Shown here: one piece after another, positions 1 to 64,000 of the stretch
Layout: each line of letters starts with the position of its first letter
Position numbering within the stretch: the first letter of the stretch is position 1
From: Pseudomonadota bacterium
Lineage (GTDB): Bacteria; Pseudomonadota; Alphaproteobacteria; Acetobacterales; Acetobacteraceae
Direction of reading: 5' to 3'
Length of the DNA: 64,000 bases
Assembly (NCBI GenBank): GCA_021809435.1
Contig: JAKBAD010000004.1
Span: 109,339 to 173,338, forward strand
Program-made: the position numbers and the translations under genes
The notes under the pieces: model-generated
The model's database searches: none
The model's input: the letters and a program-made list of their open reading frames with translations, nothing else
What the model was told of the DNA's origin: nothing

Positions 1-106
1 GCGCGTGCCGGTGAAAATTCTGCTCGATCTCAACAAGAACCTGATCGGCAAGCTGCGCCCGGGCATGTCGGTCGAGCCTGAGATCGACACGCGCGCGGCG
101 CCGTGA
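1..106 (+). CDS. C-terminal end of an HlyD/EmrA-family membrane fusion protein (partial)
   Basis: An open frame enters from the left edge (frame starting at base 2) and ends with TGA at 104-106. The last residues (KLRPGMSVEPEIDT) are the typical end of EmrA/HlyD periplasmic adaptor proteins, where the strand after the barrel-sandwich domain reads LRPGMSV. The stop overlaps the GTG start of the following MFS gene by 4 bp (GTGA), so the two are translationally coupled as in emrAB. Together they would form a tripartite drug or fatty-acid efflux pump with an outer-membrane channel outside the window. The assignment rests on about 34 residues plus the neighbour. Confidence 0.75.
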   Translation, partial: RVPVKILLDLNKNLIGKLRPGMSVEPEIDTRAAP

Positions 107-1671
107 GCGTCACCCCGACCGACCGGCTGCCGACCCGTAACCTCGTGGCGGTGGCGGGCGCGCTGATCGGCGCGTTCATGGCGGTGCTCAACATCCAGGT
201 GGTCAACACCTCGCTGCCCGATATTCAGGGCGGCATCGGCACCGGGCTCGATGATGGCGGCTGGATCTCGACCGCCTATCTGATCGGCGAGATCATCGTC
301 ATCCCGCTCTCGGGCTGGCTCTCGCAGGTGTTCTCGCTCAAGCGTTATCTCATCGTCTCGACGCTGCTGTTTCTGGCCTTTTCGGTGGCGTGCGGTCTGG
401 CCTCCAACTTCCCCGAGATGGTGGCGCTGCGCGCGCTGCAGGGCTTCTCGGGCGGGGTTTTAATTCCGCTGGCCCTGGTGTGCGTGATGCTGCTGCTGCC
501 CGAGCGCGCGCGCCCGGTGGGGTTTGCCGCCTTTGCCCTCACCGCCACCTTCGCCCCCGCCATCGGCCCCACGGTGGGCGGCGCCATCACCGATCTGTAC
601 GGCTGGCGCTATATTTTCTTCCTCAATCTGGCACCCGGCGCGCTGATGGTGGCGGCGCTGGTGTGGGGGCTCAAACCCTCGCCCATGAAGCTGGAGCTGC
701 TCTATAACGGCGACTGGCTGGGGGTGTTCACCATCGCGGTGGGGCTGGGCACGCTGCAGGTGGTGCTGGAAGAGGGCAACAAGGATGATTGGTTCGGCTC
801 GCCGTTCATCCTGCGCCTGTCCATCCTCTCGGCCCTGGCGCTGACGGCGTTTCTGATTCAGGAGCTGCGCCCGGGCAACAAGGCGCCGCTGGTGAATTTG
901 CGGCTGTTCACGCGCTGGAATTTCGGCTTCGTCTCGGTGGCCAATTTCATGCTGGGCTTCGTGCTCTATTCGGCGGTGTATCTGGTGCCGCTTTATCTGG
1001 CGGTGGCGCATGGCTATTCCGCCCGCCAGGCCGGCGCGGTCATGGCCTGGATCGGCCTGCCCCAGCTCTTCATCATTCCCTGCATGCCCTATCTCATGCG
1101 CCGCTTCGACCCGCGCTATTTGCTGGCGCTGGGGTTTTTGCTGTTCGCGATCAGCTCGTTCATGAACATGAATCTGGGGCCCGACCAGTCAGGCCCGCAA
1201 ATGCTCATTCCCAACCTCGTGCGCGCGCTCGGCCAGGCCATGGTGTTTCCGCCCATCACCATGATCGCCACCGCCGGGCTGGCGGTCGCCGAGACCGGCT
1301 CGGCCTCGGCGCTGTTCAACATGCTGCGCAATCTGGGCGGGGCGATTGGCATCGCGGTGACACAAACCTTTGTCACCAACCGCGAGAAATTTCACTCGAA
1401 CATCATCAACGCCGCGGTCAGCCCGCTGGCGCCCGCCACGCGCGCGCGGCTGGCCGGGCTCGAGGCTTATTTCACCGCCCATGGCGCCATGGGGGCGCAG
1501 GCCGCGCGCGGCCAGGCGGTGCAGCTGATTGGCGAAACCATCAGGCTGCAAGCCTATTATTTCGCGTATGGCGATGCCTTCGCGCTGCTCGGCGCGGGCA
1601 TGGTGGTGGCGCTCATCGCCACATTATTCTTGCGCCGGGTCAGCGGGCCGGGCGCGCCGGGCGGGCATTGA
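103..1671 (+). CDS. DHA2-family MFS efflux transporter (EmrB/QacA type)
   Basis: This 522-residue protein has 14 predicted membrane segments, the DHA2 pattern. The N-terminal part reads AVLNIQVVNTSLPDIQGG, which is the EmrB motif around helix 1 (conserved D/N-x-x-IVNVALP region). The antiporter motif C region (GPTVGGAITDLYGWRYIFFLN, about residues 154-174) marks it as a proton antiporter. It works in the inner membrane with the HlyD-type adaptor encoded just upstream; its GTG start overlaps that gene's stop. The exported compound cannot be read from sequence. Length is normal for EmrB (510-530 residues). Confidence 0.92.
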   Translation: MSVTPTDRLPTRNLVAVAGALIGAFMAVLNIQVVNTSLPDIQGGIGTGLDDGGWISTAYLIGEIIVIPLSGWLSQVFSLKRYLIVSTLLFLAFSVACGLASNFPEMVALRALQGFSGGVLIPLALVCVMLLLPERARPVGFAAFALTATFAPAIGPTVGGAITDLYGWRYIFFLNLAPGALMVAALVWGLKPSPMKLELLYNGDWLGVFTIAVGLGTLQVVLEEGNKDDWFGSPFILRLSILSALALTAFLIQELRPGNKAPLVNLRLFTRWNFGFVSVANFMLGFVLYSAVYLVPLYLAVAHGYSARQAGAVMAWIGLPQLFIIPCMPYLMRRFDPRYLLALGFLLFAISSFMNMNLGPDQSGPQMLIPNLVRALGQAMVFPPITMIATAGLAVAETGSASALFNMLRNLGGAIGIAVTQTFVTNREKFHSNIINAAVSPLAPATRARLAGLEAYFTAHGAMGAQAARGQAVQLIGETIRLQAYYFAYGDAFALLGAGMVVALIATLFLRRVSGPGAPGGH

Positions 1672-1832
1672 TCTGGTTTGGCGCGGCGCGCGGCCCGTTT
1701 GTGCGGCGCGGGCTTTGCGGCCAAACAGGCGCCGACCGGGCGTGATCTGAAAATATTCCGCCAGCCTCATTTGGCGGCTTTTCAGGTGGCGCGGACCGGT
1801 CTAGCGTGAGCTAAAACCAGGAGGAGAAAAAC

Positions 1833-2558
1833 ATGGCTCGCATTGCACTCGTCACCGGCGGCACGCGCGGTATCGGCGCCCAGATCAGCATCGCCCTGAA
1901 GCAGGCGGGGCGTGTTGTGGTTGCCTCTTATGCCGGCAATGCCGAGGCCGCCGCCGCCTTCACCGCCGCCACCGGCATCGAGGCCATCAAGTTCGACGCC
2001 GGAAATTACGAAGAGTCGCTGGCGGCCGTGAAGGATATCGAGACCCGCCATGGCGGCCATATCGAGGTGCTGGTGAACAATGCCGGCATCACCCGCGATT
2101 CGGTGTTTGGCAAAATGTCACGCGATATGTGGGATGCCGTGATCGACACCAATCTCGGCTCCTGCTTCAATCTGTGCAAAGCCACGTTTGACGGCATGAA
2201 GGGCAACAAGTTCGGCCGCATCGTCAATATCGGCTCCATCAATGGCCAGGCCGGGCAGTATGGCCAGGTGAATTACGCCGCCGCCAAGTCGGGCATTCAT
2301 GGCTTCACCAAGGCCCTGGCCCAGGAAGGCGCGCGCTATAACGTGACCGTGAACGCCGTGGCGCCGGGCTATGTGGACACCGACATGGTGCGCGCCGTGC
2401 CGCCCGATGTGCTGGAGAAGATCATCGCCAAGATTCCCCGCGGGCGCCTGGGCACGGCTCACGACATCGCGCGCGGCGTGGCCTTCCTCACCGCCGACGA
2501 CGCCGATTTCATCACCGGCTCGACGCTCTCGATCAATGGCGGCCAGCATATGTACTGA
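1833..2558 (+). CDS. phaB: Acetoacetyl-CoA reductase (SDR family)
   Basis: NADPH-dependent short-chain dehydrogenase, 241 residues, reducing acetoacetyl-CoA to (R)-3-hydroxybutyryl-CoA for polyhydroxybutyrate synthesis. It shows the cofactor motif GGTRGIG (residues 9-15), NNAG (82-85) and the catalytic Ser135-Tyr148-Lys152 triad. The sequence INGQAGQYGQVNYAAAKSG and the end GSTLSINGGQHMY are diagnostic of PhaB/PhbB rather than FabG. A strong ribosome binding site (AGGAGGAG, about 1820-1827) precedes the ATG. It is monocistronic here: phaA and phaC are not adjacent, and a strong terminator follows. Confidence 0.93.
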   Translation: MARIALVTGGTRGIGAQISIALKQAGRVVVASYAGNAEAAAAFTAATGIEAIKFDAGNYEESLAAVKDIETRHGGHIEVLVNNAGITRDSVFGKMSRDMWDAVIDTNLGSCFNLCKATFDGMKGNKFGRIVNIGSINGQAGQYGQVNYAAAKSGIHGFTKALAQEGARYNVTVNAVAPGYVDTDMVRAVPPDVLEKIIAKIPRGRLGTAHDIARGVAFLTADDADFITGSTLSINGGQHMY

Positions 2559-2580
2559 GCAGGCGTGAAGGCTTTGCTGA

Positions 2581-2617
2581 AACGGCCCCTTTTCGCCAGG
2601 AAAGGGGCCGTTTTTTT
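2581..2617 (+). terminator. Rho-independent terminator after phaB
   Basis: A 12-bp stem (AACGGCCCCTTT / AAAGGGGCCGTT) with a short loop is followed by seven T. It lies 22 bp after the phaB stop. Confidence 0.9.
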
Positions 2618-2638
2618 GACTTGGTCGCGTAGTTCAGA

Positions 2639-2684
2639 GTGCGATGACATCAGATTGCCCCGCCTCGCGGGGCGATCTGATGTC
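2639..2684. repeat. Long perfect-stem hairpin between phaB and lrgB, sharing a dispersed motif
   Basis: GACATCAGAT (2646-2655) pairs with ATCTGATGTC (2675-2684), and inside it GCCCCGC pairs with GCGGGGC around a 3-nt loop, giving a nearly continuous 18-bp stem. It sits between two convergent genes and may stop transcription from lrgB. The left 17 nt (GTGCGATGACATCAGAT) occur exactly again at 14697-14713, downstream of the ABC permease, so it belongs to a dispersed family. Confidence 0.7.
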
Positions 2685-2708
2685 TGAATCGCCCGCTGAA
2701 CCACCACA

Positions 2709-3443
2709 TTATAGCCCAAAAATCGTGACCACCAGCGGCAGCACGATGGCGGTGAACAGCCCGTTCAGCCCCATGGCGAGCCCGGCGAAGGCGCCCGCCG
2801 TCTCGTTTTGCGCGATCATGCGCGCGGTGCCGAGCCCATGCAGCGCCGTACCCATGGCCAGCCCCTTGGCCCGCCAGTCGGTAATGCCGACCAGGCGGAA
2901 AATAAATGGAAACACCAGCAGCCCGAACATGGCCGTGATCATGACAAACACGGCGGCGAGCGAGGGAATGCCGCCCAGCGCCTGGGCAATGCCCATGGCG
3001 ATGGGCGAGGTGACCGATTTGGGCCCGAGCGACATGAGCACCGGATGGGTGGCGCTCAATACATGGCCAAAAAACAGGGCCGAGCCCATGGCGGTGAGCG
3101 AGCCCAGCGTCAGCGAGGCCAGAATCGCCCCGGCATGCAGGCGGATGACCCGGCGGTTGGCATACATGGGCACGGCCAGCGCCACCGTGGCGGGGCCGAG
3201 CAGAAAATGAATATAGACCGCGCCGGCGAAATAAGTTTGGTAGCTGGTGTGGGTGAGCAGCAGCACCGCGCCCGTGGCCATAATGGCCAGCACGGTGGGG
3301 TTGGTGAGCGCCTTGTGGCCGGCGAAGCGGTCAAGCTCGCGGGCCAGCTCGTAAATGCACAGCGTGACGGTGAGCCACAGCAGCGGCTGGGTTTGCAGAT
3401 AGACCCAGATATGGAAAATCGGCAGTGGCAGGATATCATGCAT
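2709..3443 (-). CDS. lrgB: LrgB/CidB-family membrane protein
   Basis: This 244-residue polytopic inner-membrane protein has the LrgB signature: LALAVPMYANRR-like segment, then LGPKSVTSPIAMGIAQALGG (about residues 139-158) and GTALHGLGTARM near the C-terminus. Family members were first linked to murein hydrolase and cell-death control in Staphylococcus; plant and some bacterial homologues (PLGG1) move glycolate/glycerate, so the substrate here is uncertain. The start overlaps the end of the LrgA-like gene by 8 bp, the classical lrgAB arrangement. Confidence 0.9.
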   Translation of the reverse strand: MHDILPLPIFHIWVYLQTQPLLWLTVTLCIYELARELDRFAGHKALTNPTVLAIMATGAVLLLTHTSYQTYFAGAVYIHFLLGPATVALAVPMYANRRVIRLHAGAILASLTLGSLTAMGSALFFGHVLSATHPVLMSLGPKSVTSPIAMGIAQALGGIPSLAAVFVMITAMFGLLVFPFIFRLVGITDWRAKGLAMGTALHGLGTARMIAQNETAGAFAGLAMGLNGLFTAIVLPLVVTIFGL

Positions 3444-3792
3444 GGGATTTGGCCTCCTGGCGGCGCAGGAAAAACTGCATGGCGAGCCCGGTGACGATGA
3501 GCCCGAGCACGGTGGAGACCGGAATGGCCACCACCAGCGGCAGCCAGTTGGCCTTCAAGGTGGGCAGCTCGCCCACCACCCCCACGCCCGCCGGCACGAA
3601 CAGCACGCCCAGATATTTGAGCAGGCCGGTCGAGGTGTCGCGCAGCTCCTCACCCGGCCCGCCGCGCCAGAACAACATGCCCAGCAGCAGCACCAGCCCG
3701 ATGACGGGGCCCGGCAGCGGCAGGCCGGTGGCGGTTTGCAAAATGGTGCCGGCAAGCTGGCAGAGCAGCAATATGGCCAAAGCGCGGATCAT
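3436..3792 (-). CDS. lrgA: LrgA/CidA-family holin-like protein
   Basis: A 118-residue protein with four hydrophobic segments (ALAILLLCQLAGTILQ; VIGLVLLLGMLFW; YLGVLFVPAGVGVVG; and a C-terminal one ending LAMQFFLRR). The motif GLPLPGPVIGLVLLLG and LFVPAGVGV are conserved in CidA/LrgA/YohJ. It is the first gene of a two-gene operon with lrgB, overlapping it by 8 bp, and the pair is thought to act as one membrane complex. Confidence 0.88.
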   Translation of the reverse strand: MIRALAILLLCQLAGTILQTATGLPLPGPVIGLVLLLGMLFWRGGPGEELRDTSTGLLKYLGVLFVPAGVGVVGELPTLKANWLPLVVAIPVSTVLGLIVTGLAMQFFLRRQEAKSHA

Positions 3793-3956
3793 GGTCTTGC
3801 CTTCCTGTTGGGTGGCCCCCCGGTTAGCGCGGGAAGGCCCGGCGTGAAAGGCGGATTTCTGCGAATCTAGCTTGCGTCTTGCACGATCAGCCAGTAAAGC
3901 CGGGCCTTCATTGCCTCCGGTCGGGATCGGGGGTGCCAGATTTTGGAGCTGAGACC

Positions 3957-4184
3957 GTGAAGGCGAATATTCACCCGGACTACCACGAAGTGAACATCAT
4001 CATGACCGATGGCACTGAGTTCAAGACCCGCTCGTGCATGGGCAAGGCAGGCGAGACCCTGCGTCTCGACATCGACCCCAAATCGCACCCCGCCTGGACC
4101 GGCCAGCAGCGTATCGTTGACACGGGCGGCCAGGTCGCCAAGTTCAACAAGAAATTCGCCAGCATCGGCACGCGCAAGAAGTAA
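3957..4184 (+). CDS. rpmE: 50S ribosomal protein L31
   Basis: 75 residues from a GTG start. [12 protein letters not shown] is the standard L31 beginning, so the longer upstream open frame starting at 3879 is rejected. A GGAG box (about 3945) sits at a usable distance. The protein carries [13 protein letters not shown], the alphaproteobacterial form, and only one cysteine, so it is the zinc-free (C-minus) type. It is single-copy, monocistronic and followed by a terminator. Confidence 0.96.
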
Positions 4185-4217
4185 TCTCGCGCGCGCGCCC
4201 CGCGTACGGAATTTGCC

Positions 4218-4245
4218 AAAACCCCCGGTTTTCCGGGGGTTTTTT
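4218..4245 (+). terminator. Rho-independent terminator after rpmE
   Basis: ACCCCCGG / CCGGGGGT stem with a TTTT loop, preceded by A and followed by a T run, 34 bp after the rpmE stop. The A tract means it could also act on the ROK gene from the other strand. Confidence 0.88.
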
Positions 4246-4253
4246 AATGGATT

Positions 4254-5147
4254 TTATGTGGGCCACAGCCAGGCCGCGCCGCGCACGCCGCTGGAATCGC
4301 CATATTTCGCCCGCACGATGTTGGGCTGGAAAAAATCCGAGAACACGAACGGCCGCATCAACCCGGGCAGATCCTCATAAAGATGGGGCAGGTTGGAAAG
4401 CCCGCCGCCCAGCACGATCGCGTCGGGGTCGAGGAAATTGGTCGCCAGGGCCAGCGCGCGGGCCAAACGCTGGGCGTGGCGCGCCATGGCGCGGGCGGCC
4501 TTGGGCTCGCCCGCCTCGGCGCGCGCGGGAATCGACGAGGCATCGCGCGCCTCGGGCCCATCGCAGTCGCGGGCCAAAGCCGTGCCTGAGATATAGGTCT
4601 CCAGGCAGCCGCTCAGCCCGCACCAGCATTTGTTGAGCGGTAACTCATCGGGCGCGGGCCAGGGCAGGGGGGTATGGCCAAACTCGCCGCCAATCATGTG
4701 CCGGCCTTCCACCAGCTGGCCATCCACCACAATGCCCGCCCCGCAGCCAGTGCCGATGATCAGCCCCAGCACCACCCGCGCGCCCGCGCCCGCGCCATCC
4801 ACGGCCTCCGAGAGCGCGAAGCAATTGGCGTCATTGGCCACCCGTACCGGCCGGCCGAGGGCCTCGGCCAAATCGCGGTCGAACGGATGGCCGTTCAGGG
4901 CGTTGGAATTGGCGTTGCGCACCAGCCCCGTGGCGGGCGAAATGCTGCCCGGAATGCCCACGCCGACACTGGCGCTCACGCCCATCTCGGCCTCGGCGCG
5001 CGCCACCAGACCGGCGATGTTGCGCACCGATTCCGGATAAACCCGTGGCGTGGGGGTGCGGTGGCGGTAAAGCTCGGCGCCATCGGGGGCGAGCAGTAAG
5101 ATTTCGGTCTTTGTACCACCCAGATCAATGCCAATTCGGTAGCTCAT
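4254..5147 (-). CDS. ROK-family sugar kinase (fructokinase or N-acetylglucosamine kinase type)
   Basis: 297 residues. The N-terminus has the phosphate-binding loop IGIDLGGTKTEI (5-16); the catalytic base is Asp106 in NDAN; the ROK zinc site is His158 with Cys174, Cys176 and Cys181 (CWCGLSGC). GHTPLPWP and the zinc cluster are as in NagK/Mak, enzymes that phosphorylate N-acetylglucosamine, fructose or mannose with ATP. The start at MSYRIG is chosen because an in-frame extension of 80 residues upstream has no family match and runs into the divergent TusA-like gene. Exact substrate is not readable. Confidence 0.88.
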   Translation of the reverse strand: MSYRIGIDLGGTKTEILLLAPDGAELYRHRTPTPRVYPESVRNIAGLVARAEAEMGVSASVGVGIPGSISPATGLVRNANSNALNGHPFDRDLAEALGRPVRVANDANCFALSEAVDGAGAGARVVLGLIIGTGCGAGIVVDGQLVEGRHMIGGEFGHTPLPWPAPDELPLNKCWCGLSGCLETYISGTALARDCDGPEARDASSIPARAEAGEPKAARAMARHAQRLARALALATNFLDPDAIVLGGGLSNLPHLYEDLPGLMRPFVFSDFFQPNIVRAKYGDSSGVRGAAWLWPT

Positions 5148-5222
5148 CCATGCCTGCTCAATTATTGCACTTTGCTGTTTGCCGCCTTGCCCAAACATCG
5201 CGCAAGGGGCATGCTCGCCACC

Positions 5223-5459
5223 ATGGGTGAACGTCTCATCGATGCACAATACCAAAAATCGCCTTTGCCCGTGCTGCGCGCCGCGCGGGCGCTCCGCTTC
5301 ATGGCGCCGGGCGAGAAATTGCGGGTGCTGACGACCGACCCCGTCTCTGTCGCTGATTTCAGGGAGCTGTGCGCCCAGGCCGGCCATGCGCTGATCGCCA
5401 GCAGCGAGACCAAGGGGGTGTTCAGCCTCTCGCTCAAGCGCAAGGAGGAAACGCCATGA
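5223..5459 (+). CDS. TusA/SirA-like protein lacking the sulfur-carrier cysteine
   Basis: 78 residues with the TusA-like two-layer fold pattern: LIDAQYQKSPLPVLRAARAL, then LRVLTTDPVSVADFRELCAQAGHAL and a final strand. In true TusA the first motif is CPxP and its cysteine carries sulfur in tRNA thiolation or other sulfur relay. Here the position reads SPLP, so the reactive cysteine is gone. The gene overlaps the next start by 4 bp (ATGA), so it is co-translated with the deacetylase-family protein. An ATG at 5211 is an alternative start. Function is unknown. Confidence 0.8.
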   Translation: MGERLIDAQYQKSPLPVLRAARALRFMAPGEKLRVLTTDPVSVADFRELCAQAGHALIASSETKGVFSLSLKRKEETP

Positions 5460-6382
5460 CCGTGGCCCTATTCACGCATCCCGCCTCACTTGGCCATGAA
5501 ACCGGCGAGGACCACCCCGAATGCGCCGACCGGCTGCGCTATATCATGCGCGTGCTCGACGGCCCCGATTTCGCCCCCCTGCTGCGCGAAATGGCGCCCA
5601 AGGCCAGCACCGCCCAGCTCAAGGCCGCCCATGATGGCGATTATGTCGATGCCATCATCGCCATGCCGCGCGACCGCGACACCGTGATCGACGGCGACAC
5701 GGTGTTCAGCCCCGGCACGTTCGAGGCCGCGCTGCGCTCGGCGGGCGGCGCCTGCGCGGCGGTGGATGCGGTGTTCGAAGGCTGGACCGAAGCCGCTTTC
5801 GTCGCCACCCGTCCGCCCGGCCACCATGCCGAGCGCGACCGCGCCATGGGATTTTGCTTTTTCAACAACGCCGCCGTGGCCGCTTATCATGCCCGCGCGC
5901 GCTGGGGCATCTCGCGCGTGGCGGTGGTGGATTTCGACGTCCATCATGGCAACGGCACGCAGCATATTTTCGCCAACGACCCCGGCCTCTTCTACGCCTC
6001 CACCCACCAATCGCCGAGCTTTCCCGGCACCGGCCTGGCGGCTGAAAAGGGCGTGGCCAACAACATCATCAACGTGCCGCTGGTGCCGGGCACCAATGGC
6101 GAGGTGTTCCGCGCCGTGTGGGAGACCAAAATCCTCCCCGCCCTCACCGCCTTCGCGCCCGAATTGCTGATCATCTCGGCCGGGTTCGATGCCCACGCCG
6201 CCGACCCCATGGCCCAGCTCCGCCTGCGCGAGGGGGATTTCGCCTGGATCACCCAGCAGCTCATCGCCGTGGCCGACGAGGTGTGCCCCAGGCGCGTGGT
6301 CTCGCTGCTCGAAGGTGGCTACGATCTCAACGCCCTCGCGGCCTCGGTGGCGGCCCATGTGCGCGCGCTGATGCGGTTGTGA
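5456..6382 (+). CDS. Histone deacetylase-family zinc amidohydrolase
   Basis: 308 residues of the arginase/deacetylase superfamily, related to acetylpolyamine amidohydrolases and AcuC-like class II enzymes. The charge-relay histidines are His123-His124 (RPPGHH), zinc ligands are Asp161, His163 (DFDVHHGNGT) and Asp245 (SAGFDAH), and GGYD near the C-terminus supplies the catalytic tyrosine. It probably removes acetyl groups from polyamines, small amides or proteins in the cytoplasm. An RBS (AGGAGG, 5444-5449) lies inside the overlapping TusA-like gene. The acceptor substrate is an open question. Confidence 0.92.
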   Translation: MTVALFTHPASLGHETGEDHPECADRLRYIMRVLDGPDFAPLLREMAPKASTAQLKAAHDGDYVDAIIAMPRDRDTVIDGDTVFSPGTFEAALRSAGGACAAVDAVFEGWTEAAFVATRPPGHHAERDRAMGFCFFNNAAVAAYHARARWGISRVAVVDFDVHHGNGTQHIFANDPGLFYASTHQSPSFPGTGLAAEKGVANNIINVPLVPGTNGEVFRAVWETKILPALTAFAPELLIISAGFDAHAADPMAQLRLREGDFAWITQQLIAVADEVCPRRVVSLLEGGYDLNALAASVAAHVRALMRL

Positions 6383-6412
6383 TTTTCGCGCGGCGGCGGT
6401 ACGGGTGACGCC

Positions 6413-6649
6413 ATGACCGAACAGCCCGATATCGCCGGCCTCTCGTTCGAAGAGGCCCTGAGTGCCCTGGAAACCATCGTGCGTGGCCTCGAATCCGGCC
6501 AGCAAAAGCTTGAAGACGCCATTAGCGCCTATGAGCGCGGCGCGGCGCTCAAAGCCCATTGCGAGGCCAAGCTCGCCCAGGCCGAGGCCCGCGTGGCCGC
6601 CATCGTGGCCCGCGCCGATGGCACACTCTCTCTCAAAACCGAGGAATAA
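6413..6649 (+). CDS. xseB: Exodeoxyribonuclease VII small subunit
   Basis: 78 residues. LSFEEALSALETIVRGLESG followed by LEDAISAYERGAALKAHCEAKL is the XseB helical hairpin. XseB binds several-fold to the XseA large subunit to form exonuclease VII, which cuts single-stranded DNA from both ends. xseA is not in this window. It precedes ispA by 4 bp, the xseB-ispA order typical of proteobacteria. Confidence 0.95.
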   Translation: MTEQPDIAGLSFEEALSALETIVRGLESGQQKLEDAISAYERGAALKAHCEAKLAQAEARVAAIVARADGTLSLKTEE

Positions 6650-6653
6650 CCCC

Positions 6654-7565
6654 ATGGCGCTCGATGCCACCACCGACAACAAGGCGCTGTTCGACGCCAT
6701 GAACGAGGTCGCGCGTCTGGTCGAAGCCCAGCTCGACGCGCTGCTCCCCGTGCCCGAAACCTCGGAAGCCAAGCTGATCGAGGCCATGCGCTACGCCGTG
6801 CTCAATGGCGGCAAGCGCCTGCGGGCGTTTCTGGTCATGGAAGTGGCCAAGCTGTTTGGCGTCAACCGCACCTGCGCGGCCCGCGCCGCCGCCAGCGTCG
6901 AGATGCTGCACGCTTATTCGCTCGTTCATGACGATCTGCCCGCCATGGATGACGATGATCTGCGCCGCGGCCAGCCCTCGACCCACAAGAAATTCGACGA
7001 GGCGACCGCCATCCTGGCCGGCGACGCCCTGCAAACCCGCGCCTTCGAGGTGCTGGCCGAGGAAGACACCCATGCCGACCCCGAAGCGCGCATCGAGCTC
7101 GTGCTGGCGCTCACCGCCGCGAGCGGCATGCGCGGCATGGTCGGCGGCCAGATGATCGACATGGAATCCGAGGGCAAAACCCTCTCGGGCGCCGAAATCA
7201 CCCGCCTCCAGGCCCTCAAAACCGGCCGGCTGATCCAATATTCCGCCGAAGCCGGCGCCATACTCGGCCGCGCCCCGGTCGCCATGCGCCACGCCATCAT
7301 GGCCTATGGCCGCGACCTCGGCGCCGCCTTCCAAATCTATGACGACGTGCTCGACGAAACCGCCGATGAAGCCGATTTAGGCAAAACCAAAGGCAAGGAC
7401 GCCGCCCAAGGCAAGGCCACCATGGTCGCCATTCTGGGGCTCGAGCGCGCCAAGGCCCAGGCCGAACGGCTCGCCGAACAAGCCTGCGCCCACCTGGAGA
7501 GCTTCGGCGACCGCGCCGACCTGCTCAAAGCCCTCGCCGTGTTCACCGTCACACGTAAGAGCTGA
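6654..7565 (+). CDS. ispA: Farnesyl diphosphate synthase (polyprenyl synthetase)
   Basis: 303 residues. GGKRLR (52-57), the first Asp-rich motif VHDDLPAMDDDD (91-102), and the second IYDDVLDETAD are the substrate- and magnesium-binding sites of trans-prenyltransferases; the bulky residues before the first motif fit the short-chain (C15) bacterial type. It condenses isopentenyl with dimethylallyl/geranyl diphosphate, feeding ubiquinone, undecaprenyl carrier and hopanoid synthesis. The start follows xseB directly; dxs, often next, is absent here, and a string of hairpins follows. Confidence 0.94.
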   Translation: MALDATTDNKALFDAMNEVARLVEAQLDALLPVPETSEAKLIEAMRYAVLNGGKRLRAFLVMEVAKLFGVNRTCAARAAASVEMLHAYSLVHDDLPAMDDDDLRRGQPSTHKKFDEATAILAGDALQTRAFEVLAEEDTHADPEARIELVLALTAASGMRGMVGGQMIDMESEGKTLSGAEITRLQALKTGRLIQYSAEAGAILGRAPVAMRHAIMAYGRDLGAAFQIYDDVLDETADEADLGKTKGKDAAQGKATMVAILGLERAKAQAERLAEQACAHLESFGDRADLLKALAVFTVTRKS

Positions 7566-7583
7566 AACCCGGGGATGGTGCCT

Positions 7584-7749
7584 GAGGGGGACGCTGTCCC
7601 CCTCAACCCCCTGCCAAGGGCCGAGAGGCCCTTGGAACCCACCCGCCATGAAAAAGGGGACCCACAAGGGGTCCCCTTTTTCATAGCGAATGATTGGGGT
7701 CCAGGAGCCCGGCTCCTGGTGGGGGGTCAAGGGGGGCAAAGCCCCCCTT
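7584..7749. repeat. Array of five consecutive hairpins between ispA and a FUSC gene
   Basis: Five separate inverted repeats follow one another: GAGGGGGAC/GTCCCCCTC (7584-7604), CCAAGGGCC/GGCCCTTGG (7614-7635), AAAAAGGGGAC/GTCCCCTTTTT (7651-7681), CAGGAGCC/GGCTCCTG (7702-7719) and AAGGGGGGC/GCCCCCCTT (7729-7749). The third has A and T flanks on both sides and would terminate transcription in both directions, for the convergent ispA and FUSC genes. The others look like a repeated intergenic structural element. Confidence 0.75.
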
Positions 7750-7767
7750 GGGTACTGGCCCCCGGTT

Positions 7768-9756
7768 TCACCCCTCGCGCGTGTGCAGCTGTGCGGTGAG
7801 GGCGGCGATGGCGTGGCCGAGGTCGTCATCGGGTTCTGTTGCGGGGGTGGGCAGGGGGTAGCGGCGTCTGGCGGCCAGGTGGGCGGCGTAGAGGTTGGCG
7901 AGGTTGGTGTAGTGCTGGGCGCGTTGGGGGCTGGCGGGGTGGGGGCTGACGCGTTCGACGGTCGCGGCGCCGGCGATCAGGCGGAGCTGGCTGAGCAGGG
8001 TTTCGGCGCTCTCGAGGCGGGCGCGTTTGCTTTGGCCTTCCAGGCGTTTGCGGCGCAGGGCGGTTTCGGCGAGCGAGCTTTTCAGCCCGGCCGCGCGGCG
8101 GGCGGCCTCGGTGGTTTCGTCGGGGCTGTTGGCGCCGAGCACCAGGCTGGCGAAGCTGAGATTGGCGTGCACGGCCTCGGCGAGCAGCTGCTCGAACTGG
8201 CTGGTTTGGGGTTCGGGCCAGAGCAGGGCGGTGGCGCCCAGCCCGATGAGCGCGCCCAGCACATTATTGAGCGCACGGGCGATGGGAATGCCCTCTTGCG
8301 GCTGGAACAGGCTGATGACGAGCACGAAGAGCGGCGTGAGAAACAGCACAAATAGCGTGTAATTGACCGATTTCAGCCCGATGGTGAGGGTGGCGAGCGG
8401 GATGATGAGGGCGAACAGCGCCAGCTTGCCGGGGATGAGCCCAAGCAGCAGCGCGGCCAGCAACCCGCCGCCGACCGAGCCCAGAATCCGTTCGAGCGTG
8501 CGCGGCCAGGTGGCTTCGGTGGCGGGCTGCATGACCATGACGGTGGCCATGGTCGCCCAGTAGGAAAATGACAGCCCGAGCCAGACCGAAACCCCATAGG
8601 TGAGCAGCACCCCGGCGCTCAGGCGCGCGGCATGGCGCAGCACGGGGCCGGGGCGGTGCAGGCGCGGGCGGGTGGCGCGGGGCGCGGGGCTGAGCTGGGG
8701 CGGCGGCGGCGCGCCAAGGCCGGCCAGGCTTTGGGCGGCCAGGCGCAGGGCGGGGCCGAGCGGCGGGCTCAGCTGGCTGGCATCGCGCGCCAGGGCCTCG
8801 GCGGTCTGGCCGGGGGTGGCGTGTTCGGGGTGGCGGGTGGCGTGCGCGGCCTGAATGAGCGCGCGGTGCAGATGCCAGAGCGGGCGCTTGGCTTGGGGCG
8901 CGCGCTCGGGGTGGGTGGCCAGCTCATGCCCGGCGGCGATGAGGGCGGCGAACACGCGCTCGGCGGCGTCGAGCTTGGCGGCATAAAGCGGGCGGTTGGT
9001 TTCCAGCTGGTCAACCAGCGCCTGGGCGCGGGCCATGGCCAGGCGCAGCGCGCGGCGGTGGGTGGCGTTGGCCTGCATCCAGGGCGCGGGGCTGGCGCCT
9101 TCGCGGGTCAGCAAGGCGTGAAATTCGCCTGTCATGTCGGCCAGGCGCTGAAACAGCGAGGCGGTGGCCCGGCGCGCGGGCACATAAGCCGGCACCGGCC
9201 AGAGAAACAGGCAAAACAGCATGGCCCAGGCCCCGCCCATGGCAAAGGCGGCAGCGAGCAGCAGGGCCTGATGGGGCGTGCACGGATATTCCACCCCCAC
9301 CACCGCCACCACGCTCACCAATATGCCCGGCAAGGTGGCGCTGGCGCCCAGCGCGCGCGTGAGATTGGCCAAAAACAAGCAGGCGGCGATGGCGCCAGCG
9401 CCATAAACCGGCCCGTGCGCGCCCGCCAGCGTGACAATGGGCAACACCGCCACGCCGCCCAGTACAAACCCGCCAATGGCGCGCTGGCGCACGGGGGGCG
9501 CGCCGCCGGGGTCGGCCAGGCAGGCCCAGAAGGCGGCAAAGGCCGCCCAGGCCAGGGTGTTGTCGTGGGTAATGTAGGCCAGCGCGACCATCACACTCAC
9601 CGCCACGGCGGCGCGCAACCCTTCCGAGAAGCCCCATTGCTCGGGCGTAAGCCCGAAAGCGTGAGATTCGAGCGCCCGCGCCAGCCGGTAGGGCAGGGTT
9701 TTCACGCCCCGCCGGGCCGAACGCCTCAGCCCCTGTCTGGTTCCCAGCCCCATCAT
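7768..9756 (-). CDS. FUSC-family inner-membrane transporter
   Basis: 662 residues with two hydrophobic blocks of about six helices each (residues about 45-180 and 375-510) separated by soluble helical regions, the fusaric acid resistance/YccS/AaeB layout. The second block contains YWATMATVMVMQPATEATW and ERILGSVGGGLLAALLLGL, conserved in FUSC proteins (R-x-x-GTxxG). It likely exports aromatic acids or similar compounds. No partner HlyD or DUF1656 gene is next to it, unlike the second FUSC protein in this window. An ATG directly followed by another codon 2 ATG leaves the start uncertain by one residue. Confidence 0.85.
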   Translation of the reverse strand: MMGLGTRQGLRRSARRGVKTLPYRLARALESHAFGLTPEQWGFSEGLRAAVAVSVMVALAYITHDNTLAWAAFAAFWACLADPGGAPPVRQRAIGGFVLGGVAVLPIVTLAGAHGPVYGAGAIAACLFLANLTRALGASATLPGILVSVVAVVGVEYPCTPHQALLLAAAFAMGGAWAMLFCLFLWPVPAYVPARRATASLFQRLADMTGEFHALLTREGASPAPWMQANATHRRALRLAMARAQALVDQLETNRPLYAAKLDAAERVFAALIAAGHELATHPERAPQAKRPLWHLHRALIQAAHATRHPEHATPGQTAEALARDASQLSPPLGPALRLAAQSLAGLGAPPPPQLSPAPRATRPRLHRPGPVLRHAARLSAGVLLTYGVSVWLGLSFSYWATMATVMVMQPATEATWPRTLERILGSVGGGLLAALLLGLIPGKLALFALIIPLATLTIGLKSVNYTLFVLFLTPLFVLVISLFQPQEGIPIARALNNVLGALIGLGATALLWPEPQTSQFEQLLAEAVHANLSFASLVLGANSPDETTEAARRAAGLKSSLAETALRRKRLEGQSKRARLESAETLLSQLRLIAGAATVERVSPHPASPQRAQHYTNLANLYAAHLAARRRYPLPTPATEPDDDLGHAIAALTAQLHTREG

Positions 9757-10098
9757 CTGGCTCCTTTGCTGAAGCGGTTATTATATGCTGCGGTGCAACA
9801 CAAAACCAGCGCGCGCCCCGCACGCCGGCGATGCGCCACCTGACCATCCTACCACGCCAAATTGATTTCGATGTTTCCTATAATATCGAAAATATTATTG
9901 ACGCGGCCTGTGCGCCTGCTTAGTTTCGGTGCCAACACTTCTGAACCAAAGACGACCAGGGAATAACCAGGACCCAAGCCGACCAGCGCCGCGCCGTGTG
10001 AGCGGCACGCCCGGTCAGCCGCCCCGTGGGGGGCGCGCGGCTATCCGCGCCACCAGCCTAACCGCCTTAATCAATAACAACCAGGAGACACCCAAGAC
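9757..10098. promoter_or_regulatory. Divergent intergenic region with a perfect inverted repeat upstream of the ABC importer
   Basis: 342 bp without a gene between the divergent FUSC and substrate-binding protein genes. ATAATAT and ATATTAT (9880-9886, 9892-9898) form a perfect 7-bp inverted repeat around CGAAA, a likely operator, and TTGACG (9898-9903) beside it could be a -35 box. About 190 bp of leader follow, with a GC-rich hairpin (around 10018-10042) and an AGGAG box before the ATG at 10099. Confidence 0.55.
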
Positions 10099-11376
10099 AT
10101 GTCCAGCCAGACCACCTCGCCCTCGCGCCGCCGCGTTTTGCAGGCCGGTGGCGCCGCCGCCGCCGCTTCGGTGCTCGCCGCCCCGGCGGTGCGCGCCTCC
10201 AGCGCCAACACCATCAAAATCGGCTATGTCGCCCCGGCCTCGGGCCCGCTGGCGCTGTTTTCGGAATCCGACCCGTTTGTGCTGGCCCAGGCGAAAAAAC
10301 TGTTCGCCAACGGCATCAAGGTCGGCGGCACCACTTACGCGGTCGAGATCATCTACAAAGACACGCAGTCCGATTCCAACCGCGCCTCCGATGTGGCGTC
10401 TGAGCTGATTCTGAACGACAATGTCGACATGCTGGTCGGCGCCTCCACGCCCGCCACCACCGTGCCGCTGGCCGACCAGGCCGAGCTGAACGGCGTGCCC
10501 TGTGTGACCAACGACACGCCCTGGCAGCCCTGGTTCTTCTCGCGCAAGGGCGATCCGACCAAGGGCTTCCAGTGGACGTATCATTATTTCTGGGGTCTTG
10601 AGGACATCATCGCGGTCTATACCTCGATGTGGTCGCAGATCGCGACCAACAAGCTGGTCGGCGCGCTGTGGCCCAACGATCCAGACGGCAATGCCTGGTC
10701 CGATGCCCAGCACGGCTTTCCCCCGGCGCTGGCCCAGAAGGGCTACGGGCTCGACGATCTCGGCCGCTTCCCGCTGCCGGCCGATAATTTCACCAGCTTC
10801 ATCACCGACTTCAAGAACAAGGGCGCCGAGATCGTCACCGGCGTCATCCCGCCGCCCGACTTCGCCAATTTCTGGAACCAGTCCGGCCAGCAGGGCTACA
10901 AGCCGAAAATCGTCACCGTCGCCAAGGCGACCGAATTCCCCGAGGCGATCGCCGGCTTTGGCGGGCGCGCGGCGGGGCTTTCGGTCGATACCTGGTGGCA
11001 CCCGACCTTCCCGTTCCACTCCAGCCTCACCGGCCAGAGCTGCGCCGAGATCGCCCAGGCCTATCACGCGTTCTCGGGCAAAACCTGGACCATGCCGCTC
11101 GGCTATCGCTACTCGCTGATCGAGATGATCAAGGACGTGTTCAGCCGCGCGGCCTCCACCGACCCCAACGACGTGGTCGCCGCCATCCGCGCGACCAACC
11201 TCAACTCGGTCGTCGGCACCATCAATTTCAACAAGGGGCCGGTGCCCAACGTCTCCAAGACCCCCCTGGCCGGCGGTCAGTGGAAGCAGGGCGCTGGTGG
11301 TGTCGAACTGGTGGTGATCGAGAATTCGCTCGAGCCCTCCATCCCGGTCGGCGGCAAGCTGGCGCCGATCGCCTGA
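10099..11376 (+). CDS. ABC importer substrate-binding protein, Tat-exported (branched-chain amino acid type)
   Basis: 425 residues, periplasmic binding fold type I. The N-terminus has a twin-arginine signal (SRRRVLQAGGAAAAASVLAAPAVRAS), so it is exported folded. IKIGYVAPASGPLALF is the start of the mature LivK/HAAT-like protein. It is the first gene of a five-gene importer. The family binds branched-chain amino acids but many members bind aromatic acids, amides or urea. Position just before the protocatechuate catabolic genes suggests an aromatic substrate; this is inference. Confidence 0.9.
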   Translation: MSSQTTSPSRRRVLQAGGAAAAASVLAAPAVRASSANTIKIGYVAPASGPLALFSESDPFVLAQAKKLFANGIKVGGTTYAVEIIYKDTQSDSNRASDVASELILNDNVDMLVGASTPATTVPLADQAELNGVPCVTNDTPWQPWFFSRKGDPTKGFQWTYHYFWGLEDIIAVYTSMWSQIATNKLVGALWPNDPDGNAWSDAQHGFPPALAQKGYGLDDLGRFPLPADNFTSFITDFKNKGAEIVTGVIPPPDFANFWNQSGQQGYKPKIVTVAKATEFPEAIAGFGGRAAGLSVDTWWHPTFPFHSSLTGQSCAEIAQAYHAFSGKTWTMPLGYRYSLIEMIKDVFSRAASTDPNDVVAAIRATNLNSVVGTINFNKGPVPNVSKTPLAGGQWKQGAGGVELVVIENSLEPSIPVGGKLAPIA

Positions 11377-11377
11377 C

Positions 11378-12103
11378 ATGACGGCGCTGCTGGCGATTGA
11401 TGGCGTCTCCAAATCCTTCGGGGCGCTGCGTGTCATCAATGACCTGACCCTCTCTTTGCAACCGGGAGAGGCGTTGGGCATCATTGGCCCCAATGGCGCG
11501 GGCAAGACGACCATGTTCAACCTGATCTCGGGCAATGTCACGCCGGGGCAGGGCACCGTGCACTTCAAGGGGCAGAACATCTCCCATTGGTCGCCGGCAC
11601 AACGCTGCCGCGCCGGGATCGGGCGGACCTACCAGATCCCCCATCCTTTCGGCGGCATGACCGTTTATGAAAACCTGCTTGTGGGGGCGATTTATGGCGC
11701 CCACCATGCCGAGCGCGCGGCCGGCCGCCTGGCCATGAACCTGCTCGACCTCACCGGCCTGGCGCCCAAGGCCGACAAGCTGGCCGGCGGCCTGCCGCTG
11801 CTCGACCGCAAACGCCTGGAACTCGCCCGCGCGCTGGCCACCGAGCCCAAGCTGTTGCTGCTCGACGAGATCGGCGGCGGCCTGACCGAGCATGAGGTGC
11901 ACGAGCTGATCGGCATCATCAAAACCATCCGCGCCCAGGGCACGGCGATCATCTGGATCGAGCATGTGGTGCATGCGCTCATGGCCGTGGTTGACCGGCT
12001 GGCGGTGATCAATTTCGGCGTGCTGCTGGCCGAGGGCGAGCCGGCCGCGGTGATGGCCGCGCCCGAGGTGCAGGCCGTTTATCTGGGGGTTGAGGCCGCA
12101 TGA
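11378..12103 (+). CDS. ABC transporter ATP-binding protein (LivG type)
   Basis: 241 residues. Walker A GPNGAGKTT (about 34-42), a Q-loop segment GRTYQIPHPFGGMTVYEN, and Walker B LLLLDEIGGG. The signature position reads AGGLPLLDRKRLELARAL, with LAGG in place of LSGG, common in LivG. Ends IWIEHVVHALMAVVDRLAVINFG as in LivG. It starts 1 bp after the binding-protein stop and overlaps the next gene by 4 bp. It powers import with the LivF-type partner as a heterodimer. Confidence 0.93.
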   Translation: MTALLAIDGVSKSFGALRVINDLTLSLQPGEALGIIGPNGAGKTTMFNLISGNVTPGQGTVHFKGQNISHWSPAQRCRAGIGRTYQIPHPFGGMTVYENLLVGAIYGAHHAERAAGRLAMNLLDLTGLAPKADKLAGGLPLLDRKRLELARALATEPKLLLLDEIGGGLTEHEVHELIGIIKTIRAQGTAIIWIEHVVHALMAVVDRLAVINFGVLLAEGEPAAVMAAPEVQAVYLGVEAA

Positions 12104-12798
12104 GCCTGTTGCATACCGATCATCTGCAAGCCTTTTACGGCGATTTCCAGGCGCTTTACGGCATCACCCTCACCGTCGAGGAAGGCGAGACCGTGGCGCT
12201 GATCGGCGCCAATGGCGCGGGCAAATCCACCTTCCTCAAGGCCCTCACCGGCCTGGTCAAGCATGGCGGCGGGGCGGTGCATTTTGCCGGCGAGAGCATC
12301 GGCCGCCTGCAGGCCCACCAGATTCTGGCCCGCGGCATCGCCCTGGTGCCCGAGGGAAGGCGGCTGTTTCCTTCGCTCAGCGTCGAGGAAAACCTGCTCA
12401 TGGGCGGCTATGCCAAACGCCCGGGACCATGGACGGTCAAGCGCGTCTATGCGCTGTTTCCCGCCCTCGAGCCTCACGCCAAGCGGCCCGGCACCGCGCT
12501 CTCGGGCGGCCAGCAGCAGATGGTGGCCATCGGCCGCGCGCTGATGTCCAACCCCCGGCTGCTGCTGTGCGATGAGCTTTCCCTCGGCCTCGCCCCCATC
12601 ATCATCCGCGACATCTACGCCGCCCTGCCCGCCATTAAACAAGAGGGCACGTCGGTCATGGTGGTCGAGCAAGACACCTCCCAGGCGCTCAAAGTCTCCG
12701 ACCGCGTCTATTGCTTTCAGGAAGGGCGGGTCTCGCTCACCGGCCGCCCGGCCGACCTCACGCGCGCGCAGATCGCGCAGGCCTATTTCGGAGTGTAA
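12100..12798 (+). CDS. ABC transporter ATP-binding protein (LivF type)
   Basis: 232 residues. Walker A GANGAGKST, signature LSGGQQQMVAIGRALMSNP, Walker B LLLCDELSLGLAP, and the LivF hallmark VPEGRRLFPSLSVEENL. It overlaps the LivG-type gene by 4 bp (ATGA). The pair drive the two permeases encoded next. Confidence 0.94.
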   Translation: MSLLHTDHLQAFYGDFQALYGITLTVEEGETVALIGANGAGKSTFLKALTGLVKHGGGAVHFAGESIGRLQAHQILARGIALVPEGRRLFPSLSVEENLLMGGYAKRPGPWTVKRVYALFPALEPHAKRPGTALSGGQQQMVAIGRALMSNPRLLLCDELSLGLAPIIIRDIYAALPAIKQEGTSVMVVEQDTSQALKVSDRVYCFQEGRVSLTGRPADLTRAQIAQAYFGV

Positions 12799-12800
12799 TC

Positions 12801-13673
12801 ATGGCCGACTGGATCAACACAATCCTGCAGGGGATTCTCACCGGCGGGCTGTATGCCCTGCTGGCGGCTGGCCTCTCGCTCGCTTTTGGCGTCATGCGCG
12901 TCATCAACATCGCCCATGGCGACTTCGCGGTGCTGGCCGGCTTCATCGCCATCGCGCTCAACCAATGGCTGGGCCTCACCCCGGTCGAATCCCTCCTCGT
13001 CGCCATGCCGCTGATGGCGGCTTTGGGCTATGTGCTGCAGCGCTTCGTGCTCAACCGCGCGCTCGGCAACGATGTCATGCGCCCGCTGATGATCACGTTC
13101 GGCTTCTCGATCATCATCCAGAACCTGCTGCTCCAAGGCTTCTCGGCCGATTCCCGCTCGCTCTACGCCGGCAGTTTCTCCACCGCCAGCTTCCAGTTCG
13201 GCGGCCAGATCGCGGCGGGCTATTTGCCGCTGACCATGATGCTCTCGGCGGTGGTGATTTTGGCCGGGCTTCAGCAGATTTTCTCGCGCACCATGCTGGG
13301 CCGCGCCTTCCGCGCCGCTTCCGATGACCCCGAGATCGTGCGGCTGATGGGCGTGGATAACCGCCATGTCTATGGCATCGCCATGGGTCTGGCGCTGGCC
13401 ATGGTGGCGGTGGCGGGCGTGTTTCTGGTCATGCAAACCACCGTCGCCCCCACCGATGGCCCGGTGCATCTGCTCTACGCCTTCGAATCGGTCATCATCG
13501 GCGGTCTGGGCTCGCTGTGGGGCACGCTGCTGGGCGGTGTCATCCTGGGTGTCGCCCAGGCGCTGGGCGATAAATTCGACCCCGGCATCGGCACGCTGGT
13601 CGGCCATCTCACCTTCCTGTTCGTGCTCGCCGTCAAGCCCAACGGCCTGTTCCCCAAGACCAAGGACCGCTAA
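12801..13673 (+). CDS. ABC transporter permease (LivH type)
   Basis: 290 residues with about eight membrane helices. ILTGGLYALLAAGLSLAFGV and INIAHGDFAVLAG are the LivH N-terminal motif; the coupling loop lies around RAFRAASDDPEIVRLMGVD. The ATG at 12801 is preferred to an upstream in-frame ATG because it begins the conserved N-terminus and has GGAG (12790-12793) just upstream. Confidence 0.93.
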   Translation: MADWINTILQGILTGGLYALLAAGLSLAFGVMRVINIAHGDFAVLAGFIAIALNQWLGLTPVESLLVAMPLMAALGYVLQRFVLNRALGNDVMRPLMITFGFSIIIQNLLLQGFSADSRSLYAGSFSTASFQFGGQIAAGYLPLTMMLSAVVILAGLQQIFSRTMLGRAFRAASDDPEIVRLMGVDNRHVYGIAMGLALAMVAVAGVFLVMQTTVAPTDGPVHLLYAFESVIIGGLGSLWGTLLGGVILGVAQALGDKFDPGIGTLVGHLTFLFVLAVKPNGLFPKTKDR

Positions 13674-13676
13674 CCC

Positions 13677-14672
13677 ATGCGCGCAAAGCTTCTCTCCCCC
13701 AAGGCCTTCCAAATTTATGGCCTGGCCCTTCTCGTGGTCCTCATGGTGGTGGCGGCCAGCCAGCCCTGGTGGGCGCGCCGCTATACCGAGCAATGGACGA
13801 CCGAATTCCTTTACACATTGGCGCTCGCCCAGGCCTGGAATTTGCTGGCCGGCTATGGCGGGTTGCTCTCGGTGGGGCAGCAGGCCTTCATTGGCGTCGG
13901 CGCCTATATGGTGGTGGCGCTGGGGTTGCTGGCGGGCTGGAATCCGTTCCTCACCATTCCGGTGGCGGGGCTGGTGTGCGTGGTGCTGGCCATTCCCATG
14001 GCGGCGCTGCTGTTCCGGCTCAAGGGCGCCAATTTCGCCGTCGGCACCTGGGTCGCGGCCGAGGTGCTGCGCCTGCTCGTCTCCAACATCGACGCGGTGA
14101 ATGGCGGCTCGGGCATTTCCATCACCCCCACCCTCATCGGCATGCCGATCTGGTGGCGCATGTCCGAAACGCTGTGGATCGCGCTGGCGCTGGGCGTTGG
14201 CGGCATGGCCATGGTCTATGGGTTGCTGCGCACGCGCCTGGGCCTGGCGCTCACGGCGGTGCGCGACTCAGAACCCGCCGCCGCCTCGCTGGGCGTGTCG
14301 GTCTCGCGCATGAAATGGGCGGTGTATCTGGTGGCGGCGCTGTGGGCGGGCATGACCGGCGCGCTCATCTTCATCACCAAGCTGCGTGTCGCGCCCGATG
14401 CCGCCTTCTCCATCGACTGGATGACCACCACCTTCTTCGTCACGGTCATTGGCGGCATCGGCACCGTCGAAGGGCCGCTGATCGGCACGGCGGTGTTCTT
14501 CGCGCTGCGCGCCCTGCTGGCCGATTATGGCTCGTGGTATCTCATCGCGCTCGGTCTGGTGGCCATCATCTTCATGCTGTTCATCCCCCAGGGCATCGCG
14601 GGGGTGCTGAAGACACTCACCGGCTCCAACCTCTTCCCCACCCAGCGCCACGCGCCCAAGGTGGCGAGCTGA
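13677..14672 (+). CDS. ABC transporter permease (LivM type)
   Basis: 331 residues, about ten membrane helices. ALAQAWNLLAGYGGLLSVGQQAFIGVGAY is the LivM motif, and LRTRLGLALTAVRDSEPAAASLGV is the EAA-like coupling loop. Last gene of the importer operon (binding protein, two ATPases, two permeases). A dispersed repeat lies just after its stop. Confidence 0.93.
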   Translation: MRAKLLSPKAFQIYGLALLVVLMVVAASQPWWARRYTEQWTTEFLYTLALAQAWNLLAGYGGLLSVGQQAFIGVGAYMVVALGLLAGWNPFLTIPVAGLVCVVLAIPMAALLFRLKGANFAVGTWVAAEVLRLLVSNIDAVNGGSGISITPTLIGMPIWWRMSETLWIALALGVGGMAMVYGLLRTRLGLALTAVRDSEPAAASLGVSVSRMKWAVYLVAALWAGMTGALIFITKLRVAPDAAFSIDWMTTTFFVTVIGGIGTVEGPLIGTAVFFALRALLADYGSWYLIALGLVAIIFMLFIPQGIAGVLKTLTGSNLFPTQRHAPKVAS

Positions 14673-14685
14673 AAGCTCATGGCGG

Positions 14686-14706
14686 CGCCTGATGGCGTGC
14701 GATGAC
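14686..14706 (+). repeat. Left copy of a 21-bp inverted repeat bracketing the chemoreceptor gene
   Basis: The 21 nt CGCCTGATGGCGTGCGATGAC occupy 14686-14706 and recur in reverse complement at 16028-16048, with the chemoreceptor gene between them. The right part also overlaps the dispersed motif found at 2639. Confidence 0.8.
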
Positions 14707-14734
14707 ATCAGATCTAAAACACATAATGGCGCAT

Positions 14735-15922
14735 TCAGCTAAACGCTGAATGCTCCAGCGCCGTGGTCAGATTAAAGCGCAGCAGCAGCCCCCAGGGCTG
14801 GCTGGGCGCGCCCAGCGCCAGCGGGTGCAGCACCGCCACCTCGCCATCGGCGGCGAGGGCCTGAAACGCCTCGCCCGCGCCCAGCGCGCGCAGCAGGGCG
14901 GGGGGCAGGTCGCTGGCCGGCTGGCCGATGCGCGCGGGCTCCTCATGGGTGGCATAGCGCCCGCCATGCGAGAGCAGGCATAAGCTCCCCGTGCCCATGG
15001 GCTTGGCCGCCGCCAGCTGGGCCTGTAACTGCGCCAGCCCGAAATCAGCCCCCAGCACGCCCGCGAACCGGCCCTTGAACAGCACCGGCAGCATGAACGA
15101 GGTGATTTTCATCATCACCCCGCCCACCTCGTAATCATAGGGTTCGATCATCACCGCGCTTCCGGCCCGGCGCGGCAGCTCATAATACTCATTCTGCCCC
15201 GGCACATCGTAGCCCACCAGTGGCTCAAGCGAGAGCCGCCCCGAGCCGCGATGCCAGTATGACAGAAACCGCCCCGTGGCATCGCTGCCCTCCTGGTGGG
15301 CATACTCGGCGTCGCGCCCGTCAAACGCGCCCGGCTCCATGCCGCAGGAGAGCGCCAGCAGCCCCGGATTACCCTCCAGATAGCGCGCCATGATGGCGTT
15401 GAACCGCGCGCGCGTCAGCGCATCGGGCTGGGCCTTGAGCGCCTGGAGGGTAAATTCCAGCCCGTTCAGCGTGGTGCCGATCTGGTTGAACCAGGCCAGC
15501 ACGCGCGCGGCCTCCAGCCCGGTCAGCCGCACGGCGCGCTGCATCACGCCGTCGCTTTCCTCGCTTTCCACCCCTTGCACGGCGCGCTTAATCTCGGCCT
15601 TGATCTGGGGCAGCATGTCATTGATGGTCGAGGTGGCGGCCGATGTCCGTTCCGCCAGATTGCGCACCTCCGAGGCCACCACCGAAAATCCCCGCCCCGC
15701 ATCGCCCGCGCGCGCGGCCTCGATGGTGGCGTTGAACGACAGCAGCTTGGTGTGGCGCGCCACGCCGTTGATCATCTCGGCAATCTCGGCGATCTCCTGA
15801 AAGCGCCGCTCCAGCCCCGTGACCATGGATTTCACGCGCGCCATGGTGCCCCCCGCGCCGGCCGTCTCAGTGCCGGGCGCGCCGGCTCGGGCGCGGGTGA
15901 GCTCAGCCAATCCCTGATACAA
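14735..15922 (-). CDS. Soluble chemoreceptor-like protein with an N-terminal MCP signalling domain and C-terminal Cache domain
   Basis: 395 residues from a TTG start with a well-placed GAGGAG box (about 15930-15935); a Met at residue 27 is an alternative. Residues about 35-115 are a short methyl-accepting signalling hairpin: INGVARHTKLLSFNATIEAARAGDAGRGF then VVASEVRNLAERTSAAT, the MCP tip. A linker follows, and residues about 165-390 look like a dCache sensor (GSGRLSLEPLVGYDVPGQ, YYELPRR, PVLFKGRFAGVLGADFGL). No membrane helix is visible. In ordinary receptors Cache is N-terminal and periplasmic, so this order is reversed and the sensor would be cytoplasmic. The ligand is unknown. Confidence 0.8.
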   Translation of the reverse strand: MYQGLAELTRARAGAPGTETAGAGGTMARVKSMVTGLERRFQEIAEIAEMINGVARHTKLLSFNATIEAARAGDAGRGFSVVASEVRNLAERTSAATSTINDMLPQIKAEIKRAVQGVESEESDGVMQRAVRLTGLEAARVLAWFNQIGTTLNGLEFTLQALKAQPDALTRARFNAIMARYLEGNPGLLALSCGMEPGAFDGRDAEYAHQEGSDATGRFLSYWHRGSGRLSLEPLVGYDVPGQNEYYELPRRAGSAVMIEPYDYEVGGVMMKITSFMLPVLFKGRFAGVLGADFGLAQLQAQLAAAKPMGTGSLCLLSHGGRYATHEEPARIGQPASDLPPALLRALGAGEAFQALAADGEVAVLHPLALGAPSQPWGLLLRFNLTTALEHSAFS

Positions 15923-16027
15923 GCCTAACTCCTCAGACGGTCATCGCCTGTCTCATTCTGGCCCGCGCCGGTTTCAATTTCGCTAACGCCCGGCGCCGAT
16001 TCCGCGTGCCGGGCGTGGCACTCTGAG

Positions 16028-16048
16028 GTCATCGCACGCCATCAGGCG
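16028..16048 (-). repeat. Right copy of the 21-bp inverted repeat
   Basis: Exact reverse complement of 14686-14706. It overlaps the last 7 bp of the aldo-keto reductase gene. Confidence 0.8.
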
Positions 16049-17028
16049 GCGGGCGCTTCCTCGGTGTCAATTTCGGCTTGTGTCGCCGCCGGGTAGCGCG
16101 GCCCCGCCACCTTGCGCGGCGCCACAATCTCTTCCAGCCGCGCCAGCTGCGCGGGCGAGAGCGCCACCTCCGCCATATCCTCGCGCAAATGCGCCACGCT
16201 GGTGGTGCCGGGAATGGCATGCACGCCCGGCCCCCTGGCCAGCACCCAGGCCAGCGCGGCCTGCGCCGGACTCACCCCGATCTCAGCCGCATAAGCCTCG
16301 AACTCGGCCAGAATCGTGAGATTTTGGGCGAAATTCTCGCCTTGAAAGCGCGGCATGCCGGCGCGTATATCGCCGGGCGCGAACCGCGTATCGCGCACCC
16401 CGCCGGCCAAAAACCCGCGCGCCACCGGCGAGAAGGCCACCAGCGCCACGCCCAGCTCGTCGCAAGCCGCCAGCAGCCCATATTCGGGGTTGCGGCTCCA
16501 GAGCGAATATTCATTCTGCACGGCGGCAATGGGGTGAACCGCATGCGCCGTGCGCAAGGTCGCGGCCGAAACCTCCGAGAGCCCGATGGCGCCGATCTTG
16601 CCCTGGCGCACCAGCTCACCCAGCGCGCCCACGCTCTCCTCAATCGCCACGGTGCGGTCCAAGCGGTGCAGATAATACAGATCGATATGATCAGTCCGCA
16701 GATTTTTGAGCGACTCCTCGCACGTGGCCTTCAGCGTTGCGGGCCGGCCATCAATCACGCGCTTGCCGTTCACCCCGGTCATGCCGCATTTGCTGGCCAG
16801 AAAAAACGCCCGCCGGTGGGGCGCCAGCACCTCGCCGAGCAGGGCTTCGTTCTTGCCAAACCCGTAGAGCGCGGCGGTGTCGAAATGCTCAACCCCCAGA
16901 TCGAGCGCGGCGCGCAGCACGGCCTCGGCCACCTCGCGCGCGGGCGGCACGCCATAGGCATGGCTGAGATTCATGCACCCCAGCCCAATCCGCCCCACTG
17001 CCCTGCCCGCCAAAATCCGCCGTTCCAT
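16042..17028 (-). CDS. Aldo/keto reductase
   Basis: 328 residues, TIM-barrel NADPH reductase. The catalytic tetrad is visible: Asp in HFDTAALYG, Tyr in the same stretch, Lys in LASKCGM and His in YYLHRLD. The family motif GRIGLGCMNLSHAYG suggests the AKR13/YakC-like group acting on aldehydes. MERRIL is chosen as start because the upstream in-frame extension is translated from an intergenic repeat; GGAG stands about 7 nt before it. It follows ligC on the same strand at 117 bp, separated by a hairpin element, so it may be only weakly part of the lig operon. Confidence 0.9.
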   Translation of the reverse strand: MERRILAGRAVGRIGLGCMNLSHAYGVPPAREVAEAVLRAALDLGVEHFDTAALYGFGKNEALLGEVLAPHRRAFFLASKCGMTGVNGKRVIDGRPATLKATCEESLKNLRTDHIDLYYLHRLDRTVAIEESVGALGELVRQGKIGAIGLSEVSAATLRTAHAVHPIAAVQNEYSLWSRNPEYGLLAACDELGVALVAFSPVARGFLAGGVRDTRFAPGDIRAGMPRFQGENFAQNLTILAEFEAYAAEIGVSPAQAALAWVLARGPGVHAIPGTTSVAHLREDMAEVALSPAQLARLEEIVAPRKVAGPRYPAATQAEIDTEEAPAA

Positions 17029-17040
17029 CGCCACGCTCCA

Positions 17041-17148
17041 AAAAACAAAAGTTTTTAAGGGGTGTGGGGGGAGTTTTACAAAAATCCCCCCACAAAAACT
17101 GGGCTCCTTTTTGAATAAAAAAGGCGCCAAACCACCAAAAAACTTTTA
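17041..17148. repeat. AAAAGTTTTT-type intergenic element (copy 1)
   Basis: A-rich/T-rich arms (CAAAAGTTTTTAAGGGG on the left, CCAAAAAACTTTTAA on the right) enclose inner GGGGGGA/TCCCCCC and CCTTTTT/AAAAAGG repeats. Similar elements occur at 27883-27977 and 40509-40559. Likely a transcription attenuator or terminator between ligC and the aldo-keto reductase. Confidence 0.65.
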
Positions 17149-18093
17149 ATAACCTTTCAACTGTTCCTCAAGCCGCCCCAGCACCTCATAACAAGGCAGC
17201 ACCTTGCCGACCGAGGCATTAGGCTCGCGCCCCTCGGCAATGGCCGTGAAGAATTCCCGGTCCTGCAATTCAATGCCATTCATCGACACATCGACCTTCG
17301 TGACATCGATCGGCTCTTCCTTGCCATTCACCAAATCATCATAGCGCGCGATATAGGTGCCATTGTCGCAAATATAGCGAAAGAACGTGCCCAGCGGCCC
17401 CTCATTGTTGAACGAGAGCGAGAGCGTGCAAATGGCGCCAGAGGCCGATTTCATCTGGATCGACATATCCATGGCAATGCCCAGCTGGGGGTGAATCGGC
17501 CCTTGCAGCGCATGTGCCGCCACCACTTTCTCGCCCGTCTGGTACTGGAACAAATCCACCGTATGCGCGGCATGGTGCCAGAGCAGATGGTCAGTCCACG
17601 AGCGCGCTTGGCCCAGCGCGTTGATGTTGGTGCGGCGGAAGAAATAGGTCTGCACGTTCATCTGCTGAATCTTCAGCTCGCCGGCGACAATTTTCTTGTG
17701 CACATAGTGGTGCGAGGGGTTGAAGCGGCGGGTGTGGCCAACCATCGCCACCAGCCCGGTCTCTTGCTGCGCGCGCATCACCGCCTGCGCATCGGCCCAG
17801 GAATCAGCGAGCGGAATTTCCACTTGCACATGCACCCCGGCCCGCAAACACTCAACCGACTGGGCGGCGTGCATCTGTGTCGGCGTCGCCAAAATCGCCG
17901 CCTGCACGCCGGGAATTTTCAGCGCCTCTGAAAGCTCGGTGGTGGCGTTGGCAATGCCGTATTTCTGCGCCACCGCCCGCGTGCCCTCCAGCTCGCGCCC
18001 GACCACGCCCACCACCTCAATGCCGCCAATCTCCCTGATGGCATCGAGATGCTTTTGCCCAAATGCCCCCGCGCCCGCGAGAATAACCTTCAT
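17146..18093 (-). CDS. ligC: 4-carboxy-2-hydroxymuconate-6-semialdehyde dehydrogenase
   Basis: 315 residues, Gfo/Idh/MocA fold. GAGAFGQKHLDAI (7-19) is the Rossmann loop; EIPLADSWADA and GHTRRFNPSHHYVHKKI are typical of LigC. It oxidises the hemiacetal of the protocatechuate ring-cleavage product to 2-pyrone-4,6-dicarboxylate with NADP. Order in this operon is ligI-ligA-ligB-ligC, with 3 bp between ligB and ligC, so all are co-transcribed. Length matches SYK-6 LigC (about 315). Confidence 0.93.
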   Translation of the reverse strand: MKVILAGAGAFGQKHLDAIREIGGIEVVGVVGRELEGTRAVAQKYGIANATTELSEALKIPGVQAAILATPTQMHAAQSVECLRAGVHVQVEIPLADSWADAQAVMRAQQETGLVAMVGHTRRFNPSHHYVHKKIVAGELKIQQMNVQTYFFRRTNINALGQARSWTDHLLWHHAAHTVDLFQYQTGEKVVAAHALQGPIHPQLGIAMDMSIQMKSASGAICTLSLSFNNEGPLGTFFRYICDNGTYIARYDDLVNGKEEPIDVTKVDVSMNGIELQDREFFTAIAEGREPNASVGKVLPCYEVLGRLEEQLKGY

Positions 18094-18096
18094 GTT

Positions 18097-19333
<1,237 letters not shown>

Positions 19334-19334
<1 letters not shown>

Positions 19335-20233
19335 CACAAAACCTCCTCAGGCCAGTAAAGCCGCATCGGATTATCAATCAAAAGCTTGCGGCGCAGCTCG
19401 TCGGTCACCGCGATCCTGCCGATGAAATCAACCAGCTTGCCGTCATCGGGGGCGTGGGTGGTCATGTTCGGGTGCGGCCAGTCGGTGCCGGTCAGCACCC
19501 GGTCGGGAAACGCCTCGACAATATGGCGCGCGAACGGCACCACATCGTCATAGTCAGGCGGCCCCTGCACCGAGAGCCGCTCCGGGCAGGTCACCTTGCT
19601 CCAAAAATTCCCATGCTCGCGCATCAGCTTCACAAAGAGCTGAAACTCAGGCCCGTCCACGGTCTTGCTCACATCCGGGCGGCCCATATGGTCCACCACC
19701 ACAATCCCCGGCAGCCCGATAAAGAAGTCATAAAGCTCGGGCAGCTCAGCGGCCTCGAAATAAATCACGATATGCCAGCCCAGCGGGGCGATGCGCGCGG
19801 CAATCTCGGCCAACTCGTCGCGCGGCAGCGCGTTCACCAGCCGCTTGACAAAATTGAAGCGCACACCACGCACCCCCGCTTCATGCAGGGCGCGCAGCTC
19901 GTCGTCGGTCACGCGCCGCGTCACGGTCGCCACCCCGCGCGCCAAGCCGTTCGCGTGCATCAGCGCATCCACCAGCGCCCGGTTATCGGCGCCATGGCAG
20001 GTCGCCTGCACAATCACATTGCGCGAAAACCCGAGATGATCGCGCAGCGCCCAGAGTTTTTCCTTGGGCGCGTCGCAGGGCGTATATTTGCGCTCGGGCG
20101 CATAAGGAAACACATCGCCCGGCCCAAACACATGGCAATGCGCATCCACCGCGCCGGGCGGCAGCACCAGGCGCGGCTTGGAGGGGGTGGGGTGAAACGG
20201 AATCCAGGTGGGATCCATGGTGAAGCTGGTCAT
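19334..20233 (-). CDS. ligI: 2-pyrone-4,6-dicarboxylate lactonase
   Basis: 299 residues, amidohydrolase fold. DAHCHVFGP (30-38) is the first metal/active-site motif; HMGRPD and LTGTDWPHPN carry the later His and Asp. LigI hydrolyses 2-pyrone-4,6-dicarboxylate to 4-oxalomesaconate (4-carboxy-2-hydroxymuconate) and works without a metal in characterised enzymes. It is the first gene of the ligI-A-B-C operon; the 140 bp upstream hold a palindromic operator candidate. Confidence 0.94.
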
Positions 20234-20340
20234 GGCGGGCGGTTTCTCACTCTCCTGTGCCGCCTCATGGTGCGGCTTGTTGTGCAGTCTGGCCGGTCAT
20301 ACCAGGGCTGGCGCGTGCCCGGCGGCTCAAAGCCGGGCGC

Positions 20341-20365
20341 GGGCTATAGGTTTTTGCTATAGCCC
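20341..20365. promoter_or_regulatory. Palindromic LysR-type operator candidate upstream of ligI
   Basis: GGGCTATAG - GTTTTTG - CTATAGCCC: a perfect 9-bp inverted repeat around seven bases, with LysR-like T-N11-A geometry. It lies about 108 bp before the ligI start. The same core is found upstream of ligK and of the second ligA. Confidence 0.7.
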
Positions 20366-20373
20366 GGCTGGTC

Positions 20374-21396
20374 TCAGCGGCCCTGGGCGGTCAAAATCGC
20401 GTCGAGGCGCGGAAACACCCGGCGCGCATTGCCCTCGAAAATCTTCGCCTTGTCATCATCCGAAATCGCCAGCGCATCGATATAGCGCTTGGTATCATCG
20501 AAATAAAATCCCGTCTCGGGATCAATCCCGCGCACCGCGCCAACCATTTCAGAACCAAATAAAATATTATCGGCATCAATCACCCGCGAGAGCAAATCAA
20601 TGCCCGGCTGATGATAGACGCAGGTATCGAAATAAACATTCTTCATCACATGCGCGCGCAGGTTCGGGCGCTTGAGCATATCGGCCAGCCCCCTATAGCG
20701 CCCCCAATGATACGGCACCGCGCCGCCGCCATGGGGAATGATCAGCCGCAGCTCAGGAAAATCCCTGAACAAATCACCTTGAATCAGCTGCATGAACACC
20801 GTCGTGTCGGCGGCGATGTAATAAGCCCCCGTGGCGTGGAAGCAGGCATTGCACGAGCCCGAGACATGAATCATCGCCGGCACGTCGAGCTCCACCATCG
20901 CCTCGAAAAACGGATACCAATAGCGGTCATGGATCGGCGGCGCCGAGAAGTTCCCGCCCGAGGGGTCAGGGTTGAGGTTGCAGCCGATAAAGCCAAGTTC
21001 ATTGACACAGCGCTTAAGTTCCGCGATCGAGGCGTCCAGCGGCGCGCCCGGGAATTGCGGCAGCTGGCACACGCCGACAAAATTGCGCGGATACATATCC
21101 ACCACCCGGCTGATCAGGTCGTTATTGGCCCGCGACCACTCGATCGACACACGCTCATTGCCCTCATGCGGCGCCATGGCCGAGGCGCGGGGTGAGAAAA
21201 TCGTCATATCCGCGCCGCGCTCACGCAGCAGCTTCAACTGGTTCGCCTCAATACTATCCCTGATCTGGTCATCCGAAATCGCCAGCGGCGCGGGCGGCGC
21301 GCCATGGCCCTGGGCGGCCCAGTCCAGCAGCTTGGCGCGGTAGGTCTGGTGCGGGTCGGGGGCGGTGGTATAATGGCCGTGGCAATCAATAATCAT
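20374..21396 (-). CDS. ligJ: 4-oxalomesaconate hydratase
   Basis: 340 residues, amidohydrolase superfamily (ACMS decarboxylase-like). IIDCHGHY carries the two metal histidines (6 and 8); IHVSGSCNACFHATGAYY and HGGGAVPYHWGRYRGLADM are characteristic of LigJ. It adds water to 4-oxalomesaconate giving 4-carboxy-4-hydroxy-2-oxoadipate. Its ATG shares one base with the stop of the upstream DUF1932 gene (ATGA-like overlap at 21396), so it is co-translated. Confidence 0.93.
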   Translation of the reverse strand: MIIDCHGHYTTAPDPHQTYRAKLLDWAAQGHGAPPAPLAISDDQIRDSIEANQLKLLRERGADMTIFSPRASAMAPHEGNERVSIEWSRANNDLISRVVDMYPRNFVGVCQLPQFPGAPLDASIAELKRCVNELGFIGCNLNPDPSGGNFSAPPIHDRYWYPFFEAMVELDVPAMIHVSGSCNACFHATGAYYIAADTTVFMQLIQGDLFRDFPELRLIIPHGGGAVPYHWGRYRGLADMLKRPNLRAHVMKNVYFDTCVYHQPGIDLLSRVIDADNILFGSEMVGAVRGIDPETGFYFDDTKRYIDALAISDDDKAKIFEGNARRVFPRLDAILTAQGR

Positions 21397-22259
21397 CAGG
21401 TTTTTCCTTGTGTCTTTGCCGTCATGGCGTCGAGCATGGCGCCCAGATCAGGTTCGTCGAGCGCCTGTTTCAACCCGGCCGAGAGGTCCTGGCGGGCGGC
21501 GATCGCCACGCTCATCAAGGGCGCCAGCCCGGCCTCGGCCACGGTCTCCGCGGCCTCTCTCATTTCCTCGGCGCGGCGCGCGCCGTGTTGCACCCCCCGC
21601 CCGATCATGTAGTACGCCAGTTTTTCCCAATCCTGGCCGGGAAAAAAATCGCTGAGCGAGGCCAGAACCTCACCCTCCACGCCATAATGGCGCGCGGTCA
21701 GCATGGCTTCCGTCAGCAGCGCCTCAATCCCCTTGATCATCACCGAGCGGCAGAGCTTGGTGGCCGAAGCCAGCCCGATCTGGGGGGCATAAAACCTGGC
21801 CCCGCTAAACCCCACCTTCCGGGCCACGGCCTCAAAACCAGCGGCATGCGGCCCGCCCAGCAACATCGGCGAGGCCAAACGCTTATGGCCGATGGGCGAC
21901 ATGATCACCCCCTCCACATAGCGCCCCTTAGCATCCTCAATCACCTTGGCCGCACGGCGCTTCTGCCCCGGCGAGGCCGAATTCACATCGAGAAAATAAG
22001 CCCCCGCGCTCAGCCCACCGGCCACCGCGCGCGCCGCCGCCTCATCCTGCGCGGCGGTCACCGCGCACACCACAATCTCAGCGCCCGCCACCGCCTCCTG
22101 CGCGCTGGCCGGGGCGGTCAGCCCAAACCCCGCCAGCGCTTTCGAGGGCCCCGCGCCAGGGTCTGAAAATTTCACGTCCCAGGCGGTGAAGCCGGTGCCC
22201 CAATCAGTGGCGAAACTCTGCCCGACCTCGCCAAACCCCAACAGGCAGATCATGGCCAC
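21396..22259 (-). CDS. NAD(P)-dependent oxidoreductase with DUF1932 C-terminal domain
   Basis: 287 residues. The N-terminal Rossmann motif ICLLGFGEVGQSFA and YFLDVNSASPGQK belong to the 6-phosphogluconate/3-hydroxyisobutyrate dehydrogenase class; residues about 190-270 (KLCRSVMIKGIEALLTEAM, then DWEKLAYYMIGRGVQHGARR) are the DUF1932 domain. It lies inside the ligK-ligU-X-ligJ operon, overlapping ligU by 10 bp and ligJ by 1 bp, so it probably acts on a pathway intermediate or side product. The canonical protocatechuate 4,5 pathway has no assigned step for it. Confidence 0.85.
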   Translation of the reverse strand: MAMICLLGFGEVGQSFATDWGTGFTAWDVKFSDPGAGPSKALAGFGLTAPASAQEAVAGAEIVVCAVTAAQDEAAARAVAGGLSAGAYFLDVNSASPGQKRRAAKVIEDAKGRYVEGVIMSPIGHKRLASPMLLGGPHAAGFEAVARKVGFSGARFYAPQIGLASATKLCRSVMIKGIEALLTEAMLTARHYGVEGEVLASLSDFFPGQDWEKLAYYMIGRGVQHGARRAEEMREAAETVAEAGLAPLMSVAIAARQDLSAGLKQALDEPDLGAMLDAMTAKTQGKT

Positions 22260-23335
22260 ACATCGCCCTTGATATAAATCTCGCCCTTCATCAGCTTGCG
22301 CGCGGTGCGAATCAGCGCCGCGCGCTTCACCTCGATGTCGGCGCCCGCGCCCGCAATCTCCATGCTCACGGCAAAAAACCCGCTCGGGTGCTCCACCGCC
22401 AGCTCCAGCGTGCCGCTGGTTTGGCCAATCTCGGCCAGTTCCGCCCCCACACTGCCCGCGATCACACAGCCCGTGGCCACCGAAACCGCACCCAGCACGC
22501 CAATCGCCTCATGCACGCGGTGGGGAATGAACGTGCGGGTCGAAACCGCGCCGCCCTCGAAGGGTTGTGAGAGCAAGGTCATCTTGGGCACCGTCTTCCT
22601 GGCCACATTGCCCAGATTCATCAAAGGCCCCACCGCCAGCCTGATCTCCTCCACCCGGCGCTTGAGCGCGGCATTGGCCTCCAGCTCGGCGGGGGTTTCG
22701 CGCCCGCTCAGGCCAAAATCCGCCGCCCTCATCAGCACCACCGGCATGCCGTTATCCACACAGGTCACGCGCACGCCGTTCACCTCGTCCACCACATGGC
22801 CGGTGGGCAGCAGCGCCCCGCAGGCCGAGCCGGCAATGTCGAGAAAATCAATGGCGATGGCGGCCCCCGTGCCGGGCACGCCATCGATACGCGCATCGCC
22901 CTCATAGGCCACCACGCCGCCCGGCGTTGGCACATGGGCCACCGCCACGCTGGCGGTGTTGACCATATGAATCCGCACGCTGGTCACCCCCTCGCGCGCA
23001 TCCACCAGCCCGGCCTCGATGGCGAACGGCCCGACCCCGGCCAGAATATTCCCGCAATTCTGCGCGTCCGAAACCTCGGCCTTGTCGACCGCCACCTGCA
23101 AAAACAAATAATCCACATCGGCGTCGGGGCGGGTCGAGGGCGAAATCACCGCCACTTTCGAGGTCAGCGGGTGCGCGCCGCCCAGCCCGTCAATCTGGCG
23201 CATATCGGGCGAGCCCATGGCGGCCAGCAGCACGGCATCGCGCAAGCCCCGCTCGGCGGGTAAATCGCGCTGGTGAACATACAGGCCCTTCGAGGAGCCG
23301 CCCCGCACCAGGGTGGCGGGAATGGCGCGCAGCAT
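22250..23335 (-). CDS. ligU: 4-oxalomesaconate tautomerase (PrpF family)
   Basis: 361 residues, PrpF/diaminopimelate-epimerase-like fold. The start RAIPATLVRGGSSKGLY is the PrpF signature, and AQNCGNILAGVGPFAIEAG holds the conserved Cys. In protocatechuate pathways (GalD, LigU) this enzyme interconverts the keto/enol or double-bond isomers of 4-oxalomesaconate. It starts 1 bp after ligK ends. GalD activity cannot be excluded given the gallate-like second dioxygenase nearby. Confidence 0.88.
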   Translation of the reverse strand: MLRAIPATLVRGGSSKGLYVHQRDLPAERGLRDAVLLAAMGSPDMRQIDGLGGAHPLTSKVAVISPSTRPDADVDYLFLQVAVDKAEVSDAQNCGNILAGVGPFAIEAGLVDAREGVTSVRIHMVNTASVAVAHVPTPGGVVAYEGDARIDGVPGTGAAIAIDFLDIAGSACGALLPTGHVVDEVNGVRVTCVDNGMPVVLMRAADFGLSGRETPAELEANAALKRRVEEIRLAVGPLMNLGNVARKTVPKMTLLSQPFEGGAVSTRTFIPHRVHEAIGVLGAVSVATGCVIAGSVGAELAEIGQTSGTLELAVEHPSGFFAVSMEIAGAGADIEVKRAALIRTARKLMKGEIYIKGDVWP

Positions 23336-23336
23336 A

Positions 23337-24029
23337 TCACGCCTCTCCCAGCCGTTTCACATATTTCAGCCCCTTCTCGGCCAGCCGCTCGCGCATCTTG
23401 TACAAATCCAGCCCCAGCACCCCGGCGGCCAGCTGCTCGCGCTTGGCGCCCTCATTGGCCTCGCGCGCCTGCGCCTTGGCCAGCACGGCGGCGGCGCGGG
23501 CCGAGGGCACCACCACCACCCCGTCATCATCGGCCACAATCACATCGCCCGGCGTCACATGCGCGCCCGCGCACACCACCGGCACGTTCACATTGGCAAT
23601 GGTCTCCTTCACCGTGCCCTGGGCATAAATCGCCTTCGACCACACGGGAAATTCCATGTCCGTCAGCGTCGCCACATCGCGCACGCCGGCATTGATAATC
23701 AAGCCCCGCACCCCGCGCGCTTTCAGCGAGGTGGCGAGCAGATCGCCAAAATACCCATCCTCGCACGGGCTGGTCGGGGTCACGACCAGAATATCGCCCG
23801 GCCGACACTGTTCCACCGCCACATGGATCATCCAATTATCCCCCGGCGCCACCTCGCAGGTCACGGCGGTGCCCGAAATCGCGGCCGGGCGGTAAATGGG
23901 GCGCATATAAGAGGCCATCAGCCCCGTGCGCCCCAGCGCCTCATGCACCGTGGCGACGCCAAATTTCCCCAGCGCCTCGGCAACCCCCGCCTCCGCGCGG
24001 TCGATCTCGGTAACAACGACAATGGCCAT
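23337..24029 (-). CDS. ligK: 4-carboxy-4-hydroxy-2-oxoadipate aldolase (RraA-like)
   Basis: 230 residues, class II pyruvate aldolase of the RraA-like family. [15 protein letters not shown] (92-106) and INAGVRDV with Arg117-Asp118 are the pyruvate and metal-binding residues. It splits 4-carboxy-4-hydroxy-2-oxoadipate to pyruvate and oxaloacetate, the last step of the pathway. MAIVVV is chosen as start; the upstream in-frame extension is antisense to the LysR gene. It heads the operon ligK-ligU-DUF1932-ligJ. Confidence 0.93.
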
Positions 24030-24147
24030 GTGTTCACTCCAAGCCGGGGGCGGCTGGCAGCCCCAAATCCCCCGCGCCATTTTGGTTAAGTGCCGCCACG
24101 TTACCCCTTCCCCTGGCCGCCGCGCCAATACGAAGAGGGTCGCGCCC

Positions 24148-24167
24148 CATAAGTTTTTGCTGTAGCC
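24148..24167. promoter_or_regulatory. Shared lig operator candidate, ligK / LysR-1 divergent promoter
   Basis: CCATAAGTTTTTGCTGTAGCC keeps the GTTTTTG core and seven of the eight bases CTATAGCC of the ligI site. It is about 119 bp upstream of ligK and ends 7 bp before the LysR-1 ATG, so it may also be that gene's promoter. Confidence 0.65.
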
Positions 24168-24174
24168 TGCCCCC

Positions 24175-25407
24175 ATGCCCGCCTCCGCGCCGTTCAATTT
24201 CCGCCATCTCGCCGCCGCCCTCGCGGTGGCGCGGGGGGGCGGCATCTCGCGCGCGGCCCAGGCCATGCATCTTAGCCAGCCGGCGCTCACCCAGGGGCTG
24301 GCGCGGCTCGAAGCCACGCTCGGCGCCCGGCTGTTCGTGCGCTCGGGCCAAGGCACCGGCCTCACGCCCGAGGGTGAGCTGTTCCTCCCCCGCATCGCCC
24401 GCGCGTTCGAGGGGCTGCGCGCCGCCGAGCGCGCCCTGCCCGGCGCCCCCGCCTTGCACCGCCACGCCAGCGCCACCCAGTGGCGGGCGCTGGCCGCCAT
24501 GGTCGAGGCCCGCTCCACCGCCCAGGCCGCGCGCGCCCTGGGCATGAGCCAGCAAAGCCTGCACCGCGCGCTCATGGGGCTTGAGGGCTTAAGCGCCACG
24601 CCCTTGTTCACCCGCACCCGCCAAGGGCTCGAGCCCTTGCCCGAGGCCCGCCTTCTCGCCCGCGCGGCGGGGCTGGCCTTTGCCGAGCTGCGCCAAGGCG
24701 CCTGGGGGTTGCGCGAGCTGCGCGGCCTCATGGATGGCACGATCACCATCGGCGCCCTGCCGCTGGCGCGCTCCGCCCTCATTCCCCAGGCCGCCACCGC
24801 CCTGCTCGCCCGCTACCCCGAACTCCGCCTCCAGATCATCGATGGCCCCTATGCCGAGCTGCTGCACGGCCTGCGCCACGGGCACATAGATTTCATCATC
24901 GGCGCGCTCCGCACCCCCGCCCCCGGCCCCGACATCGCCCAGGAAGAGTTTTTCACCGAGCCACTCTCGATCATCGTGCGCCCTGGCCATCCGGCGCTCA
25001 CCGCCCCGCCCACCGCCCAGTCCCTGGCGCGGCTGGGCTGGGTGTTGCCCCGTCAGGGCACCCCGGCGCGGGCCATTTTCACGGCCTTTTTCACCGCCGC
25101 CCAGGTCGCCCCGCCCACCCAGGTCATCGAGTGCAGCTCCCTGGTGGCGGCGCGCGGGTTGCTGCTGGCCAGCGACCGCGCGGCCATCTTCTCCCGCTCC
25201 CAGGTGCGTTTCGAGCTGGCCACCGGCCAGCTTGCCGCCCTGGCCGCGCCCCTGCCGGGTTCGGCGCGCCCCATCGGCCTCAGCCTCCGGCGAGACTTCA
25301 CCCCCACCCGCGCGCAGCAGGCCTGCCTGGCGGCGCTAAGGCTCGCCGCCGCCGATCTCGCCGGCGACAGCCCGGGCATGCTGGAGAAACGCCCCCACCA
25401 GCCCTGA
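24175..25407 (+). CDS. LysR-type regulator with two tandem helix-turn-helix domains (lig regulator 1)
   Basis: 410 residues, about 100 more than ordinary LysR proteins. Residues about 8-75 form a first HTH ([20 protein letters not shown] then [16 protein letters not shown]); residues about 97-160 form a second ([20 protein letters not shown] then [17 protein letters not shown]). From about 180 on is the periplasmic-binding-like effector domain ([19 protein letters not shown]). It lies divergent to ligK and convergent with a second regulator of the same design. No Shine-Dalgarno is visible. Likely ligand is protocatechuate, gallate or a pathway intermediate; this is inference. Confidence 0.85.
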
Positions 25408-26529
25408 GGGGCGCAAACCGGGCCGGGTGGCAATGCCCACCGGCTGCGCCGACCCGGCAATGGGCGCGCCCACCGCCACCAGCTCGCCGCGCGCCAGCTC
25501 CGCCGCGATCTGGCGTTTGGAGAGCACGGCCGCGCGCGGGGTGGCGCGCAGCAGGGCGCGGATGGTGATGAGCGAATTACAGGCAATGGCATCAACCGGC
25601 ACGCGCGCCCCCTGGCTTTCCAAATACGCCTCAAACGCCCCGCGTGAGGGCGTGCCCCGTGGCGGCAAAATCCAGTCCAGCGCGTCGAGCGTGGCGCGGC
25701 TCACCTCGCGCGTGCCGGCCAGCGCGTGGTGCGGCCCGATGACGATGGTCAGCGGGTCCGCAAACAGCCATTCCTGCGCGATCTCGGGGGTCTCCGCGCG
25801 CAGCGGCCCCAAAATCAAATCAATCCGCCCCGCCCTCAGCGCCGTTCGCTGCTCGTCATAAGGTCCGTCCATGATGTCGATTTCCGCCCGCGGATAGGCG
25901 CCCAGCGTGCGCGCCAGCGCCTCGGGCAGCCAGGTCGAGCGCGCCAGCGGCAGCGCCCCCACATAAAGCCGTCCGGCCTTCAGCCCGCGCGCTTCCCGCA
26001 GCTCATCCACCCCTAAGCGCAGCTCGGCCTGCATGCGCCCGGCATGCTCGCCCAGCCGCCGCGCCGCCCAGGTTGGGCGCAAGCCGCGCCCGGCGCGCTC
26101 CCACAGCGTCACCCCGGCCAGTGCCTCCAGCTCCCGCGCGGCCCGATAAAGCGTTGGTTGCGCCAGCCCCAGCGTCCGCGCGGCCGCGCTCACGCTCGGC
26201 GCCTCCTGCAACGCCAACAGCGCGCGCAGCTGCGCCAGATCCACCATCCCCGCGAAACGTTTCCTGGTGTGCAGCGCGGTCTCGGCCTCGCGCAACTCGG
26301 CCAAGGCGGTTTTGATGCGCCGGCAAAACAGCGTTCCGGCCTCGGTCGGGCGCATGCCGCCGGCGTGGCGCTCGAACAATGTCTCGCCCAGCGCGGCCTC
26401 CAGCCCGCCCAGCGCGCCCAGCACGGCGGGCGCCGATAGATGCACGGTCTCGGCCGCGCGCAGCGCGCTGCCATGCTCGAAAATCGCCAGCGCGACGCGC
26501 AGCCAGCGGGGCTTCAGGGGTGGCTCCAT
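25336..26529 (-). CDS. LysR-type regulator with two tandem helix-turn-helix domains (lig regulator 2)
   Basis: 397 residues. First HTH at about 8-70 (ALRAAETVHLSAPAVLGALG, then GETLFERHAGGMRPTEAG); second at about 97-165 (SVSAAARTLGLAQPTLYRAA, then VTLWERAGRGLRPTWAARR); effector domain from about 185 ([19 protein letters not shown]). It is a paralogue of regulator 1 with the same layout. MEPPLK is chosen as start because the operator-like site ends 7 bp upstream, as for regulator 1. It is divergent to the second ligAB pair, and its 3-prime end overlaps that of regulator 1 by 72 bp. Confidence 0.85.
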   Translation of the reverse strand: MEPPLKPRWLRVALAIFEHGSALRAAETVHLSAPAVLGALGGLEAALGETLFERHAGGMRPTEAGTLFCRRIKTALAELREAETALHTRKRFAGMVDLAQLRALLALQEAPSVSAAARTLGLAQPTLYRAARELEALAGVTLWERAGRGLRPTWAARRLGEHAGRMQAELRLGVDELREARGLKAGRLYVGALPLARSTWLPEALARTLGAYPRAEIDIMDGPYDEQRTALRAGRIDLILGPLRAETPEIAQEWLFADPLTIVIGPHHALAGTREVSRATLDALDWILPPRGTPSRGAFEAYLESQGARVPVDAIACNSLITIRALLRATPRAAVLSKRQIAAELARGELVAVGAPIAGSAQPVGIATRPGLRPSGLVGAFLQHARAVAGEIGGGEP

Positions 26530-26536
26530 ACCCCAT

Positions 26537-26551
26537 CTATAGCAAAAACTT
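26537..26551. promoter_or_regulatory. Shared lig operator candidate, LysR-2 / ligA2 divergent promoter
   Basis: CTATAGCAAAAACTT, which reads AAGTTTTTGCTATAG on the minus strand, is the same core as at 20341 and 24148. It is about 104 bp before the second ligA start and 7 bp before the LysR-2 ATG. Confidence 0.65.
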
Positions 26552-26654
26552 TCACCCGCGCACCGGCTTTGCGTTACCATCGCGGCCCGGAAGTTTCTTA
26601 GCATCCCCCCATCAGCCGGGCGCCAAGCATCCCGGCTTCACCCCAGGAGCGGAT

Positions 26655-27035
26655 ATGTCAGCCAAACCCATTCCCGGCACCCCGGTCTTCACCGGCGCCT
26701 ATGCCATGCGGGGCTATGCCCTCAACAAAATGTGCTATTCCCTCAACGCCGCCGCCAACCGCGCCGCCTTCCTGGCCGATGAGGACGGTTATTGCGCCCA
26801 ATACGGCCTCACCCCGCCCCAGCGCGCCGCCATCGCCGCGCGCAATGTCGCCCAGCTCATCGAGGCCGGCGGCAATGTCTATTACCTGGCCAAGTTCGCC
26901 GGCATTTTCGGCCTCAACGTCCAAGATCTCGGCGCCCAGCAGACCGGCGTCTCCGTCGACGAGTTCAAGGCCAAGCTGAAAGCCCACGCCATCCACAACG
27001 ACGCCGTCAAAGCCGGGAGGCTCGCCAATGTCTAA
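26655..27035 (+). CDS. Second LigA-type dioxygenase alpha subunit
   Basis: 126 residues. YALNKMCYSLNAAANRAAFLAD and AQLIEAGGNVYYLAKFAGIFG match the LigA core, but the protein is clearly diverged from the first LigA. AGGAGC precedes the ATG at 26655. It overlaps the catalytic-subunit gene by 8 bp. Together they form a separate extradiol dioxygenase, perhaps for a related catechol such as gallate, 3-O-methylgallate or protocatechuate under other conditions. Confidence 0.92.
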   Translation: MSAKPIPGTPVFTGAYAMRGYALNKMCYSLNAAANRAAFLADEDGYCAQYGLTPPQRAAIAARNVAQLIEAGGNVYYLAKFAGIFGLNVQDLGAQQTGVSVDEFKAKLKAHAIHNDAVKAGRLANV

Positions 27036-27864
27036 CATCATCGGCTCGGTTGCCACCTCGCACATCCCCGCCATCGGCAACGCCATCCATAAGGGCCTGC
27101 AGAAGGATGAATATTGGCAGCCCTTCTTCGACGGCTTCCCCCCCGCGCGCGCGTGGCTGCACGCCGCCAAGCCCGATGTGGCGGTGGTGGTCTATAACGA
27201 CCACGGGCTGAATTTCTTCCTCGACAAAATGCCCACCTTCGCCGTCGGCGCGGCGCCGGTCTACACCTCCGAGGATGAAGGCTGGGGCATTCCCACCGTG
27301 CCGCCCGTGCGGGGCGCGCCCGAGCTGTCCTGGGCCATCATCGAGCAGGCCGTGGCCGATGAGTTCGATGTCACCACCTGCCAGGAAATGCTCGTCGATC
27401 ATGCCTGCACCGTGCCCCTCCAGCTCATGTGGCCCGAAGGGTGGGAGGGCATCCGCATCGTGCCCATCGCCATCAACACGGTGCAGCACCCGCTGCCCTC
27501 GGCCAAGCGTTGTTTGGCGTTTGGCCAGTCCATCGGCCGGGCCATCCGCGCCTTCGCGCAAACCCTGAACGTGGTGGTGATCTCCACCGGCGGCCTGTCG
27601 CACCAGCTCGAGGGCGAGCGCGCGGGGTTCCTGAACCCCGAATTCGATGATCTCTGCCTCAACGCCCTCATCAACAAGCCCGAGCTGCTCACCCGCTATT
27701 CCGCGCATGAGATCGTCGAGCTGGCCGGCAGCCAGGGCGCCGAGATCCTCAACTGGATCGTCGGGCGCGGCATTCTGGGCGGCGCCGCGCGCGAGGTGGT
27801 GCGCAACTACCACATCCCCATCTCCAACACCGCCGCCGCGCTTCAGGTGCTCGAACCCGCCTAA
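27028..27864 (+). CDS. Second LigB-type extradiol dioxygenase catalytic subunit
   Basis: 278 residues. His12 (TSHIPAIG), His59 (VYNDHGL), His192 (GGLSHQL) and Glu239 occupy the iron and catalytic positions. The overall pattern is protocatechuate 4,5-dioxygenase (PmdB/LigB), with many substitutions compared with the first copy. The linked alpha subunit separates it from single-chain gallate dioxygenases (GalA, DesB). It is driven from the promoter shared with regulator 2. Confidence 0.92.
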   Translation: MSNIIGSVATSHIPAIGNAIHKGLQKDEYWQPFFDGFPPARAWLHAAKPDVAVVVYNDHGLNFFLDKMPTFAVGAAPVYTSEDEGWGIPTVPPVRGAPELSWAIIEQAVADEFDVTTCQEMLVDHACTVPLQLMWPEGWEGIRIVPIAINTVQHPLPSAKRCLAFGQSIGRAIRAFAQTLNVVVISTGGLSHQLEGERAGFLNPEFDDLCLNALINKPELLTRYSAHEIVELAGSQGAEILNWIVGRGILGGAAREVVRNYHIPISNTAAALQVLEPA

Positions 27865-27882
27865 ACGCACATACCCCAGGCG

Positions 27883-27977
27883 CAAAAGTTTTTTGGGGCC
27901 GCTTTTTTCAAAAAAGGGGCGGAGTCTTGGGGAGCTTTTTGAAAAAAGCTCCCCAAACCCCCAAAAAACTTTTTTTT
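27883..27977. repeat. AAAAGTTTTT-type intergenic element (copy 2)
   Basis: Outer arms CAAAAGTTTTTTGGGG and CCCCCAAAAAACTTTT are inverted copies. Inside are GCTTTTTTCAAAAAAGG and CTTGGGGAGCTTTTT/GAAAAAAGCTCCCCA hairpins. It lies between the convergent second ligB and msrB and would terminate both. Confidence 0.8.
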
Positions 27978-28431
27978 ATTTGCTGGGCGTGAACACCAGC
28001 GCCAGGCCGTTGATGCAATAGCGCAGCCCCGTCGGCGGCGGGCCATCGGGGAAGACATGCCCCAAATGCCCCAGGCAGCGCCGGCAATGCACCTCTGTCC
28101 GCGTCATCCCCAAACTGTCATCGGGCCGGGTCGCCACCGCATCGGGCAGCGGCGCATAAAAGCTCGGCCAGCCCGTGCCGCTGTCATATTTGGTGGCCGA
28201 TGAAAACAACCCCAGCCCGCACCCCGCGCAGCCAAACACGCCCTGGCGATGCTCCCCCAGCAGCGGCGAGGTGAACGGATATTCCGTGCCCTGCTCACGC
28301 AAAATCTGAAATTGCGCGGGCGTCAGCCGGGCGCGCCATTGCGCCTCGGTCAGCCCTTGCCAATCCACCGGCGCCGCCGCCCAGGCCGGGCCGCCCAGCA
28401 GCGCCAGCAACAGGCTCCGCCGGGCGGTCAT
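27976..28431 (-). CDS. msrB: Peptide-methionine (R)-S-oxide reductase, exported
   Basis: 151 residues. The N-terminus TARRSLLLALLGGPAWAAAP is a twin-arginine-like signal peptide. Two CxxC zinc pairs (GCAGC and HCRRC), GTGWPSF and the catalytic Cys in RYCIN are all present. It reduces methionine-R-sulfoxide in periplasmic proteins or free in that space. It overlaps the msrA gene by 4 bp, so both repair stereoisomers are made together. Confidence 0.94.
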   Translation of the reverse strand: MTARRSLLLALLGGPAWAAAPVDWQGLTEAQWRARLTPAQFQILREQGTEYPFTSPLLGEHRQGVFGCAGCGLGLFSSATKYDSGTGWPSFYAPLPDAVATRPDDSLGMTRTEVHCRRCLGHLGHVFPDGPPPTGLRYCINGLALVFTPSK

Positions 28432-29087
28432 GGTGTCACCCGCACCGGGTCGGCGCGGTAGAGCGCCGGAAAATCCACCCTCAGCGCCGCCAGCTTGGGC
28501 GCGTCGTTGATCACGATGTAGGGGTAATCCGGGTGGCGTACCATGAAATCCTGGTGGTAGCCCTCGGCCTGGTAAAACGGCCCGGCGGGGTCGATGCGCG
28601 TGACAATCGGCGCGTTAAACACATGCGCCTGGGTCAGTTGGGCCACATAAGCCGCCGCCACCTGGCGCTGGGCCGGGTTTTCCACCCAAATCTCGCCCCG
28701 ATATTGCGGCCCCTGATCCGGCCCCTGAAAATCCAGCTCCGTCGGGTCGGTCGCGTCTGAGAAATACACCCGCAAAATCGTGCCGTAAGAGATCACGCGC
28801 GGGTCGAACAATATTTCCACGCTCTCGGCATGGCCCGTGGTGCCGGTCGAAACCTGCTCATACGTCGCCGTATCCGCCGCGCCGCCAGTATAGCCGGCAT
28901 AAACGCGCCGCACGCCCTTCACATGCTCAAACACCCCCTGCATCCCCCAAAAACACCCGCCCGAGAGCAAGGCGGTTGCGGTGGCGGCGTTATCGGGCGG
29001 GTCAAATGCCGGGGCGGGCAGGGGCGTGGCATAAGCGCGGCCCCCCAGCGCGGCGCCCAGCATCAAGGCCAAGAGAGAACGAATCAT
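28428..29087 (-). CDS. msrA: Peptide-methionine (S)-S-oxide reductase, exported
   Basis: 219 residues with a signal peptide (MIRSLLALMLGAALGGRAYA). The active-site motif GGCFWGMQGVFEHVKGV and YTGG are standard MsrA; EGYHQDFM is the C-terminal substrate region. A GGAGG box (29093-29097) supports the start at 29087. It pairs with msrB to repair oxidised periplasmic proteins. Confidence 0.95.
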   Translation of the reverse strand: MIRSLLALMLGAALGGRAYATPLPAPAFDPPDNAATATALLSGGCFWGMQGVFEHVKGVRRVYAGYTGGAADTATYEQVSTGTTGHAESVEILFDPRVISYGTILRVYFSDATDPTELDFQGPDQGPQYRGEIWVENPAQRQVAAAYVAQLTQAHVFNAPIVTRIDPAGPFYQAEGYHQDFMVRHPDYPYIVINDAPKLAALRVDFPALYRADPVRVTP

Positions 29088-29164
29088 GGAACACCTCCAG
29101 CCCTTCATCTAGTCAGGCGCCGGGCGCGCTCCAAGGCATCGTCTCCATGCCCGGGCGGCATGGG

Positions 29165-29596
29165 CTATTGCGCGCCGGCGCTCCGCACAGGCACGTTGAG
29201 CGCCAAATCCGCCCCGCCCGCGAAATGCAGCACCAGCGCCATGGGCTGGCCCGGGCTCATCCGCGGCCCGTCGCACATCAAATGATACCCCCCCGGCGCC
29301 AACGCCAGCGCCGCCCCCGGCGCAATGGTGAGCGGCCCGGCCGGCACCATCATGGCCATGCCGTTCATGTTCATGCTTTTATGCACATCCAGCGTGGCGC
29401 AGGCGGGCGAGCTGGCCCCGGTCAGCGACAGCGCCGTCTCGCCCTCATTGGTCAGGGTCAGGTAAATCACCGCCGGCAGGCTGGGCAGCGTGTAATCGGC
29501 CACCGCGCCGCTCACGCTCACGGGCGGCGGGGCGGCCAGGGCCAGGGTGGGGGCGAGCAGCAGGGCGGCGGTGAGCCGCGTCAGGCGGAGGGTCAT
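29165..29596 (-). CDS. Periplasmic copper chaperone, PCuAC family
   Basis: 143 residues with a signal peptide ending ALAAP. The copper motif H-(M)-x10-M-x21-H-x-M is represented by VHKSMNMNGMAMM and later YHLMCDG. PCuAC proteins deliver copper(I) to the CuA or CuB site of cytochrome oxidase, often with SCO. No oxidase genes are adjacent. It follows msrA on the same strand at 78 bp upstream distance and could belong to a periplasmic redox set. Confidence 0.9.
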   Translation of the reverse strand: MTLRLTRLTAALLLAPTLALAAPPPVSVSGAVADYTLPSLPAVIYLTLTNEGETALSLTGASSPACATLDVHKSMNMNGMAMMVPAGPLTIAPGAALALAPGGYHLMCDGPRMSPGQPMALVLHFAGGADLALNVPVRSAGAQ

Positions 29597-29678
29597 GGCG
29601 TCATCCCTTGGCGGTTTTATCTGTTTCTACCCCCGCGCGGCGGGCCGTGTCACCCGGGGCTTGCCGCGCGGGGCACAT

Positions 29679-29709
29679 AAAAAACCCCCAGGGCGTGGCC
29701 CCGGGGGTT
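29679..29709 (-). terminator. Rho-independent terminator after aceA
   Basis: On the minus strand AACCCCCGGGG and CCCTGGGGGTT pair around a GC-rich loop, followed by six T. It lies about 50 bp beyond the aceA stop. Confidence 0.88.
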
Positions 29710-29758
29710 CGAGTTGGCCAGTCGGGCGGGTTGGCCCCCGCCCCGGTTCCGCCAGCCT

Positions 29759-31354
29759 TTAGGCCGCGAACTGGTTCATGGTGTTGTGCACGCCGCCAGC
29801 CTTGAGCGCGGCTTCACCGGCGAAATACTCCTTGTGGTCGTCGCCAATGTCCGAGCCCGACATGTTCTGGTGCTTCACGCAGGCAATCCCCTGGCGGATT
29901 TCCTGGCGCTGCACGCCGGCCACATAGCCCAGCATGCCCATCTCACCGAAATACTCCTTGGCCAGATTATCGGTCGAGAGCGCGGCGGTGTGGTAGGTCG
30001 GCAGGGTGATGAGGTGATGGAAGATGCCCGCGCGCTTGGCGGCATCGCGCTGGAAGGTGCGGATCTTGTCATCAGCCTCGAGGCCCAGCGCGGTGGTGTC
30101 GTAATCCACGCTCATCAGCTTGGCGCGGTCATAAGCCGACACGTCCTTGCCCTCGGCCTTCCACGCGTCATACACCTGCTGGCGGAAATTCAGCGTCCAG
30201 TTGAAGGACGGCGAGTTGTTATAGGCCAGCTTGGCGTTCGGCCACACTTCGCGGATCTTGTCCATCATGCCGGCGATCTGCTCGACATGGGGTTTCTCGG
30301 TCTCGATCCACAGCAGGTCGGCGCCGTTGTTCAGGGCGTTGATGCAGTCGAGCACGCAGCGCTCGGCACCGGTGCCGGGGCGGAACTGGAACAGGTTGGA
30401 AGGCAGGCGCTTGGGGCGCAGCAGCTTGCCATTGCGGGTGATGATGACATCGCCATTGCCGATCTGGCTGGCATCGACCTCATCGCAATCCAGGAACGAG
30501 TTGTACTGGTCGCCAATGTCGCCCGGCTCATGCGAAACCGCGATCTGCTTGGTCAGGCCAGCGCCCAGGCTGTCGGTGCGGGCGACGATGATGCCGTCTT
30601 CCACGCCCATTTCGAGGAAGGCGTAGCGCAGCGCGCGGATCTTCTGCACGAAATCCTCGTGCGGCACGGTCACCTTGCCGTCCTGGTGGCCGCACTGCTT
30701 CTCATCGGAGACCTGATTCTCGATCTGCAGCGCGCAGGCGCCGGCGGCGATCATCTTCTTGGCCAGCAGATAGGTGGCCTCGGCATTGCCGAACCCGGCA
30801 TCGATGTCGGCGATGATGGGCACGACATGGGTTTCGTAAGTGTCGATCTTGTGCTGGAGCTCCTTGGCCTTGGCGGCGTCGCCGGCTTCGCGGGCGGCGT
30901 CGAGGTCGCGGAACAGCATGCCCAGCTCACGCTGGTCGGCCTGGCGGAGGAAGGTGTAGATTTCCTCGATCAGCGCGGGCACCGAGGTTTTCTCGTGCAT
31001 CGACTGGTCGGGCAGCGGGCCGAATTCGGAGCGCAGCGCGGCGACCATCCAGCCCGAGAGATAGATATAGCGGCGCTTGGTCGAGCCGAAATGCTTCTTG
31101 ATCGAGATCAGCTTCTGCTGAGCGATGAAGCCGTGCCAGCAGCCCAGCGACTGGGTGTAGTTGGCGGGGTCGGCGTCATAGGCGGCCATGTCCTCGCGCA
31201 TGATCTTGGCGGTGTATTTGGCGATGTCGAGGCCGGTCTTGAACCGGTTCTGCAGGCGCACGCGCGCCACGGCCTCGGCGGAAATGCCGTCCCAGGTGCC
31301 GTTCTGGGCCTGGATCAATTTGCCGGCGCTGAGGATCTCGTCTTGGTAGGACAT
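29759..31354 (-). CDS. aceA: Isocitrate lyase (large type)
   Basis: 531 residues, glyoxylate-shunt enzyme that splits isocitrate to succinate and glyoxylate. The active-site signature appears as EKQCGHQDGK with the catalytic Cys at 221 (KKCGH in most enzymes), and IADIDAGFGNAEATYLL gives the metal-binding aspartates. The length of about 530 places it in the longer ICL subfamily. The start MSYQDE is preferred to a 111-residue upstream extension that lies in promoter DNA. The shunt allows growth on acetate or PHB, consistent with phaB in this window. Confidence 0.95.
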   Translation of the reverse strand: MSYQDEILSAGKLIQAQNGTWDGISAEAVARVRLQNRFKTGLDIAKYTAKIMREDMAAYDADPANYTQSLGCWHGFIAQQKLISIKKHFGSTKRRYIYLSGWMVAALRSEFGPLPDQSMHEKTSVPALIEEIYTFLRQADQRELGMLFRDLDAAREAGDAAKAKELQHKIDTYETHVVPIIADIDAGFGNAEATYLLAKKMIAAGACALQIENQVSDEKQCGHQDGKVTVPHEDFVQKIRALRYAFLEMGVEDGIIVARTDSLGAGLTKQIAVSHEPGDIGDQYNSFLDCDEVDASQIGNGDVIITRNGKLLRPKRLPSNLFQFRPGTGAERCVLDCINALNNGADLLWIETEKPHVEQIAGMMDKIREVWPNAKLAYNNSPSFNWTLNFRQQVYDAWKAEGKDVSAYDRAKLMSVDYDTTALGLEADDKIRTFQRDAAKRAGIFHHLITLPTYHTAALSTDNLAKEYFGEMGMLGYVAGVQRQEIRQGIACVKHQNMSGSDIGDDHKEYFAGEAALKAGGVHNTMNQFAA

Positions 31355-31735
31355 GGACTTCTCCAATGCGGTGAGCTCGAAAGGGACTATGGTGCGCTGC
31401 ACGCGCTGCAGCGCACACATACAAAGCTGGATTGGCAAAAGACAGCGAAAAATCGACAGTTTCGTGACAGGGGCAGGTAAAGATGTAAACGAATTTACAT
31501 AATCAATTTTACAAAATGAAAATTTTTGACAGAAGTGATTTACAGGGGTTTCACAAGGCACAATGCCGACATGCGCGCGCCGGCGGCCGGCGGGGGCAAA
31601 GCCACATAAACCCACAAAAACCAGGCCGAAACCCACGCAAAACCATATTTGGGGTGGGCAAAACCACACAACCCCACACATCGCCAAATTTTCAGGGGAA
31701 ATTCACGAAAGCGTGAGATTTTAAGGAAGACACCC
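31355..31735. promoter_or_regulatory. aceA upstream region with TGTAAA-N4-TTTACA palindrome
   Basis: 380 bp without a gene. TGTAAACGAATTTACA (31484-31499) is a perfect 6-bp inverted repeat with four-base spacer; a second TTTTACAAAA is at about 31508. Short palindromes of this type are bound by XRE-like fatty-acid/acetate regulators (RamB/ScfR) upstream of glyoxylate genes in other bacteria; binding here is inference. The rest of the region is AT-rich leader. Confidence 0.5.
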
Positions 31736-31812
31736 TGGGGCGAACGACGGGGATCGAACCCGCGACAACCGGTACCACAAACCGGCGCTCTACCAACTGA
31801 GCTACGTCCGCC
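31736..31812 (-). tRNA. tRNA-His (GTG)
   Basis: Read on the minus strand, GGCGGACG pairs with CGTTCGCC as an 8-bp acceptor including the G-1:C73 pair special to tRNA-His, and CCA is encoded. D arm GCTCAGTTGGTAGAGC, anticodon loop TTGTGGT (anticodon GTG) on a CCGGT/ACCGG stem, and T loop TTCGATC are all present. Confidence 0.97.
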
Positions 31813-31840
31813 ATCAGGGTGTGGGGGGGCTGTAACGCGC

Positions 31841-33022
31841 TCACGCCCCCCGCGTCAATGGGGGTGATGCGATCCAGCCTTTCAGGCGCGCGATTGCCTG
31901 TTCAAGCAAGGCGGGCTGCTTGCAGAAGGCGAAGCGGACGAACTGGCGCGGCGCCGGGCCGGCATAGAAGGCCGAGACCGGAATGGCGGTGACGCCCGCT
32001 TGTTCGGTGATCACCCGGCAGAATGCCACATCATCGCCATCGAAGCCGAGGCCGGAGAAATCGGCGGTGATGAAATAAGAGCCGTCGGTGGCCAGGGTTT
32101 TGAAGCCGATGGCCTCGAGGCCCTGGCGCAGCAGGTCGCGCCGGGCCTGGAGTTCGGCCGCGAGGGTGGAAAAATAGGCATCCTCTTTGCCCAAACCATA
32201 GGCAACCGCCCGTTGCAGGTTGGGGGCGGTGGTGAAGGTGAGGTTCTGGTGCGCCTTGGCCACCAGCCCGATCAGCCGCGCGGGGCCCGAGACATAGCCG
32301 ACCTTCCAGCCGGTGAGCGAGAAGGTTTTGCCCGCCGAGCCGATGCGCAAGCAGCGATCAAACATGCCAGGCAGGGCCATGAGCGGGATGTGGCGCGCGC
32401 CCGCGAACACCAGATGCTCATAGACCTCGTCGCAGATGGCATAAGAATCATGGGTTTCGAGCAGTCCGGCGATGAAGCTCAGCTCATCTGGCGTGAACAC
32501 CTTGCCGGTCGGGTTCATGGGCGAATTGAGCAGCAGGAGCTTGGTGCGGGGCGAGAAGGCGGCGGCCAGTTCGGCGCGCGGCAGCTCCCAGCTGGGCGGC
32601 TCGAGGCGCACGAGCTTCGGGATCGCGCCCAGCAGCTTCACCACCGGCAAATAGGTGTCGTAGAGCGGCTCGATGAGGATGGCCTCATCGCCGGGGTTGA
32701 GCAGCGCGATGAGGCAGGCGGTCAGCGCCTCGGTGGCGCCGGAGGTGACGCACACGCCGCTTACCGGGTCGATGTCGAGCCCGTAAAACCGCTTATTGGC
32801 GGCGGCCACGGCGGATTTGAGCTCGGGCGTGCCGGTGAGCGGGGGATATTGGTTGCGGTGGTCGCCCAGCGCCAGGGCGGCTTGTTCGACGATATCGGCC
32901 GGGCCTTCGGTGTCGGGGAAGCCCTGGCCGAGATTGAGCGCGCCATGCTGGACGGCGAGCGCCGACATGAGGGTGAAGATGGTGGTGCCGGTCTGCTCAA
33001 GCAAAAGATTGGCGGGCTTCAT
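31841..33022 (-). CDS. Class I/II pyridoxal-phosphate aminotransferase
   Basis: 393 residues. The PLP lysine lies in GSAGKTFSLTGWKVGY; NSPMNPTGKVF and CDEVYEHLVF are class-I aspartate aminotransferase-like motifs, and the start INLGQGFPD-like segment (LNLGQGFPDTEGP) resembles the YbdL/kynurenine/methionine aminotransferase group. It probably transaminates methionine, glutamine or aromatic amino acids. MKPANL is taken as start; a 20-residue extension is unconserved. Confidence 0.9.
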   Translation of the reverse strand: MKPANLLLEQTGTTIFTLMSALAVQHGALNLGQGFPDTEGPADIVEQAALALGDHRNQYPPLTGTPELKSAVAAANKRFYGLDIDPVSGVCVTSGATEALTACLIALLNPGDEAILIEPLYDTYLPVVKLLGAIPKLVRLEPPSWELPRAELAAAFSPRTKLLLLNSPMNPTGKVFTPDELSFIAGLLETHDSYAICDEVYEHLVFAGARHIPLMALPGMFDRCLRIGSAGKTFSLTGWKVGYVSGPARLIGLVAKAHQNLTFTTAPNLQRAVAYGLGKEDAYFSTLAAELQARRDLLRQGLEAIGFKTLATDGSYFITADFSGLGFDGDDVAFCRVITEQAGVTAIPVSAFYAGPAPRQFVRFAFCKQPALLEQAIARLKGWIASPPLTRGA

Positions 33023-33092
33023 GGGCGGGGACTCCGGGGGGCTCTGGCGGCCTTTCCTAGCCAGGGCCGGGGCGGGGGGCAAGTTTGCCTAA

Positions 33093-33641
<549 letters not shown>

Positions 33642-33766
33642 CCTGGCATTGTGATCGGCGCGCAGCATGGGTATCATGCGCGCGCTGCACGTGATCAGGT
33701 ACGGACGCGCTGACCCGCGCCGAGCGAGCTTGACCGGGTACTATATTGACATAACGGGGAAAAAAC

Positions 33767-35197
33767 ATGGCGAAGAAAGGTGACGGCGAGGACGCCGTCT
33801 CGAAGGTTCTCAATCTGATCAAGGAGAACGGGGTCGAATATGTCGATCTGCGCTTCACCGATCCGAAGGGCAAGTGGCAGCACACGGCGCAGCATGTCTC
33901 GACCGTCGACGAGACCACGCTGATCGATGGCTTCATGTTCGATGGCTCGTCGATCGCCGGCTGGAAAGCCATTAACGAATCCGACATGATCCTGAAGCCG
34001 GACCTTTCGACCGCGGTCATCGACCCGTTCGCGGCCAAGCCTTCGCTGATCCTGTTCTGCGACATTCTCGAGCCCGCCACCGGCCAGGGCTATCTGCGCG
34101 ACCCCCGTTCGACCGCCAAGAAGGCCGAGGCCTATCTGAAGGAAACCGGCATCGGCGACACCGCCTTCATCGGCGCCGAGGCTGAGTTCTTCGTGTTCGA
34201 CAGCGTCAAGTTCGGCACCGGCCCGAATTTCGGCATTTATCAGCTCGACTCCATCGAGGGCCCCGGCTCGAACCTGAAGGATTATCCGGAAGGCAATATG
34301 GGTCACCGCCCCGGCGTCAAGGGCGGCTATTTCCCGGTTCCCCCCGTGGACACCGAATCCGACCTGCGCGCCGAAATGCTCTCGGCCATGGGCGAGATGG
34401 GCCTGCCCATCGAGAAGCATCACCACGAGGTGGCGCAGAGCCAGCATGAGCTGGGCACCCGCTTCAACGCCCTGACCACCATGGCCGACCAGATGCAGAT
34501 TTATAAATACTGCGTCCAGAACGTCGCCCATTCTTACGGCAAGACCGCGACCTTCATGCCGAAGCCGATTTATGGCGATAACGGCTCGGGCATGCACACG
34601 CATATCTCGATCTGGAAGAACGGCAAGCCGCTGTTCGCCGGCAATGGCTATGCCGACCTCTCCGAGACCTGCCTGTACGCCATTGGCGGCATCATCAAGC
34701 ATGCCAAGGCGATCAACGCGTTCTCGAACCCCTCGACCAACTCGTATAAGCGCCTGATTCCGGGCTTCGAGGCGCCCGTGCTGCTGGCCTATTCGGCCCG
34801 CAACCGCTCGGCCTCCTGCCGTATTCCCTATACGACCAGCCCGAAGGCCAAGCGCGTCGAGGTTCGCTTCCCCGATCCGACCTGCAACCCTTATCTGTCC
34901 TTCTCGGCCATTCTCATGGCCGCCATCGACGGCATCAAGAACAAGATCCACCCCGGCGACCCGCACGACAAGGATCTCTACGAGCTGCCGCCCGAGGAGC
35001 TGAAGAACATCCCGACCGTGTGCGGCTCGCTGCGTGAGGCCCTCCAGGCCCTCGAAGCCGACCATGAGTTCCTGCTGGCGGGCGATGTGTTCTCGAAGGA
35101 ACAGATCGAGAGCTACATGGAGATCAAGTGGAAGGATGTGTACAAGTTCGAGCACACCCCGCACCCGGTTGAGTTCGAGATGTATTACTCCGCCTGA
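33767..35197 (+). CDS. glnA: Glutamine synthetase type I (beta)
   Basis: 476 residues, making glutamine from glutamate, ammonia and [27 protein letters not shown], and [11 protein letters not shown] are GSI signatures; the adenylylation Tyr405 lies in [11 protein letters not shown]. The beta subtype is regulated by GlnE through PII. A terminator follows. A long open frame on the opposite strand is a codon-bias shadow. Confidence 0.98.
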
Positions 35198-35222
35198 TCC
35201 GGTTTGCGGATTTGGTTTGGGA

Positions 35223-35247
35223 AACGGCGCCGCGAGGCGCCGTTTTT
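35223..35247 (+). terminator. Rho-independent terminator after glnA
   Basis: AACGGCGCC/GGCGCCGTT stem, GCGA loop, then a T run, 25 bp after the stop. Confidence 0.92.
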
Positions 35248-35401
35248 CGTTGGGGGATGGGGTATTGTGAACTTTTGGTTCGCGGTTTTGGCTGAATTTG
35301 TGATATTATCATTTTTTGGCGAAGGAGTATCTCAGGGGTCAAGACCGGAGCGAAGTTTGGCCGCCGGGCTTGAACTTCAAACCTGAAACTGGAGAAAATC
35401 C

Positions 35402-35740
35402 GTGAAACTTCTTTCGCTTTCCGCCCTTTCCGCTCTTAGTCTGGCCAGTGTTCTGGTGGGCGCCGCGCCGGCCATGGCCGCCCAAGGCGGGTTTGTTACC
35501 GCCGCCCCGCGCGTGACCGTGACGGTGCAGGGCGTTGAATCGCAGGCCCAGCTGGCCGCGCAGCTGAGCGCCCGGGGGTATAGCAATGTCAGCCTCTCGG
35601 GCACCGTGCCGAGCCTGGCCAACCCGCACCCCGAGCTTTCCGGCGTTACCAACCAGGCCAGCACGCCGGTGCAGAATGGCTGGAATGGCACCGCCCAGAA
35701 GGATGGCCAGATTGTGCAGGTTTACGCCGCCACCCGCTAA
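35402..35740 (+). CDS. Small secreted protein, paralogue A (unknown function)
   Basis: 112 residues from a GTG start. A signal peptide (KLLSLSALSALSLASVLVGA then APAMA) is followed by a short mature part: VESQAQLAAQLSARGYSNV, then PSLANPHPEL and NGWNGTAQKDGQIVQVY. The same blocks occur in the protein at 40144-40470. The mature part ends as a beta-like strand; no catalytic residue or metal motif is obvious. Family unknown to me. Confidence 0.8.
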   Translation: MKLLSLSALSALSLASVLVGAAPAMAAQGGFVTAAPRVTVTVQGVESQAQLAAQLSARGYSNVSLSGTVPSLANPHPELSGVTNQASTPVQNGWNGTAQKDGQIVQVYAATR

Positions 35741-35885
35741 ACCGCCAAGCCTGTGAAACCAGGCCGGACCCTGGGAGACCGGGGCCCGGCCGGTGTTGTT
35801 TTGGGCCCCCGCGCGGGGCGCCCATGCGCCGCTGACGTGGCAATGTTGTTGACTTATTTTCGCCGGCCATTAGCTCTGGAGCGTC

Positions 35886-37973
35886 ATGCCCTCGACCGCC
35901 GCCACCACCGCCCTGCCCAGCCCGTGGGCCCGCCTTGCCAACCCCGCCGGGTGGTCCGTGGGCACGCATGAGCTGGTGTTTGCGCTCAAAACCGCGGCGG
36001 GTGGGTTGCTGGCGCTCTATATCGCGTTCCGGCTGGGGCTGGAGTCACCTTATTGGGTGTTGCCGACCTCGTTCATTGTCGCCAACCCGTTCGCCGCCGC
36101 CATGCGCTCGAAATCCATGTACCGGCTGGTGGGCACGGGGGTGGGCGGGGTGATGGCGGTGGTGCTGGTGCCCAATTTGGTGGATTCGCCGGTGCTGCTC
36201 TCGCTGGCGCTGGCGGTGTGGATTGGGCTGTGCCTGTATCTGGCGCTGCTGGAGCGCTCGCCGCGTTCTTATATGTTCATGCTGGGGGGATATACGGTCG
36301 GCATTATCGGGTTTCAGGCCATTGGTGAGCCGCAGGCGGTGTTCGATATCGCGCTGGCGCGGGTGGAGGAGATTGCCCTGGGCATTGGCTGCACCACGCT
36401 GATTGGCGGGATTGTGCTGCCGCGCCCCTATGGGCCGGTGGTGCAGGCGCGGCTGGAGGAATGGACCAAGCCCGCGCTGGACTGGGCGCTGCACGCGCTG
36501 GCCGGCACCGAGCCCAGCAGCGCCGCGCTCTATGCGCTGCGCGACCGGCTGACCGGCGAGGCGGTGGAGATTGGCATGATGATTCCGCATCTCTCCTACG
36601 AGACCGCCGCCTGGGCGCGCTTTGCCGGCGAGGTGGATGAGCTGCGCCAGGCGGTGCTCTCGATGGTGCCGATCCTCTCGGCGCTGGGCGACCGGGCCTG
36701 GCAGCTCAAGCGTTTGGGGGGGATGACGCCGGAGCTGGCGGCGGGGCTCGAGGATGCGGCGGGCTGGATGCGGGCCGGGCAAAGCGCCACGCGCGCCCAG
36801 GCCGGGCGGCTGATGGCACGGGTGAGCGCGCTGGAGGAGGCCGAGCCGGCGCGTGACTGGGCGGGGGTGCTGCGGGCCTCGCTGCTGGCCAGGCTGCGCG
36901 ATTTGATTGGGTTGGTGGAGTATGAGCGCGCGCTGCGCCGGCATATTTTTAAAGGCGAGCCGATGTTGCCGCGCCATGCCATTCATTTGGGCGCGCTCGC
37001 CCACCCGGTGAAGGCCAGCGACCATGGGCTGGCGCTGTTCTCCAGCCTGGGCGCGGCCTTTACGCTGCTGGTGCTGTGCGGGTTCTGGATTTTGAGCGGC
37101 TGGCCCGGCGGCGCGGGGGCGGCGCTGATGGCGACCATCGCCTGTTGTTTTTTCGCCGCCCTCGACGACCCCACCGTGGGGATGCGCGGCATGCTGCATT
37201 ATTCGGCGCTCTCCGCCGTGGCGGTGGCCCTTTATGGCTTTGTGCTGCTGCCCCGGGTGGAGGATTTTGGCCAGCTGGCGCTGGTGCTGCTGCCCTATTT
37301 ACTGCTCGCCGCCAGCCTGGCCGCGCGCCCAGCCACCATGAGCGCGGGCATGACGCTGGGCGCCAATGGCTGCACGCTGATGGCGCTGCAAAACCATTAT
37401 GCCGGGGATTTCGCGGCTTTCGCCAATGCGGCGCTCGGTATGGTCGGGGGGATTGGGGCGGCGATTTTGATCACGCGCATTATTCGCCAGGCGGGGGTGG
37501 ACTGGATTGTGCGCCGGCTGCTGCGCCAGACCTGGAAAGACATCGCCGCCGCCACCAGCCGCCCGCAGGACCGCGCGCAATTTGCCGGGCGGCTGCTGGA
37601 CCGGCTGGGGTTATTGCTGCCGCGCCTGAAGGTGGCCGCGCCCAATACCGGGGCGCTGGGGGTGAATTTGCTGCGCGATGTGCGCAACGGGCTGAACGCG
37701 CTGGTGCTGGCGCGCGAGCAAGGCGGGCTGCCTTTGCCGGTGCGGCTGCTGGTGAGCAAGGTGCAAGAGCGCGTGGCCCGCCATTATCGCGAGGCCCCCG
37801 AGCGCCCGCCCGAGCCGGGATTGCGCGTGGCGCTGGATGCGGCGCTGGCCGCGCTGACCCAGGTGCCTCACGACCAGGTGACCCGTGAGGTGATGATGGC
37901 GCTGGTGGGGCTGCGCTTTGCCTTCTACCCCGAGGCCGCGCCGCCCCTGGCGCTGGTGGAGCCGCGCGCATGA
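35886..37973 (+). CDS. FUSC-family efflux protein (AaeB-like)
   Basis: 695 residues, two blocks of membrane helices (about 30-185 and 380-545) with helical cytoplasmic regions after each. YWVLPTSFIVANPFAAAMRSKSMYRLVGTGVGG is the FUSC N-terminal motif. It forms an operon with DUF1656 (AaeX-like) and HlyD (AaeA-like) genes, as in the aaeXAB p-hydroxybenzoate efflux system, so it likely exports aromatic carboxylic acids. The next gene overlaps its stop by 4 bp. Confidence 0.92.
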   Translation: MPSTAATTALPSPWARLANPAGWSVGTHELVFALKTAAGGLLALYIAFRLGLESPYWVLPTSFIVANPFAAAMRSKSMYRLVGTGVGGVMAVVLVPNLVDSPVLLSLALAVWIGLCLYLALLERSPRSYMFMLGGYTVGIIGFQAIGEPQAVFDIALARVEEIALGIGCTTLIGGIVLPRPYGPVVQARLEEWTKPALDWALHALAGTEPSSAALYALRDRLTGEAVEIGMMIPHLSYETAAWARFAGEVDELRQAVLSMVPILSALGDRAWQLKRLGGMTPELAAGLEDAAGWMRAGQSATRAQAGRLMARVSALEEAEPARDWAGVLRASLLARLRDLIGLVEYERALRRHIFKGEPMLPRHAIHLGALAHPVKASDHGLALFSSLGAAFTLLVLCGFWILSGWPGGAGAALMATIACCFFAALDDPTVGMRGMLHYSALSAVAVALYGFVLLPRVEDFGQLALVLLPYLLLAASLAARPATMSAGMTLGANGCTLMALQNHYAGDFAAFANAALGMVGGIGAAILITRIIRQAGVDWIVRRLLRQTWKDIAAATSRPQDRAQFAGRLLDRLGLLLPRLKVAAPNTGALGVNLLRDVRNGLNALVLAREQGGLPLPVRLLVSKVQERVARHYREAPERPPEPGLRVALDAALAALTQVPHDQVTREVMMALVGLRFAFYPEAAPPLALVEPRA

Positions 37974-38185
37974 CCAATGGCGAGATTGATCTTTACGGCG
38001 TGTATGTGCCGCCGGTGCTGGCCGCGCTGGGGTTGGCGCTGGTGGCGGCGGCCTTGCTCAGGCGGGGGATGATGCGCTTCAACCTCTATCGCTTCGTGTG
38101 GCACCAGGCGCTGTTCGACGCCGCGCTGCTGCTTATTCTGGTGGGTGCCTTTACCGCCCTGCTCAACCGTTTGGGATCATCATGA
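37970..38185 (+). CDS. DUF1656 small membrane protein (AaeX-like)
   Basis: 71 residues with two hydrophobic helices. EIDLYGVYVPPVLAALGLAL is the DUF1656 start, conserved in AaeX. It overlaps the FUSC gene and the HlyD gene by 4 bp each, so all three are co-translated. Confidence 0.9.
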   Translation: MTNGEIDLYGVYVPPVLAALGLALVAAALLRRGMMRFNLYRFVWHQALFDAALLLILVGAFTALLNRLGSS

Positions 38186-39051
38186 CCGCTTTGCCGCCTG
38201 TGCTTGTTCGTTTTTCGGTGACGCTGGCCACCTGCGTGGTGGCGGCCGTGGTGGGCTGGGGCTTGTGGACCTATTACATGGACGCGCCCTGGACCCGCGA
38301 TGGCCGCGTGCGCGCCGATGTGGTGGCGGTGGCGCCCGATGTTTCGGGGCTGGTGGTGAAGGTGGAGGGCGCCGATAACGCGCCGGTGAAGACGGGGCAG
38401 GTGATTTTCGAGATCGACCCCGCGCGCTACCGGATTGCCGTTGAACTGGCGCAGGCCAAGCTGGCCGAGACCCAGGCCCTGGCCGCCCAGGCGGTGAGCG
38501 ATGCCGGACGGTATCGGCGGGCGGCGGCCAATGCGGTTTCGGCGCAGGACCGCCAGCTGGCGGGCGCCAAGGCGGCGGCGGCCGAGGCCGAGGTGGCGGC
38601 GGCGCAGGCGGATTTGGATTTGGCCGAGCTGAATTTGGCGCGCACCAAGGTGCGGGCCAGCGTGGATGGGCAATTGACCAATTTTTCGCTCGAGCCGGGT
38701 AATTATGTGACCGCCGGGCAGGGCGTGGCGGCGCTGGTGGATACGGACAGCCTGTATGTGGACGGGTATTTCGAGGAGACCAAGCTCGCGCGCATTAACG
38801 TGGGAGATAAGGCGGTGGTGCGGCTGATGGGCGGTGGGCCGGCCATTGAGGGGCATGTGGTGGGCATTGCCGCGGCGATTGCCGATCATGAGCGCGTGCC
38901 CGCGCCGACCCTGGTGGCCGATGTGAACCCCACTTTTACCTGGGTGCGGCTGGCCGCGCGCGTGCCGGTGAGGATTGCCATTGACCACGTGCCCCCCGGC
39001 GTGAAGCTGGTGGCCGGGCTGACCGCGACGGTGAGCATTAGAGCGCGATGA
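38182..39051 (+). CDS. HlyD-family membrane fusion protein (AaeA-like)
   Basis: 289 residues. One N-terminal membrane helix (LATCVVAAVVGWGLWTYY), then APWTRDGRVRADVVAVAPDVSG, the classic start of the lipoyl/barrel-sandwich domain, a helical hairpin (about 95-150), and a beta-barrel (TDSLYVDGYFEETKL). It bridges the FUSC pump to the outer membrane. The ATG at 38182 overlaps the DUF1656 stop. Confidence 0.93.
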   Translation: MTALPPVLVRFSVTLATCVVAAVVGWGLWTYYMDAPWTRDGRVRADVVAVAPDVSGLVVKVEGADNAPVKTGQVIFEIDPARYRIAVELAQAKLAETQALAAQAVSDAGRYRRAAANAVSAQDRQLAGAKAAAAEAEVAAAQADLDLAELNLARTKVRASVDGQLTNFSLEPGNYVTAGQGVAALVDTDSLYVDGYFEETKLARINVGDKAVVRLMGGGPAIEGHVVGIAAAIADHERVPAPTLVADVNPTFTWVRLAARVPVRIAIDHVPPGVKLVAGLTATVSIRAR

Positions 39052-39111
39052 CGCCAGCCGCGCGCTTTCGCGCCGCCCCTGAAGTCTGCATCACCCTGAA
39101 ATTCCCCGGCT

Positions 39112-40008
39112 TTAAACTGCCCGGGCCCCCAGGGTTTTGATCAGGTAATCGGCGAAGGCGCGGGTTTTGGCGGGCAGGTTGCGCCCGGGCGGATAGACCA
39201 GGCGGATTGGCAGGTCGGGCGGGCGCCAGGCGGGCAGCAGGGCGGTGAGCCGGGCATCGGCCAGGGCGTCGTGGACCAGGAAATCGGGCAGCATGGCAAG
39301 GCCGAGGCCGCCCAGCGCGGCGTTATGGAGGGCGATGGCGGAGTTGGTGCGCAAGGATCCTTCGGCGCGGATGGTTTCGGTGCGGCCATCGGGGCCGGTG
39401 AAAAGGGCGCCCTTGGCGAAGAGCGTGGTGGTGTAGGCCAGGATGTTGTGGGATTTGAGGTCGGCCAGGGTGGCGGGCACGCCGCGGGCGGCCAGGTAGC
39501 TGGGGGCGGCGCACAGCACCGAGCGCGTGTGACAGAGCAGGCGGGTGATGGCGGTGGTGCTGGTCAGCTCATCCATGGTCAGGGCGAGGTCGAAGCCTTC
39601 TTCGACGATATCGACCGCGCGGTCGGTGAGGATCAGCTCGATGGTGATGTCGGGGTAGTCACGCGAGAAGCCGGGCAGCAGGGCGGCGACGCGGGTGGCG
39701 CCAAGGGCGAGCGGCGCCGAGACGCGCAGCGTGCCGCTGGGCGTGGTTTGCAGGCGTCCGGCGGTGGCTTCGAGGGCGTCGAGCTCATGGAGCAGGCTGG
39801 CGCAGCGCTCGTAAAACACGGCGCCCACCTCGGTGAGGCTGACATGGCGGGTGGTGCGGGTGAGCAGGCGCGCACCCAGCCAGTCTTCCAGCTCGCGCAC
39901 ATGGCGGCTGACGATGCTGGGCGACAGCCGCAAATGCCGGGCGGCCTGCACGAAGCTGCCACTTTCAACCACTTTGGCGAAGGCGACCATTTTGCCGATG
40001 CGGTCCAT
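39112..40008 (-). CDS. LysR-type transcriptional regulator (single HTH)
   Basis: 298 residues. HTH: FVQAARHLRLSPSIVSRHVR then LGARLLTRTTRHVSLTEVG; effector domain from about 90 (GTLRVSAPLALGATRVA). CrgA/AaeR-type length and layout. It is convergent with the AaeXAB-like operon and divergent from the small secreted protein at 40144, so it may control either; the promoter between 40009 and 40143 is shared with the latter. Confidence 0.92.
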   Translation of the reverse strand: MDRIGKMVAFAKVVESGSFVQAARHLRLSPSIVSRHVRELEDWLGARLLTRTTRHVSLTEVGAVFYERCASLLHELDALEATAGRLQTTPSGTLRVSAPLALGATRVAALLPGFSRDYPDITIELILTDRAVDIVEEGFDLALTMDELTSTTAITRLLCHTRSVLCAAPSYLAARGVPATLADLKSHNILAYTTTLFAKGALFTGPDGRTETIRAEGSLRTNSAIALHNAALGGLGLAMLPDFLVHDALADARLTALLPAWRPPDLPIRLVYPPGRNLPAKTRAFADYLIKTLGARAV

Positions 40009-40143
40009 TCATGCGCTCTCATTGTGAACTTATCGTGCGGAATATCGGTCTGGTTTGAATGATTATCAATGCCCCGCGCAGCACTATGTTGAGGGGCATG
40101 GAGGCTGACCAAGGGGCCAGCCCATGAAATTGGAGTTTTGACG

Positions 40144-40470
40144 ATGAAACGCGTTTTGGGGGCGGCGCTGGCCGTGGTGGGTGTGATGCTGGCGGGCAGC
40201 GCCGGGGCGGTGCCGCTGGTGAGCCAGACACCCTGCGTGACGGTGCCGGTGAGCGGCATGGAGAGCCAGGCGCAGCTGGCGCAGACGCTCGGCGCGCAGG
40301 GCTATGACCATGTGGTGCTGAGCGCGGTGACGCCCAGCCTGGCCAACCCGCACCCGGAGTTGAATGCCAGCGAGACGGCGAGCCCCGGCACGACGCCGGT
40401 GCGTGACGGCTGGAACGGCGTGGCCCAGAAGGATGGCCAGACCGTGCAGGTTTATGTGACCGGGCTGTGA
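40144..40470 (+). CDS. Small secreted protein, paralogue B (unknown function)
   Basis: 108 residues. Signal peptide up to about AGAVP; then MESQAQLAQTLGAQGYDHVV, PSLANPHPELNAS and DGWNGVAQKDGQTVQVY, matching paralogue A block for block. The mature part contains a single Cys (TPCVTV). TGGAG (40131-40135) supports the ATG at 40144. An upstream TTG adds two residues. Divergent from a LysR gene. Confidence 0.8.
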   Translation: MKRVLGAALAVVGVMLAGSAGAVPLVSQTPCVTVPVSGMESQAQLAQTLGAQGYDHVVLSAVTPSLANPHPELNASETASPGTTPVRDGWNGVAQKDGQTVQVYVTGL

Positions 40471-40508
40471 GAGCTTGCCGCCGTCATTCGGCAACACACT
40501 CAAGCTGT

Positions 40509-40559
40509 TAAAAGTTTTTGCGGGGTTTGGGGGGCTTTTTTCAAAAAGCCCCCCAAATT
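40509..40559. repeat. AAAAGTTTTT-type intergenic element (copy 3)
   Basis: AAAAGTTTTTGCGGGG followed by a GGGGGGCTTTTT/AAAAAGCCCCCC hairpin. It lies between the convergent paralogue B and the SCO-like gene, like the other two copies at gene ends. Confidence 0.75.
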
Positions 40560-40588
40560 TCGTGTCGGGCCGGCGGCGTTTTACCCCT

Positions 40589-41071
40589 CTACCGGCTCAG
40601 GCGCTTGAGTTGGCCAGCCATTTGCCCGGGCGTGAGGCTGGTGGGGATGAGGGCGATGAATTTGCCAGTGGGCCCCAAAAAATAAAACAGCTTTGTGGCC
40701 AGGACGGGGTTGGTGGCGTTGTATTCGGCCGCCGCCTGGCGCACCGCCGGGGCGGGGCCGGAGAGCAAGGTGACGCGCGGCGGCGGCGTGACGGGGGCGG
40801 TGGTGATGAGGGCGGCGCGGATTTTTTCGCCTGACGGGTCGGCGAGGGAGAGCGCCTGGGCCAGACGCGCCAGGGCCGGCGGGCTGGCGCCAAAAGTGAG
40901 CACCAGATTGGTGCCATGAAAATTTTGCAGCGTGACCGGCATGTTGGCGCTGGTGAGCAGGGTGAAATTGCCGCCGAAACTGGGGTCGGGCACGGAGATG
41001 GCGGATTGGGCCCGGGCCGTGTGGGCGGCGGCGAGCAGCAGGGCGGCGAGCAGGGCGAATGAGCGGCGCAT
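40589..41071 (-). CDS. SCO1/SenC-like protein lacking the copper-binding cysteines
   Basis: 160 residues with a signal peptide (FALLAALLLAAAHTARA). GGNFTLLTSANMPVTLQNFHG followed by LVLTFGAS resembles the SCO thioredoxin fold, and LFYFLGPTGKFIALIP resembles its end. The CxxxC copper site, normally just after the LVLTFG strand, is absent: the segment reads FGASPPALARL with no cysteine. So it cannot act as a normal copper chaperone. The family assignment is moderate. Confidence 0.65.
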   Translation of the reverse strand: MRRSFALLAALLLAAAHTARAQSAISVPDPSFGGNFTLLTSANMPVTLQNFHGTNLVLTFGASPPALARLAQALSLADPSGEKIRAALITTAPVTPPPRVTLLSGPAPAVRQAAAEYNATNPVLATKLFYFLGPTGKFIALIPTSLTPGQMAGQLKRLSR

Positions 41072-41194
41072 GGCCTGGGATTTAGGGGCGGGCGGTTAAT
41101 GAGCGGTTTAAGGTTTGGGCAAATCATGAACAGGCCGGTAAGGCTTGTGGAGTTTGGCTTGCCTCGACTCGCGTTGTGAGGGTCTATCGGGCCG

Positions 41195-42964
41195 ATGGAT
41201 ATGAACGCTTTGGGGATTACGCACAGCCTGACCGGCAAGGCCTGGGTGTGGCGCGAGGCCGCCGCCGAACGGCTGGGCCAGGCCTTGGCGCAGCAGCTGG
41301 GGCTGCCCGAACTGATGGGCAGGCTGCTCGCCGCGCGTGGCGTGGGGGCTGAGCAGGTGGGGATATTTCTGGACCCCACGCTGCGCGCCATGCTGCCTGA
41401 CCCCTCGGTGATGGCGGATATGGACCGGGGCGCCGCGCGCCTGGCCCGCGCGGTGATGGACGGCGAAACCGTGGGCGTGTTTGGCGATTATGATGTGGAC
41501 GGCGCCTGCTCGGCCGCGCTAATGGTGAGCGTGCTGCGCGAGCTGGGCGTGGAGACGCTGACCCATGTGCCCGACCGGATGACCGAGGGCTATGGCCCCA
41601 ACACCCCGGCCTTGCGCGCCATGGCCGAGAAAGGCGCGCGGGTGATTGTGTGCGTGGATTGCGGCACCGCCGCCCATGCCGCCTTCGCGCCGCTGCATAA
41701 TGCCGCCGATTTCATTGTGCTCGACCACCACAAGGCCGACGGACCGCCGCCGGAGATTTTTGCCACCATCAACCCCAACCGGCTGGATTGCGGCTCGGGC
41801 CTGACCCAGATTTGCGCCGCCGCCGTGACCTTTATCACCTGTGTGGCGCTGGTGCGCAGCCTGCGCCAGAAAGGCTTTTTCGCCACCCGCAAGGAGCCGG
41901 ATTTGCGCGCGCATTTGGACCTGGTGGCGCTGGCCACCGTGTGCGACGTGATGCCGCTGACCGGGCTGAACCGGGCCTTTGTGACCCAGGGGCTGCGCGT
42001 GATGGCCGCGCGCGCCCGGCCCGGCGTGAAGGCGCTGATGGAGGTGGCCAAGATTACCGAGGCGCCCAGCGCCATGCATTGCGGGTTCTCGCTCGGGCCG
42101 CGGATTAATGCCTCGGGGCGGATTGCCCAGGCGGATATGGGGCTGCGCCTGTTACTGGCCGAGGACGAGGCCATGGCCGGTGAGCTGGCCCAGACGCTAG
42201 ATGTGATTAACCGCCAGCGCCAGGCCGTGGAGGCGGGCATTACCACCGATGCCATGGAGCAGGCGCGCCTGCAGCTGGAGGCCGGGCATAATGTGATTTT
42301 GCTGGCCCATGAGGATTGGCACCCCGGCGTGGTGGGCATTGTGGCCGGGCGGGTGAAGGAGAAATTCAACCGCCCCGCCCTGGTGGCGGGTATTCTGGAC
42401 GGGCTGGCCAAGGGGTCGGGGCGGTCGGTGCCGGGCATTGATTTGGGCGCCGCCGTGATTGCCGCGCGCCAGAGCGGGCTGCTGGCGACCGGCGGCGGCC
42501 ACGCCATGGCGGCCGGATTCTCGGCGCCCAAGGAGCAGCTGGCGGCGTTTCATGCGTTTTTGAACGAGCGCCTGGCCAGCGCCGCCGATATGCCAGACAC
42601 GCCCGAGCTGGTGGTGGATGGCGTGCTGGGGGTGCATGGCGCCGATGCCGCGCTCGCCCAGATGGTGGCGCGACTTGGCCCCTTTGGCACCGGCAATGCC
42701 GAGCCGCTGTTTGTGCTGCCGCGCGCGCGGGTGGTGAGAGCCGACCGTATTGGCAAGGATGGCGCCACGATACGCGCCATGGTGGAAGGCGAAGGCGGCG
42801 GGCGGCTGAAGGCGCTGTTGTTCCGCGCCAAGGAAGGACCGCTGGCCGAGGCGCTTTGCCGCGTTGGCGGGGCGCCGCTGCATCTGGCCGGGTATTTGCG
42901 CGCCGAAAGCTGGCAGGGACGGGTGAGCGCGGGTTTTTTCATCACCGATGTCGCGCCCGCTTGA
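41195..42964 (+). CDS. recJ: Single-stranded-DNA-specific exonuclease RecJ
   Basis: 589 residues, DHH phosphoesterase. GVFGDYDVDGACSAAL (metal Asp residues), VCVDCGT and IVLDHHKAD are motifs I-IV, GGGHAMAAGF is the DHHA1 motif, and a C-terminal OB-like region follows. It degrades single-stranded DNA 5 to 3 prime in recombination and mismatch repair. The first ATG is followed by another at codon 3. It ends just before tRNA-Glu. Confidence 0.96.
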   Translation: MDMNALGITHSLTGKAWVWREAAAERLGQALAQQLGLPELMGRLLAARGVGAEQVGIFLDPTLRAMLPDPSVMADMDRGAARLARAVMDGETVGVFGDYDVDGACSAALMVSVLRELGVETLTHVPDRMTEGYGPNTPALRAMAEKGARVIVCVDCGTAAHAAFAPLHNAADFIVLDHHKADGPPPEIFATINPNRLDCGSGLTQICAAAVTFITCVALVRSLRQKGFFATRKEPDLRAHLDLVALATVCDVMPLTGLNRAFVTQGLRVMAARARPGVKALMEVAKITEAPSAMHCGFSLGPRINASGRIAQADMGLRLLLAEDEAMAGELAQTLDVINRQRQAVEAGITTDAMEQARLQLEAGHNVILLAHEDWHPGVVGIVAGRVKEKFNRPALVAGILDGLAKGSGRSVPGIDLGAAVIAARQSGLLATGGGHAMAAGFSAPKEQLAAFHAFLNERLASAADMPDTPELVVDGVLGVHGADAALAQMVARLGPFGTGNAEPLFVLPRARVVRADRIGKDGATIRAMVEGEGGGRLKALLFRAKEGPLAEALCRVGGAPLHLAGYLRAESWQGRVSAGFFITDVAPA

Positions 42965-43002
42965 CGGCGGCGTCATTAGCCTGTAGCACGCGCCCACCTT
43001 TA

Positions 43003-43078
43003 GTCCCCATCGTCTAGAGGCCCAGGACATCGCCCTCTCACGGCGGTAACGGGGGTTCGAATCCCCCTGGGGACGCCA
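43003..43078 (+). tRNA. tRNA-Glu (CTC), likely integration site
   Basis: GTCCCCA/TGGGGAC acceptor, D arm CGTCTAGAGGCCCAGGACA typical of tRNA-Glu, anticodon loop CTCTCAC (CTC at 43037-43039), T arm GGGGGTTCGAATCCCCC, and encoded GCCA. A tyrosine recombinase starts 87 bp after it, so this is the probable attachment site of a genomic island. Confidence 0.97.
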
Positions 43079-43164
43079 AAGCTTTCAATACATTGAAATC
43101 GCTGAATATTTTCGGTGTCGTCCCGCGAATGTGACACACGCTTGTGCCACACGGGAAGACGCTC

Positions 43165-44637
43165 ATGGCGATGTGTTCGTACGTCGAAAAGCGACGGCAA
43201 AGATATTATTTCCGCGCCCGGTTGCCGGGGGAAATGGCGGGCATGCTCGGACGCACGCATGTCGTAGGCTCTCTGCTCACCGGTGATTCCCGGATCGCAA
43301 AATTCCGGGCATCACGATTTTATTTTGTGCTTGCAGGGTTCCTGAGCATGCTCAGTCTCAGGATGAGAGACAATGCGCACAGCTCGGAGATGCTGGACGC
43401 GAGGGCCGCGGCCCTCGCGCAGAAGGCGTTTGAGCTGGGGTGCCGGTACGAGGCGGAGCAGGAGAGGCTCCGCCAGCGCCATGACGCCGAGCGGGAGCAA
43501 CTGCGGCGGCATTGTGAGGCCGAGTTGCAGGCCATGATCAAAAATATGCAGCGGGAATGGCAGGGGGGAGCGCCGATGCCCGAAGTCCTCCTGCTGGAAC
43601 GGCCCGCAGCGTTCCAGGCCGAAGCCCAGTCAGACATGGCGCCCGCGCCGCCGGTCACCATGACGCCGCCTTCGGTGGTCTCGTGCTCGCCGGCTTGGCA
43701 TACGCTGCGCGCGGCGTTTTTGGCGGACAAGCCCGGCCTGACGGCCAAGACGCTGTGGAGCTACAACCAGGCATTCGAGATTTGGAAGAAGCTGATCGGC
43801 GACAAGGCCATTGCCGAAATCAGGCGGGCCGATGTGAAGATGTTCGCCGACCATTTGCGTGACCGTCCCAACGCCCGCGGCGGTCATTTGAATTATCAAA
43901 GCATTGAGCGCAGCCTCGGTCATCTCAAAATCTTCATGGCCTGGGCGGTTGAGGCCGGGCATGTGGCGGATGACCGTTTCGGCGATGTGAAGGGCCGCGA
44001 CAAAACCCGCGAGGAACGCATGGCAAGCGACAGCCGCCGGGCGTTCAGCGCCGCCGAGTTGACGCAGTTGTTCAGCAGCCCGCTGTTTACCCAGCCGGCG
44101 GCAGGCGACGATGAGCGGGCGGCGGCATGGTTCTTGTTGATCGCGGCGCTGACCGGCGCCAGGACGGAGGAGATTGCCACGGCGCCGGCCGAGCTGGTTC
44201 GGGTGGGGGAAGTCTGGTGCCTGGATTTGCGGCAGGCGGGGACTAAGACCCGGGCCGCGCCGCGGCTTGTGCCGTTGTTGCCCGAGTTGATTCGGCTGGG
44301 GCTGCTGGACTGGGCCGCGCGGCAGGCGGCGCTGGGGCGCAGTCTGGTCCAGCCCGGCCAGGCGAAGACCGCGGCGGCGTGGTCGAAATATTTGAACCGG
44401 TACATTAACAAGCATGTCGGTGATGCGCCCGATCTGGTGCTGTATTCGCTGCGGCATGGTTTTCGGCAAATGTTGCGGGCGGCGGGCATTCATGAAGAGC
44501 TGGCCAATAAGGTCTTTGGCCATGAGACTGGCACTGTTGGCGCTGGATATGGCAGGCAGTTGTCAGCCTTGGAGGCCAAGGCGTTCGTTGACGTGGTGCG
44601 GTCGCCGATCGATCTGCGGCACGTGTGGGTTGGGTAG
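43165..44637 (+). CDS. Tyrosine recombinase / island integrase
   Basis: 490 residues. The N-terminal part (MCSYVEKRRQRYYFRARLPGE) resembles the DUF6538-type start of island integrases; residues 75-125 are strongly charged and coiled-coil-like; a core-binding SAM-like domain follows. Catalytic residues: Arg in TGARTEEI, His-x-x-Arg in YSLRHGFRQML, His in FGHETG and Tyr in GAGYGR. A GTG 21 bp upstream is an alternative start. It lies next to tRNA-Glu in the direction away from it, the standard arrangement for a tRNA-targeting island. Confidence 0.92.
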   Translation: MAMCSYVEKRRQRYYFRARLPGEMAGMLGRTHVVGSLLTGDSRIAKFRASRFYFVLAGFLSMLSLRMRDNAHSSEMLDARAAALAQKAFELGCRYEAEQERLRQRHDAEREQLRRHCEAELQAMIKNMQREWQGGAPMPEVLLLERPAAFQAEAQSDMAPAPPVTMTPPSVVSCSPAWHTLRAAFLADKPGLTAKTLWSYNQAFEIWKKLIGDKAIAEIRRADVKMFADHLRDRPNARGGHLNYQSIERSLGHLKIFMAWAVEAGHVADDRFGDVKGRDKTREERMASDSRRAFSAAELTQLFSSPLFTQPAAGDDERAAAWFLLIAALTGARTEEIATAPAELVRVGEVWCLDLRQAGTKTRAAPRLVPLLPELIRLGLLDWAARQAALGRSLVQPGQAKTAAAWSKYLNRYINKHVGDAPDLVLYSLRHGFRQMLRAAGIHEELANKVFGHETGTVGAGYGRQLSALEAKAFVDVVRSPIDLRHVWVG

Positions 44638-44812
44638 AAACACATGGCAGATTGGGGGGGCACCGGTCGATTCGTAAAATTGTTGGCGCGGCGGGTTTCA
44701 GGAGGCTGTGTTGTATGGCGTTAAAGGATGTGTCGAGGTTGGTAGTTTGATAAGACAGTGTTCCGGTTTCATCCAGAGATCGATCGGCTGTTGCGGCTAG
44801 AGCTTGATTGGT

Positions 44813-45376
44813 TTAAATTGATCCATATCCGTCATGCCTGAGGTAATTTGAGCATTCCTGTGGTGTCACGGTGGCGATGATGTTGGCGACGGCATCGCTG
44901 AGGGCTTCTCGTGTGCGCTGTTGCGCGGCTCTGAGCCGATGTTTGAGCTTGGCGAAGACTTGCTCGATGGGATTGAGGTCTGGCGAGTACTTGGGCAGGA
45001 AGATCAATTTGGCGCCGGCCTGGCGGATCGCTTGGCGTACCGCCTTGCTCTTGTGGCTGCCGAGATTGTCCATGATGACGATGTCGCCCGGCGCGAGTGT
45101 AGGTACCAGCACCTGCTCGACATAGACGCGGAAGCGTTCGCCATTGATGGGACCGTCGATCATCCAGGGCGCGTCGATCCGGTCGTTGCGCAGGGCCGCC
45201 AAAAAGGTTGTGGTGCGCCAATGGCCGAAGGGGGCGTGGCCGATCAGGCGCTCACCGCACGGGCTCCAGCCCCGCAATGGCGCCATGTTGGTTTTGATCC
45301 AGGTTTCATCAATGAAAACGAGCCGGGCTGGGTCGATGTGCGGTTGATATTTCAGCCACCGCTCCCGCCTGCGCAT
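44813..45376 (-). CDS. IS630 transposase orfB, DDE catalytic part
   Basis: 187 residues. DDE motif: Asp in [12 protein letters not shown], Asp in [12 protein letters not shown], and Glu in [20 protein letters not shown]. It probably has no initiation of its own and is made as a fusion with orfA by a -1 frameshift at AAAAAAAG (45413-45420 region): the shifted frame reads [21 protein letters not shown] across the join, the usual IS630 connection. Confidence 0.9.
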
Positions 45377-45759
45377 GACATCGGGGCGGCGCTGTTCGTT
45401 GGCAACCAGTGTCTTTTTTTATGCGTCAGCCCGTGCTCATGCACGAACGTCCAAACCGCCCAATAATCGGCCTCAAGCCCACGTTCGGCCAACTCAGCCA
45501 CCAAGCCGCGCAGGGTAAAATCACCCTCTCCGAGCCGGGCGGTAAGCCAAACCTCGTGTTCACCCCGGATCGTGCGCGGACGATGCCCGCCCATCTGGCC
45601 AGGCGTGACAGCGCCGGTTTCTCTGAAACGGCGGACCCATTTGACTGCCGTGCTCGCAGCTACATCAAATAGAGCCGCAGCCCGATGGCACGAAACGCCA
45701 CCCGTCAAAACCGCAGCAACAACCCGCTCCCGAAGATCATCCGAATAAGCTCGCGCCAT
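45352..45759 (-). CDS. IS630 transposase orfA, HTH part
   Basis: 135 residues. [20 protein letters not shown] then [20 protein letters not shown] is the two-HTH DNA-binding part of IS630 transposases. It ends after the seven-A slippery run. Confidence 0.9.
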
Positions 45760-45883
45760 CATGGCTGGCCTCCAGCTCCAGCCAGAAGCTTGAATCACTC
45801 AATCTCCGATTCGGGAATCCCCCGATTCAATCAAAACCAACCACGCTCTAATAATATAGACGGGGTGGCCGACATTACCGGGG

Positions 45884-45906
45884 CAGCTTACGGGCGAGAT
45901 GGGCCG
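45884..45906 (+). repeat. 23-nt repeat shared with 56617-56639
   Basis: CAGCTTACGGGCGAGATGGG then CCG matches the segment at 56617-56639 at 21 of 23 positions. It stands 35 bp after the IS630 copy and may mark an old junction. The rest of 45849-46100 has no supported gene. Confidence 0.5.
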
Positions 45907-46100
45907 AAAGCGGACAGCCCGGTCTGGGACGGGAAACAAGATAAACTGCCATTGGCCGCCGAACATCGGGGCGGAAAAGGTGACTTGGTTGGCTACGTCA
46001 GCCGACGAAAAGTCCGAGTACCGAGAAAAGATCACATGGGGAAGAAACTCCGAAAAGCGGGAACAAAGACTTGCACGAATGAAAGCCCGATCCTAGCCTC

Positions 46101-49100
46101 ATGTTACGTGAGATACTTGGATTGCATGGACCTATGGCTAAAAGTGATCAGGACAAACTGTACCACGATCATCGCGAGGCGACGCGTGCATTACTTTGCC
46201 AGTATAAGCGCGTTGACGCCGCTATTGCATTGAGTGTCTCTGAGCTATGGCCGGCCAATGCAGGCAGTCCTGTCAAGCACATTTTCGCATGGCACGTTCT
46301 GTTAGAGATCACGCACGATATTCCTGAATCGATACCAATTACCAGCTACGCGGATTTCAAAGTGTTTTCACAAGCACTTTACACGGTGTGGCCCGAATTC
46401 CCGTTTCTTGAGGATTTTTCCCCTGAAGCCGACTGGGGTCAAACCAAGGTGCGTTTTGGCCAAAATTTTGTCCCGATGTTCTATGGCAGTTGCATTGAAC
46501 GAACTCCCGATTTCGTAGAAGCGTTTCGAATCACTTACGCGCAAATCCCAGAAGCTCAAGCCCAAATGGATCTTGCCGTTGCTCTGCAAGCGCGCATCAT
46601 CGAATCGATGCCTAGCCTAGGGGGCGCCACCGTGACCGAGGCGCAACAAGCTTTTGTTGAGGTGGCTCCGGAAGATTTTTGGCTAACTTGCAGGTCGATT
46701 CTTCAGAAAATAGGCGACGATGTCTCAGATTTACGAAAAATGGCAGGGTTTGCGCTTGATTTTCATTTTGGTACCTTTGAAGCGCCGCTGACATGGGATG
46801 CATTCGGAAATGCAGTGATGAATGGGACAGCCCTGCCTTTTCTGGCGGCCGAAAGCGACGGCACTTGGGTGCCGATGTCCGTACGTAGCGCTCCGGGGCT
46901 CATTATTGACCATTGGGCTAACAAAAACCTAGCCGGGGTGAGCCTCCATACCCAGCGGAGACTTGCGCAATTCGTTGGCGAGCGATTCCAAAATTCAATC
47001 ACGGGGCCCTTGACGCTTTTTGTCGGTAATACAGTCTGCAAAGACCTACCTATTAGTTGCATGATCTCGGCCGATACAGGTCTTTATCTTATTTGCTCCT
47101 GTGACCATGCATCGATTGAGCGTCTATCAGACACGGCAAAGAAAGTGTACGCCATGGTGAGGCGTGGCGCACCGATCGTCTTCGGCCGTCCCGATGGGCG
47201 TCTCCTGTCACTATCAAGAAATAAAGTTGGACTAAATGCCGATGAACTTCACATCATCATTGTTGTTACCCAGGCAGGGACAGCATTTGGCGCTGTCAAC
47301 GCGCCCGAGAAACCCACTCGTTTGCTTCCGCTGGCAGACTTCGTCACCATTTTCGATAGTCTGAATGATCCCGATGAATTGGAGCGTTATTGGCAGTTCG
47401 TTGACGCTCAAGAATCCTCTCTCAGTCCATTCTCTCGTGGGGCTGCAGACCTGTTTGCATCTTTCAGAGATACGCATGGCGTACTTGTCGAGGGGGCGAT
47501 ATCTCCCACCTTTATCGGCCTGGATCCACATTGGGGTACGTCCTGGCGATTCAAAGAACTGACTGACTTCTGGTCTCGTGCTCCGAAGGTATTTCCAGAT
47601 GGCTCCCTTGGTTGGCGGCTGTCGTCTGGAACCGCAGGTGTTGTTGAACTCCAATCGCGTCATCACAAAGCAATTGCATATTCTACATCGGTTGGCTCTT
47701 GTACGGTTCAAACATTATTAGAAATATCCAAAAACCTGCATGGTGATGACGCTCGACTGATCGATCTTTTCGCTCAGATTATTGCAGACTGTAGCTATCG
47801 CTGTGGCAAATTAATGCCGGATGTCCCATTATTTTGGCAACCGCATATTCTGTTTTCTTGCATTGCAGATTCTTCTAGTCTTGCTGAGTCGATGGACTCG
47901 CCTCAGTCCGTAGACGACTTTATCCATGTAGTAACTTCAGTGGAAGTGGATACAAAACGCCCGGGACAGTTTTGCTTGCATGTGGATGTACGCGCTGTAT
48001 TCGCCGGGCTTAACGCAGCCAAAGATGGAGCTTTCGAAGTTAGATGTTTAATAGAAACAATTAAAAAATGTCAAGCCGTGTGTGGCTTAGAGTTGCCTGA
48101 AGATTTTGGACAGCGGCTGTCCCACTTCGCAGTAGAACCTGCTCGTTATCACTTAAGAATTACCCCCCAGAACGTAGATGTTCCTTTATATGTGGATCCG
48201 ATTATTCCCTCTCCTACCGATTATAAGCTTGCACGCAAACAACTGGCCGCGGAAATCATGGCGCTTGGCTTAACTCCAGGGGAATATGATCTATCAGATG
48301 CTAAGGCCAGAATCGATCCAGCCAGCGCCAGCCTACGCCTTCATATAGAGAAGAGACTTGCATCTCTGAACAGGCACCAGCTTCTGCAGACATTCATAGA
48401 GCAACATGATGCACTGCTGGTTGCCGAGAGAATGAAAATCCAGCGAGTCCATCAGAGCCTTGCACACGCAGTGGAATACGACCGCTTAAATGCTGTTGAA
48501 AGTGCGCGCAAAGAGTTTGGTACTATGGCTCGCCACTATAGATACCTTCTGGAGAAAACTATCAGCTCATCAGCGACTAGTAATGGCGAAGTCACGGAGG
48601 GCATCGTGCGTGAGCTGGTGGGTTTGGTTGATTGGTACATGGTACTGACCGGAGCCAGCGACACTCTTCATAACGGCGTCGATGTGGGAGGCGTTAAGAT
48701 AGACGAATCGTATATTCCAGAGATTTTCTATTCGGAAGGTTACGACAATCGGGAGGAGGCATTTTTACGGGAGTATGCAAAGTCGAGGCTGGGGCTCGGT
48801 GCAAACGATGAGGATGCTGTAAAGGGTGAATCGAAAGACTTGCTGTCCTCAGAGAGACTCAAGAGCGCTTTCATGATTGATTTGGGTTTTGACCTACAGA
48901 ACATGCTTACCGCTCTTGTAGTTTTGTCACAAGCTCAGCGCCACGGTTTTGGCGATGAACTTGCGCTGTCTTATGCTGCACCTCCAGGTCGTATCGCACA
49001 GGGACTAGCTGATAGCATTGAAGGACTTGACCTCGCCGAGGCTACAAAAATCACGGCATTTCTTACAATTACGGAAGCAGGCGTTCGTAGACTGTCGGGA

Positions 49101-49826
49101 CGGGATGTGGACGAGGCTGATGTTCCTTACTGGGAGCACAACAAGCGAATCCATCGATATGCCATCAGGCCGCTGGTGCTCGATGGAACGGATTTACGGT
49201 GGGGAGCCGAGATGGCCAGTCGAGCAATGTACAACTGGATGTCAGCTGTACAAGACGGCTATCTCCCGGCGGACTTTGGATGGCCTAATGTTGAGCCGGT
49301 CATTCGTGAGGTTAAGGAGAGTATCGAAAAGAGGTTGGAGGTTCGCACTGAGGAGATATTTCGTCGGCATACTAAATTTGTCCTGCGAGGCATCGACTTC
49401 TTCAAACGGTTCCGAAGCGAGGGATTTGAAGACGTGGGTGATTTTGACGTCTTCGCGTACTGGCCAGATACCAACCTGCTCGTGACAGTTGAGTGCAAAT
49501 ACAACCAACCACCGTTTACGGTGAAAGATGGCCGCCGGCTCCGTGATAGGATATTTGGCAAGGCTGAGAACGATAGGGCTGGTCAGTTCAGCCGTATCCT
49601 ACGCCGCAGGCAGTTTCTTGAACAGAACCGTTCAAAGTTGCTCAAACTGCTGACGTGGCCGCAATCGGAGACCGTCTCGTTCAGAAATTTCGAGCTCTAC
49701 GTGAGTCGTGACGTGTACTATTGGATGGTTCATCCGCCTTACCCTGTCCCAACACAGTTTGTTCGAATCGACACCTTGGACACTTGGATCAAGACTGAAC
49801 TGATCCCCCCCTGCCTCAATGACTGA
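46101..49826 (+). CDS. 1241-residue protein with C-terminal PD-(D/E)XK nuclease motif (unknown; defence candidate)
   Basis: A single long protein in DNA of about 50 percent GC, well below its neighbours, so recently acquired. Residues 1-780 match no family I recognise. Residues about 780-860 are helical and coiled-coil-like. Near the end, GDFDVFAYWPDTN (Asp1116) followed by LLVTVECK (Glu1131, Lys1133) is a PD-(D/E)XK nuclease core, with conserved-looking GQFSRILRRRQFLEQN after it. No membrane segment, P-loop or methylase motif was seen. The start is uncertain: no clear RBS stands before 46101, and ATG 46134 is possible. It lies alone between an IS and a Fic gene. Confidence 0.75.
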   Translation: MLREILGLHGPMAKSDQDKLYHDHREATRALLCQYKRVDAAIALSVSELWPANAGSPVKHIFAWHVLLEITHDIPESIPITSYADFKVFSQALYTVWPEFPFLEDFSPEADWGQTKVRFGQNFVPMFYGSCIERTPDFVEAFRITYAQIPEAQAQMDLAVALQARIIESMPSLGGATVTEAQQAFVEVAPEDFWLTCRSILQKIGDDVSDLRKMAGFALDFHFGTFEAPLTWDAFGNAVMNGTALPFLAAESDGTWVPMSVRSAPGLIIDHWANKNLAGVSLHTQRRLAQFVGERFQNSITGPLTLFVGNTVCKDLPISCMISADTGLYLICSCDHASIERLSDTAKKVYAMVRRGAPIVFGRPDGRLLSLSRNKVGLNADELHIIIVVTQAGTAFGAVNAPEKPTRLLPLADFVTIFDSLNDPDELERYWQFVDAQESSLSPFSRGAADLFASFRDTHGVLVEGAISPTFIGLDPHWGTSWRFKELTDFWSRAPKVFPDGSLGWRLSSGTAGVVELQSRHHKAIAYSTSVGSCTVQTLLEISKNLHGDDARLIDLFAQIIADCSYRCGKLMPDVPLFWQPHILFSCIADSSSLAESMDSPQSVDDFIHVVTSVEVDTKRPGQFCLHVDVRAVFAGLNAAKDGAFEVRCLIETIKKCQAVCGLELPEDFGQRLSHFAVEPARYHLRITPQNVDVPLYVDPIIPSPTDYKLARKQLAAEIMALGLTPGEYDLSDAKARIDPASASLRLHIEKRLASLNRHQLLQTFIEQHDALLVAERMKIQRVHQSLAHAVEYDRLNAVESARKEFGTMARHYRYLLEKTISSSATSNGEVTEGIVRELVGLVDWYMVLTGASDTLHNGVDVGGVKIDESYIPEIFYSEGYDNREEAFLREYAKSRLGLGANDEDAVKGESKDLLSSERLKSAFMIDLGFDLQNMLTALVVLSQAQRHGFGDELALSYAAPPGRIAQGLADSIEGLDLAEATKITAFLTITEAGVRRLSGRDVDEADVPYWEHNKRIHRYAIRPLVLDGTDLRWGAEMASRAMYNWMSAVQDGYLPADFGWPNVEPVIREVKESIEKRLEVRTEEIFRRHTKFVLRGIDFFKRFRSEGFEDVGDFDVFAYWPDTNLLVTVECKYNQPPFTVKDGRRLRDRIFGKAENDRAGQFSRILRRRQFLEQNRSKLLKLLTWPQSETVSFRNFELYVSRDVYYWMVHPPYPVPTQFVRIDTLDTWIKTELIPPCLND

Positions 49827-49952
49827 GTATATCAGGAACACCACTTTAGCGGCTGCTTTCGGAAAAGTGCCCGGTCCCCTGGAGCGGCGATAATGGGCGC
49901 ATGTTTCCCATTCCCCCCCTGTCTCGGCAGCCATTCGGTAGGAAAGCTTTCC

Positions 49953-51065
49953 CTATGCCGACGGCAAGCACAGGCTGTAGCTGGTGCTTCGCCCCCCGGC
50001 TTCATCCTTGATCAGGATGCCCCGGTCGATGAGATCCTGAATATCCCTTGTGGCGGTATCCTGCGAGCATTTGGTCAGTTTGGCGTATTTGGACGAGGTG
50101 AGCTTGCCCATGAACCCGTCCAGCAGCCGGTTCACCATCATCCGCTGGCGTTCATTCAGCGCCGCCCCCGCATGCACCTCCCAGAACCGGGCTTTTTGCA
50201 GCACGGCGCCCAGGATCGTCTCCGCCGTTGTGAAGGCGCGGTCCAGGCAGCCCAGAAACCAGATGATCCACGGCGTGATATCGAGATCGCCTTTCTGCGC
50301 CGCCTCCAGCCTCTCATAATAGGCATTGCGCTCCGCCCGGATCTGCGCGGACATGCTGTAGAATCGCTGGGCGGTCTGCTCTGAACGGGCCAACGCCATA
50401 TCGGCGATGGTGCGGGCAATGCGCCCATTGCCATCGTCGAACGGGTGGATGGTGACGAACCACAGATGCGCCAAGGCCGCGACCAGCACGGGGTCGGTCT
50501 CGCCGGGGGCATTGAACCAGGTCAGGAAGGCGTTCATCTCGGTCGGCAGCTTGGCCGCTTCCGGTGCCTGATAATGGACACGCTCACGCCCGACCGGCCC
50601 CGAGACCACCTGCATAGGGCCGCTTTGATCCGTCCGCCAAGCGCCAACCGTGATCCGCGTCATTCCGCTGCGCCCGGTGGGGAACAGGGCGGCGTGCCAG
50701 CCAAACAGGCGCTCGGCGGTGAGGGGCGAGGCATAATCCTGCGTGCCGTCGAGCATCATCTCCACCACGCCATCGACATGGCGGTCCACCGGCGCCAGGG
50801 CGCCGATGTCCATGCCAAGGCGCCGTGCCACCGAGGAACGCACCTGCTCACGGTCGAGGATCTCGCCCTCGATTTCGCTGGATTTGATGACCTCCTCGGT
50901 CACGGATTGCAGAACGGCCTCAATTCGCAGCGGAAAGCCGAGCGCTTCCATACGCCCGATGAGCCGTCCCTGGCGGTGTCGTACAGCAGCCAGGGGGGCT
51001 AGCACCGCGTCGTGATCCCAGTAGAAACGGGGCCAGTCGGTGAGGTTGTGGATATAGGTCGCCAT
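49953..51065 (-). CDS. Fic-domain AMP-transferase with N-terminal inhibitory helix
   Basis: 370 residues. The active motif HPFDDGNGRIAR is at 207-218. Residues 62-68 (SSEIEGE) fit the class II inhibitory motif (S/T)xxxE(G/N), which blocks the ATP site until released. The C-terminal about 70 residues look like a winged helix (SSKYAKLTKCSQDTATRDI), as in Fic proteins that bind their own promoter. It likely modifies a protein target with AMP. Divergent from imuA, with a perfect palindrome between them. Confidence 0.92.
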   Translation of the reverse strand: MATYIHNLTDWPRFYWDHDAVLAPLAAVRHRQGRLIGRMEALGFPLRIEAVLQSVTEEVIKSSEIEGEILDREQVRSSVARRLGMDIGALAPVDRHVDGVVEMMLDGTQDYASPLTAERLFGWHAALFPTGRSGMTRITVGAWRTDQSGPMQVVSGPVGRERVHYQAPEAAKLPTEMNAFLTWFNAPGETDPVLVAALAHLWFVTIHPFDDGNGRIARTIADMALARSEQTAQRFYSMSAQIRAERNAYYERLEAAQKGDLDITPWIIWFLGCLDRAFTTAETILGAVLQKARFWEVHAGAALNERQRMMVNRLLDGFMGKLTSSKYAKLTKCSQDTATRDIQDLIDRGILIKDEAGGRSTSYSLCLPSA

Positions 51066-51115
51066 GCGGGGTCTCGTGGGCGAGATGCTGGCACAGGAAG
51101 CGGAGGTTCGCAATG

Positions 51116-51144
51116 TTATTCACCGCAATATGTGCGGTGAATAA
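51116..51144. promoter_or_regulatory. Perfect 12-bp palindrome between fic and imuA
   Basis: TTATTCACCGCA and TGCGGTGAATAA (51116-51127, 51133-51144) around ATATG. It is 51 bp before the Fic start. The Fic protein's C-terminal winged helix is the obvious candidate binder. Confidence 0.75.
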
Positions 51145-51239
51145 GAAGGCTGATTGCCTCAGATGGGCCGATTGGGAGAGAGGCGGGCCGATAGCCGCCC
51201 AATTTCGACTCGACTCTTTTGCGGATTTGTGGATTCAAT

Positions 51240-51254
51240 GTTCGCGTTATGTTC
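51240..51254 (+). promoter_or_regulatory. LexA box (GTTC-N7-GTTC) at the imuA start
   Basis: GTTCGCGTTATGTTC has the exact alphaproteobacterial SOS-box pattern GTTC-N7-GTTC. It overlaps the ATG chosen for imuA (51249), so LexA bound there would cover the translation start region; the promoter lies just upstream. Confidence 0.75.
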
Positions 51255-51782
51255 TCTATCCCCGCCCCTTTGCGCGCCGCCCCGGCGCTGCACGAGCTGC
51301 GTGCCCCGTCCGGTACGGCGGCGCATGCGGGGCTGGCGCTGCGTCTGCTGCCCGCGCAGGGGCCGGTGCTGTGGGTGAGTGTGTCGCCCGACTGGTACCC
51401 ACCGGGTCTGGCGTGGGCGGGGCTTAACCCGGCGCGGTGTTTGTTTGCCCGCGCGCGAAGCGATGACGAGGTTCTGGGCAGTGCCGAGGTAGGGTTGCGC
51501 GGTGGCATGGCGGTGGTGGCGGCGTGCGGAGCGCTCTCTCGTCTGGCCGCCAAGCGCCTGGCCCTGGCCGCCAAAACCGGTAATGCGCTGGGGTTTGTGC
51601 TCCGCCACGCCCCGGCGGTGACGGCGCAGGATTCCACCGCCGTGCTCGCGCGCTGGTTCGTCACCCCAGCCCCGGGCGGCGGACTGCGCGCCGAGTTGCT
51701 CTACGCCAAGGGTGTTGCGCTCGGCATCTATGAGGACCGCGATGATGCGCCGCTGGCTGTCCCTCTGCGCCGGGCCGGGTGA
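51249..51782 (+). CDS. imuA: ImuA-like SOS mutagenesis protein
   Basis: 177 residues, shorter than usual ImuA (about 230-260). LHELRAPSGTAAHAGLAL, LWVSVSPDWYPPGLAWAGLNPARCLFAR and ALVAACG-like segments resemble the RecA-like ImuA/SulA group. ImuA binds RecA and ImuB and supports error-prone repair with DnaE2. It is first in imuA-imuB-dnaE2 and its end overlaps imuB by 38 bp. The short N-terminus and the LexA box over the start suggest some truncation or a different start. Confidence 0.8.
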   Translation: MFSIPAPLRAAPALHELRAPSGTAAHAGLALRLLPAQGPVLWVSVSPDWYPPGLAWAGLNPARCLFARARSDDEVLGSAEVGLRGGMAVVAACGALSRLAAKRLALAAKTGNALGFVLRHAPAVTAQDSTAVLARWFVTPAPGGGLRAELLYAKGVALGIYEDRDDAPLAVPLRRAG

Positions 51783-52974
51783 TCTGGCGGCCCTGGCGTT
51801 GTGGGCGCAGGCGTTCACGCCGCTCACAGCACTCGACCCGCCGGATGGGGTGATGCTGGATATTACCGGCTGCGCGCATCTGTTTGGTGGCGAGGAGGGG
51901 TTGCAAGCCCGTCTGCCTGGGCGCGCGGCGATTGCCGACACGCCAGCCGCCGCCTGGGCATTGGCGCGGTATGAGGGCGCGTTGTTGGACCTGCCCGTGG
52001 CGGCGTTGCGTCTGGCACCTGAGAGCGTGGCCAAGCTGCGACGCATTGGGGTGCGCAGCATCGGGCAACTGGTAAAACTGCCCCGCGCCGGGTTGGTGGC
52101 GGGCTACGGGGCGCAGGTGGCGCTGCGTTTGGCGCAGTGTTTGGGTGAGGCACCGGAGCCGGTCCGCTTCATCACTCCGCCGCCTGAATGGCGCGAGGTG
52201 GAGCACCATGCCGAGCCGCTACTGGCCCCCGCGCAGTTGCAAGCGGCATTGGCCCGGCTGACAACGGCTTTGTGCGCGCGGCTGGAGGGGGCGTGTCTGG
52301 GCGCCACCGCGCTCACCGCCCGCTTCTTCCGGGTGGACCGGGCCGTGCCGGCAGCCCGGCTTGCCTTTGCCGCCCCCTGCCGGGATGAGGTGCAGATTGC
52401 CCGGCTGCTGAAGGAGAAGCTGAACCAGATCGACCCTGGCTTTGGTATTGAGGCCCTGGCGCTGGAGGCTGTTACCGAGCCACTTGCCTTCACCCAGCGC
52501 AGCGCCCTGGAGGAGACCCCGGACTATTCTGCCGCGCTCAACACGCTGCTTAACCGTCTGGGGGCCGACCGGCTGTGGCGCGCGGCGGCGCAGGAGAGCC
52601 ATATCCCGGAATATGCTGCCCGCCCCGCGCCCGTTACGGCGTGCCCGGAATGGGCGCGGCCCCTGCATCCGCGCCCGCTGCGGCTGCTGGCGCACCCCGA
52701 GCCCATCACCGTCCTTGCCCCGGTGCCGGACGACCCGCCTTTGCGCTTCATTTGGCATGGCGTGGCGCATCGCGTGGCCCGCGCCACCGGGCCGGAGCGC
52801 ATTGCCCGGGACTGGTGGGCGCATGCTTATGACCCCACCCGGCCTGAAGTCGAAAAAATCCGCGACTATTACGCCGTTGAGGATTTAGCGGGGGCACGGT
52901 TCTGGTTGTTCCGTGCTGGGCTGCATGAGGGGGTGGCAGTGCCGCGCTGGTATCTGCACGGGTTGTTCGCATGA
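51745..52974 (+). CDS. imuB: ImuB-like Y-family protein with shortened N-terminal domain
   Basis: 409 residues, about 80-100 fewer than typical ImuB. It begins MRRWLSL, as usual, but then goes directly to CAGPGDLAALALWAQAFTPL and ALDPPDGVMLDITGCAHLFG, the segment that normally comes near residues 85-120. The intervening finger/palm part is missing in frame. The later helix-hairpin and little-finger parts and the C-terminal tail (WYLHGLFA) are present. ImuB is the non-catalytic hub that binds the beta clamp and DnaE2. Its stop overlaps dnaE2 by 4 bp. Confidence 0.85.
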   Translation: MRRWLSLCAGPGDLAALALWAQAFTPLTALDPPDGVMLDITGCAHLFGGEEGLQARLPGRAAIADTPAAAWALARYEGALLDLPVAALRLAPESVAKLRRIGVRSIGQLVKLPRAGLVAGYGAQVALRLAQCLGEAPEPVRFITPPPEWREVEHHAEPLLAPAQLQAALARLTTALCARLEGACLGATALTARFFRVDRAVPAARLAFAAPCRDEVQIARLLKEKLNQIDPGFGIEALALEAVTEPLAFTQRSALEETPDYSAALNTLLNRLGADRLWRAAAQESHIPEYAARPAPVTACPEWARPLHPRPLRLLAHPEPITVLAPVPDDPPLRFIWHGVAHRVARATGPERIARDWWAHAYDPTRPEVEKIRDYYAVEDLAGARFWLFRAGLHEGVAVPRWYLHGLFA

Positions 52975-55900
52975 GCTACGCGGAGCTGATCTGCCAGAGC
53001 GCGTTCTCGTTCCTCGAAGGGGCCTCGCACCCGCAAAGCCTGGTGGAGCAAGCCAAGGCTCTCGGCCACACAACCCTTGGCATCGCCGACCGCAACAGTG
53101 TGGCGGGCGTGGTGCGCGCGCATGTGGCGGCGCGCGAGGCGGGGTTACGGTTGCTCGTAGGCGCGCGGCTGGTGTTTGCCGACGCGCCAGAGGTGGTGTG
53201 TTACCCCACCGACCGCGCCGCCTGGGGGCGGCTCACGCGCCTGCTCTCTCTGGGCAAGGCGCGAGCGCCCAAGGGTGAATGCCTGCTGCGCTGGGCTGAT
53301 GTTGACCCCACCGGCCAAGTGTTCATCATCATACCCCCGCCGGTGCTGGATGAGCGCGTCTCCGCCTTCCTCCGCCGTACCGATGCCTATGTCGCCGCCA
53401 TCCGCCGCTACGCGCCAGACGATGCTGAACGCCTGCGCAGCCTGCACGCGCTTGCCGGGCAACGGCTCATTGCCGCCAATGACGTGCTCTACCATAACGC
53501 CGCCACGCGGGAACTGCAGGATGTGATGCGCTGCATCCGCCATGGCTGCAAGCTGGAAGAGGCCGGGTTCCGGCTGGAGCCACATGGCGAGCGGCATTTG
53601 AAACCCCCTGCCGAGATGGAACGCCTGTTCCGTGCCTACCCTGAGGCTATTGCGCGGCAACGAGAGATCCTGGACCGTGTGACCTTCTCGCTGGACGATC
53701 TCTCTTACGAATACCCTGACGAGCCGGTGCCACCGGGGCTGACGCCCGATGAACACCTCGCCGCCTTAGTGGCCGAAGGCGCGGCCCGCCGCTACCCCGA
53801 CGGCGTGCCTGCCAAGGTGGCCGAACTGCTGGAAAAGGAGCGCGCGGTCATCGCCCAGCTCGACTATGCGCGATACTTTCTCACGGTGCATGACATCGTG
53901 CGCTACGCCCGCAACAAAAACATTCTCTGCCAAGGCCGGGGCTCGGCGGCCAATTCCGCCGTGTGCTATGTGCTCGGCATTACCGCCGTGGACCCCGCTG
54001 AGAGCGACCTGTTGTTCGAACGCTTCGTCTCCGCCGAGCGCTCTGAGCCGCCGGATATCGACGTGGATTTTGAGCATGAACGCCGCGAGGAAGTCATCCA
54101 GTATCTCTACACACGCTATGGCCGCCATCGCGCGGCCATAGCCGCCACGGTCATCCATTACCGCCCGCGTTCCGCCATCCGCGAGGTGGCCAAGGTTTTT
54201 GGCCTGCCCGAAGCCACCGCCGCCACGCTCGCCGCGCAGAGCTGGAACCATGGCGGCGACCTCTGGGGCGCGGACATGCTGCGCGAGGCGGGGCTGAACC
54301 CGGATGAACCGAGCCTGCGCCGTGCCCTCATCATCGCCCGAGATCTCGTCGGCCTGCCCCGCCATCTCTCCCAGCATGTCGGCGGGTTTGTACTCACGCG
54401 CGGGCGGTTGGACGAGAGCGTGCCCATCGGCCCCGCCGCCATGGAGGGGCGCAGTTTTATCGAGTGGGACAAGGATGACATTGACGCGCTTAAAATGATG
54501 AAGGTCGATGTGCTGGCGCTCGGCATGCTCACCTGTATTCGCAAGGCATTTGCGCTACTGGGCATCACTGACCTCGCCGACCTCCCGTGCGAGGATAAGG
54601 CCACTTATGACATGCTCTCAAAAGGCGATTCCATCGGCGTATTCCAGGTGGAGAGCCGCGCGCAGATGAACATGTTGCCGCGCCTGAGACCGCAAAAATT
54701 CTACGATCTGGTGATTGAGGTGGCCATCGTGCGCCCCGGGCCGATCCAGGGCGACATGGTGCATCCGTATTTGCGCCGCCGCCAGGGCAAGGAGGCGGTG
54801 AGCTACCCCGCCCGTGCGAATGGCCTGCCCAATGAGCTGGAGAATATCTTATCCAAAACCATGGGTGTGCCTTTGTTCCAGGAGCAGGCGATGAAGATCG
54901 CCATGGTCGCGGCGGAATTCACCGGCGACGAAGCCAATAAGCTGCGCCGGGCCATGGCGACGTTCCGCAACCTCGGCGCCATCGACAAATTCAGAGGCAT
55001 GATGGTCGGCCGCATGGTGGCGCGCGGCTATGAGCCAGGCTTTGCGGAAGCCTGCTTTAGGCAGATCGAGGGGTTTGGCAGCTACGGTTTCCCCGAGAGC
55101 CATGCGGCGAGCTTTGCCCTGCTGGTCTATGCCTCCGCTTGGCTCAAATGCCACCACCCGGCGGCGTTTGCCTGCGCGCTCATCAATGCGCAACCCATGG
55201 GGTTTTATGCCCCGGCGCAGATCATCCGCGACGCGCGGGAGCATGGCGTGCACGTGCTGCCGGCGGATGTAAACGCCTCCGAATGGAACTGCACGCTGGA
55301 GGGCGGCGCGCTGCGGCTGGGGTTGAGGCTGGTCGACGGCTTCCAGAAAGCCTGGGCCGAACAGATCGCGGGACAGCATTTTGCCTGCCTCGAAGACCTG
55401 GCCCTGCCCAAGGCGGCGCTCGAAGCCCTGGCGGCGGCGAATGCGCTCGCCTCACTCGGCCCAGCCCGGCGTGAGGCTTTGTGGCAGGTGGCCACGCGCC
55501 AAGCCTCTGCCCCCCTGGCCGCACCACGTGCCACCACGCAACCCGACCTGCCGCTGATGAGCGCGGGCGAAGAGGTGGTGGCCGACTATCGTGCCATCGG
55601 CCTAAGCCTGCGCGCGCATCCTTGCGCGCTGCTGCGCGAAAAACTGGCCGCAGCGGGAGTGGTGGCCTGCACACAAGCCGCCGCCGCGCGGGACGGGACA
55701 AAACTGCGTTTAGGCGGGGTGGTTATCGTCCGCCAGCGCCCCGGCACCGCCAAGGGCACGGTGTTCATCACCATCGAGGACGAGACCGGGGTTGCCAATC
55801 TCATCGTCTGGCCGTCATTGGTGCAAAGCCTGCGGCAAAAAATCCTGGCGGCAACTCTGCTGATTGCCGAAGGCCGACTGCAACGCTCCGAAGAAGGTGT

Positions 55901-56045
55901 GACCCACCTCACCGTCGAGCGTCTCGCCGATCGCTCCACCTGGCTCGCCGCACTTGACGGCCCCGATGGCGCGCCACCGCCACCGCGGCGCCCACACCAT
56001 CCGCGCCAGGAGCGCATTGTCGGCAAAAGCCGGGATTTCCACTGA
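52971..56045 (+). CDS. dnaE2: Error-prone DNA polymerase III alpha subunit homologue
   Basis: 1024 residues, near the family length (1030-1090). Starts YAELICQSAFSFLEGASHP, the DnaE2 PHP domain, lacking the histidines of an active PHP. Catalytic aspartates lie in PPDIDVDF (about 361-367) and in KMMKVDVLALGMLT. The GSYGFPESHAASFALLVYAS helix-hairpin and OB domain (TVFITIEDETGVANLIVW) follow. With ImuA and ImuB it carries out damage-tolerant, mutagenic synthesis under SOS control. It ends ...RIVGKSRDFH, typical. Confidence 0.96.
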   Translation: MSYAELICQSAFSFLEGASHPQSLVEQAKALGHTTLGIADRNSVAGVVRAHVAAREAGLRLLVGARLVFADAPEVVCYPTDRAAWGRLTRLLSLGKARAPKGECLLRWADVDPTGQVFIIIPPPVLDERVSAFLRRTDAYVAAIRRYAPDDAERLRSLHALAGQRLIAANDVLYHNAATRELQDVMRCIRHGCKLEEAGFRLEPHGERHLKPPAEMERLFRAYPEAIARQREILDRVTFSLDDLSYEYPDEPVPPGLTPDEHLAALVAEGAARRYPDGVPAKVAELLEKERAVIAQLDYARYFLTVHDIVRYARNKNILCQGRGSAANSAVCYVLGITAVDPAESDLLFERFVSAERSEPPDIDVDFEHERREEVIQYLYTRYGRHRAAIAATVIHYRPRSAIREVAKVFGLPEATAATLAAQSWNHGGDLWGADMLREAGLNPDEPSLRRALIIARDLVGLPRHLSQHVGGFVLTRGRLDESVPIGPAAMEGRSFIEWDKDDIDALKMMKVDVLALGMLTCIRKAFALLGITDLADLPCEDKATYDMLSKGDSIGVFQVESRAQMNMLPRLRPQKFYDLVIEVAIVRPGPIQGDMVHPYLRRRQGKEAVSYPARANGLPNELENILSKTMGVPLFQEQAMKIAMVAAEFTGDEANKLRRAMATFRNLGAIDKFRGMMVGRMVARGYEPGFAEACFRQIEGFGSYGFPESHAASFALLVYASAWLKCHHPAAFACALINAQPMGFYAPAQIIRDAREHGVHVLPADVNASEWNCTLEGGALRLGLRLVDGFQKAWAEQIAGQHFACLEDLALPKAALEALAAANALASLGPARREALWQVATRQASAPLAAPRATTQPDLPLMSAGEEVVADYRAIGLSLRAHPCALLREKLAAAGVVACTQAAAARDGTKLRLGGVVIVRQRPGTAKGTVFITIEDETGVANLIVWPSLVQSLRQKILAATLLIAEGRLQRSEEGVTHLTVERLADRSTWLAALDGPDGAPPPPRRPHHPRQERIVGKSRDFH

Positions 56046-56050
56046 GGACC

Positions 56051-56545
56051 CTATCGTCCCCGTTGCTTCTCCCACTTCTTCACCAGTCGGTCGCGCTTCA
56101 GCCGCGAGAGGCGCTGCGTCCAGAACACGCCGTCGAGCTGGTCGATCTCGTGCTGAAGGCAGGCGGCAAGCAACCCCTCGGCCTCTTCTGTGCAGGCCAC
56201 GCCATCAAGATCTTGGTAGCTCAAGCGCACCCGGGCGGGCCGCTCCACGCTCTCAATAGCACCCGGCATGGAGACGCTGCCCTCCTCATGAATCTGCATA
56301 TCATCAGACTGCCAAGTGATTTGCGGGTTGACGTAGATGCGCACCTCACCCGGCACCAGTTCCAGCACGGTAAGGCGGCACATCTGACCGATATGCGGCC
56401 CGGTGATGCCAATGCCAGGCGCGGCGCGCATCGTCTCAAGCAGATCGGCGGCCAGGGTGTTCAGTGCAGCATCAAAAATCAACACCGGCGCTGCAGACTG
56501 GCGCAGGCGTGGGTCAGGGAACTGTATAATGTCTCGAATGGCCAT
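56051..56545 (-). CDS. Degenerate peptide deformylase-like protein
   Basis: 164 residues with deformylase fold motifs that have all lost key residues. Motif 1 GxGxAAxQ reads GIGITGPHIG (44-53); motif 2 EGCLS reads EEGSVS with the metal Cys replaced by Ser90; motif 3 HExDH reads HEIDQ with the second metal His replaced by Gln136. It should not bind iron and is unlikely to deformylate. It lies convergent with dnaE2, 5 bp apart. A noncatalytic ribosome- or peptide-binding role is possible. MAIRDI is taken as start. Confidence 0.85.
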   Translation of the reverse strand: MAIRDIIQFPDPRLRQSAAPVLIFDAALNTLAADLLETMRAAPGIGITGPHIGQMCRLTVLELVPGEVRIYVNPQITWQSDDMQIHEEGSVSMPGAIESVERPARVRLSYQDLDGVACTEEAEGLLAACLQHEIDQLDGVFWTQRLSRLKRDRLVKKWEKQRGR

Positions 56546-56616
56546 TGCGCCACATCTAGCCTGAAACCAGCGCGACCTGAAACTCTCCAGGAAACGGGCC
56601 TGGGGCAATCGGCCGT

Positions 56617-56639
56617 CAGCTTACGGGTGAGACGGGCCG
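56617..56639 (+). repeat. Second copy of the 23-nt repeat
   Basis: CAGCTTACGGGTGAGACGGG then CCG, 21 of 23 identical to 45884-45906. It lies between the deformylase-like gene and the terminator of the AAA protease gene. Confidence 0.5.
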
Positions 56640-56655
56640 TCCTTTATAAACTTTA

Positions 56656-56692
56656 TAAAAAAGAGGTGCGGCCCCTGCAGGGGGCGCACCTC
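56656..56692 (-). terminator. Rho-independent terminator after the AAA+ protease gene
   Basis: GAGGTGCG and CGCACCTC pair around a GCCCC-TGCA-GGGGG inner stem; on the minus strand six T follow. It is 8 bp beyond the gene's stop. Confidence 0.9.
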
Positions 56693-56699
56693 CGGCGGC

Positions 56700-58721
56700 T
56701 CAGTGGATCGTATGCCCGGGGGCGTTCTTGGCGGCTGAAGGCGGGTTGGCGTCGCCCGGGTTGCGGAGCAGGGTCGTGACCTCCTCGCCGGTCAGCACTT
56801 TGGCGGCCAGCAGGCGCTCCGCTAGGCGGTGGACCTGCGGGGCCTTGGCCTTGATCAGTTCCAGCGCCTCGGCATAGGCATAGTCGAGCCGGGCCTGCAC
56901 GGCGCGGGCCAGATCGGGGCGTTTGGCCAGCAGGTCGGTCAGCTTTGCCCCGGACGGTGCGGCATACCAGATTAGCCCCTGCGGCCTGAGGCACAATGTC
57001 AGCTCAGCTTCGGCCGCCAGCTGGGTGGCGCGGCCGAGGTCGCTCTCGCGCGGGCCGCCGGCGCCGGCGCTGATTTCGCCGAGCAGCACGGCTTCGGCGG
57101 CGCGGCCGGCGAGGATGGCCGTGAGATAGGCGTGCAGCACGGACGGGGTGAGCGTCCCGCCGTTTTGCAGGCCCATCGAGGCGCCGCCGCTCATCTGGCC
57201 CCAGCCGACGATGCTGACATGCTCAAGCCGCAGGTCCGGGCAGGACAAGGCGGCGATGGCATGTCCGGCTTCGTGGATGGCGGCGCGCCGCCGGTGGTCG
57301 GCGCTGAGTTGGGTTTCGCCGCCAGAGATGGCCGCGAGCAGGTCCTCGGCGGTGACGGGCCGCCCGGCAGTGCGCGCCCGCCGCCGGGCCGCTTTGCAGA
57401 ATTTGACCACGTCAGCGCCTGTCATGCCAGCGCTGATGCGGCCGAACTGCTCAAAATCGAGCGCGGTCTTGACCTTATCCGCCAGCTCGTCACGGAAGAT
57501 GGCGGCGAGCGCCGTGGCGTCAGGCGCGCGGAGGGTGATGTAATCCTCCATGCGGCCGGAGCGCAGCAGGGCAGGGTCGATCAAGTCGGGATGGTTGGTG
57601 GCGCCGACGAAGATTACCCCCTCGTTGCTTTGGCTGCTGCCGTCGAGCTGTTCGAGCAGCGCATTGATGATTGACCGCCACCAACCGTCACGCTGGCCGT
57701 CTCCGCCACGCTGGCCGACACTGTCCAGCTCGTCGATGAAGAGAATGCAGGGCTTGCGCGCCCGGGCTGTGGTGAAGCTGGTGGCCATGCCTTGGAGCAC
57801 ATGGCCAAGATGCCCCTGGCCGTTGCGCTGCCAGTCGGCATAGCTGGTCGCCACATAGTTCAGACCGCAGAACTCGGCCACGGACGCGGCGCAGGTGGTT
57901 TTGGCTGTGCCTGGCGCCCCGGCCAGCAGCAGGCCGCGCGACAGCTGATCCCAGCTGATCTCGCTGCGCTGGTAGCGCTCCAGGTCGCCCTTTAACGCCA
58001 ATGCCCAGGCTTTGACCTCATCCACACCATGCAATTGTTCCAGCGGCTTGGCCTTTGGCGTGCTGGGTCGCGGCGGGACGGCGGCGAGCGCGCGCAGACG
58101 GCCGAGGAACGCGCGAGGACTGAGGCGCGACCGGAAGGCCAGGCGCAGCATGGCCGGGGTCAGGCGTTCGCAGGCCAGGTCGCCGAACTCCAGCCGCTGG
58201 GTATTGGGGGCCATCTCGTGGATCAGGGCCGTAATCAATGGGCGCTGTGGCGCGGACACGTGCAGGATTTGATCCGCGGCGACCTGCAGCATGTGGGGGA
58301 CGGTGGCGAGGCGGCTGACAATCAGCAGCACGGCCTGCTCCTGGCTCAACAATTGCTGCACGTTGCGGACGGCGGCTTCTCCCAGTTGGGCATCAGCGCT
58401 GGCGGGCAACTCCAGGGCGTGCAGTTCGGGGCGAGCGGACCCCACCATGCGGCGTTTGCGCCCGCGCGGCGCCCCGCCGAGATGGACGTTGCGCGCCACC
58501 TCGCGGATGGCCGTTAGCCAGTCGTCACTGGGGACCACAACGATGTGGAAGCCAACCGCAAATGGTTGGCCTGGCTTGGCCAGCGCCGCCTGCAGCATAT
58601 GCGTGGCAATAAAGCGGACCGGATCGAAGGGCGGGCCGGTTTCATCCTGGGGGGAATTGTCCAGCGTAGCCACAATGTCCTGTGTCGCCGCCTCGGTCTC
58701 GAGGGCGAATTCGTTCTGCAT
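56700..58721 (-). CDS. Soluble FtsH-like AAA+ ATPase with M41 zinc-protease domain
   Basis: 673 residues. Residues 1-220 have no clear family and no membrane helix, unlike true FtsH. AAA+ domain: Walker A GAPGTAKTT (268-276), Walker B CILFIDELDSVG (325-336), sensor/arginine region LLRSGRMEDY. Protease domain: zinc motif AIHEAGHAIA (His483, Glu484, His487) and third ligand Asp561 in ESDLGRAT. So ATP-driven proteolysis in the cytoplasm is likely. The gene follows a PD-(D/E)XK-like gene by 11 bp, and both are divergent from an XRE repressor. The start MQNEF is chosen over a longer unconserved frame. Confidence 0.88.
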   Translation of the reverse strand: MQNEFALETEAATQDIVATLDNSPQDETGPPFDPVRFIATHMLQAALAKPGQPFAVGFHIVVVPSDDWLTAIREVARNVHLGGAPRGRKRRMVGSARPELHALELPASADAQLGEAAVRNVQQLLSQEQAVLLIVSRLATVPHMLQVAADQILHVSAPQRPLITALIHEMAPNTQRLEFGDLACERLTPAMLRLAFRSRLSPRAFLGRLRALAAVPPRPSTPKAKPLEQLHGVDEVKAWALALKGDLERYQRSEISWDQLSRGLLLAGAPGTAKTTCAASVAEFCGLNYVATSYADWQRNGQGHLGHVLQGMATSFTTARARKPCILFIDELDSVGQRGGDGQRDGWWRSIINALLEQLDGSSQSNEGVIFVGATNHPDLIDPALLRSGRMEDYITLRAPDATALAAIFRDELADKVKTALDFEQFGRISAGMTGADVVKFCKAARRRARTAGRPVTAEDLLAAISGGETQLSADHRRRAAIHEAGHAIAALSCPDLRLEHVSIVGWGQMSGGASMGLQNGGTLTPSVLHAYLTAILAGRAAEAVLLGEISAGAGGPRESDLGRATQLAAEAELTLCLRPQGLIWYAAPSGAKLTDLLAKRPDLARAVQARLDYAYAEALELIKAKAPQVHRLAERLLAAKVLTGEEVTTLLRNPGDANPPSAAKNAPGHTIH

Positions 58722-58732
58722 GGCGATGTCTC

Positions 58733-59380
58733 TTAATAATAAGCAAACATGGTTTGCGCGGCGGGCCCGGCGTGCGGGGCCAGCGGTTCTTCGGGCGACA
58801 TGGCCGCCAGCCAGGCAAGTTGCTCCGCCCGGCGGCGGCGCTGGAGGCTTTGCAGGGCCAGGGCAAACGTATCCCGATCTATGCCGGGCGAGCGCAGCCA
58901 CATGGCGCGCACGCTGATGCGCTCGACCGGGCCGATACAAAAGAAGACTTGGTGGGCGGAGAGGCAAACAAAGGCGGCGATGTCGTAGTCGTCTTTGTCG
59001 TACGGGAACATGCCGGCGGGCGAATAATATTGACCGCGGGTCATGGCGAATGAGCAGACCTGGCCTTTGGGGCGGGTACGGGTTTTGACTTGAATTCGCA
59101 ACATATCGACGTGTGGCACGTCGGCGATCAAATCATACGCGACCCCGGGCATGGCTGGTTGCGCCGGGATGCCCCAGCTTTGCAGCCGGGACAACACCAG
59201 ATTACCGCCGGCCTCGCCGGTCAGGATCGCCGCCGAGGCGGCGCGTTTTGCCTTGGGCGTGACGGCTGGGGGCCGGCTGCGGGGTGTGTCGTCATCACGG
59301 ATTGGCGTGCGGAATGGGCCGGCCGGAATGGGCTGGTAGGGTGGCCGTGATGACGGCATAATCGGGGGAACCTGTTGCAT
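58733..59380 (-). CDS. PD-(D/E)XK-like protein of the three-gene module
   Basis: 215 residues. The first 45 residues are proline-rich and probably disordered. Residues 50-115 fit a PD-(D/E)XK / Holliday-resolvase-like core: Glu56 (TGEAGGN), Asp83 (AYDLIAD), and Gln97-x-Lys99 (RIQVKT). The rest includes FVCLSAHQVFFCIG. TTTGGAGC gives an RBS about 7 nt before ATG 59380. It is the first gene of the operon with the AAA+ M41 protease and may supply a DNA-binding or nuclease part. Function is not known. Confidence 0.75.
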   Translation of the reverse strand: MQQVPPIMPSSRPPYQPIPAGPFRTPIRDDDTPRSRPPAVTPKAKRAASAAILTGEAGGNLVLSRLQSWGIPAQPAMPGVAYDLIADVPHVDMLRIQVKTRTRPKGQVCSFAMTRGQYYSPAGMFPYDKDDYDIAAFVCLSAHQVFFCIGPVERISVRAMWLRSPGIDRDTFALALQSLQRRRRAEQLAWLAAMSPEEPLAPHAGPAAQTMFAYY

Positions 59381-59528
59381 TTTTGCTCCAAATAAATGCG
59401 GTGGGCCAGGCTGGTTGGAGTGTTGCTGCACGCCAGCCAGCCGCATTGGCTCTGCCAGAGAGCCGTCTGGCACGAAGAAGCATCTCCCGGCTCAGGTGTG
59501 CGCACGGCGGATGATCTATAAATACTAT

Positions 59529-59570
59529 ATGGTATAAAATGAACATAAACGCAAGATCAAAATATACCAT
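59529..59570. promoter_or_regulatory. Inverted ATGGTATA/TATACCAT sites in the XRE / nuclease-operon divergent promoter
   Basis: ATGGTATA (59529-59536) and TATACCAT (59563-59570) are inverted half-sites 26 bp apart in an AT-rich stretch, and the left one is itself part of a near palindrome (ATACTATATGGTAT). They lie between divergent genes, a typical operator for the small XRE repressor at 59634. Confidence 0.65.
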
Positions 59571-59633
59571 TTGGGAGAAATTTTTGTATCTTGCTATTGA
59601 CGTGGCCGTGCGGAGCGGGGCTTTCTGGCAGAG

Positions 59634-59870
59634 ATGGCAATCACCGGGGCACAGATACGAGCGGGCAGGGCATTTGCGCGGCTATCCGCTGCAGAGTTGG
59701 CTGCGCTTGCGCGGGTGGGGCGGATGACGATTGTGCGGGCAGAGCTGACGGATAGCGAGCCGTCAACCACCGACGCTAATTTATATGCCATCCAAACCGC
59801 GCTTGAGGGATTGGGTGTGACGTTTGGCGCCGATGGCAGTGTAAATTATCGCCCCGGCAGTACGGAGTGA
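59634..59870 (+). CDS. Small XRE-family repressor
   Basis: 78 residues. GAQIRAGRAFARLSAAELAA, then LARVGRMTIVRAE, and NLYAIQTALEGLGVTFG make an XRE-type HTH of the form common in toxin, phage and island repressors. It is divergent from the nuclease/AAA-protease operon and sits beside the inverted sites at 59529-59570, so it likely represses that operon. Confidence 0.85.
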   Translation: MAITGAQIRAGRAFARLSAAELAALARVGRMTIVRAELTDSEPSTTDANLYAIQTALEGLGVTFGADGSVNYRPGSTE

Positions 59871-59993
59871 TGCAAGCTACCCTTTATTGAAAAGGCCGAT
59901 GTTATTGTGCGGCAGATAAGGGGGGAACCCAACCGTGGGCAAAAGTTAATTTACTGTGTCGTACAATTCTGAAACCGGCGTTATTGTTGATTT

Positions 59994-60205
59994 ATGAAAC
60001 GGTTTGCTCACTCGGTGCCAAATCTGTCTGACGAAACCCGCTGGGAGCCATTGGGTGACCATCTGCATGAAGTCGCTGGAATGGCGCGAAGGTTTGGAGA
60101 GCCTCTGGGGCTCGCCGTTTGGGCCGAGCTTGCAGGGCTTTTGCATGACATAGGCAAAGCCTCGGATGCTTACCAACTCTATATTCGAGGTAAGGGAAGC
60201 AGTCC
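59994..60205 (+). pseudogene. N-terminal fragment of Cas3 (HD nuclease domain)
   Basis: About 70 residues: MKRFAHSVPNLSDETRWEPL, GDHLHEVAGMARRF, then LAGLLHDIGKASDAYQLYIRG, the first half of the type I CRISPR Cas3 HD domain with the HD pair intact. The frame then runs into an IS21-type end at 60206 and stops. No helicase part, other cas genes or CRISPR repeats lie in the window. So this is a relic of a type I CRISPR-Cas locus. Confidence 0.8.
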
Positions 60206-60436
60206 TGTCAATGGCGGCGTAAAAGTCGGCCACTGTGGCGGTGCAAAAGTAGGCCAGTTGGACCGCGCGCAGGGGATCGCCTGGAGGGCGTAGCCCGCAA
60301 GGCGGTCCCCTGCGCGGGCGGCGTCGTTTTGGGGGGCTCAGGCGGCGGGAGTGGTCTGGCGGGCGCGGCTCTGAGCCAGGCGATAGGAGGCGCCGTTCAT
60401 CTCAAGGATGCTGACATGGTGGGTCATGCGGTCCAA
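60206..60436 (-). mobile_element. IS21-family element remnant with istB 3-prime end
   Basis: Starts TGTCAATGGCGGC at 60206, and GGCGGCGTAAAAGTCGGCCAC (60213) repeats 24 bp later as GGCGGTGCAAAAGTAGGCCAG, the multiple terminal repeats of IS21 elements. On the minus strand, 60338-60436 encodes DRMTHHVSILEMNGASYRLA, the IstB C-terminus, ending at TGA. The element is cut by IS630 copy 2, so the rest is missing. A long inverted repeat (about 60266-60320) lies inside. Confidence 0.8.
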
Positions 60437-60451
60437 TAGAGCTTGATTGGT

Positions 60452-61015
60452 TTAAATTGATCCATATCCGTCATGCCTGAGGTAATTTGAGCATTCCTGT
60501 GGTGTCACGGTGGCGATGATGTTGGCGGCGGCATCGCTGAGGGCTTCTCGTGTGCGCTGTTGCGCGGCTCTGAGCCGATGTTTGAGCTTGGCGAAGACTT
60601 GCTCGATGGGATTGAGGTCGGGCGAGTACTTGGGCAGGAAGATCAATTTGGCGCCGGCCTGGCGGATTGCTTGGCGTACCGCCTTGCTCTTGTGGCTACC
60701 GAGATTATCCATGATGACGATGTCGCCCGGCGCGAGTGTAGGTACCAGCACCTGCTCGACATAGACGCGGAAGCGTTCGCCATTGATGGGACCGTCGATC
60801 ATCCAGGGCGCGTCGATCCGGTCGTTGCGCAGGGCCGCCAAAAAGGTTGTGGTGCGCCAATGGCCGAAGGGGGCGTGGCCGATCAGGCGCTCACCGCACG
60901 GGCTCCAGCCCCGCAATGGCGCCATGTTGGTTTTGATCCAGGTTTCATCAATGAAAACGAGCCGGGCTGGGTCGATGTGCGGTTGATATTTCAGCCACCG
61001 CTCCCGCCTGCGCAT
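60452..61015 (-). CDS. IS630 transposase orfB (copy 2)
   Basis: 187 residues, DDE residues intact as in copy 1, joined to orfA by a -1 frameshift at the T7/A7 run (about 61053-61059). Confidence 0.88.
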
Positions 61016-61398
61016 GACATCGGGGCGGCGCTGTTCGTTGGCAACCAGTGTCTTTTTTTATGCGTCAGCCCGTGCTCATGCACGAACGTCCAAACCGCCC
61101 AATAATCGGCCTCAAGCCCACGTTCGGCCAACTCAGCCACCAAGCCGCGCAGGGTAAAATCACCCTCTCCGAGCCGGGCGGTAAGCCAAACCTCGTGTTC
61201 ACCCCGGATCGTGCGCGGACGATGCCCGCCCATCTGGCCAGGCGTGACAGCGCCGGTTTCTCTGAAACGGCGGACCCATTTGACTGCCGTGCTCGCAGCT
61301 ACATCAAATAGAGCCGCAGCCCGATGGCACGAAAGGCCACCCGTCAAAACCGCCGCAACAACCCGCTCCCGAAGATCATCCGAATAAGCTCGCGCCAT
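60991..61398 (-). CDS. IS630 transposase orfA (copy 2)
   Basis: 135 residues, HTH part, from MARAYSDDL. One residue different from copy 1. Confidence 0.88.
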
Positions 61399-61616
61399 CA
61401 TGGCTGGCCTCCAGCTCCAGCCAGAAGCTTGAATCACTCAATCTCCGATTCGAGAATCCCCCGATTCAATCAAAACCAACCACGCTCTAATGCTGCTCAG
61501 GAAACCGCTTCTACACCACGCGGTGGGGCACGATCCGCTTCTGCGATATGTAGCACTTAATTGTGGTCGAGTTTAGGAGGATTTATAAAATTTGCATCAA
61601 TACAAAGGGAGACAGA

Positions 61617-61745
61617 ATGCTACGTCAAAATATTTCACCTATTGTGAACAAAGCTGGCGTGTTTTTGCGTCGAAGCGGTTTAAATCCGCGAGCAGGAGAG
61701 ACCCACGGCCAAACGCCCCCGCCGGAGCCACAGACTTGTGTTTAA
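61617..61745 (+). CDS. Possible 42-residue protein (unknown)
   Basis: ATG with AAGGGAG 7-12 nt upstream encodes MLRQNISPIVNKAGVFLRRS and a proline-rich end. It has a plausible RBS but no known family. Could be a fragment. Confidence 0.3.
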   Translation: MLRQNISPIVNKAGVFLRRSGLNPRAGETHGQTPPPEPQTCV

Positions 61746-62219
61746 GGCGATTTTACTAAAAATAAATGGCCCGCCAATTTAATTAAATGCCCCCGAATTA
61801 ATTTAATTGCCGGCCCATTAAATCATTTATTTTGGCATTTATTGGCTCGGTTTGGCCTATTTTTTTGGCCCAGCCGATAGCGGCCTTGGTGGTTTTGCTG
61901 CTGAATTTGGCCTGGCGTGCGATTTGTCGTTTTGTCAACATTTTTTGGCCGCCCATTTTTGTGGTGGGCGAGACGCGTTTTTGGCCTCACTTTTAGCCTT
62001 CTGTTTTGCTTTTGGTGGCATCGGATTGGCTGTTTTTGCTTTGGTTGGGCCGGTTTTGCTTCGTTTGACCGCTGCGGGCGTATGGATGGGCCAAAAAATG
62101 GCGGTTTGCCTAGATTTTTGGTATAACCAAATATTTGGTTTAACGATTCAATTTTGTTCGACCACCCCCCATTAGGCTACTATTTTGTATCCTAAAACAG
62201 GTAGGTGATATGAAAAAAA
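61746..62219. other. AT-rich non-coding region, plasmid-like
   Basis: About 470 bp of much lower GC than the rest, with AATTAATTTAATT-type runs near 61775-61830 and many T tracts. No convincing gene: a 107-residue plus-strand frame looks like noise, and the minus strand offers only short lysine-rich frames. It may be a replication-origin-like or junk segment of a lost plasmid. Confidence 0.4.
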
Positions 62220-62224
62220 TAGTC

Positions 62225-62342
62225 ATTTTATAAAATTTTCATACTAACTTCTGTTTTGGCACGCGATGTCTTTCGATGCCGTATTTTTGGTTATTGAGGG
62301 AAATGCCTACAGATCTGAGTTAGTATGAAAAGTTTATAAAAT
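62225..62342. repeat. 118-bp element bounded by a 25-bp inverted repeat
   Basis: ATTTTATAAAATTTTCATAC then TAACT at 62225-62249 matches the reverse complement of 62318-62342 at 24 of 25 positions. Between them are 68 bp without a gene. This could be a miniature transposable element, a large hairpin or a recombination site. Confidence 0.7.
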
Positions 62343-62393
62343 GGTAGTCGGGTTTTATCTCCGACATCCGTGGCGGCTTAATTTATTAAATAT

Positions 62394-62432
<39 letters not shown>

Positions 62433-62554
62433 GCCACATATTTAAAAAAATCGAATTTTCTAGAATCTTTTTCTTTTGATTTGAATCGTTTTTGGATTCC
62501 GGCTTGGCTGGAAATCTGATTCAAGCTTATTGCTGGATCGGAGGTCAGCGTGGG

Positions 62555-62863
62555 ATGGGCCGACATTATTCGAATGATCTGAGGGAGCGTGTTGCGGCGG
62601 CGGTTTTGTCTGGCCGTTCGTGCCGCGAGGTGGCGGCGCTGTTTTCGGTGAGCATTGCGAGTGCGGTGAAGTGGTCGCAACGGTTGCGGCAGACGGGTAG
62701 TGCGGCGGCCAAGCCGCAAGGACGCCAGCAAGCTCGTTCTCTGGCGCCGCATCAAGCCTGGATTTTGGGGCGGCTTGGCGAGCAGCCGGATTTGACGATG
62801 CGAGCGTTGGCACAGGAGTTGGGCGAGCGCGGTATTGTCACCAGCGAGGTCTCCGTAGCTTAG
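62555..62863 (+). pseudogene. Truncated transposase of a second IS630-like element
   Basis: GRHYSNDLRERVAAAVLSGR then CREVAALFSVSIASAVKWSQR is an IS630-family HTH region, different from the complete copies. The frame ends GIVTSEVSVA where intact relatives continue into the DDE domain, so the 3-prime part is lost. The element's left end may be near TA 62461. Confidence 0.75.
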
Positions 62864-62883
62864 GCGCGAAACGAGGTATCGTA

Positions 62884-63132
62884 ATGATGGAGAAACCGAC
62901 GGATCCTGCCGCCGCGGCGCCGGAGCAACCGTCTCGGGTGGGCAAAAGGTCGATAGGTGGGCATTTTGAGCCCAAGGTGGCGCAGGCGATACGGGTCCTG
63001 GCCGCACAAAAGGACACCACGGTTCAGGTTATACTCGCGCAGGCGCTGAATGATTTCTTTGAAAAAAATGGCGTCGAGCGCTTGGCTGATGAAAAGCCGC
63101 TCCCCAGAGGTGCGGCGGCCCGGAAAAAATGA
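62884..63132 (+). CDS. Ribbon-helix-helix protein (ParG/antitoxin-like)
   Basis: 82 residues. KRSIGGHFEPKVAQAIRVLA and QKDTTVQVILAQALNDFFEK fit a ribbon-helix-helix domain often encoded after ParA on plasmids. No parA or toxin follows; what does is a small convergent gene. The basic tail (RGAAARKK) is consistent with DNA binding. Second ATG one codon later is equally possible. Confidence 0.75.
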   Translation: MMEKPTDPAAAAPEQPSRVGKRSIGGHFEPKVAQAIRVLAAQKDTTVQVILAQALNDFFEKNGVERLADEKPLPRGAAARKK

Positions 63133-63204
63133 GTTTTACCAGTTTATTATCTGAATCTGCGGTATTTTGAGCGTGTCTATGACAGGTGGGGTGCAGCCTC
63201 CGGA

Positions 63205-63381
63205 TCAGGACAGATGCTCCACCACAAGAGAAATGGCAGCAACGATATGGCCCACGCACAGGAGAATTTCGAGCGGGCGATCAACGCGCTCGATCCAATG
63301 GCGGGGGGAAGGCTTTACCACAGGCGAAGGTCCAGCTTTGAGACGGGCTGAAGCTTTGCGGCGTTGACGGCGGTTGCTCAT
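63205..63381 (-). CDS. Small 58-residue protein with a hydrophobic C-terminal segment
   Basis: MSNRRQRRKASARLKAGPSP then HWIERVDRPLEILLCVGHIV and AAISLVVEHLS. AGGAG lies about 7 nt before the ATG (minus strand; 63389-63393). The first 20 residues are very basic and the last 20 could form one membrane helix. It is divergent from a ribbon-helix-helix gene. Family unknown. Confidence 0.6.
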   Translation of the reverse strand: MSNRRQRRKASARLKAGPSPVVKPSPRHWIERVDRPLEILLCVGHIVAAISLVVEHLS

Positions 63382-63524
63382 TGGATTCTCCTATTGGCTA
63401 ATAGATGTATATTACCCATATAACTGGCGCTGGGGTAAGCCGTCAAGTATTTTGTGTAATTTACGTTATAGGTGTATATAATATCGTAGGCGCGTTTTGC
63501 CGCCAGACAATGAAAGGGTAGGTT

Positions 63525-63701
63525 ATGGGTCGGCCGATCATGGGGGAAACCCGCAAAGATGTTCGCCTCAACCTCTTCTTTGAGGCCAAAGACATTGAGA
63601 AAATTGATAATTACCGGTTCGAAAACCGGCTCGCGTCGCGCGCGGAAGCGATCCGACGTTTAATTGAGATAGGGCTGGCGGCAGCGGATAAGAGCGAGTG
63701 A
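63525..63701 (+). CDS. 58-residue ribbon-helix-helix protein (plasmid-type)
   Basis: MGRPIMGETRKDVRLNLFFE, KIDNYRFENRLASRAEAIRR and LIEIGLAAADKSE form a CopG/Arc-like ribbon-helix-helix. The RAEAIRRLIEIGL ending is typical of small plasmid or island regulators. AGGGTAGG stands before the ATG. The 143-bp upstream region is AT-rich with TATAAT-like boxes and is shared with the divergent small protein, which it may regulate. Confidence 0.75.
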   Translation: MGRPIMGETRKDVRLNLFFEAKDIEKIDNYRFENRLASRAEAIRRLIEIGLAAADKSE

Positions 63702-63883
63702 CAGCTGGGTTTCCTGGATTGGCCACTTAGGCGTCCGTCCGGCACGACCAGTTGTTCCGAACCGGATATGAGTGGCTTATATACTTTACCCAAGGCGGCT
63801 CACGCCGTGGCATCGATGCCATCCTTCCCGCAAATCTCGGTGAGGCGTCAAAAAGGGGGGGGTGAACCGTGCCGGTTTTGCTA

Positions 63884-64000
63884 GAGCGTGGTTGGTTTTG
63901 ATTGAATCGGGGGATTCTCGAATCGGAGATTGAGTGATTCAAGCTTCTGGCTGGAGCTGGAGGCCAGCCATGATGGCGCGAGCTTATTCGGATGATCTTC
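63884..64000 (+). mobile_element. IS630-family insertion sequence, copy 3 (cut by window edge)
   Basis: Begins GAGCGTGGTTGGTTTTGATT after TA (63882-63883), identical to the right end of copies 1 and 2 but in the opposite orientation. The orfA start (ATGGCGCGAGC) is at 63973 and runs off the window. It faces copy 2, so 61488-63883 is bracketed by inverted IS630 copies. Confidence 0.92.
63973..64000 (+). CDS. IS630 transposase orfA, start only (partial)
   Basis: MARAYSDDL, the first nine residues of the same orfA as in copies 1 and 2. Confidence 0.85.

Follow-up and report, generated by a model that had tools for sequence, protein, structure and literature searches.

The window analysed here, a stretch of 64,000 nucleotides, contains a set of lig genes whose predicted role is the breakdown of lignin-derived aromatic acids, in a bacterium that probably belongs to the acid-dwelling Acidocella group. 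Alongside these genes lie two genes for LysR-type regulators, LysR1 and LysR2, and three copies of a short motif, box A (sites 1 to 3), each followed by a second, weaker element, box B (Table 1).

Table 1. Lig genes, regulator genes, boxes and predicted promoter elements of the window
Feature	Position	Strand	Remarks
ligC-like dehydrogenase	17146..18093	-	
First ligAB pair	18097..19337	-	behind ligI
ligI, 2-pyrone-4,6-dicarboxylate lactonase (Amidohydro_2)	19334..20233	-	first gene behind site 1; named by family and neighbourhood
Predicted -10, TATGAC	20296..20301	-	predicted internal promoter before ligI; GTATGA at same offset in G000 and G020
Box B, site 1	20323..20337	-	CCCGGCTTTGAGCCG; weak match; score -1.6, rank 3 of 75 offsets, best offset -5
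Box A, site 1	20345..20362	-	CTATAGCAAAAACCTATA; putative operator facing ligI; inside palindrome 20341-20365; held-out score 20.9
ligJ, 4-oxalomesaconate hydratase (Amidohydro_2)	20374..21396	-	named by family and neighbourhood
DUF1932 dehydrogenase-like gene	21396..22259	-	ligK operon
ligU-like PrpF-family tautomerase	22250..23335	-	
ligK (RraA-like)	23337..24029	-	named by family and neighbourhood
Predicted -10, TAACGT	24098..24103	-	predicted ligK promoter; 19 bp from -35
Box B, site 2	24126..24140	-	ACCCTCTTCGTATTG; runs into predicted -35 TTGGCG; score 3.2, rank 2 of 75 offsets
Box A, site 2	24148..24165	-	CTACAGCAAAAACTTATG; putative operator facing ligK; 9 bp before LysR1 start; held-out score 18.5
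LysR1, LigR-type	24175..25407	+	410 aa; two winged-HTH modules and one LysR substrate domain
LysR2, second LigR-type	25336..26529	-	397 aa; domain order as LysR1
Box A, site 3	26537..26554	+	CTATAGCAAAAACTTTCA; putative operator facing second ligA; just before LysR2 start; score 9.5
Box B, site 3	26562..26576	+	ACCGGCTTTGCGTTA; score 0.3, rank 3 of 75 offsets
Second ligAB pair	26655..27864	+	behind site 3

Sequence and rarity of the three sites

Read directly, site 1 is a perfect inverted repeat made up of GGGCTATAG (20341-20349), GTTTTTG and CTATAGCCC (20357-20365). Sites 2 and 3 read CTACAGCAAAAACTTATG and CTATAGCAAAAACTTTCA on their respective strands, and site 3 retains the core and a single arm, the other arm being degenerate. 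The 18-mers of sites 1 and 2 differ at 3 positions, those of sites 1 and 3 at 3 and those of sites 2 and 3 at 4. The T-N11-A dyad is present at site 1, is altered to C for T at site 2 and to T for A at site 3, and in 52 ligK-side sites has the T in 51 and the A in all 52. From each site to the gene that it faces the gap is 108 bp (site 1 to ligI, 20233), 119 bp (site 2 to ligK, 24029) or 104 bp (site 3 to the second ligA, 26655). These distances, the coordinates and the perfect palindrome had been given in a first-pass annotation and were all reproduced from the sequence, as was, with the site limits used there, the 7 bp from sites 2 and 3 to the LysR starts (24175 and 26529).

The window contains 4 copies of GCAAAAACYT, where shuffled sequence averages 0.13; the fourth copy (40512-40521) lies outside the lig region. 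In the genome (2,650,705 bases) the pattern CTAYAGCAAAAACYTWY has 3 exact matches, all at these sites; since the pattern was derived from the three sites their exactness is by construction, and the informative part is the emptiness elsewhere. Inexact matches numbered 0 at 1 mismatch, 1 at 2 mismatches and 22 at 3, and we regard these looser matches as background because the pattern read backwards gave 51 genome matches at up to 3 mismatches. The worry that the motif might be common throughout the genome was not borne out, the exact genome matches being the three lig sites alone, and in 38 genomes of the same genus there were 5 exact matches, every one at double-HTH LysR or lig loci. The 12-mer CTATAGTTTTTG of the first-pass annotation proved a poor handle: allowing up to 2 mismatches, it picks out 1 place in the window, and shuffled sequence gives 1.0 on average.

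A held-out matrix was trained on named loci that included none bearing the name of the window's genus; 50 of their 56 upstream regions were used. It ranked site 1 first (20.9) and site 2 second (18.5) in the window, the maximum in 20 random windows being 13.2. The score of site 3 (9.5) is not significant alone, as the maximum was at least 9.5 in 8 of the 20 random windows, and position 63379 scores higher (10.6).

Site 1 could instead be an RNA hairpin between ligJ and ligI, involved in mRNA processing or stability, which resembles the box by chance and is no operator. The stretch does fold as two adjacent hairpins (z -3.76, equalled by 0 of 200 shuffles); however, site 1 is also the window's best match to a matrix trained on the operators of other genera, no U run follows it, and a terminator scan returned nothing on the minus strand. 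In a single two-genome comparison, with G020, both changes in the 25-bp palindrome fall in the stem, one of them disrupting a pair, and the CAAAAAC loop is unchanged; this speaks against a hairpin, since a hairpin would be expected to keep its stem and let its loop drift. We consider this account very improbable. An intrinsic terminator at site 1 was rejected, the only terminator-like stems being on the plus strand at 20255-20276, as was a known RNA, no Rfam match being found in 16000-29000.

Box A in other genomes and in known systems

Among named ligK loci with an adjacent divergent LysR gene of the double-HTH family, box A was present in 49 of 49, at 72-114 bp upstream and in a single orientation, and it lay just upstream of 63 of 70 full-length double-HTH LysR genes, with identical orientation in all 63, the matrix behind both counts and behind the secondary sites described below having been trained on overlapping loci. 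In named ligK loci lacking such a neighbour the box was found in 5 of 30, and dinucleotide shuffles of the 49 upstream stretches contained it in 11 of 490. A neighbour was counted as adjacent when a LysR frame of the double-HTH family, full length or not, had its 5' end at most 500 bp away, and the counts cover 79 of 80 ligK loci, L124 being excluded with its 29 bases upstream. Three loci with boxes counted without a LysR neighbour (L093, L097 and L122) have a full-length double-HTH LysR elsewhere in the locus; L056 and L117 have the ligK box and no family LysR by tblastn in the 14.7 kb fetched. In the wider set of double-HTH LysR genes the box was upstream in 74 of 86 and 12 were without it. 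The operator-like character that the first-pass annotation gave the motif is supported by this conservation: across orthologous clusters the box keeps a single orientation and comparable distances.

Site 1, between ligJ and ligI, was found in G000 and in its close relative G020, in which the core and one arm are kept. In G008 ligJ and ligI abut and no site 1 lies there, and the G015 contig stops before ligI. Site 2 has counterparts in G020, G008 and G015; site 3 recurs unchanged in G020, and at the corresponding place G008 and G015 carry their own boxes.

The footprints of LigR in Novosphingobium and Sphingobium are reported to contain TT-N-GC-N6-TTAT (PMC12710314), to whose reverse complement box A largely corresponds; counted by eye, sites 1, 2 and 3 match 6, 6 and 5 of its 8 fixed letters. 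As described for N. aromaticivorans and S. lignivorans SYK-6, where the box lies upstream of ligK beside a divergent regulator in the same pathway (PMC12710314), site 2 is upstream of ligK and adjoins a divergent LigR-family gene, and the second LigR operator of that report, before an oxidoreductase-ligJABC operon, is matched by secondary sites in other loci. Unlike these systems, the window has three sites, of which site 1 is internal, separating ligJ from ligI; its two regulator genes converge at their ends, and its lig genes are split into ligK-U-DUF1932-J, ligI-A-B-C and a second ligAB.

PcaQ is the best NCBIfam model for residues 107-393 of LysR1 and 97-389 of LysR2, yet the scores with the equivalog TIGR02424 (248.4 and 195.7) are both below its curated cut-off of 303.8, and the model, with 300 positions, has one HTH whereas LysR1 and LysR2 have an extra N-terminal HTH module. 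The site of PcaQ in the protocatechuate pathway of rhizobia, ATA-n10-TAT centred 65.5 bp upstream of the target gene, has an outline similar to the window sites, and site 1 is literally CTATA-N9-TATAG, the classical LysR consensus of OxyR, CynR and GcvA (PMC5002191). In contrast to classical LysR operators, box A has a spacer conserved along with its arms and a fixed orientation.

Dozens of other bacteria have the same sequence in equivalent positions, which makes it a likely docking site of the LigR family of gene switches. We conclude, with a probability of about 0.87, that a single conserved LigR-type operator is present here in three copies, the predicted target of LysR1, LysR2 or both.

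Box B and the predicted promoters

In the flank profile (52 of 54 sites) box B stands at a fixed spacing of about 23-24 bp from box A, and the two together span 38 bp, as against about 30 bp for the published LigR footprint (PMC12710314). Box B is strong in other genomes and weak in the window, where its three scores compare with 95% and 99% quantiles of -1.8 and 2.0 for random scores; the best offset is +1 at both site 2 (score 9.0) and site 3 (4.9). At secondary sites outside the training of the box B matrix, box B ranked 1-3 of 75 offsets in 16 of 16, the test comprising 16 of 20 plus-strand matches in L053-L132 (L056, L092, L104 and L113 were left out). The box B region of site 3, [AG]CCGGCTTY[AG]CGYTACC, is common to G000, G020, G008 and G015.

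In the classical LysR geometry the first repeat lies near -65 and the second near -43, beside the -35 (PMC5002191). Box B has no clear T-N11-A repeat and is about 23-24 bp rather than the classical 22 from box A, but it occupies the usual place of a LysR activation site and the -35. The arrangement thus looks ordinary, and we dropped the idea of a novel second operator half for this reason. Scanning 20200-20450 for consensus promoters gave no match.

It is a serious possibility, if somewhat short of even, that box B is only a promoter element, serving the target gene as its -35 or belonging to a divergent lysR promoter, and makes no protein contact. A TTG at about +36..39, 17 bp from +60, would fit the -35 hexamer of a target promoter, and among the window sites it is found at that place in site 2 only. 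Conservation of box B nevertheless reaches upstream of the -35 (T31, T32), and a lysR promoter is disfavoured, since secondary sites without a divergent LysR start retain box B: 15 of 16 lie away from any such start, the position of the sixteenth, L107, relative to one being outside that check.

The double-HTH regulators and a predicted circuit

LysR-type regulators usually have a single N-terminal winged HTH. LysR1 and LysR2 have HTH_1 and LysR_substrate domains above the Pfam cut-offs, and the structure model of LysR1 (mean pLDDT 91) has two winged HTHs. Two such modules were present in 86 of 86 full-length relatives, a count due in part to selection because these proteins were picked by a full-length match to a double-HTH model; another 13 matches to the model comprised partial and split sequences and other LysR proteins. 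Of 87 LysR1 homologues at E <=1e-30 (from the scoring of the 7,999 candidates sharing most words), 79 have at least 366 aa and 8 have 282-337 aa. By their sequences, LysR1 and LysR2 are a LysR variant in having two winged HTHs, and no description of double-HTH LysR proteins was found in open-access full text, subscription journals being outside the scope of the search. The ligK-adjacent proteins of sphingomonads match the double-HTH model along its length and share the lig neighbourhood with LysR1 and LysR2, which we assign to the LigR family as judged against those proteins and not against published LigR sequences.

A tree of 65 of the 86 proteins places LysR1 and LysR2 in two different clades, both supported and both including relatives from outside the genus, and an origin of LysR2 by recent duplication of LysR1 is unsupported. 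The same topology would fit a division of labour in which LysR1 acts at site 2 (ligK) only and LysR2 at site 3 and perhaps site 1, the common core reflecting descent of the regulators and not a shared regulon. Boxes on the LysR1 side start with CTACAG (in G000, G020, G008 and G015) and those on the LysR2 side with CTATA or TTATA, and sites 1 and 3 have CCGGCTT of box B in common; against this, the three 18-mers differ at only 3, 3 and 4 positions, and covariation of HTH with box is slight. We hold such a division to be possible, at appreciably less than even odds. The covariation of HTH1 and HTH2 with boxes A and B was measured in 74 protein-operator pairs by partial Mantel tests that took account of the substrate domain and of whichever HTH was not under test. 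HTH2 was slightly ahead for both boxes and HTH1 for the spacer, a difference that is unusable, and with partial correlations of 0.13 at most binding specificity is unreadable from sequence. That LigR-family proteins are LysR regulators with a doubled DNA-reading end, that one such dimer with four winged HTHs spans boxes A and B in place of the usual tetramer, and that the Acidocella-type cluster joins two such regulators in one shared three-operator circuit, is an unlikely extension.

For the operator reading itself, box A would lie about 65 bp before the predicted transcription starts of ligK, the second ligAB and the internal promoter before ligI, which fall near 24091, 26611 and 20288 respectively, and box B would cover the usual place of activating LysR contacts and run into the -35 region. 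The effectors of SYK-6 LigR are reported to be protocatechuate or gallate (PMC6888825). A regulator may rest on box A and, once it has bound an aromatic of the pathway (protocatechuate or gallate), extend to box B and bring in RNA polymerase. Box A of sites 2 and 3 also overlies the region in which the regulator's gene starts, and the same binding may for that reason hold down regulator expression.

The kind of operator, LigR-type, is already known, and box B is not claimed as new. If the reading is right, the predicted range of a footprinted operator of the lignin pathway would widen beyond sphingomonads to take in an Acidocella-type genus and also Rhodospirillaceae, Hyphomicrobiales and Gammaproteobacteria, and a matrix would be available for predicting LigR-type regulons. 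Full-length members of the family would then carry a second winged HTH, whose role would become testable on known sites.

The lig cluster and its candidate operators

Judged by Pfam family and neighbourhood, the cluster looks like one of the protocatechuate 4,5-cleavage (lig) type, its lig gene names being predictions from family and gene order. Site 1 is followed by ligI, ligA, ligB and ligC, site 2 by ligK, a PrpF-family gene (ligU), a DUF1932 gene and ligJ, and site 3 by a second ligAB pair. The DUF1932 gene, which is dehydrogenase-like, lies inside the ligK-U-J operon. The two ligAB pairs are diverged, each with its own predicted operator ahead, and possibly one serves protocatechuate and the other another acid such as gallate. 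Direct reading of the sequence confirmed the coordinates, palindrome and gene distances that the first-pass annotation had given for the three sites.

Features of the lig region (window coordinates)
Feature	Positions	Strand	Location
Site 1	20341-20365		before ligI
Site 2	24148-24165		before ligK
Site 3	26537-26554		before second ligA
LysR1	24175-25407	+	starts by site 2
LysR2	25336-26529	-	starts by site 3
LysR1/LysR2 overlap	25336-25407		3' ends
DUF1932 gene	21396-22259		ligK-U-J operon
ligAB, first pair	18097-19337		behind site 1
ligAB, second pair	26655-27864		behind site 3
Hairpin region	20310-20375		between ligJ and ligI

The operator reading in that annotation presumed a motif that is rare genome-wide, and this held: in the 2.65 Mb genome, rated 100% complete, a 17-base pattern has three exact matches, sites 1-3, and none at one mismatch. 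A looser family pattern fits sites 1 and 2 exactly, with site 3 one of twelve two-mismatch matches; since its 14 matches in total are close to the 15 of the reversed control, it carries no signal below the exact match. Across 38 same-genus genomes a 16-base core pattern is matched exactly five times (two here, one each in G008, G014 and G020), each time at a double-HTH LysR or lig locus. At one mismatch there are 14 matches, of which the one inspected precedes another double-HTH LysR gene (G020, contig 27); the reversed control gave 7 at one mismatch or fewer.

All three sites recur in the close relative G020, where site 3 is identical and site 1 has retained its core and a single arm. In G008 and G015 a box is present at both LysR starts, and G008 lacks both site 1 and a ligJ-ligI gap that could hold one. 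The main local rival is that site 1 is an RNA hairpin, as the surrounding stretch holds two adjacent strong RNA hairpins (z -3.76), but the two changes in the G020 copy both fall in the stem and none in the loop, which favours an operator.

Conservation of the box and its regulators

Named genomes were scanned with a LigK alignment and the best 80 loci retained, from Sphingomonadales, other Alphaproteobacteria, Gammaproteobacteria and a few unplaced records. The family model gave 70 full-length double-HTH LysR proteins in the first loci, and 86 different ones with further genomes and the window added. The box lies directly upstream of 63 of the 70 genes, in a single orientation in all 63, and upstream of 74 of the 86. 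Conservation in orthologous lig clusters, expected under the operator reading, was borne out, as the box stands 72-114 bp upstream of ligK in 49/49 cases with an adjacent divergent LysR gene of this family. Where ligK lacks such a neighbour the box occurs in 5 of 30, three of which have such a gene elsewhere in the locus. Two loci, L056 and L117, have a good box upstream of ligK (scores 16.4 and 19.1), and in 14.7 kb of each tblastn showed no relative of LysR1; their regulator may lie elsewhere.

Because the first matrix had been trained on overlapping loci, it was retrained on named loci alone, none named as the window's genus. With this held-out matrix site 1 (20.9) and site 2 (18.5) come out as the top two of the window, and both exceed 13.2, the highest value in 20 random windows. 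Site 3, at 9.5, does not: in 8 of the 20 the maximum is at least as high, and so the case for it rests on the core it shares with the others, on where it lies, and on the boxes that relatives have in the corresponding place. Loci L048, L049 and L051 hold more distant double-HTH LysR genes of the genus, which are also preceded by an ATAAR-type box, with held-out scores of 11.6, 16.5 and 15.7; 20 kb of L048 and of L049 showed no lig genes, so the family may be wider than the lig pathway.

In both LysR proteins of the cluster Pfam recognises two HTH_1 stretches and a single substrate domain, and LysR1 as modelled (mean pLDDT 91) has two winged-HTH modules, a linker helix after each, and then one substrate domain. 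Local models of each HTH module match 86/86 family proteins, which had been picked by full-length match to the family model. From about residue 100 onward both regulators best match PcaQ, under its cut-off, so that the N-terminal module is probably the additional one. The best 50 of 1,741 structure matches are LysR-family chains of 203-326 residues, all shorter than LysR1, and a full-text literature search found no description of double-HTH LysR proteins. LysR1 and LysR2 fall in separate well-supported clades, with relatives of each in other orders. Their convergent genes overlap by 72 bp; the overlap of the matches is seen also in G020 and G008 and is absent in G015.

Relation to LigR operators and promoter geometry

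Read toward the catabolic gene, the commonest box form in the ligK-side alignment is TTAGCAAAAACTTAT, which includes TT-N-GC-N6-TTAT, an element conserved where LigR of Novosphingobium and of Sphingobium protects DNA from DNase (PMC12710314). Among the 56 upstream regions from named loci, 23 contain it exactly. LigR is described there as an activator whose binding lies some 50-85 bp upstream of the transcription start, and its second site precedes an oxidoreductase gene with ligJ behind it (PMC12710314); comparably, secondary boxes in the loci studied here precede a DUF1932 gene and then ligJ in the 15 cases listed. Protocatechuate and gallate are named as LigR effectors (PMC6888825). The three sites are probably operators of a known kind, the LigR type, and from the counterparts beside ligK we infer that the published LigR proteins carry two HTHs as well.

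When 52 ligK-side sites were aligned on the operator core (box A), a second conserved block, box B, appeared at about +25..39. Its matrix was tried at 75 offsets per site on 16 secondary sites outside training (12 of 16 non-redundant), and the expected spacing ranked first in 13, second in 1 and third in 2. Sites 1-3 gave ranks of 3, 2 and 3 of 75; their scores are low and their best offsets are -5, +1 and +1. In comparison, 15 sites of relatives gave rank 1 in seven and ranks 2-16 in eight. A role of box B as lysR promoter is unlikely, since secondary sites carry it where a divergent LysR start is absent (15/16 checked). At these sites its TTG, at about +36..39 and separated by 17 bp from +60, fits a -35 of the target gene. 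Classical LysR systems have a second repeat 22 bp on, beside the -35 (PMC5002191), close to the 23-24 bp or so between box A and box B. From this spacing and distance, box B is read as the usual LysR activation site merged with the -35, and nothing new. At +60..67 sites 1-3 carry GTATGACC, GGTAACGT and CTTAGCAT, possible -10 elements.

The sites, their positions, orientation and conservation, and the domain order of the regulators were observed here; in the working we propose on this basis, one or both LysR proteins would bind the three sites, an aromatic signal would lead to activation of the three operons, and box A at the regulator starts would confer autorepression. The analysis extends the known operator by a family-wide matrix, a near-ordinary LysR geometry and an internal third site, and, further, by a regulator family whose DNA-reading end is doubled.
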